Assembly: GCA_021772635.1 (NCBI GenBank)
Contig: JAJFLP010000030.1
Span: forward strand, 1 to 64,000
Direction: 5' to 3'
DNA length: 64,000 bases
Source of the DNA: Verrucomicrobiota bacterium
Lineage (GTDB): Bacteria; Verrucomicrobiota; Lentisphaeria; JABSQK01; JAJFLO01
Shown: piece after piece, positions 1 to 64,000 of the stretch
How the letters are laid out: the number at the start of each line of letters is the position of its first letter
Numbering within the stretch: the first letter of the stretch is position 1
The notes under the pieces: generated by a model
Databases searched by the model: none
What the model was told of the DNA's origin: nothing
The model's input: only the letters and a program-made list of their open reading frames with translations
Program-made: the position numbers and the translations under genes

Positions 1-1
1 C

Positions 2-139
2 GACGCCCCCGCTACGACAGCAGTTTTCGCCCTCTCTGCTGCTCTTTTGCTCGGAGGCCGTTCTGCAGGCGGTCGGTTTCTGAATGTGGGAGGCGATGTC
101 CCAGCGGCGTTAATATTTATTCTGGTACAATTCCGATAA
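2..139 (+). CDS. C-terminal fragment of an unidentified protein (truncated at window start); its last codons run into an inverted repeat
   Basis: Open frame from position 2 (DAPATTAVFALSAALLLGGRSAGGRFLNVGGDVPAALIFILVQFR*), hydrophobic with coding-like composition; 5' end missing. Confidence 0.3.
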   Translation, partial: DAPATTAVFALSAALLLGGRSAGGRFLNVGGDVPAALIFILVQFR

Positions 140-183
140 AGTTGTAATCGCCGCTTGGGACAGCGCCTCCCACATTCAGAAAC
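76..183. repeat. Long imperfect inverted repeat (arms 76-109 and 149-183)
   Basis: gtttctgaatgtgggaggcgatgtcccagcggcg versus reverse complement of the right arm gtttctgaatgtgggaggcgctgtcccaagcggcg: one mismatch and one indel. Confidence 0.85.
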
Positions 184-251
184 AGCTTCCTCCCTTTCAC
201 GGTTAAAAAACCGAGTCTTCAGGCTTAAGTTGGGGGGCATTCGGTGTGACC

Positions 252-1424
252 CTAATCTTCTGCCCCGACTTCCCCACGCTCGTCGAGTTCCTTGCGAAGC
301 CTGTTATTCTCTGTTCGAAGTTCGTCCGTACGCACTTCTACCATTCGTTCGAGTTCGGTGTGATATCCTTGGAGCAGCCTCAGCATTTTATTAAACTCAC
401 GCGCGAGAACACCAAGTTCGTCTCGCCGCTGTTCGGGAATCGTTAATGAAAGATCACCGGTTTTCCCAATGGAAACCACGTGATTCTTTAATTTTCCTAT
501 TGGACTCAGGACTGAGAAGTGAAAAATCAGCAACACCATGATCAATACGCCCGTTCCCGTCGCCAGGACCGAATACGCCGCATAACGCATGACAGCGTTT
601 CCTTTATCGGTTATTTTTCTTTCGGTCACCGACTTAATCAGGAAGGCTATGTTTCCTTTTATATCGGGGAATATCGTATATGAGTCGATTCGGTCATCGC
701 TACAGACTTCAACCAGATTTCCGGATTCATCTGTAATTCGGTTCGGGATGTCTTGCACCCATCCAGGTAAAACTCCATCGATAGTAGGAAAAATCTGAAA
801 GTTGACGTTGGTTTGATCTGTAAGTACGTTGACAATCTCGTCATTAAGCAACCGCCCGAAAATTAGAACTCCTCGAGCAGGCCCCTCACTATTACTGGTT
901 AATATGGGGCGACAAGAAATCAGCATCGGGCCTTTATCAGTTACAAAAACACCGGTGATTTTGACGTCTGATAACGATTTATTCTCAAACTTAAGCGAAA
1001 TAAGGGAGTGGCTGGCCGGGAATTTATCTATTGGAAATTCGTTTAGCCGGATATCCTTGTCCGCTGCAAAATCATAGTTTCGACCCCAAACAACCTTACC
1101 GTTGCGATCTACATAATGAATGGAATTAACCTTATTCTCTGTAAATGCAGTTATCGTAAGGTTGCTCTTAACGTACGTATCGCTATAAGATTCGATAAAT
1201 TCATAAGTATCATCCCATCCCGCCCAATCACTACAAAGTAAATCAAGGTGATGAATCTCTCTTTCAATCGCCCGCACCGAACGGTTCACATTTTTCTCCG
1301 CTTCTTCATGTTCAAGCGATAAGAAACTCGGGAAAATTATGGAACGATGAATCCCGAAGTTCACAATACCGTAAAGTACGAAAACGCTAACCAGAATTAG
1401 CGAAATTTTTGATTTTAAAGTCAT
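252..1424 (-). CDS. Membrane sensor protein: CHASE4-like extracellular domain, TM, HAMP, short coiled coil, no output domain
   Basis: 390 aa; N-terminal TM, CHASE4-like SDWAGWDDTYEFI...Y...NL, second TM, HAMP-like PIGKLKNHVVSIGKTGDLSLTIPEQRRDELGVLAREFNKML, ends ~40 aa later. Confidence 0.75.
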   Translation of the reverse strand: MTLKSKISLILVSVFVLYGIVNFGIHRSIIFPSFLSLEHEEAEKNVNRSVRAIEREIHHLDLLCSDWAGWDDTYEFIESYSDTYVKSNLTITAFTENKVNSIHYVDRNGKVVWGRNYDFAADKDIRLNEFPIDKFPASHSLISLKFENKSLSDVKITGVFVTDKGPMLISCRPILTSNSEGPARGVLIFGRLLNDEIVNVLTDQTNVNFQIFPTIDGVLPGWVQDIPNRITDESGNLVEVCSDDRIDSYTIFPDIKGNIAFLIKSVTERKITDKGNAVMRYAAYSVLATGTGVLIMVLLIFHFSVLSPIGKLKNHVVSIGKTGDLSLTIPEQRRDELGVLAREFNKMLRLLQGYHTELERMVEVRTDELRTENNRLRKELDERGEVGAED

Positions 1425-1610
1425 GAATTCAACTTTTCGTATTCGATGCAGCTATTCCATGTCGATGATAGATAAAAATTTTACGGCCATTAAGCTACCT
1501 GATATTGTAGCTAAATACAATTTTCGTTCTTCAAATCGCCAGCACCTGCGGGTGTCAGTTCTTAGACACTGTTCGTGGATCAACCTTCGAATGTGCGGCG
1601 TGTCTTGACT

Positions 1611-1915
1611 TCATCACTGTCAAAGTTCTGTTAACCGAAGAAGAGATTTCTGCCGGCAAGGGGTCATTATATTCGATCGTCTACAAGTTAATCGGCTTTA
1701 TCAAATCAACTTTGGACACCCTGTTATACAAACAGGTAGCCAGATATGATACCGACTAAGATTACGAGATAGAGCAGGATCAGGAATTAGAAGTGGAGAT
1801 TACGGAACTAGATGTCAAACGTACCCGGTTCCGCGAAGAACCTAGATTATCTCCAATTCTTCGATCAGAAAATCATCGATTCCTTACAGAATCTGGTCAT
1901 TTGAGCTTGTTGTAA
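1611..1915 (+). pseudogene. Possible degraded coding remnant
   Basis: Coding-looking frame FITVKVLLTEEEISAGKGSLYSIVYKLIGFIKSTLDTLLYKQVARYDTD*DYEIEQDQELEVEITELDVKRTRFREEPR with one in-frame stop and no convincing start. Confidence 0.25.
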
Positions 1916-2127
1916 TTGGTATCGGGTCGCGACATTGTTCTAGGCGTCTCACGTCGAAATCGCTATCTGAATCGATTTTAATGATTTGTGATCGAAGGCA
2001 CTACGTCTCTATGGCACAACGATTATACTGAACCGGGCTCAGAGAGAATTCGATTGCGACAGCGAAACCGAAAACAATAGTAATCCGATCGAGACGTCGG
2101 ATTTACCCTTACTTTTTAAGGATCAAC

Positions 2128-2222
2128 TAAACTGCAAGCAATTGAAATCTTGAGTGATTTAAATCTAACTGCGTATAAGATTTCGAACGGTATTTCGAAA
2201 ACTCGAAGGCGTTCGGTATAAC
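2128..2222 (+). repeat. Family A dispersed repeat, copy A1 (short form, no inserted palindromes)
   Basis: taaactgcaagcaattgaaatcttgagtgattt...tttcgaacggtatttcgaaaactcgaaggcgttcggtataa; matches copy at 38958. Confidence 0.75.
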
Positions 2223-2287
2223 AGTCGGTACGATATTCATTTAATAACCAATTTTTCGTATCTTTCACTAGCCGGAGTATTTCCTGG

Positions 2288-3061
2288 TTGACTTTCTACG
2301 ATAGATCATTTGATACGGGGAAGCGGCGCGATGAGTTCTGCTACCTTGATAAAGGCGGATGGGTTGCGCTTGTAGGGGGCGGCGCCTGTGCATTCACTCC
2401 GTTTGCGTCTGAACGGTTACGCTGGATCATGTCCTATCTGAAAATTCTGATCCACGAAGTCGGGCATTCTGTAGTCGCTTGGTCATTCGGTTATCCTGGG
2501 GTGCCTACGTTTAACCTCCAGCACGGCGGGGGCGTTGCGCGGCATGGTCCTCAAGCAAGCTGGTTACTTACGGCTATTTCAATAGTATTTGTCCTCTTCG
2601 TTATCAAGAACTTCAAGAATCCTACCGCCATGGTTCTCTCGGGGATCGGCGCATGCGGGTATATCCTAAGTCTCTCGACACCATTCCATAAGATGATTGA
2701 GCTTTATATGGGACACGGCTTTGAGCTTCTGTTGGCGACAGTTTTTATTTATCGCGCTGCAAGCAATTGGGCGGTACACCACGGACTGGAGAGATTTCTG
2801 TACGGCTTTGCCGGCTTTTATCTAATTTATGAGAATATTGTGTTCGTCTGGTTGCTGTTGTTTGATAAAGGTTATCGACAAGTTTATTTCGATGGTATCG
2901 CTCCCGGTCTACTAAACGATTTCTATCGAATTTGGGTTGAACATCTTAAAACGGCAAGTTTTGACCACCTGGCAACCTTCCATGGCGTACTGACGATTCT
3001 ATGCCCGGTGTTCGCCATTGGATTGCATTATCTGATGCGTCGGAACAGCGCAACTTTCTAG
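2288..3061 (+). CDS. Multi-pass membrane protein with HEXXH motif (M50-like putative metallopeptidase)
   Basis: 257 aa; HEVGH in MSYLKILIHEVGHSVVAWSFGYPGVP plus several TM segments; true start may be downstream near 2430. Confidence 0.6.
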   Translation: MTFYDRSFDTGKRRDEFCYLDKGGWVALVGGGACAFTPFASERLRWIMSYLKILIHEVGHSVVAWSFGYPGVPTFNLQHGGGVARHGPQASWLLTAISIVFVLFVIKNFKNPTAMVLSGIGACGYILSLSTPFHKMIELYMGHGFELLLATVFIYRAASNWAVHHGLERFLYGFAGFYLIYENIVFVWLLLFDKGYRQVYFDGIAPGLLNDFYRIWVEHLKTASFDHLATFHGVLTILCPVFAIGLHYLMRRNSATF

Positions 3062-3262
3062 AACCGAAAGGAAAAAGTGAACCTAAGTGGGTAGCGCTGT
3101 AGTAGAATAAGAATATTTCAGCGTACGATCTCGATGATGAAACAGAAAACTGCGATGAAAGTTCGAGATCGGGTCCGCGTGGGTCGGCAGTTGAATTTCC
3201 AGAGAGCGACCGTCCGGGCCGTACCGGCCCGGTTAATACGTAACGAAACTCGGGTTAAGTGA

Positions 3263-3349
3263 CGCTAAAGCGTGAACTCCAACGGGGGACCTTAACAACA
3301 CTAATCTTTTGGTATGCGAGGAGCGCCCGTTGGAGTTCACACTTTAGTG
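3263..3349. repeat. Inverted repeat / hairpin element
   Basis: Arms cgctaaagcgtgaactccaacggggg (3263-3288) and gcccgttggagttcacactttagtg (3325-3349), nearly perfectly complementary. Confidence 0.8.
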
Positions 3350-3360
3350 TGTCAAAATGA

Positions 3361-3556
3361 CGAAGTTTCAGAGGAGCCCACCAGTGGGTTTCTTTTTTGA
3401 CCCACTTATTACAATACGAAACGGGCCCACAATATCGAAGATTTCCGCCAAGTTTCAAGGGAGCCCACCAGTGGGTTTCCTTTTTAACCCACATTTTACA
3501 AGACGAAACGGGCTCACAGTATCGAAGGTTTGAGCCAAGTTTTAAGGAGGTCACAT
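3361..3556. repeat. Tandem direct repeat, 87-bp period, two full copies plus a partial third
   Basis: Units start c(g/c)aagttt at 3361, 3448, 3535; each full unit contains gagcccaccagtgggttt and a GTGGGTT...AACCCAC-type hairpin. Confidence 0.85.
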
Positions 3557-3559
3557 GCT

Positions 3560-4138
3560 ATGACGCCATTTGAATCGTTACTGGTCCAAGTTCGGGCTTG
3601 CACCATCTGCGAGGCGCATCTGCCGTTGGGACCGCGGCCGGTCGTTCAGCTGGATCCGAAGGCCAGGGTTCTTATCGCCGGGCAGGCGCCGGGTAGGAAA
3701 GTCCATGCTTCGGGTATGCCATTCGATGATGCCAGCGGAGATCGATTACGCGATTGGCTGGGGCTGACGCGTGACGAGTTCTACAACCCGGAGCGGATCG
3801 CGATTCTGCCAATGGGGTTCTGCTATCCCGGTACCGGAAAGTCAGGAGACCTCCCGCCACGCCCGGAATGTGCGCCGGCCTGGCGTAACCCGCTTCTTCA
3901 GCAGCTTCGCCGTATAGAGCTCACCCTGGTTATCGGGCAGTACGCGCACGCATATCACTTTGACGGGAAGAAGACCTCGCTTACTGAACGCGTGAAATCC
4001 TGGCGTACATATTGGCCTGGTGTGGTTCCACTTCCGCATCCCAGCCCCAGAAACAACCTTTGGCTTCGCCGAAATCCCTGGTTCGAGATCGAGCTACTCC
4101 CAATGCTTCACGAACGCGTTTCGGAGGTTTTTGCGTAA
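3560..4138 (+). CDS. Uracil-DNA glycosylase family protein
   Basis: RACTICEAHLPLGPRPVVQLDPKARVLIAGQAPGRKVHASGMPFDDASGDRLRDWLG...LVIGQYAHAYHF; starts at MTPFESLL. Confidence 0.85.
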   Translation: MTPFESLLVQVRACTICEAHLPLGPRPVVQLDPKARVLIAGQAPGRKVHASGMPFDDASGDRLRDWLGLTRDEFYNPERIAILPMGFCYPGTGKSGDLPPRPECAPAWRNPLLQQLRRIELTLVIGQYAHAYHFDGKKTSLTERVKSWRTYWPGVVPLPHPSPRNNLWLRRNPWFEIELLPMLHERVSEVFA

Positions 4139-4318
4139 AGTTCAGCGTAATTATGAGATTCAATCCCACCAGTGGGTTTAATTCCCCGACGGTTACTCTC
4201 TTCGGCGAACAGCTATCTCATCCTGGAGTTGCTAGGATTCGTCGTCGTAGTAAAGCTTCAAGAGCCTTTTATGCTTCGTGGGCTTCCCCGGCGGCAGTTG
4301 ATTAAGCAATTTTATCGT

Positions 4319-4345
4319 ATAACATATTTAATATAAATATGTTAT
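4319..4345. other. AT-rich perfect palindrome (11-bp arms)
   Basis: ATAACATATTT-aatat-AAATATGTTAT. Confidence 0.8.
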
Positions 4346-4387
4346 ATGGCTGCGTGCGGCTTTCTTTATTTCGCGCTACGGTTATCG

Positions 4388-4579
4388 TCAGGTTAAAATC
4401 TCGACAACAACCCAGATACTCAAGCACAGCCACGTAAAAATATACGACCGCATAGAAACGCTAAATGATTTCTCGGCGACTGCATCTGTTAACGACATGA
4501 GCTCGTTCGAGAACGTCATAAAGCCCAACCCCATCAATAAGGCCGTGAATGCCACTGCCGCGTAGATCTGGGTTGGCAC
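4388..4579 (-). CDS. Small putative membrane protein
   Basis: 63 aa with two hydrophobic segments: MPTQIYAAVAFTALLMGLGFMTF...SYIFTWLCLSIWVVVEILT. Confidence 0.4.
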   Translation of the reverse strand: MPTQIYAAVAFTALLMGLGFMTFSNELMSLTDAVAEKSFSVSMRSYIFTWLCLSIWVVVEILT

Positions 4580-4762
4580 ATTTTCGGCGGTCTTACTCTG
4601 GTTCGCAGTAGCACCGAAAGACTATTTCACTGGGTGCTTGGAGGGTGTGCTGCCGCCCTTATCGGTTTTGTGATACTGGAAGCAACGTATAAATCGTTTC
4701 GGCTTACCAGCTTGCTTTATTTGTTGATACTACGACACTGCGGCGTTCTAATGATTAGCGGG

Positions 4763-4891
4763 TATATCTGCAAGCAGTACAATTTTTGGACGACTTTTAA
4801 CTTATCACCTAAGGGATTCCGAACGGTATTTTCTCCGCATAAGCGAGAGTCTCGGTAGTCCGGACGAAAACCCATTGACGATGGGTATACT
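4763..4891 (+). repeat. Family A dispersed repeat, copy A2
   Basis: tatatctgcaagcagtacaatttttggacgacttttaacttatcacctaagggattccgaacggtattttctccgcataagcgagagtctcggtagtccggacgaaaac...gggtatact. Confidence 0.75.
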
Positions 4892-4920
4892 TAGAAAATT
4901 GAGACAGGACCTGGACGTTT

Positions 4921-5778
4921 ATGAATCAGACGCAGACGAAAAAGAATCTCTGGCTTAAAGACCACGGCCGAAGTGTGACTTCGCAAGGGGGTGAGGATGG
5001 TATTCTCGAGAAAGTTCTTGAGGTTATCGGTGATACAGATCGGTGGTGCGTAGAATTCGGAAGCTGGGACGGCGAACATCTGAGTAACACCTATAATCTC
5101 ATCAACAACAAAAACTACTCGGCGGTGCTGATCGAGGGAAGTCCGAGTCGATATAAAGATCTCGTCAAGAATTTTCGGGGGAATTCGAATGTCAGGACTG
5201 TTAATCGATTTGTCGGTTTCGAACCGAGTGATTGCCTATGCAATATTCTGAAGGAGACGGAGATCCCGAGGAACTTCGACCTGTTGTCGATTGACATCGA
5301 TGGCAACGATTATCATGTGTGGGACGCCGCTCGAGAGTACCAACCGAAGGTAGTAATCATTGAGTTTAACGGAACGATTCCTAAATGCGTTGAGTTCGTA
5401 CAACCCCGGGATATGGCAGTTACTCAAGGGACAAGTTTGCTTTCAATGATTAAACTGGCGAAGTCGAAAGGTTATGAACTCGTAACAGTCGAAACGTCGA
5501 ACGCTATTTTCGTCGACAAACAGTACTTCGATCTTTTCAATATCGACGACAACTCGATTGAAACTCAATGGACGGATCAGTCGGCGATTACCCACATCTT
5601 TATCGGTTACGATGGCTCGATATTTTTGAGAGGATTCTGCCGTCTTCCGTGGCAAGGGATTGCTCTTAGGGAATCAATGGTACAGGTTCTTCCGCGTTGG
5701 GCAAGGAAGACATTTAAACGGCGAAATTTTCTGATGCGGAAACTGGCGAAATTTTATCGCTGTCGTTTGAAGGATTAA
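4921..5778 (+). CDS. FkbM-like SAM-dependent methyltransferase
   Basis: 285 aa; WCVEFGSWDGEHLSNTYNL...AVLIEGSPSRYKDL...FDLLSIDIDGNDYHVWDA. Confidence 0.65.
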   Translation: MNQTQTKKNLWLKDHGRSVTSQGGEDGILEKVLEVIGDTDRWCVEFGSWDGEHLSNTYNLINNKNYSAVLIEGSPSRYKDLVKNFRGNSNVRTVNRFVGFEPSDCLCNILKETEIPRNFDLLSIDIDGNDYHVWDAAREYQPKVVIIEFNGTIPKCVEFVQPRDMAVTQGTSLLSMIKLAKSKGYELVTVETSNAIFVDKQYFDLFNIDDNSIETQWTDQSAITHIFIGYDGSIFLRGFCRLPWQGIALRESMVQVLPRWARKTFKRRNFLMRKLAKFYRCRLKD

Positions 5779-5808
5779 TTAACCGAAAGTCACAGGACCA
5801 GGAATACT

Positions 5809-5987
5809 AACCTGAATAATTCACCAGTATTCTGCTGCGAACCGTAATCTCTGCTCAAATAAACTGATGGGCTTGAGTTCACACCTTAGTAGATGAAACT
5901 TCACTTTCACCGTGGCGCCTTCTCCAATCGTCTTATTATGCACGAGTTAAGTTCTCTCGCGACGAATCCCGTGAATTAATCAGGCTA
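5809..5987. repeat. Family B element, copy B1 (~180 bp, terminal inverted repeats)
   Basis: AACCTGAATAATTCACCAGTATTCTGCTGCGAA ... CTCTCGCGACGAATCCCGTGAATTAATCAGGCTA; right end includes the dctM stop codon. Confidence 0.85.
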
Positions 5988-7253
5988 ACTGCCTGGTGGT
6001 AATAGCATGAGCGAGATCTGGGGGACGTAGGTAATAAGGACAAGCGCAACCAGCAGGCATGCCAGAAAAGAAAGCGATGCCATATATAGCGAGACAACGG
6101 GTTTCTTAAATCGGATGCTTGCGATGAATAGGTTCAAGCCCACCGGTGGTGTTATATAACCAATCCCGAGATTTGTAAGGAAGATTATCCCCAGGTGTAC
6201 AGGATGAATGCCGTATTCCATCGCGATCGGACTGATTAACGGTACAATCAGTACTATTGCTGCGTAAATATCAATCATACATCCAACGATCAGCAGGAAG
6301 CAGTTCAGGGCAATCAAGAACGTGTACTTACTTGTCATTCGTGCACTGAAGTATTCCAGCATTCTCGTGGGAACTTCTTCGTCGATCAGGTAGCTAGTGA
6401 CAGCCAAAGTCATCCCGAGAATAATCAGGATGCCTCCAACTAGAACGACACTTTCGCGGGCTATCCGCCCGATTTCGCCAATCCGGATATCGCGGTAAAT
6501 GATAACCTCCACGATCAAGATATATGCTGCTGCAATAACCGCTGCCTCGCTGATCGCAAATGTGCCGCTGTAGATTCCACCCAGGACCAGAAACGGCAGA
6601 GGTACTTCCCACTTCGCGATCCAGAGGCTATCGATAAGTTCCCGGAACGAAAATCTCTGCCGTGGAATCTTGTTCTTGACAGCGTAGCACATTCCGTATA
6701 GCGACAGGAAAGCGATGATCATGAGGCCCGGCATGATCCCAGCGCGAAAGAGGTCATCGATGCTCGTTTCAGAAATAACACCGTACAGGATCACCGGTAA
6801 ACTCGGCGCAAAAAGTAGCCCCAAGCTCCCGCCGGAGGTTATCAAACCAAGGCTGAATCTCTCGCTATACTGATCCTTCATCAAGGCCGGTAAAAGCAAT
6901 CCCCCCAGCGCGACGATCGTGATGCCTGATGCGCCAGTGAGAGCGGTCAAAAAGGAACACGCTACGATTGTTACAATCGCCAAACCCCCGGGGACCCAAC
7001 CCAGGAATGCCTTCGACAGCTGAAGGAGGCGTCGCGGTGCACCGCTATAGGTTAGAAGGTATCCTGCAAAGGCGAAAATTGGCAGGGTTTGGAGCAGTGG
7101 TTTGCTTGCGAGCTGGTAGAAATTGATTATGACCGCTTGAAGGTCTATCTCTGCGCGATAGTGGTTTACCAATGCGGATAATCCCATTACGGCAAACAAC
7201 GGTGTACCGATGAGGGCAAAAACTATGATCAGCAACGTTAGTAAGATAATCAT
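5985..7253 (-). CDS. dctM: TRAP transporter large permease, DctM family
   Basis: Multi-TM; LTALTGASGITIVALGGLLLPALM, GIIFLTNLGIGYITPPVGLNLFIAS; start taken at MIILLT. Confidence 0.9.
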   Translation of the reverse strand: MIILLTLLIIVFALIGTPLFAVMGLSALVNHYRAEIDLQAVIINFYQLASKPLLQTLPIFAFAGYLLTYSGAPRRLLQLSKAFLGWVPGGLAIVTIVACSFLTALTGASGITIVALGGLLLPALMKDQYSERFSLGLITSGGSLGLLFAPSLPVILYGVISETSIDDLFRAGIMPGLMIIAFLSLYGMCYAVKNKIPRQRFSFRELIDSLWIAKWEVPLPFLVLGGIYSGTFAISEAAVIAAAYILIVEVIIYRDIRIGEIGRIARESVVLVGGILIILGMTLAVTSYLIDEEVPTRMLEYFSARMTSKYTFLIALNCFLLIVGCMIDIYAAIVLIVPLISPIAMEYGIHPVHLGIIFLTNLGIGYITPPVGLNLFIASIRFKKPVVSLYMASLSFLACLLVALVLITYVPQISLMLLPPGS

Positions 7254-7254
7254 A

Positions 7255-7788
7255 TCACTCCGATTCCCGCTTAAACCCAGAATGAAATTGAATCGCGCCT
7301 GCAATCAATAGCCGGACAGTCAATATAAAAAATCCAATTGGTAGGACGAGTTCGAACATCCATTCAGGTATAGAACTGAAAATGGCGGAGGGACCGGCAT
7401 ACTCCCTCTCATCTATCACGAATTTAATGCTTATCCATGTCAAAAGGCCGCAAATTCCTGCTGAGAGAAAGCTTGTACACGCGGCAATACGCGCCTTCCA
7501 GTGACTAGAAAGAACATGCGATATAATATCAACTGTGATATGTTTATTATCCTGAGTGGCAGCGCCCGCACCAAATAGCGCAAGCCATAAAACAAGTTGG
7601 CGGGATAACGGCTCGGTCCAAGTGACGCCGGTGCTGGAGAATGTGCGGAGAAGTATGGGCATAAGCCCGAGAATTATGATAGCAAATAAGACGATTCCGA
7701 AGAAGACTTCTTCGGTACGCCGGATAAATCGTAGCAGTCGATTTTCCTTCGGGCGTTCGTCCTGTGTATGTTTTTCGGCGGGTTCCAT
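7255..7788 (-). CDS. dctQ: TRAP transporter small permease, DctQ family
   Basis: 177 aa, 4 TM; FSSTGVTWTEPLSRQLVLWLALFGAGAATQDNKHITVDIISHVL. Confidence 0.85.
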   Translation of the reverse strand: MEPAEKHTQDERPKENRLLRFIRRTEEVFFGIVLFAIIILGLMPILLRTFSSTGVTWTEPLSRQLVLWLALFGAGAATQDNKHITVDIISHVLSSHWKARIAACTSFLSAGICGLLTWISIKFVIDEREYAGPSAIFSSIPEWMFELVLPIGFFILTVRLLIAGAIQFHSGFKRESE

Positions 7789-7799
7789 CCTGAGAAATA

Positions 7800-8825
7800 T
7801 TAGTTCGCGTTTCGATACTTTGAAAGCAGTGATCGGAGATAGGTAAGAGTTTCTCTGGAGTAGGTACTTCCTGCTAACTCGTCAGCAACTTGGGTGCTGT
7901 ACATCCTGAAACCTTCTAAGCCTGCATCTGTCAGGGAGATCGTTTTGATTCCCTTTTTCTCAAGTACGACTAAAGCTTCCTGATTCTGTTTCCTTATGGT
8001 ATCGTTTAATTTCCCGAAACGCGCTTCGCAGAGTTTGCGAATAGTGTTTCTGGTGGTCTTCGGTATTTTATCCCATCTTTTCTTCACAACGAGGAAGGAA
8101 CCAAAGGAGTAGGCGATTTTCGTGTCCAGTCGATTCTCGACGCCGGTAAACCATTGCATCGACAGCATCCCGACAGGCGGAGAAAAAACAGTGTCGATTA
8201 AACCGGTACGCAAAGCTGTCAATACATCACCGACTTGTGCGTAGATCGCATTGCTCTTCGCAACATTGAAAAACGTTTGACTAATAATATCGTCTTGGAG
8301 CAACCACGGCTTCGACTGTCTCAGGGATTGCATGTCCCTGACAACACTCGAGCTGAATACGAAACTGAATCCAATCTCCGGCCACCCGAGTACTTCGAAT
8401 CCGCGACCTTCGCACTCTTTTCTGAGTATCGGCTCGATTTTCGGGAAGACGTGGTCGATTTCTTCGTAACTATCAAATATGAGGGGAAGCTGGAGTGCTA
8501 CCGAGTTTTTGCAGACCAAGGAAAGCCCATTTCCAGTGAAGCCAGCGCCGTGTAGCTGCCGGATTCGCATCTTACGGACGACGGTCGCTTCATCGCCCTG
8601 GACGCCGCCCGGGTAACACTTGAACTTGACGTTCCCGTCCGTTCCGGTCAAAATTTCGTCGGCAAGAGTCTTGTATTGATTGAACCATACACTTCCCGTC
8701 GGGGCAAGGGTCGCGATCTTAAACACATATTTCGCAGTCTTGCGTCGGGGCTTTGCGTCGGTGGTATCAGCGCCGGCCAAAAACAAAAGCGCCGTCGCAA
8801 GTAGTGTGGTAAATATATTTATCAT
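7800..8825 (-). CDS. dctP: TRAP transporter substrate-binding protein, DctP/TatP type
   Basis: 341 aa, signal peptide; FKIATLAPTGSVWFNQYKTLADEI...VKFKCYPGGVQGDEATVVRKMRIRQLHGAGFTGNGL. Confidence 0.88.
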   Translation of the reverse strand: MINIFTTLLATALLFLAGADTTDAKPRRKTAKYVFKIATLAPTGSVWFNQYKTLADEILTGTDGNVKFKCYPGGVQGDEATVVRKMRIRQLHGAGFTGNGLSLVCKNSVALQLPLIFDSYEEIDHVFPKIEPILRKECEGRGFEVLGWPEIGFSFVFSSSVVRDMQSLRQSKPWLLQDDIISQTFFNVAKSNAIYAQVGDVLTALRTGLIDTVFSPPVGMLSMQWFTGVENRLDTKIAYSFGSFLVVKKRWDKIPKTTRNTIRKLCEARFGKLNDTIRKQNQEALVVLEKKGIKTISLTDAGLEGFRMYSTQVADELAGSTYSRETLTYLRSLLSKYRNAN

Positions 8826-8910
8826 GGAATCGGGGGTTACATCGACTGCAAACAGTTCAGATTCGGGATGCCTTAGGGTAGATCACCCAAGGGGCTCCAA
8901 TGGATACGTC

Positions 8911-8926
8911 GTCCCGCATGCGAGAC
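8911..8926. repeat. Isolated family A-type palindrome gtcccgcatgcgagac
   Basis: One mismatch to gtcccgcatgcgggac found inside copy A3. Confidence 0.6.
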
Positions 8927-8944
8927 CAACGCGACTCGTACAAG

Positions 8945-9056
8945 TTATACTGCAAGCGGTACCATTTTTGGATAGCTTCGAATTTATCAGTCAAGAATTC
9001 CCGAACGATTTTTCGTCCCGCATGCGGGACCATGCCTTTCGGTATAGTACCATTCA
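8945..9056 (+). repeat. Family A dispersed repeat, copy A3 (one palindrome in slot 2)
   Basis: ttatactgcaagcggtaccatttttgg...tcaagaattcccgaacgatttttcGTCCCGCATGCGGGACcatgcctttcggtata. Confidence 0.8.
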
Positions 9057-9099
9057 GCCGAATGATAGATCGACAAGAGATTGACAATGACACAACACA

Positions 9100-9279
9100 A
9101 GCCTGATCGATGCATCAATTTCGTTGCGAGAGCTTTTAGCTGGCCTGAGATCAACGAGTTACGAAGGTTGTACGGCCGAAGAAATATTGAAATATTTTAA
9201 GGTCTTACAACCTTCGTGACTCGTTGAGATTAGCCCTGATACATGCTCGCAGTAGAAACTTTGTGTATCGATCAGGCTA
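9100..9279. repeat. Family B element, copy B2 (180 bp, extended inverted arms)
   Basis: AGCCTGATCGATGCATCAATTTCGTTGCGAG...GATCAACGAGTTACGAAGGTTGTA / TACAACCTTCGTGACTCGTTGAGATTAG...CTTTGTGTATCGATCAGGCTA. Confidence 0.9.
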
Positions 9280-10173
9280 GAATAAATCTTCCATATTATC
9301 GAGCAAATATTGTGCCCGCTTTCTAGCGATTTCGTTAAGAAGACGAATATCCGGCCGAGTTTTTATATCAACGGAAAATAATTTTTCGAGAGTTTCCGAA
9401 AACAGGGTTTCATCGAGCAACGCCCGGGCGTAGTACTCTGCGTATGCGACGAACGGCACGAGATTATTCTCCCCGCCAAGCACAAATGCGCGTTCGAAAT
9501 GTTTCTTGCTAAGCTCAAGATCTTGTCCCGCGCCACGTGGTTGAGCGGCGTAGAAGATACCAAAAAAAACATGGCCCGCTCCGTCGCTTATCGTTTCATC
9601 CAGTTCTACAGCTACTTTCATTAGTTCGAGTGCAAGCGGCAGATCCGCTATTGCCTCCATGGATTCGGAATGTGTTAGGATCCATCCCAGCCAAGTAGAG
9701 GCAATGGCAAAAACATGTGGGGCGTCGGCCACCTTAAATTTCCGCGTTGCGTCCTGAAACTTCAGGAAACTGAGACTCTCGAAGTCGGAGAAGGCCGGGT
9801 ATCGGGTTAAAAGACGAAATGCGTATCCTTTGGACTGCTCGTAGAGTCTTGCGGCTCGCGGTTCATCTTCGGGATCTAACAGAAAAGCCTGGCAGTACGC
9901 AGAGTATCCAGAAGTTGCAGCATACAGGAGTTCTTTGTCCTTCGGGGCCGCTTGGAGTAGACTATCTATCCCGATGAGTACCGTAGGAAAGGCTTGTTTA
10001 ACCAACTCAGGGTCAGATTGTCTGTTTAACGACGCGACTACATTGCCGAATGGATCGGATATGAAGGAGTGCGGAATGCCGGTTAACGACTTGCAGGAGC
10101 AGAGTAAAGACAGGCTTAGTATAGCGTATAGTGCAGGAAGGAGTCTTCTAATATGGGTGTAAAGTATAATCAT
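9277..10173 (-). CDS. TatT-like (TRAP transporter T-component family) lipoprotein
   Basis: 298 aa; lipobox-like LLCSC; all-helical repeat protein resembling the TatT family; located next to the DctPQM genes. Confidence 0.7.
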   Translation of the reverse strand: MIILYTHIRRLLPALYAILSLSLLCSCKSLTGIPHSFISDPFGNVVASLNRQSDPELVKQAFPTVLIGIDSLLQAAPKDKELLYAATSGYSAYCQAFLLDPEDEPRAARLYEQSKGYAFRLLTRYPAFSDFESLSFLKFQDATRKFKVADAPHVFAIASTWLGWILTHSESMEAIADLPLALELMKVAVELDETISDGAGHVFFGIFYAAQPRGAGQDLELSKKHFERAFVLGGENNLVPFVAYAEYYARALLDETLFSETLEKLFSVDIKTRPDIRLLNEIARKRAQYLLDNMEDLF

Positions 10174-10271
10174 TGTGAACTACCACGTAAAATCTTGAGC
10201 TGTCGCTAATTTCGAAAATTGAAATAGTTAGTCGCGAATCTCAGATCTTTAGTGATCGGAATGCACTGCCT

Positions 10272-11369
10272 CTATTTGTCGCCTTCCGGAGGTTGTACCT
10301 TTGGTTCACTGCCGACGTCCGGATCAGAGACTCGCGCCGTTGCGTCAACTTTGTCTTGTTCCTCTGACGTGCCCTTTTCTTCTGCGACGTCTGATTCATC
10401 AGACGCTCTGGTATCACCGTCCGAATCAGTGATTGCCGACTCATCGACTGTTGCAGGTACGTCAATATCAGCAACTGCCGCGTCGTTTTTCGGCTCCGTT
10501 GCAGTATCTTCTGTGTTATCATTGACGTCTACGGAATCGGAAGGTTCCATGGATGCATCATTCGAATCCACGTCCGCTCTATCTTCCTGTCTTTCGGAAG
10601 TATCGGTAACTTTCGGTGCGGAAGGCTCTGGTTTGATATCCGTATTAGGTTCGTCACCAACGACTTCTGACACGTCTTCTTCAACCGGGGAAGCGGCTTC
10701 CGAAACTTTGCTCTCATCCGCAACTCGATCTGTCTCCGTTTCGTCGACTACCGCGTCAACGTCTTCGGCAACAACACTTTCCTCAGTCAGGGGCGCGTCC
10801 GGTTCTTTGGTCTCGTGGGCGGCTTCTGCTTGCGCATTGCTATCGTCGGCTGCGACATCGGCGTCGTCCGCTTGGCTGTCTCCGGCCACGACTTCGATAT
10901 CTATATCAGGTGTAGTTTCCGGGCTGGAGTCGGAAGCGGTCATCTCTTCGGCGACGGTCTCGATCACGTCAGTTTCCGCTGCGACAGGTGCCTTGGCCTT
11001 TGGGCTTTGTACATCGTCCGTAAGAAATTCGATGTAACACATTGGTGCCCCATCTCCCCGACGCGTCTCAAGGCGGACTATTCGTGTATACCCGCCCGTT
11101 CTATTCGAGTATCGCGGCGAAATTTCGCTAAATAATTTGCGAACGGCATCGACATTATGTAACTTCGCGATCGCACGGCGTCTGTGATGCAGGGTCCCGG
11201 ATTTCCCGAGCGTAACCATCTTCTCCGCGTGTCTACGAACTTCTTTCGCTTTTGTCAAAGTCGTTCGGATCCGCTCTTCAAAAATCAACGAGCAGACTTG
11301 ATTTCGGACGACTGCACGAACGTGGTCAGGCCTGCGACCGATCTTAAATACATGTTTTCGATGGCGCAT
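10272..11369 (-). CDS. rplQ: 50S ribosomal protein L17 with long acidic C-terminal extension
   Basis: N-terminal MRHRKHVFKIGRRPDHVRAVVRNQVCSLIFEERIRTTLTKAKEVRRHAEKMVTLGK is L17; ~240 aa Asp/Glu/Ser/Ala/Val-rich tail. Confidence 0.92.
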   Translation of the reverse strand: MRHRKHVFKIGRRPDHVRAVVRNQVCSLIFEERIRTTLTKAKEVRRHAEKMVTLGKSGTLHHRRRAIAKLHNVDAVRKLFSEISPRYSNRTGGYTRIVRLETRRGDGAPMCYIEFLTDDVQSPKAKAPVAAETDVIETVAEEMTASDSSPETTPDIDIEVVAGDSQADDADVAADDSNAQAEAAHETKEPDAPLTEESVVAEDVDAVVDETETDRVADESKVSEAASPVEEDVSEVVGDEPNTDIKPEPSAPKVTDTSERQEDRADVDSNDASMEPSDSVDVNDNTEDTATEPKNDAAVADIDVPATVDESAITDSDGDTRASDESDVAEEKGTSEEQDKVDATARVSDPDVGSEPKVQPPEGDK

Positions 11370-11375
11370 TGGTCG

Positions 11376-12407
11376 CTAATCCTCTTGAAATTTACGTTTC
11401 TTTTCGAAGTCTCTCTGCAACGTAATCCGGACCGTCTCGGGAACCTCCATATTAAGCTCCAAACCGATCTCCTGTACTTTCTCTCGTAGCTCTGTCAACG
11501 ATTTTTGACCGAAATTCCGATATTTCAGCATCTCTACTTCAGATCTCTGGACAAGTTCTCCCAGCGTCCGTATGTCCGCGCTATTGAGACAATTTTGGGC
11601 ACGTACCGAGAGCTCGAGGTCGTGAACACTTCGCATCAGCTTTCGGAGCAGCGCCTCGTCTTCGGCATTCGTAATCAAGGATGTGACGTCGTCCTCATCG
11701 CTCTTGCCGTCGCCGCCCACGAAAACGCTCAAGTGATCGAGTAAAATTCGGCCAGCTTGTTTCACAGCGTCCGGGGGAGTGATTCGTCCGTCCGTCCAGA
11801 CTTCCAGCTCAAGTTTGTCATAATCAGTTCGTTGGCCAACACGGCAGTCGTGAACGCTGTATGCGACGCGGCGAACGGGACTAAAGAGGCAGTCAATCGG
11901 AATGACGCCGATCGGTTGGTCTTCCCGCTTATTATCTTCAGCCAACTTGAATCCGCGGCCCTTATTAATCTCCATCTCAATTCGTAATTCACTTTCTTTG
12001 TCGAGTGTGCAAAGAAGCTGCTTCGGATTCAGTATTTTCGTTACACTGTCACCCTTGATATCTTTCGCTGTGACCTCGCCCGCTTTAGTTACCTGGAGCT
12101 CCAATTTTCGTGGGAGATCGCCGGAGCATTGAAATCGAACCTTCTTGAAATTCAGGACTATATCGGTGATATCTTCTATAACGCCGGGAATCGAGCTGAA
12201 CTCATGCGGAATGCCGTCGATCCGAATCGAAGATACCGCGATGCCCTCAAGTGAGGACATTAAAACCCGGCGCATAGAGTTTCCAAGCGTGTGGCCGAAG
12301 CCCTTTTCTAGTGGTTCCGCTACAAACTTAGCGTAATCGTCAGTTTCGCTGTCAGTATCGACAGTTAGCTGATTTGGCATGGCAAATTTCTCTACTACAG
12401 CTGGCAT
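11376..12407 (-). CDS. rpoA: DNA-directed RNA polymerase subunit alpha
   Basis: FVAEPLEKGFGHTLGNSMRRVLMSSLEG; C-terminal LELSVRAQNCLNSADIRTLGELVQRSE. Confidence 0.97.
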   Translation of the reverse strand: MPAVVEKFAMPNQLTVDTDSETDDYAKFVAEPLEKGFGHTLGNSMRRVLMSSLEGIAVSSIRIDGIPHEFSSIPGVIEDITDIVLNFKKVRFQCSGDLPRKLELQVTKAGEVTAKDIKGDSVTKILNPKQLLCTLDKESELRIEMEINKGRGFKLAEDNKREDQPIGVIPIDCLFSPVRRVAYSVHDCRVGQRTDYDKLELEVWTDGRITPPDAVKQAGRILLDHLSVFVGGDGKSDEDDVTSLITNAEDEALLRKLMRSVHDLELSVRAQNCLNSADIRTLGELVQRSEVEMLKYRNFGQKSLTELREKVQEIGLELNMEVPETVRITLQRDFEKKRKFQED

Positions 12408-12531
12408 AAATAACCTCCAGAATATGTTTAGTACGTATTTTTGAAACTGAAATTACGATAAAGGCGTTCTTGCCAGATCGAGGCTGACCGTTACGTAATT
12501 TTTGGGTGGGAGTCGGGTAGTTGTGTGAATG

Positions 12532-13152
12532 TTATTTTGAATACAACTCGACGACAAGCTGTTCATTTGCGACGGATTGTATATCTGATCGGATTGGGGA
12601 TCGCAACATTTGTCCCTTAAGCTGTTCCTTATCGACGGCGACCCATTCCGGGACTTTATCTTTGCTACTGTCTTCGAAATACCTTTGAATCAATGCTCTA
12701 GATTTTGCGGAATTCTTCCCGGTAATCTCGTCGTTCTCGCGCAGAATAAACGATGCGACGTTTACCCGTCGGTCATTAATCTTGATGTGTCCGTGGCAAA
12801 TGAGTTGTCGCGCGGCGTCGCGTGTTGGCGCCATCCCCATCCTAAAGATAACGTTATCCAGTCTTGACTCTAAGAGAATCAGAAGATTGTCGCCCGTGAT
12901 GCCCTTTTTCCGTTGTGCTTTCGCGAAAAATACACGAAACTGACGTTCACGAAGCCCGTACGTGTATTTTAATTTCTGTTTCTCCGTTAGCTGTAAACCG
13001 TAATCGGAAACCTTTTTTCTACTCTTCTTGACGCCGTGGATTCCAGGGGCGTTTGGCCGTTTTGCCAATAATCTGTCGAATTTGGGATTTTCGTAAATGT
13101 TCATGCCAAAGCGGCGAACAATTTTTCCACGTGGGCCTGTAAAACGTGACAT
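12532..13152 (-). CDS. rpsD: 30S ribosomal protein S4
   Basis: KQKLKYTYGLRERQFRVFFAKA...LLILLESRLDNVIFRMGMAPTRDAARQLICHGHIKINDRRVN. Confidence 0.97.
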   Translation of the reverse strand: MSRFTGPRGKIVRRFGMNIYENPKFDRLLAKRPNAPGIHGVKKSRKKVSDYGLQLTEKQKLKYTYGLRERQFRVFFAKAQRKKGITGDNLLILLESRLDNVIFRMGMAPTRDAARQLICHGHIKINDRRVNVASFILRENDEITGKNSAKSRALIQRYFEDSSKDKVPEWVAVDKEQLKGQMLRSPIRSDIQSVANEQLVVELYSK

Positions 13153-13291
13153 TATAAATGTTTACTCCGTTATATAAGCGAATCTAGCCGTTCGGCATTT
13201 GATCCGGTTTACTAATCCGAATTTCGTAATGGTTGACGTGAGCAGACGGTCTGAGTGAAAAGTTTCAGACTTCGCGGTTAACGACGCAAGA

Positions 13292-13726
13292 TTATACTCT
13301 ACGTCGTTTCGGTGGTCTGCATCCGTTATGCGGTACAGGTGTGACGTCTCGAATTGCCGTCACGTTCAATCCTGCGGCTATGACGCCGCGAACAGAAGAC
13401 TCTCTACCGGCGCCCGGGCCCTTTATTTCAACTTCAACTTCGTTCATTCCATAGGACATTGCACGTTTTGCGGCCTCGACAGCGATCATCTGGGCAGCGT
13501 ACGCCGTACTTTTGCGTGATCCCTTGAAACCCACTTTTCCTCCCGATGCCCAAGCAACCACGTTGCCGGCCATATCCGAAATGTATACCTTCGTATTGTT
13601 AAAAGTGGCATGAACGTGAACGACGCCACGGGTGACGTTCACAATTTTCCCTTTGGTCCCCTTCTTACGTTTAATAGGGGACAGCACCATTTTACTGACG
13701 TCATCTGCGAGGATATCTGAAACCAT
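13292..13726 (-). CDS. rpsK: 30S ribosomal protein S11
   Basis: [46 protein letters not shown]...[13 protein letters not shown]. Confidence 0.97.
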
Positions 13727-13744
13727 TGCCTAAACCTCCTTAAA

Positions 13745-14140
13745 CTACCCTTTTGCTAATTTCCTCGTGGCCTTATCGCGAATCGCTCCGACTGTACGCT
13801 TGGAGCCTTTTCGCGTCCGCGCATTGGTTTTCGTTCGCTGACCGTTAACGGGAAGTCCGCGCTTATGGCGGAGCCCGCGATAACTTCCGATCGACATTAG
13901 ACGTCGAATGTCTTGCGACACCTGTCGACGAAGATCACCTTCGACAACGTAGTTATCCTGTATAACTGAATTTAATTGGCCGACATCGGATTCCTTTAAC
14001 GTGCTTACTCGGATCTCCGGATCGAAGTTGCAGCGTTTGCACAGTTCAAGTGCTTTGGTCGGACCGATACCGTATATATAGGTTAAGGAAATCTTTAATT
14101 TTTTATTGGCCGGTATATCGACACCTACGATTCTAGGCAT
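13745..14140 (-). CDS. rpsM: 30S ribosomal protein S13
   Basis: MPRIVGVDIPANKKLKISLTYIYGIGPTKALELC...YRGLRHKRGLPVNGQRTKTNARTRKG. Confidence 0.97.
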   Translation of the reverse strand: MPRIVGVDIPANKKLKISLTYIYGIGPTKALELCKRCNFDPEIRVSTLKESDVGQLNSVIQDNYVVEGDLRRQVSQDIRRLMSIGSYRGLRHKRGLPVNGQRTKTNARTRKGSKRTVGAIRDKATRKLAKG

Positions 14141-14240
14141 AAAACCTGATCCTCTCTCTTATGAATTCGGGTGTAGCACGTTAATCGTAAAGAAGTTTGC
14201 TACCGTAGCAGACGGGAAATAACGTTCAGCCGACATTAGT

Positions 14241-14354
14241 TTACCCTTGCCGTTGTTTATGCCTGGGATCTTTACAAACTACTCTGACGATACCGTGGCG
14301 TTTAATGATCCGGCAATTGACACATCTTCTTTTGACTGAGGCCCTGACTTTCAT
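14241..14354 (-). CDS. rpmJ: 50S ribosomal protein L36 (absent from the supplied ORF list because of length)
   Basis: Manual translation [37 protein letters not shown], with CxxC...C...H zinc ligands. Confidence 0.95.
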
Positions 14355-14532
14355 TTTTCTCGGATTGCTCGTTTTCTGTTATTAACAAAATTTATCAGGC
14401 CCTAATAACTGCCCAGATCGTATTGTCTCACTCGCAGTTTGCAATTAAGGCTCGGAAAAGCGGAAAAATATCGAAAAACTTTTACCATAGTCAGCCCAAC
14501 ACGTTGTGTAAATCTGTAAATGAAAATTTAAT

Positions 14533-14748
14533 CTAATTTTTTCGATAAATAATGCGGCCCTTCGTCAGGTCATACGGCGACATCTCCAAAGTAACGCCGT
14601 CGCCCGGGAGAATTCGAATAAAATGGAGACGCATTTTACCACTAATATGCGCTAAGACTTCGTGTCCGTTCTCTAATTCGATCTTGAACATCGTGTTGGG
14701 TAACAGTTCTTTTACTATCCCATCTACTTTTATACACTCTTCAGCCAA
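14533..14748 (-). CDS. infA: Translation initiation factor IF-1
   Basis: [69 protein letters not shown]. Confidence 0.96.
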
Positions 14749-15500
14749 GTTAATACCTCCGGTTCGCTTTCGGTTATTAATATCATGTGCTCGAAGTGTG
14801 CCGATAGACTGCCGTCAATCGTGCGTACCGTCCAGCCATCACTATCGATAGTTACTTTGTGTGAACCGATGTTGACCATAGGTTCCAATGCGAGCACCAT
14901 GCCCGGGCGCAATTTCTCCCGCGATTTTTTCGTGGGGTAATTGGGGACTTCAGGAGGCTCATGCAGTTTTACCCCGCATCCGTGCCCTACGAAGTCTTTC
15001 ACAACACTGAATCCCTCCCGGACCACTGTTCTCTGAACCGTCTCCCCGATATCTCGCGTCGTTCTATCCGCGGTCGCTACGTCGATCGCATCAAAAAGAC
15101 TTTTCTCCGTGACAGCCAGCAATTTTGCCGCCGTCCCGACTGGAGGCCCAACGCTAACCGTTCGCGCGGTGTCTCCGATGAAACCGTTTAGGTTTATACC
15201 GACATCAAGGCTGACCAAATCCCCCATCTGAATAATTCTATTGGCACGACCGATTCCGTGGACGACTTCGTCGTTAACAGATATGCAAATATGTGCCGGG
15301 AACCCGTGGTAATTGTAAAATGCACTTTCTCCGCCGGCTTTTTCTATTTCATTCTGTCCCAGTTGATCGATATCCAGAGTACTGAGTCCGGGTCGAATAC
15401 TGTTGCAGAGGAACTCAAGGATCTCGCCAGCCTGTCGGGCGGCCTTTCGAATTCCAGCGACTTCGTGCTCTGAATGTATGACATAGTTCCGTTTGGCCAT
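14730..15500 (-). CDS. map: Type I methionine aminopeptidase
   Basis: [18 protein letters not shown]...[22 protein letters not shown]...[18 protein letters not shown]...VLALEPMV. Confidence 0.96.
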
Positions 15501-15832
15501 GGTCTTCGGCGTGCGAATCGAACTCTCTTTCGCAGGTAGGAAAATTCATTTGTAAAATACTAATTTTCAGGGAAAGTATTCGCCCGGAATCAATATGGTA
15601 CGAACGCACCGGTTTTGGGTAAACGCATAAACTAACGTATTTCGCTGTCAAATCAACCCGGATCGCGCCTGTATTTACGGTTGCTGATTTCTATAATCGC
15701 GCGGGTGGGGCGACGGAACTGGTTTTCGAGGACGAAGGAGCCGCATTCCGGTTAGAGCCGACAGGGGTATGGGCGGCGGAGAATAAGACTGTTTTCGGGA
15801 CGAGAACCTCTAAATTGCTCGGGGTAGGACAA

Positions 15833-16351
15833 TCAGGTTGAATCACCGCCACGAACCATGATTATCTTCCCGGTTCGCACCATCTCAACGATTTTGTATT
15901 TATTCATCATCGTATGCAGGGCGTCCAGTTTGTCCGTGTTCCCAGTCGCCTGGATCATCAAGGTGTCATCGTCGATGTCAACCGTTTGGCATTTAAAATG
16001 TTCTGAAATTTGGAGTATCTCGGTTCGCGTCTCCGGTGGGCACTGGACCTTAATAAGCACCAACTCTTTTTCTACGGTGATTTCGCCGGTGTGATCCTTG
16101 GCATGAATAACGTCCACTAGCTTGTCTATCTGTTTGATGATTTGTTCCAGTGTATTCATATCTCCACTGGCAGTAATGCTCATCCTCGAGAAGCGCTCGT
16201 CATGTGACGGTGAAACAACGAGGCTATCGATATTGTATCCGCGTCGTGCGAAAACCAGGGCAATACGGATCAGTACGCCAGGTTTATTGTTCACAAGCAA
16301 ACTAATGGAATGTGAATCTTGTTTGATTGTTGCCATTTTAAGTGCTCCCAA
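15833..16351 (-). CDS. ilvN: Acetolactate synthase small subunit
   Basis: SISLLVNNKPGVLIRIALVFARRGYNIDSLVVSPSHDERFSRMSI (ACT domain). Confidence 0.94.
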   Translation of the reverse strand: MGALKMATIKQDSHSISLLVNNKPGVLIRIALVFARRGYNIDSLVVSPSHDERFSRMSITASGDMNTLEQIIKQIDKLVDVIHAKDHTGEITVEKELVLIKVQCPPETRTEILQISEHFKCQTVDIDDDTLMIQATGNTDKLDALHTMMNKYKIVEMVRTGKIIMVRGGDST

Positions 16352-18053
16352 CGGGTTTAGCTAGTTTGTGTTTTGGGGGTTCCAAAACCATGTCTGAATA
16401 AGGTTGGCCGGACGGCACCATTGGAAACACGTTGTCCTCTTTCTCAACCTCAGCATCGACAACACAAGGGCCATCAACGTAGTTCAGAGCCTTGGTGAGA
16501 ACGCGCGCGACATCCGCATTCCTCTTTATCCGGAATCCTTTTGCACCATACGCCTCTGCCAGTTTAACAAAATCCGGGTTGCCTTCTAAATCGACCCCTG
16601 AATAGCGATTGTCAAAGAATAGTGCTTGCCACTGTCTGACCATTCCGAGGTACCGATTGTTTATGATTAATATGGTGATCGGAAGCTTATTTAGCACAGC
16701 GGTAGATAGCTCCGCCAATGTCATTTGAAACCCTCCGTCGCCGACTATTGCGACCACCTGTTTATCCGGGTACGCGAGCTGAGCCCCGATCGCTGCCGGA
16801 AATCCGTAGCCCATCGTGCCGGCACCGCCTGAGGTCAACCAATGCGATCTATACAAGGTCTTACAGAACTGCGCCGCCCACATTTGATGTTGACCAACGT
16901 CGGTAGTGAGAATCGCCTCACCTTGAGTTAGCCGGTCCAGTTCGTCCAAGACAAATTGCGACTTCAGTCCACCTTGCTTTTTATAAGCTAGCGGATATTT
17001 CTTTTTCCACTTGTCGATCTGCTTGATCCATTCGGTGGTATCGCCAGGACTAATGACCGTATTTAGCTCCTCTACTACGTGTCGCGCGTCGCCCTGAATA
17101 CAGCAATCCGGGCGAATAACCTTATTGAATTCAGCATCGTCGATATCCACGTGAATTTTTACAGCGTTTTCGCAGAACACTTCAGGTTTGCCGATAATTC
17201 GATCGTCCCAGCGCGATCCAATTGACATGATTAAATCACAATCTTTCACCGCAAAATTGGCATATGCGGTGCCATGCATGCCAAGCATGCCAACGCTTAG
17301 TCGGTGATTCTCCGGGAATGCACCTTTTCCGAGCAACGTATTTGTCACCGGGATATTCATTTTTTCCGCTAATATCCTAATAGCTTTGCCCGCATCCGAG
17401 ATAAGTGCCCCATGCCCGATTAGTAACAGTGGCCGTTTCGCCTTATTAAGGAAGTCAGCTGCCCTGGCGATCTTTGCGGAGTCACCGTGCGTTGGGATCT
17501 TGTATCCGGGAAGCTGCATTTCCACATTGTAATCCGGTTCGAACGTGGCGACTGCAATATCTTTCGGAACGTCGATTAAAACCGGGCCTGGCCGGCCTGT
17601 CTCCGCTAGGTAAAACGCTTCTTTCATGATCCGGGGAATGTCCTGCACGTCTCTGACTAGGTACGAATGTTTTACGACCGGATACGATATTCCAGACACA
17701 TCCGCTTCCTGAAAAGCGTCCAATCCGAGGTTCGGAGTGATGGTTTGACCGCAAATTACGACGAGCGGGACCGAGTCCATATGTGCCGTCATGATTCCGG
17801 TTATCGTATTCGTCGCACCGGGGCCTGACGTTACCAGGACCACCCCTGCCCTTCCAGTAGATTTCGCATAGCCATCCGCCATATGCGTCGCTCCCTGTTC
17901 GTGGCGAACCAGTATCAGTTTAATCGGCGAGTCTAGGAGCGCGTCGAATATCGGCATGTTCGCTCCCCCCGGATAACCGAATATAAACTCTACATTGTGT
18001 TGCTGGAGGCACTCGATTAGCGCATGCGCCCCATCTCTGATTTTAGTCGGCAT
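16338..18053 (-). CDS. ilvB: Acetolactate synthase large subunit
   Basis: FIFGYPGGANMPIFDAL...VRHEQGATHMADGYA...TSGPGATNTITGI; ThDP motif GDGGFQMTLAELSTAV. Confidence 0.96.
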   Translation of the reverse strand: MPTKIRDGAHALIECLQQHNVEFIFGYPGGANMPIFDALLDSPIKLILVRHEQGATHMADGYAKSTGRAGVVLVTSGPGATNTITGIMTAHMDSVPLVVICGQTITPNLGLDAFQEADVSGISYPVVKHSYLVRDVQDIPRIMKEAFYLAETGRPGPVLIDVPKDIAVATFEPDYNVEMQLPGYKIPTHGDSAKIARAADFLNKAKRPLLLIGHGALISDAGKAIRILAEKMNIPVTNTLLGKGAFPENHRLSVGMLGMHGTAYANFAVKDCDLIMSIGSRWDDRIIGKPEVFCENAVKIHVDIDDAEFNKVIRPDCCIQGDARHVVEELNTVISPGDTTEWIKQIDKWKKKYPLAYKKQGGLKSQFVLDELDRLTQGEAILTTDVGQHQMWAAQFCKTLYRSHWLTSGGAGTMGYGFPAAIGAQLAYPDKQVVAIVGDGGFQMTLAELSTAVLNKLPITILIINNRYLGMVRQWQALFFDNRYSGVDLEGNPDFVKLAEAYGAKGFRIKRNADVARVLTKALNYVDGPCVVDAEVEKEDNVFPMVPSGQPYSDMVLEPPKHKLAKPVGST

Positions 18054-18384
18054 AAGTTATTCCTCTTCTTGAAGTCTGTGGATAATATCGTAAATTATGT
18101 CGTTTATTCGGATTAATGACAGGTGTTTGCTTTGAAAATCTAATTATTGGAAGCGCTTTTAATTGCTAATTAGATAACTTCGTAATAAAATGTCAGCTAT
18201 TGCACTATTGTCGCCCGGTTGTTTGTGAAGATGTGTCGAAAAAACGTAAACTATAATAAAGTTATAAGTAAGTCAATAATTCATGGCGATAAAACTGGAA
18301 AATAAACGTTAAAGTATAAATTTTGATACGGGCCGCTTTGTGAAAATCGGGGAAAAGTCCGCATATATCTAAAACGGAGAGCGT

Positions 18385-19116
18385 ATGGTTCACTATTCAG
18401 AAGATGAAAGTCGGTCTTATTTGATCGCTGAGTTGCCGGAGCGCGAACGGCCGCGAGAACGGCTATTAGAAAAAGGGAGCGATGCATTATCCGAGATCGA
18501 ATTGCTTGCGATTGTTCTGAAGACAGGACCACGCGGGAAGTCAACGTTGGATCTAGCGAAGGACGTATTGCAACACTTCAACGGAAGTATCGTGGAATTA
18601 GCGTCTGCGACGCCGGTCGAACTCACGCGAGTGAACGGCATCGGTAAGGCGAAGTCGGCGGAGCTAAAGGCGACGTTCGCGCTCGGCGCGAGGCTCGCGA
18701 GTCACATAATAGCGGAAAAGGATAAGATAACGTCTCCAAGTGAAGCGGCGGAATATCTTCGCGAGTCGTTTCGCGGGAAGAAACAGGAGGAGCTACGAGT
18801 TTTATTACTCGACACGAAGAACAGTGTGATTAAGAACGAACTGGTAACTGTCGGGTTGTTAGACCGCGGCCAGGCTCACGCGCGAGAAGTTTTTCGATCG
18901 GCTATTCATCATAGCGCGGCGAAGATCATACTGGCGCACAATCATCCGTCAGGTGACCCCACACCGTCTAAACAGGACGTAAAATGCACCGAGGGTCTGC
19001 GGTCCGCAGGGGCGCTACTGGGAATCGAAGTCGCCGACCACATAATAATGGGGAGTCGCACCGAAAGTCGAGCGGTAGACTATTTTAGTTTTCGAGAGGG
19101 CGGCCTGATTAGCTGA
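18385..19116 (+). CDS. radC: RadC family protein (JAB/MPN domain)
   Basis: RPRERLLEKGSDALSEIELLAIVLKTG...KIILAHNHPSGDPTPSKQD. Confidence 0.95.
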   Translation: MVHYSEDESRSYLIAELPERERPRERLLEKGSDALSEIELLAIVLKTGPRGKSTLDLAKDVLQHFNGSIVELASATPVELTRVNGIGKAKSAELKATFALGARLASHIIAEKDKITSPSEAAEYLRESFRGKKQEELRVLLLDTKNSVIKNELVTVGLLDRGQAHAREVFRSAIHHSAAKIILAHNHPSGDPTPSKQDVKCTEGLRSAGALLGIEVADHIIMGSRTESRAVDYFSFREGGLIS

Positions 19117-19262
19117 AATCCGGGTTGATTGGTTGCCTTTGACGGCATTTTACGATTCTAAAATCGGATTTACGTGAGAGTTTTGTTGGATTTTGGCGAC
19201 GGGGTCGAGTTGCAATTAGTCCGTGGTTATTTATTATTAAGTGTGTAAAAGTTTTATATTAT

Positions 19263-19335
19263 GTCCCCATCGTCTAGTGGCCTAGGACACCGGGTTCTCA
19301 TCCCGGCAACACGGGTTCGACTCCCGTTGGGGATA
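19263..19335 (+). tRNA. tRNA-Glu (anticodon CTC); CCA encoded at 19336-19338
   Basis: Cloverleaf: acceptor GTCCCCA/TGGGGAT, anticodon stem CCGGG with loop TTCTCAT, T-arm ACGGGTTCGACTCCCGT. Confidence 0.95.
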
Positions 19336-19572
19336 CCATCTTTCCTCTAATTCTAGATAATCGCCGACGGTAATGTGAAGCAAATCTTTTGCGCCCTTTC
19401 GATTAACTTTCCAGTTTTCGCCGCGGCTCAACTAACGCTGGCGTCCGGTTTTGAATAATCGAATCTGCCGAATAATTACCTTCCCTTGCACCATAGGGCG
19501 ATCCTCCGCCGCAACGGCCTCAGGCTTTAATTCACTAAACTGAGCGCGATTCCAGCGTGCTCAAAGAATTTC

Positions 19573-20127
19573 ATGAATGCAATAAGCTCAAATAATACGG
19601 AGAGTAAGGTGCTGATTTTGGTCGGTTTCGCGTCGGTTGGAAAAACAGTGACCGGGCGTGCGCTTGCAGATCGGTTGGGCTGGGAGTTCCGGGATCTTGA
19701 TCGCGAGATCGAGTCGTCGTTTGCGGCGAAGCATGGGGACCGATTATCTTGTCGTCAAATTTTTCGTCGCGACGGAGAAGCCGCTTTTCGACAGTTGGAA
19801 CAAAAGGTTTTACTAGAGATGGGATTTGACAATGACACAATTCTCGCGACAGGTGGCGGTACGATTACGAAAGCGGAGAATTGCAGGATCTTATCAGGTC
19901 TCGGTAAGATAATTTACTTAAGAATCACCCCCGAGGTGTTATTCTGTCGGATGACGGAAAAGGGGCTCCCTGCGTTTATGGACGACGATCCGACTCTGCG
20001 AAACCTGCAAACCATTTACGCCGTGCGCGCGCCGATATTTGAACAATTATCTGACTTCGAATTGGATACGAGCGATATCACCGTTGCCCGTTCGGTTGAG
20101 CTGCTGGAAGACATGGTGTCGGTTTAA
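19573..20127 (+). CDS. aroK: Shikimate kinase
   Basis: LVGFASVGKTVTGRALADRLGWEFRDLDREIE...IFRRDGEAAFRQLE...ILATGGGTI. Confidence 0.9.
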   Translation: MNAISSNNTESKVLILVGFASVGKTVTGRALADRLGWEFRDLDREIESSFAAKHGDRLSCRQIFRRDGEAAFRQLEQKVLLEMGFDNDTILATGGGTITKAENCRILSGLGKIIYLRITPEVLFCRMTEKGLPAFMDDDPTLRNLQTIYAVRAPIFEQLSDFELDTSDITVARSVELLEDMVSV

Positions 20128-20192
20128 AATGATTGCGGCGCCCCGAGTTCCAGGGCGCCGCAAGTTACAGCATTTATGGTCAGTATTGGGGA

Positions 20193-21881
<1,689 letters not shown>

Positions 21882-21934
21882 TTACGTTCAATAATGTTGA
21901 GATTTTACCTTGCGTAATCAATGCATTCTATGCG

Positions 21935-22222
21935 TTATTTTACGATCGCAAGAATGTCGCTTTGGCTCAATATCTTGTATTCCGATTCGTTATGTTTGAT
22001 ATCCGTTCCACCATACTTCGAGGTTAAGACGACATCGCCAACCTTTACCTCAAACGGAATTTTTTTTCCATTGTCATCTAACTTTCCGGATCCCAATGCG
22101 ATGACCTTGGCTTCCTGTGGCTTTTCCTTGGCGCTGTCAGGAATTACAATCCCATTTTTGATTTGTTCGGTTTCTTCGATCGCTTCGACAAGAACGCGAT
22201 CACCCAGCGGTTTGATACTCAT
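21935..22222 (-). CDS. groES: Co-chaperonin GroES
   Basis: [46 protein letters not shown]. Confidence 0.97.
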
Positions 22223-22271
22223 ACTACTTCTCCTTGTGTTTGGTTATTTGGGTTAAGATTTTTGATAGATA

Positions 22272-22350
22272 GTAAACTGACGAACTAGACTGCTTTGAAA
22301 ATTAAGTATTCCAGGGATTCCGAACAATAATTCGAATGCGGTTAGTATCC
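22272..22350 (+). repeat. Possible degenerate family A repeat (A10)
   Basis: agtaaactgacg...ccagggattccgaacaataattcgaatgcggttagtatcc resembles family A middle and 3' blocks. Confidence 0.35.
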
Positions 22351-22389
22351 AAGATCCGTAGTTATTCATCCTGTACGAGTGTCGGTTAT

Positions 22390-24330
22390 TTACTTTCCTT
22401 TTTCCTCGTCGACCATGTCGAAATCCGCGTCGATAACCTCTGCGTCATCACCGGCGGCTGACTTTGATGAAGATGTTTCGGCTTGACCCTCTGTAGGGCC
22501 AGGCTGACCGTCACCGGCAGCTGTTTCACTTTGGGCGTTCTTGTAGAGTTCCTCAGCGAATTTTTGCATCTTGCTTTGGAGACCGTCCATGACCGATTTC
22601 ATTTTATCGGTATCATCGTCTTTGATTGCATCCTTCAATGCCTCAATATCTTTTTGGACGGGTTTCTTAATCTCGTCAGGAATCTTGTCACCCTGTTCTG
22701 TTAGTTGTTTCTCTGTCTGATACACAAGGGAGTCAGCCTGATTCTTGATCTCGATCTTTTCTTTCTTAACTTTATCTTCCTCTGCATGCGCTTTCGCGTC
22801 GTTAATCATACTTTCAATTTCACCGTCACCGAGTCCGGAGTTGGCTGTGATCGTTATCTTCTGAGTCTTGCCGGTGCCCAGATCTTTAGCAGAAACGTTG
22901 AGTATCCCGTTTGCGTCTATATCGAACGCAACTTCAATCTGAGGGACGCCGCGCGGGGCTGGAGGAATGCCATCCAGATGAAATCGACCGATACTCTTGT
23001 TATCACCGGCCATATCTCGTTCCCCTTGGAGAACGTGGATTTCGACAGAAGGCTGATTATCACTTGCGGTGCTAAATACTTCCGTCTTCTTAGTTGGTAT
23101 CGTTGTATTTCTTTCGATCAGCTTTGTCGTCACGCTACCCAGTGTTTCGATACCCAGCGATAAGGGAGTAACGTCCAGAAGAAGTACGTCATCGACGTCA
23201 CCGGCCAAAACACCGCCTTGGATCGCGGCTCCGAGCGCAACGACTTCATCCGGGTTGACGCCTCTGTTCGGGTCTTTTCCAAAAATGGAACCAGCCACTT
23301 CAATGACTTTGGGCATCCTTGTCTGGCCGCCGACAAGGATCACTTCATCGATATCGGATGCTGACGAATCACCGTCCTTAAGGCAGCTCTTACATGGCGC
23401 GATCGTGCGGTCTACCAATCCATCCGTAACTTCCTCTAATTTCGCTCTCGTCAGCGTTTGCGTTAGATGTTTCGGCCCGGACGCGTCGGCGGTAATAAAT
23501 GGCAGATTTATCTCGGAGCTGGGACTGCTGGAAAGCTCACATTTCGCTTTCTCTGCGGCTTCTTTCAATCTTTGCAACGCCATCGGGTCTGTTCTTAGAT
23601 CAACAGTGTTGTCTTTTTTGAAGCCTTCGACCAACCAGTCGATGATGGCCTCATCAAAATCATCTCCACCGAGGTGTGTATCCCCATTCGTAGACTTTAC
23701 CTCGAATACACCATCGCCCAGTTCGAGGATCGAGACGTCGAACGTACCACCGCCAAGATCGTATACGGCAATTTTCTCGTCAGATTTCTTGTCGAGACCA
23801 TAGGCAAGTGCAGCGGCAGTAGGTTCGTTAATGATTCGGCGCACATTCAGTCCGGCAATGCGTCCCGCATCTTTTGTCGCCTGGCGTTGACTATCATTGT
23901 AATAGGCGGGTACGGTGATGACCGCCTCCGTCACTTTATCCCCAAGATATGCCTCGGCATCAGTTTTGAGTTTAGATAGGATCATCGCGGAAATCTCAGG
24001 TGGGGAATAGGTCTTATCGTCCACTTTCACGTGAGCATCGCCATTTTTGGCTTCCACGACTTCATACGGGACCAAACCAATTTCGTGCGCCACTTCGCTA
24101 TACTTGCGTCCCATAAAACGCTTAATCGAGAACACCGTTCCTTTCGGGTTCGTAACTCCCTGGCGTTTTGCAGTTAAGCCAACCAGTCGCTCGCCACTTT
24201 TAGTAAAGCCGACCACGGACGGCGTCGTTCGCTGACCTTCAGCATTCGGTATAACCACGGACTCCCCGCCCTCCATGACCGCAATGCATGAATTCGTCGT
24301 ACCCAAGTCTATTCCTAAAATTTTTCCCAT
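22390..24330 (-). CDS. dnaK: Molecular chaperone DnaK
   Basis: [23 protein letters not shown]...; C-terminal [17 protein letters not shown]. Confidence 0.98.
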
Positions 24331-24566
24331 TGCCTGTAATCTCCTTACAAAAGCTCGCCGAATTATTGATCTAAAATTAATTTCTGCAAATCGTATACTG
24401 AACGAGCCGTGCAGTTAACGTGCCAACTTCGAAATATTGATGTTATCCAATTTATAATTAATTAGTTATGTAATATTCATTGATTCGCCAAGTCTTAACT
24501 TCTTTCCATAACTGTCACACTGTGCCATTAAACGTCGCGCTACGCTGAGACAAAAAGGCGCAGTTC

Positions 24567-25961
24567 TTAGAATTTCGCGTTCTTGGGTGTCCGCGGGTAT
24601 GGAATAACGTCGCGAATATTGGCCATACCAGTGCAGAATTGGACGATTCTTTCGAAGCCCAAACCAAACCCCGCGTGCGGGACTGTTCCAAACCGCCGGA
24701 GATCCATATACCACCAATATTCATCTTCTTTTTGCTTAAGTTCAGCCATTCTTTTTTTTAGTATATCCATGCGCTCTTCGCGTTGACTTCCACCGATGAT
24801 CTCCCCGATATTCGGTAGCAACACGTCCATTGACGCAACGGTTTTATTGTCATCGTTGACACGCATATAGAAGGGTTTAATCTCTTTCGGGAAGTCAGTG
24901 ACAATCACGGCTGACTTAAATTCCTGTTCAGTAAGGAAACGCTCGTGTTCGGACTGTAGATCGGTTCCCCAGTCGACGGGAAATTCGAAAGCCGTGTTTG
25001 ACCGGAGCAGGATTTCTATGGCCTCAGTATAGGTAACTCTGGTAAAGTCAGTCGACGTAGTATCGGACAGTCGTTGGCATAACGAGTTATCTATCCTGTT
25101 ATCAAAAAACGCGATGTCCTCGGAGCAATTCTCGCGCACATAGGATACCAGATATTTCACAAACTCCTCTGCTAATGTCGCGTCATCGTTGAGGTCGGCA
25201 AACGCTATTTCCGGTTCAATCATCCAGAACTCAGCTAAATGCCGACTGGTATTCGAGTTCTCGGCTCGGAATGTGGGGCCGAACGTATAGACTTTTCCAA
25301 CGGCGCACGCGTAGGTCTCCGCCTCTAGTTGGCCGCTGACTGTCAAGTTAGCGTTAAGATCAAAGAAGTCGTCTTCGGCCTTGATTCGAACATTGGGCGC
25401 ATCGATAAGTGATTTCAGATCGATTGTTGTGAGATGAAAGGCGTCGCCCGCGCCCTCGCAGTCGCTCGTCGTAATTATAGGTGTATTGAGATAACAAAAC
25501 CCCTTATTCTGGAAGAATTGGTGGGTAGCGAAACTCAGTGCGCTGCGGACCCGGGTGACGGCTCCGAACGTATTCGTTCTGGCACGCAGATGACTAACCT
25601 CTCGGAGTTTCTCGAAAGAAACGCGTTGTTTCTGTAGCGGGTAACTGGTCGGATCGCAGAATCCATAAACCTTAATCTTTGTAGCGCGTAGTTCGACGTT
25701 TTGACCGGCTCCGGATGATTGGAGCAGTTCTCCGGTTGCTTTTAACGATGCTCCAGGGAATAAGTTAACGACTTCGGCGTCATAATTTTCCAGAGATTTG
25801 TCCGCTACGATCTGCAGGTTACGCAAACAGGAACCGTCATTAATTTCCAAGAACGAGAAGCCGCCTTTCGAGTCGCGACGTGTCTTGAGCCAGCCTTCGA
25901 CCACGACGGTTTTTCCAAAAAGGGGCGAGTCAAGCGAGGATTTAACTGAAAAATTCGTCAT
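24567..25961 (-). CDS. asnS: Asparaginyl-tRNA synthetase
   Basis: VEGWLKTRRDSKGGFSFLEINDGSCLRNLQIV...TFRAENSNTSRHLAEFWMIEPE...RFGTVPHAGFGLGFERIVQFCTGM. Confidence 0.96.
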   Translation of the reverse strand: MTNFSVKSSLDSPLFGKTVVVEGWLKTRRDSKGGFSFLEINDGSCLRNLQIVADKSLENYDAEVVNLFPGASLKATGELLQSSGAGQNVELRATKIKVYGFCDPTSYPLQKQRVSFEKLREVSHLRARTNTFGAVTRVRSALSFATHQFFQNKGFCYLNTPIITTSDCEGAGDAFHLTTIDLKSLIDAPNVRIKAEDDFFDLNANLTVSGQLEAETYACAVGKVYTFGPTFRAENSNTSRHLAEFWMIEPEIAFADLNDDATLAEEFVKYLVSYVRENCSEDIAFFDNRIDNSLCQRLSDTTSTDFTRVTYTEAIEILLRSNTAFEFPVDWGTDLQSEHERFLTEQEFKSAVIVTDFPKEIKPFYMRVNDDNKTVASMDVLLPNIGEIIGGSQREERMDILKKRMAELKQKEDEYWWYMDLRRFGTVPHAGFGLGFERIVQFCTGMANIRDVIPYPRTPKNAKF

Positions 25962-26215
25962 TGTAGAACTCCTGTATTTTTAGTACCGAGGCAACCATTA
26001 ATTACTGTCCATTACAAACAGTCTGAGACTATGTTCCAGAACTTCGTAAAAACAAATTGTCAGGACCACGGCAATGGTCTCGAAAAAAGCTAATTAAACG
26101 CTTGTAAGAACTTGGTGCATTATTAACTTAAGCGGGAAATATACCGGCAGTCGAGAATATTAAGATTCTTTGAATGACCATATATCTAACCTGTCCCAGA
26201 ATGAAGGTGGCATGA

Positions 26216-27715
26216 GTGGCGAATTCATCAATTGACAAATTTATGGCGCTCTACGAAGGAGAAGGCCTAACGTTCGACGACGTGTCGTTGGCGACGCAGT
26301 ATACAGATTTTCCTCCCTCTGAGGCGTCGCTCAAGTCGAAATTCAGTCGTAACATTGATTTAAGTATCCCGTTCGTCAGTGCGGCGATGGACACAGTGAC
26401 GGGTTCGGTAATGGCGATCACCATGGCGTTGTCCGGTGGGATCGGTGTTATCCACCGCAATAACACGCAGGAGGAGCAGGCGGAGGACGTTCGAAAAGTT
26501 AAGAAATATCTGAACGGATTGATAGAGACTCCTGTTGTCTTTAATAGGAAAATCCAGGTTTCTGAGCTCCTCTCGGAGAAAGAGAAGCGCCAGCATAATT
26601 TTTCTGGTTTCCCTATTGTAGACGATGGCGGGATTTTATGCGGAATCATAACTGCGAAGGACATGAAATTTCTGCGGGAAGGTTCGATTCCAGTCGAACA
26701 GGCCATGACGAAGGAGGTGGTTACCGGCGCTGTCGGGACGACCTTGGTCGAGGCCTTCGAAAAGATGCTTGAACACAAGGTGGGCAAGCTACCAATCATA
26801 GACGACGGCGGGTGTCTGCAAGGTCTGTATAGTTTTCACGATGTCAAGAGTTTGATAGAGAATAATGAGCCTGATATAAATCGGGATCAGTACCACAAGC
26901 TTCGGGCCGCGGCAGCGATCGGGCCGGACGATTATGAGCGCGTAGGAGTCCTGGTGGACGCGGGGGTGGATGTTCTTGTCATTGACACCGCGCATGGACA
27001 TACAAAGAACGTAATCTCAATGGTCCGCCACCTGAAAAAGAACCACGCAGAAGTTGACGTGGTCGCGGGGAATATAGGAACCGGCGACGCTGCAGCAGAC
27101 CTAGTTGACGCCGGCGCGGATGCGGTGAAAGTGGGGATCGGCCCGGGATCGATTTGTACGACGCGCGTTGTAACTGGTGTGGGAACTCCTCAATTGACCG
27201 CGGTGTACGATGTATATCGTAAGATTGGCGACGAGGTTCCGATAATAGCCGATGGTGGAATTCGGCATTCCGGGGACGTCCCGAAGGCGATCGCGGTTGG
27301 GGCGACGTCAGTTATGATGGGGTCGGCTCTTGCCGGGACACAGGAAAGCCCGGGGGAGAAGATCCTCCATCAGGGGCGAAAATTCGTCGTATATAGGGGG
27401 ATGGGAAGTCTCGAAGCGATGAAGGTCGGGCGCGGAAGCCGCGACCGTTATTCCCAAGCTGATGTCGTTGCGGAGGAGAAACTTGTGCCACAGGGAATTG
27501 AGGGGCTAGTGCAGTTCCGCGGATCGGTTACCAACGTCTTAACGCAGTACACCGGGGGCTTAAGATTTTCGTTAGGATACTGCGGATCCCGGGATTTCAG
27601 CGAACTACGTAAGACAGCGAAGTTTTATCGAATTTCCTACGCCGGCTTACGAGAGGGGCATGCGCACGAGGTTAAAATAATTAAAGATGCCCCTAATTAT
27701 AGCACCGGTAATTAG
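26216..27715 (+). CDS. guaB: IMP dehydrogenase
   Basis: GLTFDDVSL...[20 protein letters not shown] domains; [17 protein letters not shown]. Confidence 0.97.
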
Positions 27716-28010
27716 CGGTCCTCCGGCAGTGACGTATAATTTGCAGAATCTGCGCGTATCTCTGGAAGTGTCGCGCAAGAAATTTTTGACCGTTTTCCGA
27801 CGGAATCTTTGTTTATACAATAGTTTATTCGGCGTCGCATATAGATTGCAAGGGTGTTGCCGGGAGCACGGCGTGTAGCCGACTTTTCCATCAGTGTTCC
27901 AGATTTGCAAAACGCTTGATTCCGATGAACCGCTTAGTCGTTAGGGACGTTTAGCCACTTGGTCTGTAAGAAAGTCCATTATTTTACGCCAGCCAATAGC
28001 AAAAGAAAGT

Positions 28011-28988
28011 TTGCCATCAATAATGAATATAATTCTTGTCCCAGCCGTCACGATTTTCTTTATATTTTTTGTGACCTCCGTTATCGTCCTCCTCACCTAC
28101 CTACCTCTATGGATCCAGGTCAGAGTCTCAGGAATTGAACTATCAGTTTTCCAATTGATTGGAATGCGATTACGCCGACTCAATCCGAAGTTCGTATGTC
28201 AGCAGCTCATTACTCTCAGCAAGGCAGGAATCGACGTGCCTGTTGACGACTTAGAGGCTCACGTTCTGGCGGGCGGCAATTTATCGGCCGTGGCAGAGGC
28301 ACTTATTGCTTCCGCAAAGGCGGGGCTTGGGTATCCATTTCAGAGGATTGCGGCAATCGACCTGGCCGGCCGCGACGCGGTTGACGCCGTGAGCACTACC
28401 GTGGAGCCCAAAGTACTTGTTTGTCCACCGCATTCAGCGGGAACAATAATGGGTGTTGCAAGAGATGGAGTACGGCTGGCTGTATCGATCAGAGTTACAG
28501 TCAGGACCAATTTTGAACGATTAGTGGGTGGCGCCGGGGAGGAAACGGTGATTGCGAGGGTCGGTGAGGGAATCATTGCCGCCATCGGTTCTGCTGACAC
28601 CCACAAGCGCATCCTGGAGCGACCGGAAGTCATCGCGGAATACATTCTCTCCTGCGGTTTAGACCGCGGGACCTCGTTTGAGATTCTGTCGGTCGACGTT
28701 GCTGAAATCGAAGTGATCGATAATATCGGCGCTCGCTTGCAGAACGTTCAGGCCGAATCCGACAAGCGAGTGGCCCAGGCGAAAGCGGAGATGAGACGAG
28801 TGTCTGCGATTGCGACCGAGCGCGAAATGCGCGCTAAGGTCACGGAAATGACTTCACAACTGACATTCGCCCGATCGATAGTACCGCGAGCGGTGGCTTC
28901 TGGATATCATCGTGGAAACATATGGCGCTCGCCGAATCCCGTGGGCTTGGGCTTCAACCGCTGCCTCTGGGATCCCCTCATTCGTTAG
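28011..28988 (+). CDS. floA: Flotillin-like protein FloA
   Basis: N-terminal TM; GIELSVFQLIGMRLRRLNPKFVCQQLITLSKAGIDVPVDDLEAHVLAGGNL; VDVAEIEVIDNIGARLQNVQAESDKRVAQAKAE; C-terminus less certain. Confidence 0.85.
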   Translation: MPSIMNIILVPAVTIFFIFFVTSVIVLLTYLPLWIQVRVSGIELSVFQLIGMRLRRLNPKFVCQQLITLSKAGIDVPVDDLEAHVLAGGNLSAVAEALIASAKAGLGYPFQRIAAIDLAGRDAVDAVSTTVEPKVLVCPPHSAGTIMGVARDGVRLAVSIRVTVRTNFERLVGGAGEETVIARVGEGIIAAIGSADTHKRILERPEVIAEYILSCGLDRGTSFEILSVDVAEIEVIDNIGARLQNVQAESDKRVAQAKAEMRRVSAIATEREMRAKVTEMTSQLTFARSIVPRAVASGYHRGNIWRSPNPVGLGFNRCLWDPLIR

Positions 28989-29501
28989 TCCCACGAAGTG
29001 CTCTCATCACGACCGGTCCAAAGAAGATCTTCCTTAAGAAAAGTGCCCGCCCGTTCGAGTCGTAGCCCACGTAGCGGTCCCAATATTCGGGGTTTTCTGA
29101 CGGCGCGAATATCCTGCAACCAGACTACTGGAGGTTTAGTAAAAGGCAATCAGGTGCCCACAGGTATGCCCAACCGCCTGCGACTTTGTTGTCCGCGTAT
29201 TGGCGTGCCGGCACGTCCTGATTACCCCCCCTTGAACCCTCCCGAGTAATTAGCATTTCCACGCACACACCAGAAGACGCAACTGACGAGTGCTCTCGTT
29301 AACCGGCCACGCTATCCGATCGAGGCTGTTTGGAGGCCAATAATGGAGGGGACGTTTTTTCTCATTTTGTAATTTATGCGGTTGCCAAAGGGCAATTGAC
29401 AAAGTATCTTTGCTCCTTGCGATTGCGCCCCTGTGTTACGAGTAAACAGCTTATAGGGACCCAGGGAAAAAGTCATTGAATCGGTTAGTGGGTGTCACCT
29501 A

Positions 29502-30230
29502 GTGAAGTTGGGAATTCGATTTCAAATCAATTTGCTTACGTTCTTATGTATTATTGGACCTTCAGTCTTCGCACAATTGCCAGGGGTACAACCTGAGAAC
29601 GTTACGTTCAAGATAACGGAGCTGGAGATCAAGAAGGTGCGACTTCGCGAACTTAGCCCGCGTGTTGAAGGGTTTGCACCGGATAATAAGAGTGAATGGT
29701 ACAGAATTAAGGCCGAGTACACGGTCGGCAGCGGACACAAGAAAGCCGGAGGTTATCGGCGGGACGTGTCATGGGTTGACAGCTGTGTTTTTTCGTGGCG
29801 CGTCATCCTGGCGTTAACGGCCGATGAGCGTAAGAAGGGCGTATCAGAGAAGAACTCACTGTTGTTGGAAAGAGATATACGCTATGCCAACATTGACATA
29901 GATCCGACCAAGACGAAGTCGGCCGTGGTGTATATCGAACCGAGTTTCTCCGATCGTTTTAAATCGAATTTAATTGACGATGGCGTGTTAGTCGAGCTTA
30001 CAATATCAACTGCGGGCAAGGCTAAGGCCCGTGCCTGGGCCCGCGGCGGCAATTTTTATAGTGGGACAAGCCTCCCCGCGCGGTTGTTCCCGAAGTCAGA
30101 GGAAGGCCTGTGGTTCAAGTCGAAGTCGTTGAACCGCGTAGACTATGGCTTGCTCAGCCGGCACGAAACCCCGTGGGCATGGTCGAGTTACGAGGCTTTT
30201 GAATTTATCGTGAATGACAGGAAAAATTAA
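29502..30230 (+). CDS. Secreted protein, Amuc_1102-like position in pilus locus
   Basis: Signal peptide; first gene of a co-directional cluster with PilM-like protein, two membrane proteins and a secretin. Confidence 0.6.
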   Translation: MKLGIRFQINLLTFLCIIGPSVFAQLPGVQPENVTFKITELEIKKVRLRELSPRVEGFAPDNKSEWYRIKAEYTVGSGHKKAGGYRRDVSWVDSCVFSWRVILALTADERKKGVSEKNSLLLERDIRYANIDIDPTKTKSAVVYIEPSFSDRFKSNLIDDGVLVELTISTAGKAKARAWARGGNFYSGTSLPARLFPKSEEGLWFKSKSLNRVDYGLLSRHETPWAWSSYEAFEFIVNDRKN

Positions 30231-30241
30231 CGAGTTAAAAT

Positions 30242-32164
30242 ATGGCCATCCAAGAACGCAGCCTTGCAATTGATATTGGATCGACAGGGATCCGCATAAG
30301 TGAGTTCGAGTATCCTGCGACAGGAGGGATTATTCTTCATGCTTTCAATAAGGTTGAATTAACAGATCAATTGAGCGAAACCAATCGTACTGAGGTCATA
30401 ACGGTAGCCCTGCGTAAAGCATACGAGGACGGGAATTTTACAACGAAAAACGCGTCTATTTCCGTTTCGGGCCAGGCAGCGTTTATGCGTTTCGTAAATT
30501 TGCCGCCTGTATCCGAAGAGGAGTCTCGGATAAAGCAAATTGTCGAGTATGAGGCAAAGCAGAATGTTCCGTTCCCAATGGACGAGGTCATCTGGGATTA
30601 TCAGCTGATATCCGGCGCTGACGAAGACCTTGAGGTTATGTTCGTCGTCATAAAGAACGATATCGTCGAGAGCGTTATTGAGGCGGTTGTAGCGGTTGGA
30701 CTGAAACCCAAACTTGTTGATTTCGCGCCATCAGCACTGTACAACGTTGCAAGGGCAAATCACGTCGGAGACAATGAATGTTGCATGGTCCTGAATATTG
30801 GCGGACGTTGTAGCACGTTATTATTCCTCGATGGCCAGCGATTTTTTGCAAGAACAATTCCTATCGGCGGATTTTCTATCAGCCAGCAAATTGAGAAAGA
30901 GTTCGGAATCAGCTCTCAAGAGGCAGAAACCTTAAAACGTCGTCATGGTTTCGTTGCCCTCGGCGGTGCGTACGAAGAACCTGAATCTGAGGTTGCGGCC
31001 ACGATTTCAAAAATCGTCCGGAACATTATGACGCGCCTTCATGGCGAGGTCAATCGATCGATCAGTGTATACCGCACCCAGCAGAAGGGCAATAAGCCAG
31101 TTCATCTTTACTTGGCCGGCGGTAGTTCGACAATGGCCTTTACCGACCACTTCTTTTCCGAGAAACTGAGACTGGAAGTCAGTTATCTCAATCCGTATAA
31201 GATCGTATCGTTATCGGAGAATTTAGACGTCAAAAAGCTTGAGGAATCGGCTCATTTTTTCGCTGAGACAGTAGGCGTCGGTCTCCGAAACTCTCTGGAA
31301 TGTCCGGTCGAAATTAGCTTAACGACAGATTCGTTGCGCCAGCAGCAGTCGTTTGCGATTCGGAAACCTTTCATCATATTCTCGTGTTTCGTTTGGATGC
31401 TGATCCTGGGCGTTTTTATTTTGGTCAACAACAAGACTGTTGCGTTGTTTCAGACGACTGCCGAGAGGAAAGCTGCCAACGTTGAGCGTTTAAAGAAGAT
31501 TAAAGGACAAATCGAGGTGTTTGAACGAAAGCAGAAGAAGGTCTTTGAAAAATTTGACAGCGTCGCGACCGTGTTGGAGTACAGATATGACTGGGCATTC
31601 TTTTATAATACGCTTCAAGTGGCCAAACCTCAAGATGTGTGGTTGAAGAGTATAAAGATCATGAGCGCCCCAAAAGCTGGTCCAGCTAAAAGAACGGCGA
31701 AGAAAAAGAAAAAACGCGCAAGTCTGTTCGCGTCGAAACGGAAACGAGGTTCGCAATCCGCATCTGAGCAAGATGGCATAATTTGGTTCGATATAGTGGG
31801 GCAGGCGATCGCGATACCAAGTTCTGATCCGGAGCGCCTCATTTTCTCAGAGGAACAGGTGACAGAGTTTGGACGGTTGCAGGCGAACCAGGCTGGAGAC
31901 GGTGCGGAAGAACAGGATACGGACAAGAGTGCCTCCGGTGACAACGGCGCGACTGGCCCGTTGGATTTCCTGGGAACGAATCGAATTGAGTCAGACATGA
32001 TTCTATCCGAGGTATTCCTGAGGAGTCTCCACAATGCCGGATTATTCTCGTCCGATCCAGCCGAAACCCGCATCCTGGAAAGTCGTTTTTCCGACAAATA
32101 CCGAAATCTTACTACTTTTAGAATACAACTGCGCTTGGAAGAGCCGATAGTTACAAAACGCTAA
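30242..32164 (+). CDS. PilM-like actin-fold protein fused to a TM/PilN-like region (Amuc_1101-like)
   Basis: LAIDIGSTGIRISEFEYP...QIVEYEAKQNVPFPMDEVIWDYQLI; C-terminal IIFSCFVWMLILGVFIL TM then coiled coil and PilN-like region. Confidence 0.82.
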   Translation: MAIQERSLAIDIGSTGIRISEFEYPATGGIILHAFNKVELTDQLSETNRTEVITVALRKAYEDGNFTTKNASISVSGQAAFMRFVNLPPVSEEESRIKQIVEYEAKQNVPFPMDEVIWDYQLISGADEDLEVMFVVIKNDIVESVIEAVVAVGLKPKLVDFAPSALYNVARANHVGDNECCMVLNIGGRCSTLLFLDGQRFFARTIPIGGFSISQQIEKEFGISSQEAETLKRRHGFVALGGAYEEPESEVAATISKIVRNIMTRLHGEVNRSISVYRTQQKGNKPVHLYLAGGSSTMAFTDHFFSEKLRLEVSYLNPYKIVSLSENLDVKKLEESAHFFAETVGVGLRNSLECPVEISLTTDSLRQQQSFAIRKPFIIFSCFVWMLILGVFILVNNKTVALFQTTAERKAANVERLKKIKGQIEVFERKQKKVFEKFDSVATVLEYRYDWAFFYNTLQVAKPQDVWLKSIKIMSAPKAGPAKRTAKKKKKRASLFASKRKRGSQSASEQDGIIWFDIVGQAIAIPSSDPERLIFSEEQVTEFGRLQANQAGDGAEEQDTDKSASGDNGATGPLDFLGTNRIESDMILSEVFLRSLHNAGLFSSDPAETRILESRFSDKYRNLTTFRIQLRLEEPIVTKR

Positions 32165-32187
32165 AGGGACGTTTCCCTTCATCGATT

Positions 32188-33018
32188 ATGGAGCTAATAA
32201 AGAAAAACTTATTTCTCGTCATATCCGTGGTAGTGATGATTATACTTTCCGTTATCGCGAGTGTAATTATTCGAAGTTACCACAAGGATATCGACAAATA
32301 TGCAGAGCAGGTCAAGAATATAGTTGAGGCCGAGAAAAGTTTTGTAACGAGTCCTTACGCGCTCACTACCGACAATGTTTTGCAGGTCGAGAAAAATTAC
32401 GAGGGAACGGTTGCTAAGTTCAGGGAGATGATTGACAAGTTGAATGAAAGATACCCGTCGCCCGAGGTCAATTCTGATATGACTCCTTTGAAGTTCAAGT
32501 TGTACTTACGGCAGGTCTGTATAAAAATGGAAAACCTCTTACGTGGTGAAGACGTGGCATTACCAGACAGCTTGAAGTGGTTTTCCTTCGATAGGTATAT
32601 GCAGCCGGATGTGCTTCCGAATAATGAGGAAATAAAATCGATATTAAATCAGTTAGAGATAATCCAGGAATTGATATACATAATCTCACAATCGGAAGTA
32701 AAGAGTTTGGACCGGTTCTCGCGATCGGATGATATCAATTTGACGGAGAGAAAGTTATATGGCTTCATGCCGTTCACGTTGTCATTATCCGGTAACGTGA
32801 ATTCTATCCGGCGTTTTATGAATCTCATTCCCGAGGCGCGATATTTTTATATGGTCCGCAATTTAGATTTGGAGGCGAGCGAGCCGAGAATGAATGACGC
32901 ACCGGACGTGAAGAGAAATAAGTTAACTCCGAAGCACGAACGTTTGCTTTATTCCGCCGAGACGATCGTAAAAGTTGATTTCGTGGTTGACTACTTCGAG
33001 TTCCAGGATAAGGAGTAA
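32188..33018 (+). CDS. Amuc_1100-like pilus-associated membrane protein
   Basis: 276 aa; MELIKKNLFLVISVVVMIILSVIASVIIRSY TM plus periplasmic domain, located between PilM-like and secretin genes. Confidence 0.6.
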   Translation: MELIKKNLFLVISVVVMIILSVIASVIIRSYHKDIDKYAEQVKNIVEAEKSFVTSPYALTTDNVLQVEKNYEGTVAKFREMIDKLNERYPSPEVNSDMTPLKFKLYLRQVCIKMENLLRGEDVALPDSLKWFSFDRYMQPDVLPNNEEIKSILNQLEIIQELIYIISQSEVKSLDRFSRSDDINLTERKLYGFMPFTLSLSGNVNSIRRFMNLIPEARYFYMVRNLDLEASEPRMNDAPDVKRNKLTPKHERLLYSAETIVKVDFVVDYFEFQDKE

Positions 33019-34151
33019 TGGGGTTGAAATTCTTGAAGATAATATGGGGTTTTATTTCCAAGTTCTACGACAAAATAGTACTCGGGATTCTGCTGTTATT
33101 TTTAGCGATCGTCTTAATTTTTCAGACTGATAAACTCAAGGTTACTCAGGAAGAGGTCAATAAGGCGGATCAGGACTTGCAGCGCAAATTGCCCACCAAC
33201 GATATTGAACCGTTGGATCAGGCTCAATTTGAGCTTGATTTTAGTTTGCAACAGGACCGACTCTGGAAAGAAGACTATAGCGAAGGGTCTTTAGTTGAAC
33301 CTGGAAATTACGTTTATAGTATGGATGGTGGACCTTATCTCCTGCATCTAACGACTAGGAAGAGTCCGTTTACTGGTAGTTGGGATTTGCCTGAGGTCCC
33401 GAAAGCGGATGCGGGGCATCCGTCTGCAACGGCGAGTGGCTCCGGCGATATAAACAAAGACTCGGACAACGATGGTCTCCCGGACTTTGTGGAGGCGGAG
33501 GCTGGCCTGAACAAGGACGATCCAAGTGACGCATACACCGATCTTGATGGCGATGGCTTTAACAACTTAGACGAGTATAAGGCAGAAACCGGACTACAAG
33601 ATTCGTCGTCTCGCCCGAAACTAGCGAATAAACTACGGTTCTTGAAGAAGATTCGCACGCCTCTGAATGTCAAACTTAAGAGAGTTAATCGAAATGATGA
33701 TGAGGACAAGAGGAAATGGGACATTGAAATTAAGTACAAATCCGGGAAACGATGGAAGTCTGAATTTTTGAGAATCGGCGGGAGAATACCACAATTGGGG
33801 TATGATCTTATTGACGCTGAATATAAGGAGAACGTAGAGGGCGGTGTTCCTGTGGATGCATCCCAGATAACAATTAAGAAGAACGATGAGCCAGCGGTAA
33901 CGGTTCACCGAAATCGTGTAGCCTATGCTGGCGATGATATCTACGAAATATTGTATTTGGCTGAAAAACCCATAAAATTAAGAACGAAATTGGGGAGAAG
34001 TTTTGTGATTCAGGATTCGAAGGGTGCAGAAGAAACGTATGAACTCAAGGATGCTAGTAACTTGGAGCAGTTAGTCTTTGAACTAACCGCGAGCAAAGAA
34101 ACTTTTACCGTTCGGAAATTCAGTAACGAAGACAAATTGCAAATGAAATAA
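33018..34151 (+). CDS. Amuc_1099-like pilus-locus membrane protein with Ca-binding-type (TSP3-like) repeats
   Basis: TM FISKFYDKIVLGILLLFLAIVLIF; DSDNDGLPDFVEAEAGLNKDDPSDAYTDLDGDGFNNLDEY. Confidence 0.6.
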   Translation: MGLKFLKIIWGFISKFYDKIVLGILLLFLAIVLIFQTDKLKVTQEEVNKADQDLQRKLPTNDIEPLDQAQFELDFSLQQDRLWKEDYSEGSLVEPGNYVYSMDGGPYLLHLTTRKSPFTGSWDLPEVPKADAGHPSATASGSGDINKDSDNDGLPDFVEAEAGLNKDDPSDAYTDLDGDGFNNLDEYKAETGLQDSSSRPKLANKLRFLKKIRTPLNVKLKRVNRNDDEDKRKWDIEIKYKSGKRWKSEFLRIGGRIPQLGYDLIDAEYKENVEGGVPVDASQITIKKNDEPAVTVHRNRVAYAGDDIYEILYLAEKPIKLRTKLGRSFVIQDSKGAEETYELKDASNLEQLVFELTASKETFTVRKFSNEDKLQMK

Positions 34152-34298
34152 TTGAGGGCTGTATTTCTTCAGGCTCAAATCAGTCTTATAGAAATGCATA
34201 CCATTGTAGTATCAGCTATTAATGCTAACATGTAAATTAGTTTTTAGTCAATTGAATCAAGTATTCTATTCGAGACCGAACAACTTCAGGGGGCTGTT

Positions 34299-36896
34299 AT
34301 GATAATAAAGCAAATTAGACGGTTGTCGCTATCATTTTTCGTTGTGACTCTTTTTGCCGTAATGACCAGTTGGGCGCAAGAGGATCAGGGCGGCGTATTC
34401 GAAGAGATCGAAGAGATCCCGGAGCAGAGCTACGAGACATCGGTTACGCCCACCGAAACAAAGAAAGTCAAGAAAGCTGCGATGTCGGATGAAGACGTTA
34501 TGGATCCAAGCCAGATCGACAAGAATGAAGTCGTTCGACGTCGGGAGAAGGAACTAGCGGGAGAGCAGCTTTACACCGAAGGTCGGAAAGCGTTTATTGA
34601 CGGCGACTACGAGTCCGCAGTTCGAAAGTTCATAACCGCGCAGATCAAGTTTAACGAGGTTTCCCGCAGTGAACCGCGGATATTAAAGAAGCAGGAGTTG
34701 GTAGACCAACTTTTGGCGTACACTTACGAGGAGTGGGGTTCACGGCTGGCCAGAGAGGCCCAGCGTCTGTCGGAGCTTGATAAATTCGAGGAGGCGGTTG
34801 AGAAGTTTCAGAAGGTGATCGAGAAGGATCCATCCCGTAAGCAGGAGGTTGATAAGAAGGTTCAGAACTTGCAGCGTGCGATTAAACAGGCGGAGTTTAG
34901 AGAGAAAACGTCTCCCCGGTACGTCGATCCCGAGAAAGCCGTGCGCGACAAGGAAGTCGATGTCAAGTTTCAACAAGGCAAAGTATATTTCGAGAACAAG
35001 CGGTATTCAGATGCTCGTGAAATGTTCGAACAGGTGTTACTTAAGGATCCGTATAATGACCGTGCGACGCGATTGTTGAGGTTGATAAATGAGAAGTTAT
35101 TAGAAGCCGGTAAACAGCGTCGTGAGGTAATGAACGCCGAGCGAATCGCTGAGATTAAGTGGAAGTGGAATGATCCAGTAACGCCGTTGGTTAGTCCGGA
35201 TATCGTTATCGAAGGATCGCAGCCGGTAAAGAAGTTCAGTAGGGCAGGCGAAGGGATCTGGGCAAAACTCGAGAATATTATCATTCCAAAGATTTCCTTT
35301 GAGGAAGCGACAATTCATGCGGTCATTAAGTATTTGAAAACCAGGAGCCGTGAATTAGATCCGGACGGGGAAGGTGTAAACATCTTCTTGCAGTTAGCTG
35401 TCTCTGCGCCGGTCGCGGAAGAGGAGGAGATAGAGGACGACCAAGGATTTGGAGAGGAAGATTTCGAGTTCGAGGAATTGGAAGAAAACGTTGAGTTCGA
35501 AGACGAGGTTGAGGAGGATGCCGGACCTGAATCTTCGAGTCGTTCAGGTAGTGAGTTGACTATAACGATGGACTTCGACAATATACCACTGGGCGAAGCA
35601 ATTCGGTATATTTGTCAGGGGGCGGGATTAAAGTACAAGGTTGAAACGCACGCTGTCATCATCGCCTCGCAGGATATTCCGTTTGATGAAATGGAGACTC
35701 GTTTTTATCCGGTTGAGGCAGGCTTTCTGAGGCAGAAGCCTACACGCGATGCCGGCGAAGGTTTTGATGGTGGTGGCGAAAGCGCCGAAGCAACAGAATT
35801 TGAAGATCCAATAACGATTTTCCAAAATTACGGCGTAGAGTTCCCGCAGGGGGCCAAGATTACTTATGACCAACGGACCAGCAAGTTGATTGCGACGAAC
35901 ACGCCGTCCAATCTGCGGAAGGTAGAGAAGATTCTCGCCGAGTTAAATATTCAGCCTATTCAGGTGACTATTGAGGCAAAGTTCGTCGAGATCTCGCAAA
36001 CGGATTTAGAAGAACTAGGCTTTGAATGGCTATATTTGGGTGATGTAAATCAAATCGACGGATTCAATAATGTCGACTTTAGCGACAATCTACGATTTCA
36101 ACTATTAAAGCAATCAACTGCTCCGGGTGCGAATGACCCGAATCTAAGTGGTGGGTTGAGGTTTTTTACCGACACTGGCGATGCGAACTCCAACGATCGG
36201 GTAATGAGTATAAACAGTATCTTGGGCGACTACCAATTTAATACGATACTACGGGCGCTCGAGCAAAAAGAGAGTTCAGATATTTTGTCTGCGCCGAAGG
36301 TGACCACCATCAGCGGTGAAACTGCTGTGCTGAAAGTCATAGATGAACGGTCGTTTCCCGAGAGTTATACAGAGCCTGAATTACAGGCGGCAACGGCAGC
36401 GGGCGGAGTTTCACAGGGCGCTACAATCAAACCATCCACACCCGAGTTTGGAGATGTCACAGAAGTCGGAGTTATTTTAACGGTAACGCCTACCGTGGCG
36501 TCCGACGGGTATTCTATTGACCTTGATTTGCAACCCGAGGTCGTACAGTTTATCGGATTCGATGACTATAGTTACGAGGTCACTCTTGGCAGTGATACTC
36601 TTAGCGTACCCTTGAGGACTCCGATCCTATCCAAGCGGCAAATTCGGACCAAAGTGATTGTGTGGGACGGTGAAACCGTTGTACTAGGGGGAATGATCAC
36701 TGAGAACATTAAAGAGATCGAAGACCGAATCCCGTTCCTCGGAGATCTGCCCGTCTTTGGGCGCCTGTTCCGTAATCAAGGGCAAAAAAGCGAGAAACGT
36801 AACCTCTTGATCTTCGTGACCGCAAGGCTCGTGAATCCGGCTGGGCTTCCAGTACGAACCGCTGATATCCGGGGTCTTCCAGATTTCAGACGTTAA
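34299..36896 (+). CDS. Secretin, PilQ/GspD type (Amuc_1098-like)
   Basis: Signal peptide, TPR-like N-terminus, secretin core: QVTIEAKFVEISQTDLEELGFEW, ILSAPKVTTISGETAVLKV, VPLRTPILSKRQIRTKVIVWDGETVVLGGMITE...PFLGDLPVFGRLFR. Confidence 0.9.
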   Translation: MIIKQIRRLSLSFFVVTLFAVMTSWAQEDQGGVFEEIEEIPEQSYETSVTPTETKKVKKAAMSDEDVMDPSQIDKNEVVRRREKELAGEQLYTEGRKAFIDGDYESAVRKFITAQIKFNEVSRSEPRILKKQELVDQLLAYTYEEWGSRLAREAQRLSELDKFEEAVEKFQKVIEKDPSRKQEVDKKVQNLQRAIKQAEFREKTSPRYVDPEKAVRDKEVDVKFQQGKVYFENKRYSDAREMFEQVLLKDPYNDRATRLLRLINEKLLEAGKQRREVMNAERIAEIKWKWNDPVTPLVSPDIVIEGSQPVKKFSRAGEGIWAKLENIIIPKISFEEATIHAVIKYLKTRSRELDPDGEGVNIFLQLAVSAPVAEEEEIEDDQGFGEEDFEFEELEENVEFEDEVEEDAGPESSSRSGSELTITMDFDNIPLGEAIRYICQGAGLKYKVETHAVIIASQDIPFDEMETRFYPVEAGFLRQKPTRDAGEGFDGGGESAEATEFEDPITIFQNYGVEFPQGAKITYDQRTSKLIATNTPSNLRKVEKILAELNIQPIQVTIEAKFVEISQTDLEELGFEWLYLGDVNQIDGFNNVDFSDNLRFQLLKQSTAPGANDPNLSGGLRFFTDTGDANSNDRVMSINSILGDYQFNTILRALEQKESSDILSAPKVTTISGETAVLKVIDERSFPESYTEPELQAATAAGGVSQGATIKPSTPEFGDVTEVGVILTVTPTVASDGYSIDLDLQPEVVQFIGFDDYSYEVTLGSDTLSVPLRTPILSKRQIRTKVIVWDGETVVLGGMITENIKEIEDRIPFLGDLPVFGRLFRNQGQKSEKRNLLIFVTARLVNPAGLPVRTADIRGLPDFRR

Positions 36897-36947
36897 TATT
36901 GACTAAATCTGGAAAGCGGCAAGGGCTGTAAAATTGCTCCAGAATTT

Positions 36948-37553
36948 CTATCCCAACATTCGATTCAATCGAATTATCTCGGATCGTAGTTTCTTTTGCA
37001 CCCGGCTCTTATAGACGTATACGCTTGATTCCGCAATACCCAGCTTCTTAACAATTTCTACTTTCGCCACGTTCCTTATCGACATTAAAAACGCTTCCGC
37101 AACGTGAGGCTTAAACGTTTTCGATATGTTGTCCCACGCCAACCGCGATATGTAGCTTTTCCACTCGCGTTCAGCTATCCTCTCGATTTCCGGTAACTCC
37201 ATCGGTCGAAAGTCGCGATGATCGTCGGCGTCCATCGCCGCGGCACGTTCAATCGATGCCTTCTTCTTGCGGATGAAGTCGCGAACCGAATTCCCCGTTA
37301 CCTGACACAACCACCCTCGGAATCGCCCTCTGCCTCGATCGTACTCGAATTCCGACAGTTTATTCCAAGCTTTTATTAGAACCGTCTGGACGATTTCTTC
37401 GGCATCATGATGGCGAAGGTTCATACCTCTGACGACGTTGTAGATAAATGGACGGTAGTAGTGTACAAACTCTTCCCACGATTTTTCGTCGGATTTGTTC
37501 TTGACACGCTGTAACAATGACTCTCGCGTCCGCCATGCCGATTTATCATCCAC
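36948..37553 (-). CDS. RNA polymerase sigma-70 family (ECF-type) sigma factor
   Basis: YRPFIYNVVRGMNLRHHDAEEIVQTVLIKAWNKLSEFEYDRGRGRFRGWLCQVTGNSVRDFIRKKK; C-terminal HTH. Confidence 0.88.
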   Translation of the reverse strand: MDDKSAWRTRESLLQRVKNKSDEKSWEEFVHYYRPFIYNVVRGMNLRHHDAEEIVQTVLIKAWNKLSEFEYDRGRGRFRGWLCQVTGNSVRDFIRKKKASIERAAAMDADDHRDFRPMELPEIERIAEREWKSYISRLAWDNISKTFKPHVAEAFLMSIRNVAKVEIVKKLGIAESSVYVYKSRVQKKLRSEIIRLNRMLG

Positions 37554-37669
37554 TATTTACATCCCTAACGTTGCCGCGACACCGTTGCCTACAAGAACTT
37601 TCACCGGCTGTGGTATCCAATTTCATAAAGCTGTGCCCGATAGTTGACACTGAGACCACCCGTGAATCT

Positions 37670-37981
37670 TCAATACTCCGGTCGTTTCTCATGGATAAGA
37701 ATCGCCTCTGAGATCTCGAATGATTGCTCCAGCGCCTCGCCAATCGCGTTGACCAATTGGATTACTGATTTATCGTAATACCGAATTTCTCCGTTGGTGA
37801 CTGCAAGGCTTTCTATACGCAGTAAATGTGCTGCCTTACGCGATTTTCTGTCTTCTTTGAATATGTCAAACGTTTTCCTTGCCCAACCGTTTACATATAA
37901 CCGTAAATCTTCTCGGTCGCATATTTCTGTCAATAGAATTTCCAACCTATCGAACTCAGAAGATTCCTTTAATTTAACCAT
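37670..37981 (-). CDS. Hypothetical protein
   Basis: 103 aa ORF with coding-like composition, between sigma factor and def on the same strand. Confidence 0.5.
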   Translation of the reverse strand: MVKLKESSEFDRLEILLTEICDREDLRLYVNGWARKTFDIFKEDRKSRKAAHLLRIESLAVTNGEIRYYDKSVIQLVNAIGEALEQSFEISEAILIHEKRPEY

Positions 37982-38017
37982 AATGTTTAGCTTGCTCGGC
38001 TCGGCGATTCTTAGAGA

Positions 38018-38644
38018 TTATACACGCGAGAGACGCTTCTTTCGTCTTCGTCGATCTAGCTTGGACTCCGTCGATTCAGCGAGTTTTTTCAGTTGTGGTT
38101 CTAACGTTTTAAAGATGCTGTCTGATAAGAGATCAGTGAATAAGACGCCGTTCAGGTGATCATACTCATGCTGGAGGCAACGTGCCAATAGTCCGCCGCA
38201 ACGATATGAGATTTCTCGGCCGTCAAGCAGGGCGGCGTCAATCTGCACGTATTCCGAGCGCGTCACCTCAGCCTTGACCGTAGGGATACTAAGGCAACCC
38301 TCAAGATATCGCGTAGTTTCGTTCGAGTAGTCAGATAATCTGGGATTAATCAGGATTAGTGGCATTTCGGGCAACAAGCTTGCCTCTCCGGGGCTCGTTG
38401 GCCGGGGTGGACCGTCGACGTCAAACGGAATTTCGATGACAAATAAGTTAATATTATAACCAACCTGTGGAGCGGCTAGTCCAATGCCGTTTTCTGCACG
38501 CATGGTGTTGATCATTTTCTGTGCCAGCATTCGCAAGTCATCATTCATTTCCGTAACATCGATGCTCTTGCGAATCAGCGCCGGGTGGCCATAGTAGCAT
38601 AGCGGTAAAATATCCGGAGCATCACTTAATATTTCTCGGGCCAT
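38018..38644 (-). CDS. def: Peptide deformylase
   Basis: NGIGLAAPQVGYNINLFVIEI, EGCLSIPTVKAEVTRSEYVQI, CLQHEYDHLNGVLF. Confidence 0.95.
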   Translation of the reverse strand: MAREILSDAPDILPLCYYGHPALIRKSIDVTEMNDDLRMLAQKMINTMRAENGIGLAAPQVGYNINLFVIEIPFDVDGPPRPTSPGEASLLPEMPLILINPRLSDYSNETTRYLEGCLSIPTVKAEVTRSEYVQIDAALLDGREISYRCGGLLARCLQHEYDHLNGVLFTDLLSDSIFKTLEPQLKKLAESTESKLDRRRRKKRLSRV

Positions 38645-38957
38645 TTGAGTCCTTTAGTAGAGATTTATTCTTCTTGTTGCGCGTAAAGCCAGCCTGGCGT
38701 TACCTTAATGTATATATAATTCCCGACAGTCTCTAGTCGCGGAAACCTCCCGCCGTAATATCGGGTTGGTGTCCGGGCCAGGGCTATGCTGACTTGTAGC
38801 CCGGAGACCGCCTGCCGCTAGGTAGAAACGACGTCTGTGTCTATTTGAAAGATGCAGGCCTGTGCAACGCGACTTGAGAATGGCGAAGGAGACAGCCGGT
38901 ATCTTTGAAATTCTCGGGGTTCCTATACTGTTTCGAATTCAGAAAGAACTCAGATAA

Positions 38958-39053
38958 TATAAACTGCAAGCAATTGAGATTTTGAATGACTTGAATCTCA
39001 CAGCGCATAAACCCCGAACAATATCTCGAAAACCTGAAGACGTTCGGTATAAC
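38958..39053 (+). repeat. Family A dispersed repeat, copy A4 (short form)
   Basis: tataaactgcaagcaattgagattttgaatgacttgaatctcacagcgcataaaccccgaacaatatctcgaaaacctgaagacgttcggtataac. Confidence 0.8.
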
Positions 39054-39651
39054 CAACAATGGTGCGTATCGAATCAAACACCAGCCGAAGGTACACAATA
39101 ACTCCTGCAGGGACGTCTGATAAGACATTTCTCCAAAACAACGCCGTTGGCGACCTTTATTTTGAGAGTTCACTCACGAAACGGAGAATACGGTTCACCG
39201 AGCACAGAGCACCTTTTTACCTAATGTCACAGTACGGGAAAAGAGACTTTTCTCGAACGGGAAACCACCTTTTTACTTACTTTTTTAGTTCAGCCAGGCT
39301 CATTCTGTCTGATATGCGCGCTCAACAGCCCAGGTAAATCTATTTAAGAGTATATCGTTCTGCTGGTTCTACGTTAGGTTAAATATTATATTCAGGGTCT
39401 CCCGAAATCGCAAGTTCGATTTAATTTCTGGGTGCAAACCTGCTGCAGCGCGTTCTCCTAATGTACATACCTTGGCGTTTGAGAATTCCAACGGCGCGCG
39501 CCTCGCCTCGCCGAAAGCGACATCCTCGGCGGAACCACGAACGATAATCTCCAGTAGGTGCTGTTTCTGTATCGTGCATTGATGCACGGTCCGGTTACGA
39601 GCGCGAGGTGGATTGTATCCGTTCCTTAAAAGCTAGACAATCACGACTGAC

Positions 39652-42579
39652 ATGCAAAAAAAACAACGCGACCTTAACAACGAGATACCAAGATCGATCC
39701 GCATCCGAGGTGCCCGAGAACACAACCTGAAAGGCCTCGACGTAGATATCCCGCACAACACCTTTACCGTCGTCACAGGTCCAAGTGGATCAGGTAAATC
39801 TTCACTCGCATTCGATACCCTCTATGCTGAGGGCCAAAGGCGGTACGTCGAAAGCCTCAGCGCATACGCGCGTCAATTCTTGGATAGAATGCAGAAACCG
39901 GATGTGGATTTGATTGAAGGGCTGTCACCCGCGATAGCAATTGAACAGAGATCTGCGGGAGGCAACCCTCGATCGATTGTAGCGACATCGACGGAAGTAT
40001 ACGACTATTTGCGATTGCTATTCGCCCATATCGGTATCCCACACTGCCCGAAGTGCCGTCAGCGCGTTAAGGGACAGTCTGCTGAACAGATTTGCGACCA
40101 TATATTATCATGTCCTGCTGGTCGTAAGTTGATGATATTAGCTCCGGTAGTTCGCGGTAAGAAAGGCGAGCATCGCGAGATACTCGAACAGTTGAGACAG
40201 GACGGATTTAACCGAGTTCGAGTTGACGGTGAAATTTCCTCCTTGGACGACGATATATCGCTGGAAAGAAATGTATCACATCGAATCGACGCGATTGTAG
40301 ATCGACTGGTTAGTGACTCCCTTGACCACACGAGATTAACCGAGTCAGTTGAGCGTGCGCTCCGAACCGGGGAAGGAAATGTAATTGTACTCTTCGAATC
40401 ATTGGATAACCCGGACGGGTGGGAAGAGGAACTGATCAGCGAGTATCTCGCCTGCGCTGAGTGTAACATTAGTATTGGAGAGCTGTTACCACGGAATTTT
40501 TCGTTCAATAGTCCATATGGCGCTTGCCGTACCTGTCATGGGCTCGGAGCGCACCATGTGATAGATGAAGGCTTGGCAGTTTATCCGGACCGTTCATTGA
40601 AAGATGGTGCGATTCCACTGTGGCGAACCGGCCCCCGGCGTCTTATCATTTACAATAACCACCACCTGCGATGCCTGGCGCAACACTATAAATTTTCCCT
40701 CGAAACGAAATTTCGGAGCTTGAGCAAGAGGATTCGAAATATCGTTCTTTACGGCAGTGGCGACGAATCTATACTCTTCGAGTTTCGTTGGGCGGGTAGG
40801 AACAGAAAGATTGTAAAGCCGTTTGAAGGTGTCTTGAAGACCTTAACCCGACGATATCATGAATCGGAAAGCGACTCGTTAAAAGCCAAGTTAAGGAAGA
40901 TCATGTTACGTCAGACATGTCCCGACTGTAATGGTGCGCGACTGCGTTCAGAAAGTCTTGCGGTAACTGTAAACGAAATTTCGATTTTCGAGTTTATTCA
41001 ATTGAATGTTGACAATGCAATCCGGTTCATGTCCGCGATAGACCTTCAAGGCGAGGATAAAATCATAGCTAAAGAGATCTTGCGTGAAATACAAAACCGA
41101 CTCGGTTTCTTAAGATCAGTTGGATTGGAGTATTTAACGTTGGACAGGGAAAGTGGGACACTATCTGGTGGAGAAGCGCAGCGGATCCGTCTCGCGAATC
41201 AGCTGGGAAGTGGTTTAATGGGGGTCTTATATGTTCTAGACGAGCCGACAATTGGATTACACCAGAGAGACAACCAGAAGTTGCTGGCGACCCTTAAGAA
41301 GCTAAAAGATCTGGGCAATACGGTTGTTGTAATTGAACACGATTTGGAAACGATTGTCGATTCAGACTACATTATCGACTTGGGACCGGGTGCCGGCGTA
41401 CACGGCGGAAAACTTATTTTTCAGGGCACTCCGACAGAGCTCAGGCGTTGCGCGGAATCGTTGACCGGTCAGTATCTGTATGGCGATAAACGGATCGAAT
41501 TCTCAAGCAAACGTAAGAAGGGGAATCGAAGAAAGTTGAAAGTTGTTGGTGCCGGCGAGAATAATCTAAATGACGTCGATGTCGTGATCCCACTTGGAAC
41601 GTTTTGCTGTGTAACCGGCGTATCCGGATCGGGTAAAAGTACCTTGGTCAATACTATCCTCGTTAAAAAGATTAGGAGGCACCTTAAGCTTGCGACCGAG
41701 AAACCAGGTAAACACAAGCGCATCGAGGGGTTGGAATTTGTCGATAAAGTTATTGTCGTTGACCAGAGCCCGATCGGGCGAACGCCGCGGTCGAATCCTG
41801 CGACTTATACAGGGTTATTTGATACTATCCGGCTACTGTTTTCACGATTGCCCGCTTCTAAAGTTCGAGGATATACTGCCGGTCGTTTTAGTTTTAACGT
41901 AAAAGGCGGCCGCTGCGAAGGGTGTAAAGGCGACGGAATCAGAAAGATTGAAATGCAATTCCTCCCCGATGTGTACGTTCCATGTGAGTTATGCAATGGC
42001 GATAGATATAATAGGGAAACCCTGACGATCAAATACAAGGGCTACTCGATCGCTGATGTACTTGGGATGACGGTTAATGAAGCGCTAGAGTGTTTTAAGG
42101 CGGTGCCGCGACTTTTTAAGATTCTTGAAACTCTTTCTGAAGTCGGTCTTGGTTATATTTGTCTAGGGCAATCAGCCATCACTTTCAGCGGTGGAGAAGC
42201 TCAACGTATTAAACTCGCGAAGGAACTCGCGCGCCCTTCCAAGGGGCACACTCTATACGTCCTCGACGAGCCAACGACGGGACTGCATATAGACGACGTA
42301 GGTAAATTGCTGGGCGTGTTGCGGTGTCTCAGGGATAACGAAAATACGGTCTTGGTTATTGAGCACAACTTAGATGTAATTAAGGCATGCGATTATATAA
42401 TTGATCTGGGACCGGAAGGCGGCGATCACGGCGGGAATCTAGTGACGTGCGGGACTCCGGAGGATGTTGCGAGCAGCGACGCCGGCCACACAGGGCGATA
42501 TCTGAGGGAAATCTTGGATGGTGCCGCGACTCCCGCGTTCAAGCAGGCGGAGGAGGGGGGCGTCAGGTCTTCTTCTTAG
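39652..42579 (+). CDS. uvrA: Excinuclease ABC subunit A
   Basis: IRIRGAREHNLKGLDVDIPHNTFTVVTGPSGSGKSSLAFDTLYAEGQRRYVESLSAYARQFL; Zn-finger and second ABC domain present. Confidence 0.98.
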   Translation: MQKKQRDLNNEIPRSIRIRGAREHNLKGLDVDIPHNTFTVVTGPSGSGKSSLAFDTLYAEGQRRYVESLSAYARQFLDRMQKPDVDLIEGLSPAIAIEQRSAGGNPRSIVATSTEVYDYLRLLFAHIGIPHCPKCRQRVKGQSAEQICDHILSCPAGRKLMILAPVVRGKKGEHREILEQLRQDGFNRVRVDGEISSLDDDISLERNVSHRIDAIVDRLVSDSLDHTRLTESVERALRTGEGNVIVLFESLDNPDGWEEELISEYLACAECNISIGELLPRNFSFNSPYGACRTCHGLGAHHVIDEGLAVYPDRSLKDGAIPLWRTGPRRLIIYNNHHLRCLAQHYKFSLETKFRSLSKRIRNIVLYGSGDESILFEFRWAGRNRKIVKPFEGVLKTLTRRYHESESDSLKAKLRKIMLRQTCPDCNGARLRSESLAVTVNEISIFEFIQLNVDNAIRFMSAIDLQGEDKIIAKEILREIQNRLGFLRSVGLEYLTLDRESGTLSGGEAQRIRLANQLGSGLMGVLYVLDEPTIGLHQRDNQKLLATLKKLKDLGNTVVVIEHDLETIVDSDYIIDLGPGAGVHGGKLIFQGTPTELRRCAESLTGQYLYGDKRIEFSSKRKKGNRRKLKVVGAGENNLNDVDVVIPLGTFCCVTGVSGSGKSTLVNTILVKKIRRHLKLATEKPGKHKRIEGLEFVDKVIVVDQSPIGRTPRSNPATYTGLFDTIRLLFSRLPASKVRGYTAGRFSFNVKGGRCEGCKGDGIRKIEMQFLPDVYVPCELCNGDRYNRETLTIKYKGYSIADVLGMTVNEALECFKAVPRLFKILETLSEVGLGYICLGQSAITFSGGEAQRIKLAKELARPSKGHTLYVLDEPTTGLHIDDVGKLLGVLRCLRDNENTVLVIEHNLDVIKACDYIIDLGPEGGDHGGNLVTCGTPEDVASSDAGHTGRYLREILDGAATPAFKQAEEGGVRSSS

Positions 42580-42580
42580 C

Positions 42581-43795
42581 TTACGACAATCCACGCCGTA
42601 TTTGTGATCCTTCAAAACGAATCTGGATCCGGTACACTCGCTTTTGAATACATTCGATGCGATGGGTCTCCGGATCGATTCTTGCAGGAACATCTTCTTT
42701 GTGAACATCGACCGCTGCTTGATAACCGCGCTCCGAGAATATATCGATCAACATAGCCAACGCCACCTTGTCCTCCAAGACTTCGTCTTCCGAATTAATT
42801 ACAGCTAGACCGGAAATTGCATGTTGCAGAATGATCGGCATAAATCTTTTTTCGATCAATTCGGTAACCTGTGCAAATAACTCAACATGCTCTTTCTCGT
42901 ACGAATCAAGACGTTTCACAAGCTCTTGCCGAGCATGGCGTATAATTTGACTTGCTAATGGAATGTTCTGGATTCGGTCGAATGTTTTTTGGTCGAGTTC
43001 AAGGGAACTCTGATACTGAAATTCTTCGACGATATTCCTTTGAACTGCTGTTAGACTGCCGGAAGCATCGATAAAATGGTAGTGAAAAATTTCACGAAGC
43101 GATTTCAACGCTTCGTAGGTTGTCTTCTTGAAAACAGCGTACCGTTTTCGCGCAGATTCTTCCGAGTAGTCAGTTGCTCTTTCTTCAAGGAGTTCACCGA
43201 CGCCGGACTCCCTGACTCGAATATTATGACCGTGTACTTCGCGGCCTCTTTTCAACTGCCGTTCGACGCTGATTATCTCATCAACGAAAAGGAGTACCAG
43301 ATGAAATAGTGGCTGCTTAAATTCACAACGTCCGTCTTCTGTGATGAATTCCTCTCGGAGTTCGAGCATCTTGTAGTGAAACAGTTTCAGGCACTCCACT
43401 TGGACTTTCGTTCTGGGAAAACCATCGACTACCACGCCCGCCTCGTACTTTGGTTCTAGTAATTCGAATAGAAGGAGGGTCACGACTTCGCGGTCACCGA
43501 CCATGCCTCCGGAGTCCTTGACCAATTTTGCGTCTGGGCTTGTCAGTAATTCGCTGATTACAATTGGCTTCGCGGTGAGGTCCCGAGTTGTCGTGATATA
43601 CGGAGTATTTGTCCCTTTGCCCGAACCTGGAGCCCCGCCCAACCATATGATTTCTCTGGGGAACTTTAGGTTTTCCTTCCCAAATTTATTGCATAGATCC
43701 GCCCAAATACTATCGAAGATAAGATGTGCATCTTTAATTTCGAGATCAGCACTGGGAGTTTGAAAATCGTCGTTGGCTGGGACTGTTTTTTTCAC
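42581..43795 (-). CDS. Adenylate kinase/nucleoside monophosphate kinase family protein with ~150-aa C-terminal extension
   Basis: IIWLGGAPGSGKGTNTPYI (Walker A), VVVDGFPRTKVQVECLKLF; C-terminal extension of unknown function. Confidence 0.75.
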   Translation of the reverse strand: MKKTVPANDDFQTPSADLEIKDAHLIFDSIWADLCNKFGKENLKFPREIIWLGGAPGSGKGTNTPYITTTRDLTAKPIVISELLTSPDAKLVKDSGGMVGDREVVTLLLFELLEPKYEAGVVVDGFPRTKVQVECLKLFHYKMLELREEFITEDGRCEFKQPLFHLVLLFVDEIISVERQLKRGREVHGHNIRVRESGVGELLEERATDYSEESARKRYAVFKKTTYEALKSLREIFHYHFIDASGSLTAVQRNIVEEFQYQSSLELDQKTFDRIQNIPLASQIIRHARQELVKRLDSYEKEHVELFAQVTELIEKRFMPIILQHAISGLAVINSEDEVLEDKVALAMLIDIFSERGYQAAVDVHKEDVPARIDPETHRIECIQKRVYRIQIRFEGSQIRRGLS

Positions 43796-43857
43796 GATAA
43801 TTCACGGTCTAGTATTTACTGCGTAACAGCGACAGGTGCTATGATTAAGTCAGAACT

Positions 43858-43882
43858 TATCACGGCGGGCGCGTCGTGATAA
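43858..43882. other. Hairpin TTATCACG...CGTGATAA
   Basis: 8-bp perfect arms upstream of the 42581-43795 gene. Confidence 0.6.
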
Positions 43883-44104
43883 TCTAGGTTATCATATTTT
43901 ATGACGAATTTTATCGATTATTTGGAAAAAACTCTTTGTTTATATTATTTTTGTGTTATTTTTCTTACGATTCTGGTAGGAATCCGAGGTGGAAACGGAT
44001 AGATTTCTTTCTGAAAATCGAACGGAGTCCAATTACCGAATTCGGTCGGGGAATTATTGCGTTATAGCGAGGTTATCAGTTTCGGCAGTGACATGCGACT
44101 TGAG

Positions 44105-44154
44105 CACCCAACGCTATCGGGTGTGGGGCGCTGGTTTAACGCGAAAGGGCGTTA
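44105..44154 (+). promoter_or_regulatory. Two adjacent hairpins in the leader of the 44224 small gene
   Basis: CACCC-aacgctatc-GGGTG and TAACGC-gaaagg-GCGTTA. Confidence 0.35.
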
Positions 44155-44223
44155 GTTTGGGGACAAGCAACTTCATCTTCACAAATTAATCGAAACCATA
44201 AACGACAATAGGGAGGAGCATTT

Positions 44224-44400
44224 ATGAAAGCCAGTTTCTATGATGTTAAAGCACGCGAAAAGGTTCAAGCTGAAATCACCGAGAAAGTAAAATACGGTGA
44301 CAAAGGTCGTGAGCGATTCGCGTTTCGTGCGAAGACTTCAGACGGTCGTAATCTGACAAGATTCGTGAGTAAGGGTGAGTGGGACAAGGCATCTGTCTAG
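44224..44400 (+). CDS. Small conserved-looking protein (58 aa), absent from the supplied ORF list
   Basis: Manual translation MKASFYDVKAREKVQAEITEKVKYGDKGRERFAFRAKTSDGRNLTRFVSKGEWDKASV*, preceded by ggaggagc RBS-like sequence. Confidence 0.75.
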   Translation: MKASFYDVKAREKVQAEITEKVKYGDKGRERFAFRAKTSDGRNLTRFVSKGEWDKASV

Positions 44401-44816
44401 TCGATAAGTTTATTCAATGTTCTGGAGTCGGTGCCCAATTATTTTGCTCAGGAAGTGAGCGATTGAGAACGACGGTTTGGTGCTTGCGGATTTGAGGAAG
44501 CTGTATTCCGCAGGGCACTAAATAGTAAATTCCAGGGCGTAATTTTGAGTTCTGTCGAAACTCCTTTCGTGGTGATTCAACTCAGTGTATTCAGGCTGGG
44601 AGGTTTTGCTGTGGACGGAGTTTTTTTTTGGGTTGGTCATCAGTGCAACAATCACGAACAAAGTAGTTATGTGGCTTTGTCCGTGGATACGCGAACGGTT
44701 GATGTCCAATTGAGTGATCCGCGTAATGAGTCGATTCGACTCTTGACACAGTTAGATCCGGTTGGTTTTGCTTTAACGACCATCCCATCTCCGGACATAA
44801 AGACCACGGACCGATC

Positions 44817-45812
44817 TTGACTAGTACCAAGAATTTCATTATCCACAGTCATGGTGGTGACGTATGGCGCCATTTAGCTCGCGAAGAGTATTTGCTGAAC
44901 CAGTTTGTCCCAGGGCAGAGAATATTATATATATGGCAAACTCAAAGTACCGTCGTTGTCGGTAAACACCAGAATCCGTGGTGTGAATGCCATCCGGGGC
45001 TTCTTAGAAAAACGGGAGTCAACCTTGCCCGGCGCCTCACGGGAGGTGGCGCGGTATATCACGACACAGGTAGTTTAAACTTCAGTTTTATCGTTGATCG
45101 TGACTCTTTCAACTACTCAAATCAGATCCAAATTATAATTTCCGCGTTACGTCGCCACGGATTTGAGGTTGATAACGCGGAAAACCATTCACTGAATTTC
45201 CGCGGACGCAAGTGTTCTGGGAACGCGTTCATGTTTAGAAAATCCAAGGCATTGCATCACGGAACCTTGTTGCTGAGTTCAAATATAAAGAAGCTAAACC
45301 ATAACCTCCGTCCTTTGGCGTGTAGCATAGAGTCACACGCCGTTCGATCCAACCGGACAGCGGTTACAAATATCGGGGATCGGAACCATTCACTTCGCTG
45401 TGACGAGATAGGTCAAAGTATCGGCGATGTATATAGCGAATGTATAGGGAGCGAGTTTACGGTAGTCGAAGGCGCCCGCTTTCTCCCAGACACCACCGAC
45501 TTAGAAGAAAAATACGCATCATGGGAGTGGGTTTACGGGAGGACTCCTAAGTTCGAGGTTGGGCTTCGTATGACACTCTCGTCAGGGACCTGTGACATCA
45601 ACATGGTAATCGTGGACGGACGTATCCTGAAGACGTCTCTCGACGGTGAATGGATCGACCGAATGCATATCGATATATTGGCGAGCGCACTTCGAGGATG
45701 TCGATTTGACTCAAATTGCATTGCGGAGCGAATAAAAGAATCTATCCACCACGATCGTGGGGAAAAAATTTTATCAGAACTAGCCGAAGGCTTCTCCGAG
45801 TACGGGATTTAA
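44817..45812 (+). CDS. lplA: Lipoate-protein ligase family protein
   Basis: TQSTVVVGKHQNPWCEC...LARRLTGGGAVYHDTGSLNFSFIV...FRGRKCSGNAFMFRKSKALHHGTLL. Confidence 0.92.
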   Translation: MTSTKNFIIHSHGGDVWRHLAREEYLLNQFVPGQRILYIWQTQSTVVVGKHQNPWCECHPGLLRKTGVNLARRLTGGGAVYHDTGSLNFSFIVDRDSFNYSNQIQIIISALRRHGFEVDNAENHSLNFRGRKCSGNAFMFRKSKALHHGTLLLSSNIKKLNHNLRPLACSIESHAVRSNRTAVTNIGDRNHSLRCDEIGQSIGDVYSECIGSEFTVVEGARFLPDTTDLEEKYASWEWVYGRTPKFEVGLRMTLSSGTCDINMVIVDGRILKTSLDGEWIDRMHIDILASALRGCRFDSNCIAERIKESIHHDRGEKILSELAEGFSEYGI

Positions 45813-45975
45813 ACTATACTGAATGCCTTCGAGTTTTCGACCAGGCGTTCTGCTGGCCAGCAGAATGCCGGTTAAAAAATATCGTTTGATAATTCTTGCG
45901 TACCTGGTTTGAAGTCATCTCCGCACGAGCGGAGTCCGTCCATACGGACCGAAAATTGTACTGCTTGCAGTGTAT
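45813..45975 (-). repeat. Family A dispersed repeat, copy A5 (long form, both slots filled)
   Basis: tatactgaatgccttcgagttttcgaccaggcgTTCTGCTGGCCAGCAGAAtgccgg...CTCCGCACGAGCGGAGtccgtccatacggaccgaaaattgtactgcttgcagtgta. Confidence 0.85.
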
Positions 45976-46286
45976 GTTGTACCAGAGCGGGTACGCGCCA
46001 GTGACTATAGGCTCCGGCCTTCCACCTCGGCGCAGGGTGAATAGACGTTGCACAGATATTTCTCAGTAAACGCCATATTCGATCTCCGTATTTCAACGGA
46101 AGGCCGGGACTTTGCTAAACGTCCGGCGAACGAAACTGGATATGGACATTTTCTTAGCCTCATCAAGCTTGGTAGATCCGAAACAGATTGCTCGCAGTCG
46201 AATATTTTCGAAGACTGAAAATTGCGCGCGCGCGAAATTCCGAAAACTTTACTCTAAAAACTCGGAGGCGGCCAGAATAAAATACC

Positions 46287-47282
46287 ATGAATTCATCTGA
46301 ATCCGCAGCTTCTATTAACGATCTTCCACATGGCCGTATTCAATCGCCTTCACTAGGGGATTTTGAAGATTTCCTCGATAAGCGAAAGCTGAGCTTCCAT
46401 AAGGATGCGACCTTAAGCGAGTACACAACGTTTCGCCTCGGCGGGCATACTCCGTACTTAGTCGAGTGCGGAACTCCAGAAGCCGTTACTAGTGTTATCG
46501 CTGAATTAGCCCGTCTTAGTTTGGGATTTGAACTCATCGGAGATGGTTCGAATCTGTTGATCTCTGATGAAGGGATCTCTCACATTGTGGTATGTTACAG
46601 CTGTTCCGCGTCGATTCACCGGGAAGGGCAATATTTGACGGTGACGGGAGGAACTCGGCTCGATGATCTAGCTGAGTACACCGTAGACCAAGGTCTGGGA
46701 GGGGTCGTAAATTGTTCCGGGATTCCTGGTACTGTTGGTGGCGCGATTGCGGGGAATGCAGGCGCCTTCGGGTGGCAGATCGCGGATTGCCTGTCTACCT
46801 TGGATTTAATTAACCGCCGGGGCGAAGTACGAAGCGTTACTGGGGACAATATTGAATTTGGCTATAGGTATTCTGAACTGCAGAAAACGCGCGATATCGT
46901 TCTGTCTGCGAGGCTTAAGTTATCGGATTATTGCCGAGAAGCGTTATGCCGTGAACGAGAAAGAATCTTAGAACTCCGGGCCTCAAAGCATCCGGATCTC
47001 ACAGTCGATTCGTGCGCCGGTAGTTTTTTTAAGAATATTGAGCCGACTTCTGCGGCACAGCGACGGCAAGCGGCGGGCTGGTTTCTTGACCAAGCGGAAG
47101 CGAGGAGTATGGTGGTCGGCGGCGCGGGTGTATATGAGAAGCACGCGAACATAATCATCAAGAAGAATCCTGAGTGTACCGCACAAGACGTGTATAAGCT
47201 CTCTGTTTTGATGTCAGAGGAGGTCGATCGGATTTTCGGGATACAGCTAAAACGCGAGGTCAAGCTACTGGGGGATTTTTAA
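46287..47282 (+). CDS. murB: UDP-N-acetylenolpyruvoylglucosamine reductase
   Basis: LSEYTTFRLGGHTPYLVE...LIGDGSNLLISDEG...GIPGTVGGAIAGNAGAFG...AGSFFKNIEP...KHANIIIKK. Confidence 0.95.
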   Translation: MNSSESAASINDLPHGRIQSPSLGDFEDFLDKRKLSFHKDATLSEYTTFRLGGHTPYLVECGTPEAVTSVIAELARLSLGFELIGDGSNLLISDEGISHIVVCYSCSASIHREGQYLTVTGGTRLDDLAEYTVDQGLGGVVNCSGIPGTVGGAIAGNAGAFGWQIADCLSTLDLINRRGEVRSVTGDNIEFGYRYSELQKTRDIVLSARLKLSDYCREALCRERERILELRASKHPDLTVDSCAGSFFKNIEPTSAAQRRQAAGWFLDQAEARSMVVGGAGVYEKHANIIIKKNPECTAQDVYKLSVLMSEEVDRIFGIQLKREVKLLGDF

Positions 47283-47569
47283 TGCTGATCTTTACCATTT
47301 CCGCTGTAGTTATTCGCGGACAACAGTTTGGTACCCGGGTATTGTCGGGAGCCTGGTTTGCGTAGTGTTTCACGGGACGTCTACTTGAAATCGTAATTAA
47401 TCGTGGCCTCTTAGTAGAAGGTTTCCGACCGGCGATGTCCCCGGATCTGGAAAGTCGAGACGATTGATAAGCAATGGTATTGACTTTGGTTCGCGTTTAG
47501 ATTGTCACCGGACACTGTTGCTCGGCTTGGACTTAATAATCGAAAAGCGTAATAAAGGATCGAATTACA

Positions 47570-48544
47570 ATGAGAGCTCTTATTACTGGAGGTGCTGGAT
47601 TTATCGGAGGCCATTTATGTGGTGTTCTGTTGGAACGCGGGTGGAGTATCCAGGTACTTGATGATCTTTCAACGGGTTCCAAGGATAATCTTAAAGATTA
47701 TATTGACAACCCGTCTTTTCGATTTGCTGTTGACACTGTACTCAACGAGATGGTGTTAGACCGATTGGTCTCGGAGTGTGACATTATTTTCCATCTAGCA
47801 GCAGCTGTTGGCGTTGAATTGATCGTTAAGCGGCCGGTGCACACTATCCGTACTAATGTTGAGGGAACCGATTGCGTACTAAAAGCAGCCCGCCGATATC
47901 ATCGAACCGTATTGATTGCGTCGACTTCGGAAGTGTACGGGAAGAGCGCGAATATTCCATTTCGCGAGTGCGACGATACGGTCAGTGGTCCAACGACGAA
48001 ACATCGATGGGCGTACGCGTGTTCAAAGGCCATCGACGAATTTGCGGCATTTGCTATGGCCAAGGAGACAGGGCAATCTGTGTATATCGTTCGATTATTC
48101 AACACCGTCGGTGTACGGCAAAGCGGTCGCTACGGGATGGTAATACCGCGTTTCATTAAACAGGCACTTTCTGACGAGCCGATTACCGTATACGGCGATG
48201 GTGAGCAGTCGCGCTGTTTTTGCAACGTGACGGACGTCACGCGGGCATTGGCTGACTTAGTCCTGTGTGACGAAGCCGCTGGCCAGGTTATCAATTTGGG
48301 AAGCGACGAAGAGATTACCATTAACGCATTGGCAGAGAAGATAATATCTGTATTCGGTAGTAAGTCGACGATTGTGCGTATTCCGTACGACGAGGCATAC
48401 GAAGAAGGCTTCGAAGACATGCAGCGTCGGGTTCCCTGTCTTGATAAAGCCGCGCGTCTCATTGGTTATAAGCCTATATCGAATCTCGACCAAACAATAC
48501 GAGAGGTCGGCGACTATATGCGCGCGAATCCAATACAGCAGTGA
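47570..48544 (+). CDS. NAD-dependent epimerase/dehydratase family protein
   Basis: MRALITGGAGFIGGHLCGVLLERGWSIQVLDDLSTGSKDNL...STSEVYGKS...YACSKAIDE. Confidence 0.92.
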   Translation: MRALITGGAGFIGGHLCGVLLERGWSIQVLDDLSTGSKDNLKDYIDNPSFRFAVDTVLNEMVLDRLVSECDIIFHLAAAVGVELIVKRPVHTIRTNVEGTDCVLKAARRYHRTVLIASTSEVYGKSANIPFRECDDTVSGPTTKHRWAYACSKAIDEFAAFAMAKETGQSVYIVRLFNTVGVRQSGRYGMVIPRFIKQALSDEPITVYGDGEQSRCFCNVTDVTRALADLVLCDEAAGQVINLGSDEEITINALAEKIISVFGSKSTIVRIPYDEAYEEGFEDMQRRVPCLDKAARLIGYKPISNLDQTIREVGDYMRANPIQQ

Positions 48545-48651
48545 CCTCTCCGTGCCGATCTCGATTCACAGGAATACTTACCGTGTAACCGCCGTACTCC
48601 AGATCCATTCGATAACTCCCCCGCTCAAGTCGATATAACCGTTCGCCAAAA

Positions 48652-48809
48652 TATACTGCAAGCAGTACAATTCTTGGTCCGATGGACGGACTCCGCTCGT
48701 GCGGAGACGACTTTGAACTAACCACGCAAGAGATATCGAACGATCTTTTTTAACCGGCATAGTCACACGGACGACGCCTGGTCGAAAACTCGAAGGCGTT
48801 CGGTATAAC
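48652..48809 (+). repeat. Family A dispersed repeat, copy A6 (long form)
   Basis: tatactgcaagcagtacaattcttggtccgatggacggaCTCCGCTCGTGCGGAGacgactttgaactaaccacgcaagagatatcgaacgatcttttttaaccggcat...gacgcctggtcgaaaactcgaaggcgttcggtataa; near-collinear with reverse complement of A5. Confidence 0.88.
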
Positions 48810-48855
48810 TACAATCGGCTTTAAAAATTCAATTATGTCCGAGGCATAGCATCAT

Positions 48856-51447
48856 ATGAATGAATCTAAAGGAAGATATCAGCCGGAGGTCATTGAACCA
48901 AAGTGGCAGAAGTTCTGGCTCGATAATCGCGTATTCGAGGCTGATGATTTTTCAGAAAAGCCGAAGTTTTATGTATTGGATATGTTCCCGTATCCTAGCG
49001 GTTCGGGATTGCATGTCGGGCATCCTGAGGGATATACAGCGACAGATATGCTAGCCAGATACAAGCGGATGCGGGGGTATAATGTTTTACACCCTATGGG
49101 CTGGGATGCATTCGGACTGCCTGCCGAGCAATATGCGATTGAGACGGGGACACACCCGAAAGAGACAACAAAGAAGAATATTGACCGATTTCGAGAGCAG
49201 ATTAGATCTTTCGGGTTCTCGTACGATTGGTCCCGCGAAATTAATACGACCGATCCCGGCTATTACCGGTGGACCCAGTGGATATTCCTTCAGCTCCATA
49301 AGAAAGGTCTCGCATACCTCGACGAAGTGCCGGTTAACTGGTGTCCAGCTTTAGGTACGGTGCTCGCGAATGAAGAGGTAATAGATGGTAGAAGTGAGCG
49401 CGGCGGACATCCTGTTGTCAGGAAACCGATGAAACAGTGGATGTTGAAGATCACTGAATACGCTGAACGCTTATTAGCCGATCTCGATGAGTTGGATTGG
49501 CCGGAAGGCATAAAGGAGATGCAGCGGAACTGGATCGGGAAGTCGGTCGGGGCAGAGGTTGACTTCAAGGTGGTCGGCACTACCGCCATTATTCGTGTAT
49601 TTACGACGCGGCCGGATACTTTGTTCGGCGCGACCTACATGGTACTCGCCCCGGAACACCCGCTTACCGGGAAGTTAACGAGTGATGAATGCCGTCGCGA
49701 AGTTGACGAATATATCTTCGCCGCAAGTAATAAGTCCGATTTAGATCGGACGGAACTGAGTACCGAGAAGACCGGCGTTTTCATTGGAGCATACGCGTTT
49801 AATCCCGTTAATAATGAAGAGATTCCTATATGGATAAGTGATTATGTAATGATGGGGTACGGCACAGGCGCGATAATGGCAGTTCCCGCGCATGACAGCC
49901 GAGACTTCGAGTTTGCGACGAAATTCGGGATCGAGATACGAGCTATAATCGAACCGTCCTCTGATGCTGCTTCTGATGAAAGTATCACCTCTGAGGATGT
50001 CCTGGCAGGGCGGGCATGTTGGACCAGGAATGGGCGAATGATTCGATCCTCCAACGACCGGGGGCTGGATATTAATGGTATGCCAATAGAGGAAGCGAAA
50101 GCTGTCACAATCGATTGGTTGGCGAACGAAGGTTTCGGTATATCGGCGATAAACTATAAGCTGCGTGATTGGTTGTTTAGTCGTCAGCGGTACTGGGGAG
50201 AGCCGTTTCCTGTTATTCACATGGACGACGGTGAAATTAAACTTCTTAGCGACGACGATCTCCCGGTGACCTTGCCGGAACTAACGGATTTTCATCCGGC
50301 AGGTAACGGCCAATCGCCGCTAGCGAACGCTGTCGAGTGGTGTGAATATGTCGAACCTGAAAGTGGCAGAGTCGGTCGGCGCGAGACACATACAATGCCA
50401 CAATGGGCAGGCTCTTGCTGGTACTATCTTCGATACATCGATCCAAATAACGCGAGCGCTCCTTGGGAACCGGCTAAAGAAGAGTACTGGATGCCCGTTG
50501 ACTTATATGTCGGCGGTGCGGAGCACGCTGTCCTTCACCTTCTATATGCACGATTTTGGCACAAAGTGCTTTACGACCTCGGCTATGTCAGTACAAAAGA
50601 ACCATTTAAGAAGTTGATAAATCAAGGGATGATACTAGGGACATCGTACAAGAATTCTGACGGCGCGTTGATACCGACGAATCTAGTGACACAAAAAGAC
50701 GGGAAATTTCACCATGTGGAAACCGGCGAGCATTTGGAAGAGTTTCCCGCGAAGATGTCCAAATCACTGCGGAACGTCGTTAACCCAGATAATATAATTG
50801 CGGAATACGGGGCCGACAGTTTTCGTTTGTACGAAATGTTTATGGGGCCACTCGAAGCCGTAAAACCGTGGAATACGTCTGGAGTCGAAGGGGTTCGCCG
50901 GTTCCTGCTGCGCGCTTGGCGTATGATCATTGGTTCGGAGGGCGCGATAAGTGCGAGTATTTCCGATATTTCGCTGACCCGGAAACAGGAAGATCTGCTC
51001 CATTTTACGATCAAGAAAGTAACCGGTGACATTGAGAGCTTAGATATTAATACGGCGATTAGCCAACTGATGATATTCGTAAATGAATTTAGTAAGCTCG
51101 AAGCCAGGAACAAAGTGGCGATGGAGATTTTTGTTAAGCTCCTGGGACCACTAGCCCCTCATATCGCGGAGGAAATGTGGCAGCGCATGGGGCATGATAG
51201 TACGCTCGCATACGAAGCGTGGCCGAGTTACGATGAAGAACGAATTGGCATTGAAGAGCTCGAAATTCTAGTCCAGATTTTAGGGAAGCCCAAGGTACGA
51301 CTGGTAGTTCCGGCTAGACTGTCTGCCGACGAGACAGAGAAGTTCGTTTTGTCGAATTCCGAGGTAACCCGGGAAGTCGCTGGACGTACGATCAAGAAGG
51401 TGATTTGCGTACCGGGGCGACTAGTTAATATCGTTGTGGCTCGATAG
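48856..51447 (+). CDS. leuS: Leucyl-tRNA synthetase
   Basis: [23 protein letters not shown]...[17 protein letters not shown]...[13 protein letters not shown]. Confidence 0.98.
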
Positions 51448-51511
51448 CCCAAATGCGGGTAGTCCACTAGAAATCTTATACCTGACCAAATACTGGGGGG
51501 GCCCTCTCCAC

Positions 51512-51575
51512 ATTACGCGGAGTCCGTCCGTGCAAACGGAGTATTGGACTGCTGGTGGCCTTAGTCGGAGGTTAT
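51512..51575 (-). repeat. Partial/degenerate family A repeat (A7)
   Basis: tacgcggagtccgtccgtgcaaacggagtattggactgctggtgg aligns to A5 gagcggagtccgtccatacggaccgaaaattgtactgcttgcag. Confidence 0.5.
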
Positions 51576-51602
51576 CGATGAGGAATAATCCTAAGGAAGA
51601 GT

Positions 51603-52247
51603 ATGGCAAAGTTTAATATTGTCGCGGCGGTCGACGCCAATCTGGGAATGGGCAAAAACGGTGCGCTCCCGTGGCCCAGGTTGAAAGGAGATATTCGATT
51701 TTACAAGGAACTCACAACCTGTTCGGACACAGCCGCTGTTGAAACTAAATACGGTTTTGGTCAGGAGAATAGCGAGCGCTATTTTGATACTTTTCAAAGC
51801 TTCGATCAGTATTGCAAATTAAATAATCTTACGCTCCCACCGCCGAATCCGGGCTCGCCGAATGTTGTTATTATGGGCAGAAAAACCTGGGAATCACTAC
51901 CGCAAAAGTTTCGTCCTTTACCGAATAGAACCAATATTGTATTGACACGGACTGGGTATGTTCCAGCCGATCACGATGTTATCACCTACGATTCTCTTGA
52001 TCGCGCTCTCGAGTCGTTAAACAACACGACTGTTCCCATATTCGTTATTGGCGGCGGTCAGCTTTATGCGTTAGCGATCAAAAACCCGAATCGCCAAAAA
52101 CTTTACCTTACGTCGATTACCAATGAATTTGACTGTGATACACACTTTCCTGATTACGAGAAGTGTTTTTCGTCTAGAGAATTCGGATATCAAATTCGAG
52201 AGGATGGAATAAAATATAGATTCTCAATCTTCGGAAACTCCGGTTAG
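51603..52247 (+). CDS. folA: Dihydrofolate reductase
   Basis: FNIVAAVDANLGMGKNGALPWPRLKGDIRFYKELT...NVVIMGRKTWESLPQKFRPLPNRTNIVLTR...FVIGGGQLYALAI. Confidence 0.93.
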   Translation: MAKFNIVAAVDANLGMGKNGALPWPRLKGDIRFYKELTTCSDTAAVETKYGFGQENSERYFDTFQSFDQYCKLNNLTLPPPNPGSPNVVIMGRKTWESLPQKFRPLPNRTNIVLTRTGYVPADHDVITYDSLDRALESLNNTTVPIFVIGGGQLYALAIKNPNRQKLYLTSITNEFDCDTHFPDYEKCFSSREFGYQIREDGIKYRFSIFGNSG

Positions 52248-52251
52248 ACGG

Positions 52252-53175
52252 TCAGGAGCCCTCGTGATCGTCGTTTCGGGGCGGGCGACGAAAAAAATTG
52301 AAAATTCCACGAAGTACGCGAGTTTGAGGCGGATCCACGCTGCTTAGATCTCTTTCGGTTATTTCGGTTAATTCGTCGTGAACGTTCGTCATTCTTTGGT
52401 ATCGCAATTCTTCATCTTTCTCTAGTAGACGTATGACCACGGAACTCAAATTCAATGATATTTTCTTATTGAACTGACGCGGCGGAATCGGCGGCGATTC
52501 ATTAATTAAGCTTGTCATCCGAGCGACATTCGTAGTTGTAGATAAATCGTACGGAAATCTACCGGTAAGAAGTTCGTATAATATGACACCAAAGCTGTAG
52601 ATGTCAGAGATGCTCGATATAAACATGCCCTGTGCTTGTTGGGGCGACATGTATTTCGGAGTCCCGCCCAGGGGGTTTCTTAAACTTTGGTTTTTGGGGG
52701 TCGACAGCGTTACCCAACCGAAGTCATTTAGAATTGCCCGATTTTCTTCGTCTACGAGAATATTTCCAGGTTTCAAATCGCCGTGCGCTATATTAACGCC
52801 GTGCGCGTGGATAAGCCCTTCGCAAATATCTAAGGCAATACGCAACGCGTTGTCAATTTCGAAAGGTTCACCGATCATCATTGACTCGAGGTCTCCGGGA
52901 CCTTTGATAAGGTCCATCGCGACGTAGTAATAATCATCTATCTTACCGCAGTGACGCACCTTTACGATTTTCGGGTGGTCGAGCATATTGCGATTTAGCT
53001 CGATATTGCTGAGCATGAGTTCAATGCTTTTTTGGTCTATGAACGGCGTCACCTGCATTAATTTCAGCGCGATTTCCGTGCCATCGGAGTCGATAGCCGA
53101 GTAGACAGTGCCGATCGTACCTGTCCCGATTAGTTCATTAACTTTGAACTTGCTCAATTCGGGTTTTTTATCCAT
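52252..53175 (-). CDS. Single-domain serine/threonine protein kinase (Hanks type)
   Basis: FKVNELIGTGTIGTVYSAIDSDGTEIALKLM...IAHGDLKPGNILVDEENRAILNDFGWVTL...GTPKYMSPQQAQG. Confidence 0.92.
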   Translation of the reverse strand: MDKKPELSKFKVNELIGTGTIGTVYSAIDSDGTEIALKLMQVTPFIDQKSIELMLSNIELNRNMLDHPKIVKVRHCGKIDDYYYVAMDLIKGPGDLESMMIGEPFEIDNALRIALDICEGLIHAHGVNIAHGDLKPGNILVDEENRAILNDFGWVTLSTPKNQSLRNPLGGTPKYMSPQQAQGMFISSISDIYSFGVILYELLTGRFPYDLSTTTNVARMTSLINESPPIPPRQFNKKISLNLSSVVIRLLEKDEELRYQRMTNVHDELTEITERDLSSVDPPQTRVLRGIFNFFRRPPRNDDHEGS

Positions 53176-53209
53176 TAGCTAATATCCGATGCTTTCTACA
53201 AAGTTTCTG

Positions 53210-54244
53210 CTACAACTGTGGCCAACACTTTAATTCGGATTTCTTTGATTTCAGTGCGCCCGAGATCTGGGCAATGTGATCATCCGGCAGTCCCGGATAG
53301 ATCGGAATGGAGACAATGTGCTCATGTGCCCACATGGCGTTGGGAAAATTTTTCCCGTCCATTTCGAGCAGCATCGAAATCGGTTTATATACCGGTCGTT
53401 TAGCTTCGATACCACGTTCACGAAAATAGGCTATCGTTTGATCCGCGTTCTGAGCGGCGACTAGAAATCGAGAGAAGATACTATTCGCTATCGAATCGGT
53501 CCCCGTCAAAGCGTCCATGTAGATCCCGGCTATCCGCTTTCGTTCGCGTACAAATCCCGATAGTTTCTCGAGCTGGCTTAGGCCCAGAGAGGCGTTTAAG
53601 TCTGACATTAAGAAATGAAAGTGAGGCTCCCAGGATTCACGGTTGTCGTGACTCAAAAGATCTACAACTCTGTTTTCATTCACACAGTCATCGCCGAGAA
53701 TCATTCCGCCGTGACCTGTTGTTAATAGTTTCGTTCCATAAAACGAGCATATTGACAGTTTTCCGAACGATCCAATTTTTCTATTGTCGTAATCCATCCC
53801 TAGCGTTTGGGCGCAGTCCTCTATAACGTTGGGATGATCGGTCTCTTGTATGCGGGCGGGGATTCCGAATAGGTGCGGGACGACAACTGCTTTTATATTG
53901 GCCGCCGAGTTAAGTTTTTGAGGATCAATAGATAGTGTTTGTCTATCGATATCAATAGCGACCGGTACGCCGCCCGCCAATGCGATTGCATCCAAAGGGG
54001 CGCTACACATGTATGACGGTATTGCGACGCGGTCTCCGGGTTCTATCGCTAACACTTTCAGAGCGACGGATAGCGCGTCGGTGCCGCTTTGCGTTGCAAC
54101 GCCCCACTGCCTGCCAGTTTGATTCGCCACAGCGTGTCCGAACTCCTTGGCGGCTCGGCCATGGGTGACGAATTTAGATCTTAGCGTCTCTATGAGTTTC
54201 AGCTCATCCGTTTCGTCGAAATTTGGTTGTGAGTGGGGGATCAT
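53210..54244 (-). CDS. DegT/DnrJ/EryC1/StrS-type aminotransferase
   Basis: GVATQSGTDALSVALKVLAIEPGDRVAIPSYMCSAPLDAIALAGGVPVAIDID...VIEDCAQTLG...SICSFYGTKLLTTGHGGMI. Confidence 0.88.
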   Translation of the reverse strand: MIPHSQPNFDETDELKLIETLRSKFVTHGRAAKEFGHAVANQTGRQWGVATQSGTDALSVALKVLAIEPGDRVAIPSYMCSAPLDAIALAGGVPVAIDIDRQTLSIDPQKLNSAANIKAVVVPHLFGIPARIQETDHPNVIEDCAQTLGMDYDNRKIGSFGKLSICSFYGTKLLTTGHGGMILGDDCVNENRVVDLLSHDNRESWEPHFHFLMSDLNASLGLSQLEKLSGFVRERKRIAGIYMDALTGTDSIANSIFSRFLVAAQNADQTIAYFRERGIEAKRPVYKPISMLLEMDGKNFPNAMWAHEHIVSIPIYPGLPDDHIAQISGALKSKKSELKCWPQL

Positions 54245-54594
54245 TGGGGAGAGGTCGGGTCGGCGTGAGAGTTATGTAATAGAATCAGTTCAATAGTCAA
54301 CGATATTAGTACTTTTCTGGTTACGCGTATGTGCAACTCGAAAGCGTTTCCAGGGAGATCCAGACCTTACTCAGGCGAAACGACCGATGGTCACCTCGGT
54401 AATGGGCGTTATGCTATTGACCTATGCAATCATAGGACGAAAAGGCAGACTTGCAATTTTTGTTTCTAGGAATATAGTAAAATTTCGAATCGAAAAACCC
54501 TATAACCCGGTCTTTCCAGCTAAATTTCTCGTGCCGGCTGAACCGGTCCGTATGCCTAGAATAACGCCTTAATGGCAATCCACTTGGCCCATTC

Positions 54595-56580
54595 ATGAAT
54601 AATAGCGATAACGGATCAAACACTGGTAGTAGCTACGCCAGGAACGCGGCGCCGACTCCAAAGGTAAGTATTGATGTATTCGATTACTGGTGGATATTGC
54701 GCCGGAGATCACTACTGGTCTTCAGCGTCTTTGCTATCATCTTTGCCTTGGCTTTCGCGTTTACAGAGGCAGATGTCGCGGTATTCGAGTCCGTTTGTCT
54801 GACGAAAATCGCATCACGTAATCCAATGGCAACAATCGAGGGTGCTCGAATTCATTGGTACGGCCAAACCCCTGCAGGAATTGCAGCAGAGCTACAACTA
54901 ATTAAGCACGACGACGAGCTCATGGCAGACGTAGCTCAGAAGGTTAAAGATAATGTTAAACAGAACCGAGTCAATTTGTCGTCTGAGGAGCGCGCGCTCA
55001 TCGAGGCTCTTGGACCGGGTACCATTAAGGGGTCAGTGAGTGTTGTCCAAGATGGGAAGGATATTTTCCAGTTCATTTCCCGGGGGCCGTTTCCGATATT
55101 TACCCAGTTAACCGCGAACGCACTGACGGAGGCTTATCGTGAGCAGTTCGCAAGAAATAAGACTACAGAGATTTTGGAAACGAAGAGTTTTATTGACGAG
55201 CAGATGCGCGTGATTAAAGAAGACTTGAAGCGCGTCAATGTGAAAATAGAAGAGCAGTCCCGGAAGCTAGCGGTACGAGGAACCGCCGAAGTGTATCAGT
55301 CTGAATTAGCGAACTTGAACATCGAGTTGTCCAAGGCTCGCGAAAGTTATACTGCGAAACATCCGAAGGTAGCGACGCTGATGAATCAGATCGAACGCCT
55401 TACGAGCAGACTGAAGGAATATCCCAAGGATCAGGTTACTTTCGATGATATGACCTTTAATCGATCAGTATTACAGTCAATGTTGAAAACGCTGCAGGGA
55501 AGGTCCATAAAAATCGATATCGATTACAAGCAAAAAACGCAAAAGGCTTTAGACGAGATACAGGTTCTTGAAGACGCGTATGCCGGGAGAAACCTTACCA
55601 GCAGCAATCGTCCCTTGAATTTGGCGGTTGCCGCGGTATTCGCGCTACTGGTCGGCGGGGTAAGCGCTTTCGTTTGGGAAGGGTTGGACACGTCGATCGG
55701 AAAGATCGAAGATGTTGAGCGAGTAACCGGATTGTCGGTAATAGCCCATATTCCGCTGTTGGGCCCCCGCGAGAAGAGGCCGAATCGTTTCAATATTTTC
55801 GCGAAGAAACGAACCGAAAGAACGCTGGAAGATAAAATACTCTATAATTTTGACCACAAGTCTGTCGCAGCGGAGGCATACAGGTCGTTACGTACGAATA
55901 TCCAATTCGCGGTCATGAACAAGGAAGAGGATAAGGTTTTTGCGATCACGAGTTCGAGTCCTCTGGAAGGCAAGACTTTGACGTCCACAAACCTTGCATT
56001 ATCTATATCGCAAATGGGTAAATCAGTCGTATTACTCGAGGCGGATATGCGGCGTCCCCAAATAGCGTCTATTTTCAGTTTGGAGAATAAGCCGGGTTTA
56101 TCCGATCTATTGATCGGGTCAGTCACCCAGGAACAGGCGACGCGTACCGCAACAGATCTTCTTGTTGGGTCATCGGATTGGGATCGTCTCATGGGTGAGC
56201 AGACGATAGATAATATCAATATTATTCCCGCTGGTACTAATGCGCCGAACCCGACGGAGTTAGTGGGTTCCCCGGCATTCAAGTCGCTCATCGATTCCCT
56301 ACGTGAGCGATACGACTGTATTATTATTGATACACCACCTGTATTACCTGTTGCGGACGCTAGTCTGATCGGATCTATCGCCGACTCTACAATCCTGATT
56401 TATCAGTCGAACACCACTTCTCGGCATTTGCTTGTGCGCGCGCAACAGACTCTCACAAAAAATCGGGCGAATATCATTGGGATCGTGATTAACCAATTAT
56501 CTTACGATGTAACAATGCCAAGATCTTACTACCACCGCTACGGTTATGGCTACGGTTACGGCTACGGTTATGGCTATTGA
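54595..56580 (+). CDS. Polysaccharide biosynthesis tyrosine autokinase (Wzc/BY-kinase type)
   Basis: Wzz-like N-domain, coiled coil, TM; KVFAITSSSPLEGKTLTSTNLALSISQMGKSVVLLEADMRRP; YDCIIIDTPPVLPVADA; Tyr-rich C-terminus. Confidence 0.93.
   Translation: MNNSDNGSNTGSSYARNAAPTPKVSIDVFDYWWILRRRSLLVFSVFAIIFALAFAFTEADVAVFESVCLTKIASRNPMATIEGARIHWYGQTPAGIAAELQLIKHDDELMADVAQKVKDNVKQNRVNLSSEERALIEALGPGTIKGSVSVVQDGKDIFQFISRGPFPIFTQLTANALTEAYREQFARNKTTEILETKSFIDEQMRVIKEDLKRVNVKIEEQSRKLAVRGTAEVYQSELANLNIELSKARESYTAKHPKVATLMNQIERLTSRLKEYPKDQVTFDDMTFNRSVLQSMLKTLQGRSIKIDIDYKQKTQKALDEIQVLEDAYAGRNLTSSNRPLNLAVAAVFALLVGGVSAFVWEGLDTSIGKIEDVERVTGLSVIAHIPLLGPREKRPNRFNIFAKKRTERTLEDKILYNFDHKSVAAEAYRSLRTNIQFAVMNKEEDKVFAITSSSPLEGKTLTSTNLALSISQMGKSVVLLEADMRRPQIASIFSLENKPGLSDLLIGSVTQEQATRTATDLLVGSSDWDRLMGEQTIDNINIIPAGTNAPNPTELVGSPAFKSLIDSLRERYDCIIIDTPPVLPVADASLIGSIADSTILIYQSNTTSRHLLVRAQQTLTKNRANIIGIVINQLSYDVTMPRSYYHRYGYGYGYGYGYGY
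56539..56577 (+). repeat. Short in-frame tandem repeat encoding YGYGYGYGYGYGY
   Basis: tacggttatggctacggttacggctacggttatggctat, 12-nt period. Confidence 0.9.
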
Positions 56581-56700
56581 TATGCTGTTATCTTCGTCAG
56601 TAACCCGGTTTATGGTACATGAACATAATATAGTAAGATTTGGATAATGTAGGTTCTTTTCCCCGGCACTTATTCTCCAGAACTTCGGCTCACCGATAAT

Positions 56701-56853
56701 ATATACCGAACGTCTTCATCCGCATGCGGGACGAAAAATCGTCCGGAGTCTCCTACGCAATCTTTTTGAAGTCGTCTCTCTCCGCACGAGCGGAGTCTCG
56801 GTCATCCGGATCGAATTCTCGGAGTCCGCGCCGAAAATTGTACCGCTTGCGGA
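56701..56853 (-). repeat. Family A dispersed repeat, copy A8 (long form, both slots filled)
   Basis: atataccgaacgtcttcatCCGCATGCGGgacgaaaaatcgtccgg...CTCCGCACGAGCGGAGtctcgg...ccgaaaattgtaccgcttgcgg. Confidence 0.8.
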
Positions 56854-56900
56854 ATAAAGAACGCGAGGGCTTATTCGATTAGCAATCCGGTTATTGCCCA

Positions 56901-57079
56901 AGCCTGAATAATTCATCAGTATTCTGCTACGAGCCCTAATCTCTGCTCGAATAAGCCGATTAGCTCAACTTTACATCTCAGTGAATGAATATTCACTTTC
57001 GCCGTGAAGTTTTCTCTAATCGATTTATTATGAGCGAGTTAAGCGCTCTCGCGACGGATCGCATGAATTAATCAGGCTA
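56901..57079. repeat. Family B element, copy B3 (~180 bp, terminal inverted repeats)
   Basis: AGCCTGAATAATTCATCAGTATTCTGCTACGAGCCCTAATCTCTGCTCGAATAAG ... GAGCGAGTTAAGCGCTCTCGCGACGGATCGCATGAATTAATCAGGCTA; resembles B1 along its length. Confidence 0.88.
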
Positions 57080-57149
57080 GCCGTATCCACTATTCAGCAT
57101 TGTCCCACCACAAAAGTTCTCCGAAAAATATCGCTCCCCCGGCGATTGA

Positions 57150-57259
57150 TGATACACTCTACGAGATGTAGACTGAAACAGTCCAATTTCCCGACGGCTT
57201 ACAATTAATCACGCAAGAGATTGGGAACGGTTCGAAAAATCGACGGCGGTCAGTATAAT
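57150..57259 (+). repeat. Family A dispersed repeat, copy A9 (degenerate)
   Basis: gatacactctacgagatgtagactgaaacagtccaatttcccgacggcttacaattaatcacgcaagagattgggaacggttcgaaaaatcgacggcggtcagtataata. Confidence 0.6.
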
Positions 57260-57369
57260 AAGTATTGGGCGTTTCATTACCCTTGACAACGTGACGAAAA
57301 CCGGGGTTGTGAAGATACGTTTGTTTAGTAATGACTCCGTTTAAGGATTAACCCGACTGGTCGGCTCAC

Positions 57370-58272
57370 ATGAAACTTTCCGTTGTCATTCCGGTTGCGG
57401 ATGATTCGAGCAACAAATTCCTAGTGCGATTACTTAATTCTCTACGTAATCAAACATTGCAGGACTTTGAGGTAATTCTTATCGTTGGCGACACTCGCCA
57501 AGGCCGCGCGATAAACCATGGCGTAAGCGCGGCGCGCGGGAAGTGGATTGTTACGATGGATGACGACACCGAAATTGGCGATCCGTCATTATTAGAGAAT
57601 CTTGTGTTAGGAATGAAGGCGGATCCCAGTATTGGAATGGGCGGTGCTGCATGTGTCGTTCCGGAATCAGCTTCGCGTTTTCAGACGGCCGCAATGAACC
57701 AAATTCCCAGGCGCTTGTTCCCGGAGCAAGTTGTAACGGTTGATAGTGATTTCGTACAGCATCCTTGTCTAATAATATCACGGGATTTGTTTCTTAGGAT
57801 CGGCGGCGAAGACGAGGAGTTAATACGCGGTCTGGATCCGGTGTTGCGAAAGAAGGTCCGGGATTCTGGGAAACGCGTTGCGATCCTTGCAAATACTGCA
57901 GTCGGACATTTGCTCCCGGACAGTTTCTGGAGGGTTTGCGCGATGTACCGTCGTAACGGGAGGGGAAGCGCGTTCGCTCAACGCCACTTTCCTGATCGTG
58001 TTTTGGAGTTGACAACGGGTTATGATTGCGGTGAATTTATAGAGAAACGATCGTTGCCGTACCGTATTGCGCGAAAGTTGTTACAACAAATCTGGAACTT
58101 TGTTACGCTAAACTGGATACGTCTATCGGCGGAGATCGCTTACGGTATTGGGTGGGTGGAGACTTTTTTTTCAAAGGAGTCACTGAAAAATGGTACGGCT
58201 CCGACGTATCAAGAAACACCTGTGGATTACGACGGGAATTTCCCGGTTCGCAGAATTAGAGTAACCAATTGA
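57370..58272 (+). CDS. Glycosyltransferase family 2
   Basis: MKLSVVIPVADDSSNKFLVRLLNSLRNQTLQDFEVILIVGD...ARGKWIVTMDDDTEIGDPSLL. Confidence 0.87.
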   Translation: MKLSVVIPVADDSSNKFLVRLLNSLRNQTLQDFEVILIVGDTRQGRAINHGVSAARGKWIVTMDDDTEIGDPSLLENLVLGMKADPSIGMGGAACVVPESASRFQTAAMNQIPRRLFPEQVVTVDSDFVQHPCLIISRDLFLRIGGEDEELIRGLDPVLRKKVRDSGKRVAILANTAVGHLLPDSFWRVCAMYRRNGRGSAFAQRHFPDRVLELTTGYDCGEFIEKRSLPYRIARKLLQQIWNFVTLNWIRLSAEIAYGIGWVETFFSKESLKNGTAPTYQETPVDYDGNFPVRRIRVTN

Positions 58273-58383
58273 TTAACGGACGATGACTCATTGGTCGTAC
58301 GATAACGGAATCAAGGTTCCGTTGCTATTCTGTTAGTCATAGTCATCCCTAATTGCCAATAAAAAATTATATGAGCGCATTCT

Positions 58384-59469
58384 TTGAAAATTGCGATTGT
58401 CAGTGATTACGTAGACCCCGAAAATTGGGGAGGTGCCGCGCGGGTGGCGGTTGAGCAGTTTAAGGCGCTGCTGGAACTCGGACACGACGTAATCCTACTT
58501 GCCGGCTCCGAAAGCGGGGTGGCGGTTCATGAGACTCGGCATCTAAGCTGGGTTTATAGACGAAGTCTAGCCGGATTGTTATGTATTCGAAGGGAGTTAA
58601 AGCGAACATTAGAAGTTCATCAATCCGATTTGCTGATTTTACATCAACCGCTGACCGGCTATATAGTCCAAAGCGTGTTTCCTGAGATAGCGGCAAGGTA
58701 TTTTTTTCATTCGAGCTGGGTAGATGAAGCGACAAGTCTCGGGAGAAACTACGGAGTTATTCTCCGCCGATATTTGGAGCATCGGACTTTACGAAGGGCG
58801 CAAAAGGTATTCGTTACCAGCGAGTTTACGCACGAGGTTCTAACCAATCATGAACCTCAAATAGCGCAGAATGCACGGGTCGTTCCTCTTGGGGTAAAAT
58901 CGCCGCCTTTTGTTGTCGATGAGGCAGCGGGGGCACGCCTTAGAGATCGGTACGGAATACCGCATGACAACAAGATAATATCCGTATTTCGTCGCTTGGT
59001 ACCAAGAACAGGGGTGTCGCTGTTACCGGAAGTTTTAAGCCGATGTCCTGACGTTACGGCGTTAGTAGGCGGTCGTGGTGAATTGGAGGCTTCTCTCAAA
59101 CGTCAAGTCGACGATCTCGGAATCACCTCGAGAATCATCTTTTTGGGGTACGTGAAGGATACGGAGAAAATTGAAATACTACAGGGATCCGACGCGTCTC
59201 TCGTCCCCAGTCTTGAGTTGGAAGGTTTCGGCCTGGCAACGCTTGAAGCATTAGCATGTGGGTGTCCAGTTGTCGTTACCCCTATTGGTAACAATCCTGT
59301 GCTCGTCAATGCTTGCAACGGCGGGACTATCGCCGCTGATACTACACCAGCCGCGTTAGGTGCGGCCCTTATCGATTGCTTAAGTAAGAATTGGGACAAA
59401 TCGGATATCAGTAAAAAGGCAGTAGCACAATATAATTGGCGAGTCCATGCGGAGCGCCTCTTAGAGTAA
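58384..59469 (+). CDS. Glycosyltransferase family 4/1
   Basis: MKIAIVSDYVDPENWGGAARVAVEQFKALLELGHDVILLAGSE...PSLELEGFGLATLEALACGCPVVVTPIGNN. Confidence 0.9.
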   Translation: MKIAIVSDYVDPENWGGAARVAVEQFKALLELGHDVILLAGSESGVAVHETRHLSWVYRRSLAGLLCIRRELKRTLEVHQSDLLILHQPLTGYIVQSVFPEIAARYFFHSSWVDEATSLGRNYGVILRRYLEHRTLRRAQKVFVTSEFTHEVLTNHEPQIAQNARVVPLGVKSPPFVVDEAAGARLRDRYGIPHDNKIISVFRRLVPRTGVSLLPEVLSRCPDVTALVGGRGELEASLKRQVDDLGITSRIIFLGYVKDTEKIEILQGSDASLVPSLELEGFGLATLEALACGCPVVVTPIGNNPVLVNACNGGTIAADTTPAALGAALIDCLSKNWDKSDISKKAVAQYNWRVHAERLLE

Positions 59470-59482
59470 CCTTAGGAATATC

Positions 59483-60961
59483 ATGCGCACTGAGAATACG
59501 ATGCTTTCGAACCAATCTAAATATATTGGTAGCCGCTCATACGGGTATGTGATAACACTTCTTCTCTTCTTGCTTCCATTGGATGCGGTGGCGCTTGATG
59601 TAACCCAGCTTGAGGGTCCGGTACTTGGTGGAATGCTTCTGGCTGCAGTATCCTTCGCGATCTTAACGTTTTTTAAGCCCAAAATAGGGCTTTTCGTTAT
59701 GCTGATTGCGATGTTGGTCGCGACCGACGCTGGACTGGGCGGGGAGGGAGGCAGTTCGCGGCGGGTGTCAGTACGTGCGGAAGATCTAATTCTTATATTG
59801 GTTTCGGGCGGTTGGCTATTACGCCGGGCAGCGTTGCGGAATCTAACCGTGATCCATCACGTTCCGATAAATAAAGCCGTACTTTCCATGTCGCTTGTGA
59901 TAGTGGCGGCGACATTGATAGGGCTCTTCCAAAATACCGTCTCCCTACAGAACGGTTTTTTCTTTGCACTGAAGCGAATTGAGTTCTTCTGGTTATTCTT
60001 TATGACCCTACATATTATCGAATCCCCAAAAGAGGTAAAGTTATGTATCAAACTCCTGCTAATCGCAACGGCCGGAATCGCCGTCGTCGGAGTGTTACAA
60101 CAGGCATTGGTCCCGATAAGTGAGGTCGGAGGTGGCATTACAATGACTGCCGGAGCTGGGCGGGCGAATACCCTCGGGAGTTTTCTCTTGATCATGATTG
60201 GGTTGTCGCTTGGGATGTTTATCTACTCCTCCAAACAGGGCGTTCTTTGGAATTTCGCGATTTTCGCGATTACGATGGCGACATTGGTGTTTACGAAGTC
60301 GCGGGGTGCCTATGTCGGGTGTATCCCATTACTCGGGGTTATGATGATAATCACCCGTAGTCGACGTATGATTTCAGTTTTGGCGGTCGGGCTTTTGATC
60401 GGCATACTGTTAGCGTCCGGACGATTCGCATTTTCCGGGCCGCTCGCAACGTTGTTGGGAGGGCAGACTGAGGATATCGCCCATCAGTTCAAGTCAATCG
60501 GTGATGTTTTTACGAAAGGGGTAAAAGCCGATTCATCGATGAATGCCAGGGTTCATGCCTGGCGATTAGCGATTCGGGATATGAAGCGATATCCTGTGCT
60601 TGGGAAGGGCGTAGGTTCTGTTCGCCTCGGAAAATTAGACAACACCTACGTGCGCGAGATCGCAGAAACTGGATTCATCGGTTTTTTCTGTCTCATCTAC
60701 CTGAATATCGTGATTCTAAAATCGACGTTCGAGTTGTTTCTAATGACTGATAGTGACTACGTTCGAGGGGTGACATCGGGATTTATTGGTGGGCATATAG
60801 GTATGCTTGTGCACGGCATGGCTATGTCGAATTTTTATACGATTCTCAATATGGAAGTGTTCTGGTTTCTAGCCGCCTTGGTTATGCTCCTCTATCACCA
60901 ACACACCTCAGGCGAGGTCGATTACGCGTACTCCGGCGTTCCTCAATACGTCCAAAACTAA
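59483..60961 (+). CDS. O-antigen ligase/polymerase family membrane protein
   Basis: Multi-TM; FTKSRGAYVGCIPLLGVMMI; NARVHAWRLAIRDMKRYPVLGKGVGSVRLGKLDNTYVREIAETGFIGFFCLIYLN. Confidence 0.85.
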   Translation: MRTENTMLSNQSKYIGSRSYGYVITLLLFLLPLDAVALDVTQLEGPVLGGMLLAAVSFAILTFFKPKIGLFVMLIAMLVATDAGLGGEGGSSRRVSVRAEDLILILVSGGWLLRRAALRNLTVIHHVPINKAVLSMSLVIVAATLIGLFQNTVSLQNGFFFALKRIEFFWLFFMTLHIIESPKEVKLCIKLLLIATAGIAVVGVLQQALVPISEVGGGITMTAGAGRANTLGSFLLIMIGLSLGMFIYSSKQGVLWNFAIFAITMATLVFTKSRGAYVGCIPLLGVMMIITRSRRMISVLAVGLLIGILLASGRFAFSGPLATLLGGQTEDIAHQFKSIGDVFTKGVKADSSMNARVHAWRLAIRDMKRYPVLGKGVGSVRLGKLDNTYVREIAETGFIGFFCLIYLNIVILKSTFELFLMTDSDYVRGVTSGFIGGHIGMLVHGMAMSNFYTILNMEVFWFLAALVMLLYHQHTSGEVDYAYSGVPQYVQN

Positions 60962-61001
60962 GCGAAGTTTGACACTGGAACACCGCCGTGACCGATAATG
61001 A

Positions 61002-62900
61002 TCAGTTGCCAGATCGATTCTTGAATTGATCCGGAAACTCGTTGACTTCCAGAATGAAACTCATCCACGTACTGATGAAACTCGTATAGCGTCCCCACTT
61101 GCTGATTTTGATTTCTGGGATATATACAATATCGCCGTCTTCCATATCAATGTTCTGGTCAAGATCGCCCTGAAAAAGTAATTTCTGCAGGTCTCGCTCA
61201 ATTACTTCACGCTCGTCCAATTTTCCCCCTCGAAACACAAATACCTGCCCGGTATATTCCCCGGTTTTCGTGAGCCCTCCGGCTTTTGTGATAATTTCAA
61301 GCAGCGTAAAGTCTTTTATAAGATCGACCGCCTGCGGCGCCTGGACTTCTCCAAACACAAATACTTGATGCTCGCCTCTCTCCGGAATGTAGATTACGTC
61401 ACCGTCCTTGGTTTCGACATTCTGTGTAAAGTCCCCCATGCGGAATAGTTTAACGAAGTCCACGTCAAGCGTTTCGTTATTCCGGACAACGTATGAGGCC
61501 TTCAAATTGCCCAAAAGTTCACTGCTGTTGCCGACGAAAGCTAATCCTTCGGCCTTCGCGATGCCGTCAAGAACCGTATCCCCATAGTCGATCAGATAGC
61601 GACCTGGTTCGTTCACCGCTCCGACGACGATCACAAAATCCTGCCGCGTCGGAACATAGATGATGTCGTTGTCTTCCATCAGAAGATTTTGCGCCATATC
61701 TCTCGTTACGAGCAATTCTCGCCAGTTGAAGCTCAAGTATCGTCCGCGTCGATAGATATAGGATTTTCCCCAGTCCCCTTGATGTTCCGAGGCCCCCGCC
61801 TGAACCAATACATCAAGGAGCCGGTCTCCTTCCTCGATCTGAACTCGTCCAGGATCAGAAACGTCGCCGACTACTGTAACAACTCCTGCTTTTTTCGCTC
61901 TAGCGGTTGTCCGCGGGACTAAATTAAGAACGTCGCCATCTTTCAGTTTGACGTTATACCTAAAATCGTTCGCCTTGAATAGCGCTTCGAAATCGACTTC
62001 AATGTATTCGCCTTGGCGATTGATGGATGCCCTCTCGAAATCGACGAGTACCTCACCTACTCCATCGTAAGTAAGTCCCTGAGCATTTCCGACCACGTCC
62101 ATTATTCTTGCGCCAGGGGTTAAAACGTATCTACCGGCGTAACCTACTGCGCCAAGAAGGACTACGCTCGCCTCATACCCTTTTGCCAGTTGTCCCGGCG
62201 ATACGGTGACTTGTGGTGCATGGAAATATTCACCCAAACGATCGGTTAAGACGCGATTCAATTCGTTAACTGTTTTACCTACCGCCCTTACACTGCCGAT
62301 TAAATAGCAGACAATATTGCCATCCGGTAGAATCGATATGGTTTGATCCATAGAGGGCTGTCCCCAGACGGACAACTGGATTGAGTCACCTATTTCAAAG
62401 CGATACTCTTGGCTATCGTAGTTTCGACCTACGTTCTCTTTTTTTTCCGGTTGATCATCCAACGACAGGACATCAGGATCGAATTCCGGTGCGACGAATG
62501 GCTCGCCGGGAATCGCCAGTTGCTCACCATTCTCGGCCATCTTCTTATAGATCAATTCCGAAACACGCGAATCGATCCCGTCCACTGGGTCCGTGATTTC
62601 GATCGAGACATCTTGCTGAGCGTAACTTTCCTTATCTTTCTCAACGTTCTCCGTCGATTGGCGCGTAGGTGATACCCCTAGTTTGGAAATTTCACCGTGC
62701 TTCTTCGGGCTATCCCCGATCGCCACGATGCTAATTGGCTCATCCTGTATCGAGTCCGTATCGACATTGGTAAAATCGACGTCGGAGACAGTAACAGCGA
62801 AAGTTCCGTGGCATGCCAGCGCCGCTGTTAAAACTATCAGTAATAGGTATGTTATCGTCTTACACATATTTTCAGATATTGATTGGTTTCGAGTTTTCAA
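61002..62900 (-). CDS. Polysaccharide export protein (Wza-like) with about four SLBB repeats
   Basis: YRFEIGDSIQLSVWGQPSMDQTISILPDGNIVCYLIGSVRAVGKTVNEL; repeats VLLGAVGYAGRYVL, VVGDVSDPGRVQIEEGD, VVGAVNEPGRYLIDYGD, VFGEVQAPQAVDL each ending in DGD/DND motif. Confidence 0.9.
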   Translation of the reverse strand: MKTRNQSISENMCKTITYLLLIVLTAALACHGTFAVTVSDVDFTNVDTDSIQDEPISIVAIGDSPKKHGEISKLGVSPTRQSTENVEKDKESYAQQDVSIEITDPVDGIDSRVSELIYKKMAENGEQLAIPGEPFVAPEFDPDVLSLDDQPEKKENVGRNYDSQEYRFEIGDSIQLSVWGQPSMDQTISILPDGNIVCYLIGSVRAVGKTVNELNRVLTDRLGEYFHAPQVTVSPGQLAKGYEASVVLLGAVGYAGRYVLTPGARIMDVVGNAQGLTYDGVGEVLVDFERASINRQGEYIEVDFEALFKANDFRYNVKLKDGDVLNLVPRTTARAKKAGVVTVVGDVSDPGRVQIEEGDRLLDVLVQAGASEHQGDWGKSYIYRRGRYLSFNWRELLVTRDMAQNLLMEDNDIIYVPTRQDFVIVVGAVNEPGRYLIDYGDTVLDGIAKAEGLAFVGNSSELLGNLKASYVVRNNETLDVDFVKLFRMGDFTQNVETKDGDVIYIPERGEHQVFVFGEVQAPQAVDLIKDFTLLEIITKAGGLTKTGEYTGQVFVFRGGKLDEREVIERDLQKLLFQGDLDQNIDMEDGDIVYIPEIKISKWGRYTSFISTWMSFILEVNEFPDQFKNRSGN

Positions 62901-63615
62901 CTAATTGTAATCGACGGTACTACTGCTCACATTGTACGGTGGAATCTTGCCAAGAGATGATATGGATTAAGAAACCGTTCGGATTTTTCTGTAGGGCTCG
63001 TTCTGAAGCCGTCCCAAAATTAGATTTCCTGAAGCTTCTCTTCGTTTTTCAGTTGAAGGAGCTACCGCGAAATCGATTCCCTGCGGGGATGACACGAACA
63101 TACGGCAGGGTGATTACTAATAATTAACGTAGTAGATTGGCAGCTAAGCTACCCCAAAGGATAGCGCAGACATTTGCGATTGAAAGAAATTTTCTCGGAG
63201 CGGAGCGATAGTTGCGGCGTCGTAATTCAGGATGCTCCTCAGCCTGTTAGTTTACATTTTCTATCTGATTCTAGACTAGGAGGCCGATCGCCGGGTAACG
63301 ACAATAGCTCCCTAATTTTTAAAAACCTCCGTTATTATATATATTTTTTCCCATATATCAACCCGAGCGTAGTTAGAATTCAGGGAAAGCATTTGAACCG
63401 CAACTAAGAATTCTTGGTATCAGAAAATTGTGTATTAACCCGTTTGTAATTGATCGTCTCCGAGTTTTCGAACGATTGTCCTTCCTTCTATTTTTCTGGC
63501 TGGACTATTGTTTGGATGGACTTATGGGATTACTTCGACAAGCCGTCAGAAAATTCGATTGTTTGTAGTATGCGACCTAGCAACTTCACCGCCAATACGG
63601 GAGGAAAAGAGACTT

Positions 63616-64000
63616 GTGAAATTATCATTGGTGTTACCTGTCTACAACGAATCTGAACATCTTAGAACGTTCTTCTTAGACCTTCATCAGGCGCTGACGT
63701 GCTCTACTTTGAGTATCGAGTACGTTTTTGTAGATGATGGTAGTACTGACGATTCATTGGAAAAAATACTGGAATTAAAAGATAGCCACGGAGCGGAGGC
63801 GGAATTCCGCATCACTAGCCTTTCCCGGAATTTCGGGCACCAAGCCGCAGTCACCGCGGGTATTTTTGAGACGACTGGTGACGCCGTCGTCGTAATGGAT
63901 ACAGATATGCAGGATGATCCATCGGCAATCCCTCAGTTTCTGGAAAAGTGGCGGGACGGTTACGAGGTTGTCTATGCAGTTAGATCACAAAGAAAGGAAA
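63616..64000 (+). CDS. Glycosyltransferase family 2, DPM1/GtrB-like (truncated by window end)
   Basis: GTG start; VKLSLVLPVYNESEHLRTFFLDLHQAL...EYVFVDDGSTDDSLEKI...SLSRNFGHQAAVTAGIFETTGDAVVVMDTDMQDDP. Confidence 0.9.
   Translation, partial: MKLSLVLPVYNESEHLRTFFLDLHQALTCSTLSIEYVFVDDGSTDDSLEKILELKDSHGAEAEFRITSLSRNFGHQAAVTAGIFETTGDAVVVMDTDMQDDPSAIPQFLEKWRDGYEVVYAVRSQRKE

Follow-up and report, generated by a model that had tools for sequence, protein, structure and literature searches.

A divergent pilMNOPQ-type locus of the Akkermansia Amuc_1098-1102 kind in a Lentisphaeria genome, and a PilO-like reading of Amuc_1100

Our analysis makes it very probable that the five genes at 29502-36896 specify those components of a type IV pilus machine that span the cell envelope, and that they form a divergent pilMNOPQ operon of the type found in the gut bacterium Akkermansia muciniphila as Amuc_1098-1102. 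They lie in a window of 64,000 nucleotides, the whole stretch of DNA that was analysed, from a genome (G000) of 3.97 Mb in 130 contigs that is 91% complete. The locus is near-universal in the phylum and has already been described, as the type IV pilus cluster of Akkermansia, MUL2. It is useful mainly for re-reading Amuc_1100 as an inner-membrane alignment protein; the points of use are this PilO reading, the fusion of PilM to PilN and the linkage of motor genes to the locus in relatives. The features are as follows.

28011..28988, + strand: floA, a flotillin-like neighbour outside the pilus system (Pfam FloA, 2.3e-106)
29502..30230, + strand: Amuc_1102-like gene (242 aa; NCBIfam NF042424, 2.6e-6)
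30242..32164, + strand: PilM-PilN fusion gene, Amuc_1101 family (640 aa; NF045709, 9.4e-135)
32188..33018, + strand: Amuc_1100-like gene in the PilO position (276 aa; NF038287, 4e-15)
33018..34151, + strand: Amuc_1099-like gene in the PilP position (377 aa; NF042425, 1.3e-12)
33459..33590, + strand: TSP3-type repeat region of the Amuc_1099-like protein (D-x-D-x-D-G motifs)
34299..36896, + strand: secretin gene, PilQ equivalent, Amuc_1098 family (865 aa; NF042912, 7.7e-128)

Family identity and distribution of the locus

An earlier note on this DNA had described five co-directional genes in the order Amuc_1102-1101-1100-1099-1098. The open reading frames are present at the coordinates and on the strand that it gave, and the NCBIfam models match in exactly that order. 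The note had also proposed a search with the Amuc_1098-1102 families, and all five proteins match, the three small ones included, each at a score below the model's equivalog cut-off (bits against cut-off: Amuc_1102, 27.2/55; Amuc_1101, 450.8/650; Amuc_1100, 56/180; Amuc_1099, 48.0/50; Amuc_1098, 427.7/750). Since none of the five window proteins reaches its cut-off, we regard them as divergent homologues within wider families. Pfam on its own detects no more in the locus than PilM_2 (overlapped by an FtsA match), Secretin together with TPR repeats, and a weak TSP3. The first four genes are spaced in operon fashion, with gaps of 11, 23 and -1 bp, and 147 bp precede the secretin gene.

The Amuc arrangement and a classical PilMNOPQ operon had been set against each other in the earlier note, an opposition that does not survive, as the locus is itself best described as a divergent pilM-N/O/(P)/Q operon. 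It shares with the classical type IVa pilMNOPQ operons of two gammaproteobacterial loci (L129 and L130) the order PilM, PilN, PilO, fourth gene, secretin, with PilM, PilN and the secretin matched by sequence and PilO by fold. Unlike these operons, it has PilM and PilN fused, an extra upstream Amuc_1102-like gene, N-terminal TPR repeats on the secretin, and a fourth protein with a membrane helix and TSP3 motifs, for which no homology to PilP could be detected. Families, gene order and orientation are those of Akkermansia muciniphila Amuc_1098-1102, and profiles match the Amuc_1100 and Amuc_1102 structures; the window proteins differ from the Akkermansia set in their sub-cut-off scores and in the length of the 276-aa protein, which is smaller than every one of the 38 relatives measured.

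The flanks differ as well. Upstream of the window locus lie guaB (IMPDH) and floA (26216-28988), whereas the neighbours reported in Akkermansiaceae are rho, dephospho-CoA kinase and 3-dehydroquinate dehydratase. Among 60 relatives guaB stands upstream of the pilus locus in 23 and floA in 18. The idea of a frameshift in floA was dropped, as the C-terminus of FloA matches that of a close relative.

Because the five-gene order recurs in about 100 loci across the phylum (40 from relatives in the class, 20 from named records and 42 found phylum-wide), the arrangement cannot be attributed to chance; the exceptions are loci cut by contig ends and loci in which the first gene is sometimes too divergent for detection. 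Among named records, those that encode relatives of the 640-aa protein are for the most part metagenome-assembled genomes of Lentisphaeria, Victivallales and Kiritimatiellota, with rumen, the gut of other animals and further sources given as origin; the genome is placed in Lentisphaeria by inference from these relatives. A homologue of the Akkermansia secretin in Lentisphaera araneosa was noted as early as 2016 (PMC4960237). Of 388 genomes from the phylum, 371 match the Amuc_1101 family at some level and 344 do so at E < 1e-20.

This distribution bears on the possibility that the locus specifies a dedicated polysaccharide-binding or uptake apparatus of the MUL2 kind, with the pilus reduced or modified, which would have the same anatomy as a pilus machine and another purpose. 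MUL2 is tied to mucin use in Akkermansia and to attachment to fucose-rich glycans in marine Akkermansiaceae (PMC13174399). However, strong matches in 344 of the 388 genomes amount to a near-universal presence that argues for a general machine and not a glycan-dedicated one, and no glycan gene stands beside the locus within the 25-42 kb stretch. We consider a dedicated apparatus of this kind conceivable but on balance improbable, and favor a general type IV pilus machine. Such a pilus may be used for attachment, for the capture of glycans that has been proposed for MUL2, for motility or for DNA uptake.

Inner-membrane and periplasmic components

Sequence comparison identifies the 640-aa protein as a fusion of PilM and PilN. 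It comprises a cytoplasmic PilM part (aa 1-350), one transmembrane helix at about aa 377-395 and a periplasmic PilN-like part (aa 396-640). The PilM part matches Pfam PilM_2 at 3.4e-37 (128.6 bits against a cut-off of 27), and the protein scores 133.7 bits on TIGR01175, whose cut-off is 133. The earlier note had called the product a PilM/PilN-like fusion, and this is borne out by a single family profile that covers both separate genes of the two classical operons: it matches pilM of L129 and L130 at 2e-41 and 4e-34, and the separate downstream pilN at 4e-7 and 3e-6, with pilQ also matched further downstream in both. The PilN stretch of the profile starts at ISLLP, aligned to INLLP of classical PilN, and the single membrane helix follows. 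Pfam PilN matches directly in 3 of 30 relatives. Homologues of both PilM and PilN, as expected of a PilMNOPQ complex, are thus found in the one fusion protein.

The 276-aa protein had been proposed to be a relative of Amuc_1100, and the NCBIfam profile, a sequence match to solved structures and the fold all uphold this kinship. A family profile built from relatives matches the Amuc_1100 structures 6lad and 6kny at about 1e-17 (6lad, 7.7e-18); such a profile was needed, since phmmer with the single sequence returned only chance matches in the PDB. The AlphaFold model (pLDDT 88) consists of an N-terminal membrane helix, a long coiled coil, a further helix and a strand-strand-helix-strand-strand, ferredoxin-like domain. 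In the structural comparison with Amuc_1100 that the earlier note had suggested, Foldseek placed the Amuc_1100 structures first (about 1e-11) and PilO next (4e-5 to 3e-4, including 2rjz and 3jc8_Oa: chain Oa of the Myxococcus pilus machine model at 4.4e-5, Pseudomonas PilO at 7.5e-5). Pfam PilO matches 4 of 30 relatives, at best 6.4e-6, so that a PilO homologue of the PilMNOPQ complex is found both by Foldseek and by Pfam in relatives. The gene lies between the pilN part and the secretin gene, in the PilO slot. From sequence and predicted structure, then, this Amuc_1100 relative looks like a PilO-type inner-membrane and periplasmic protein.

A PilO slot in an operon conserved across the phylum, together with a PilO fold, leads us to predict that the Amuc_1100 family is anchored in the inner membrane and faces the periplasm. 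The assignment is not new, as a brief mention in PMC11573778 gives the Amuc_1100 product the name PilO. It does run counter to a literature in which Amuc_1100 is an outer-membrane or pilus-located protein (PMC5332112, PMC10688800), partly on the strength of immunofluorescence. The earlier note had likewise called Amuc_1100 outer-membrane-associated; kinship with Amuc_1100 stands, and we found nothing here in favor of an outer-membrane location. Amuc_1100, a probiotic candidate, is under development as a host-active "outer-membrane" protein, and under the PilO reading its reported surface exposure can be put to a direct test.

The first gene encodes a 242-aa protein with an N-terminal signal peptide. 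Its family profile, built from relatives, matches the Amuc_1102 structure (PDB 7dsz) at 1.8e-21. We can only infer the role of this protein in the machine.

The Amuc_1100-like and Amuc_1102-like proteins might instead be surface or filament parts that face the host or a substrate, in which case the locus would encode a structure and not an assembly machine. Ottman et al. reported that antibodies against Amuc_1100 label the outside of Akkermansia cells and that the protein is enriched in an envelope fraction (PMC5332112), a review cites a location on pili (PMC10688800), and Amuc_1102 has been termed archaeal-pilin-like (PMC13174399). Against this, the 276-aa protein has a PilO fold, an N-terminal membrane helix and the operon position of PilO, and a type IV prepilin motif (class III signal peptide or N-terminal methylation) occurs in 0 of 32 Amuc_1102 relatives. 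We judge surface parts of this kind very unlikely and retain the PilO-like assembly protein as our reading.

The fourth protein, of 377 aa, has an N-terminal transmembrane helix, a TSP3 calcium-binding motif and a C-terminal all-beta region of one or more domains (AlphaFold model, pLDDT 84). Pfam TSP3_bac matches it at 0.0032 and the best relative at 2.3e-7, with 17 of 30 relatives matched, and the Asp columns of the motifs are conserved in an alignment of Amuc_1099 relatives (A2). A PilP homologue of the PilMNOPQ complex was found by none of the methods applied: Pfam PilP matched none of the 30 relatives, Foldseek of the model against the PDB returned nothing at E<=0.001, and hhalign of the family against a two-sequence PilP alignment gave 0.2%. 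With no significant PDB match by Foldseek, we do not claim PilP identity for this protein. Ahead of the TSP3 region, 22 of 30 relatives carry a zinc-ribbon-like CxxC...CxxC motif; cysteine is missing altogether from the window protein, and each of the three relatives closest to it has a single one. We raise, as a speculation that is more likely wrong than right by a wide measure, the idea that PilP has been replaced throughout the phylum by an unrelated inner-membrane-anchored protein, whose TSP3 and mostly also zinc-ribbon-like cysteine motifs would couple the alignment complex to the secretin and make pilus assembly or channel opening metal-dependent, the cysteines having been lost in the family of the window protein.

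Secretin, motor genes and the proposed machine

The 865-aa protein has a signal peptide, N-terminal TPR repeats (TPR_2, 7.1e-11) and a C-terminal secretin domain encoded at 36255-36833 (Pfam Secretin, 2.7e-35; 121.9 bits against a cut-off of 27.5), and provides the secretin of a PilMNOPQ complex. In many relatives a second secretin-family gene, absent from this place in the window, lies directly 3' of the Amuc_1098-like secretin gene (L110, L116, L117, L119-L122, L124, L137, L138, L165).

The genome holds two secretins, that of the window and one on contig C77 that is GspD-like (326.7 bits on TIGR02517) and has GspE adjoining. Since the C77 protein is the sole secretin besides that of the window and is part of a type II system, the window secretin is assigned to the pilus by elimination. 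Within the type II gene run on C77, upstream of gspD, there is an IS3-like transposase pair of HTH_Tnp_1 and rve integrase (L027:3681-4909).

The earlier note had observed that no PilB, PilT, PilC or pilin gene adjoins the locus and had called the cargo of the secretin unclear. The observation holds, and the cargo is largely accounted for, being best explained as a type IV pilus run by motor genes elsewhere. The genome-wide search that the note had suggested found PilB, PilT, PilC, prepilin peptidase and pilin-like genes outside the locus: PilT (463.8 bits against a cut-off of 319.1) is on C17 beside PilC, two PilB-type ATPases are on C116 and C75, and the one prepilin peptidase is on C38. The gene set of a complete type IV pilus is thereby present in the genome, the major pilin not being identified among the pilin-like genes; which pilin is the cargo is something that we infer.

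Motor genes are linked to the locus in some relatives. Two loci (L131 and L132) carry pilB, pilT, pilB and pilC directly upstream of the 1102-1101-1100-1099-1098 run on one strand, L132 with two N-methyl pilin-like genes between pilC and the run, and in L158 pilC lies immediately upstream. From this linkage it can also be told which machine the Akkermansia locus works for. We rejected the hypothesis that a motor gene usually accompanies the locus, as in most relatives none does. Weak PilB/GspE matches near L134, L156 and L172 may be matches to response regulators, one query carrying a REC domain, and are left out of the evidence. Among the 388 genomes, the PilM-PilN family is absent from 12 of the 16 that lack a PilT over the cut-off, versus 32 of the 372 that have one (Fisher 1e-9, uncorrected for kinship, six of the twelve coming from one family).

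A role of the window secretin in protein secretion is highly improbable: it scores on the GspD model (1.6e-52), and a type II system likewise has a secretin and inner-membrane alignment proteins of one superfamily and would share the single prepilin peptidase locus of the genome, but a separate gsp set is present (GspD and GspE on C77, clustered pseudopilins of GspG type on C73, another GspF on C120), the window secretin is not a GspD encoded with GspC, E, F, L and M, and its locus has a PilM_2 match and, in relatives, linkage to pilT and pilC.

Drawing on established type IV pilus biology, we propose the following arrangement. Cytoplasmic PilM is joined covalently, through one membrane helix, to periplasmic PilN, and an alignment complex in the inner membrane would arise when the PilN part pairs with the Amuc_1100-like PilO equivalent. 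With its own anchor in the inner membrane, the Amuc_1099-like protein would bridge this complex to the secretin ring, which would be the outer-membrane exit for the pilus. Extension and retraction of the pilus through the secretin channel would be the work of the PilB and PilT ATPases and the PilC platform, whose genes lie outside the locus. The five sub-cut-off scores, the missing PilP match, the absence of a motor gene next to the locus, the lack of an identified major pilin and the papers that place Amuc_1100 in the outer membrane or on pili count against this pilus reading.

The motor proteins have features of their own. One of the two PilB-type ATPases (L033:7059-9200 and L034:6655-8976, on C116 and C75) has a C-terminal response-regulator receiver domain and the other an N-terminal GAF domain. 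On C34 of the same genome (L032:5061-7268), a 735-aa protein consists of two complete tandem PilT ATPase domains, with two TIGR01420 matches (854.9 bits) and a Walker A motif in each domain, at aa 130 and aa 509. Six further genomes (G009, G015, G018, G054, G178 and G189) have open frames of 734-761 aa under their PilT matches, which suggests that the tandem-PilT fusion recurs in the class.
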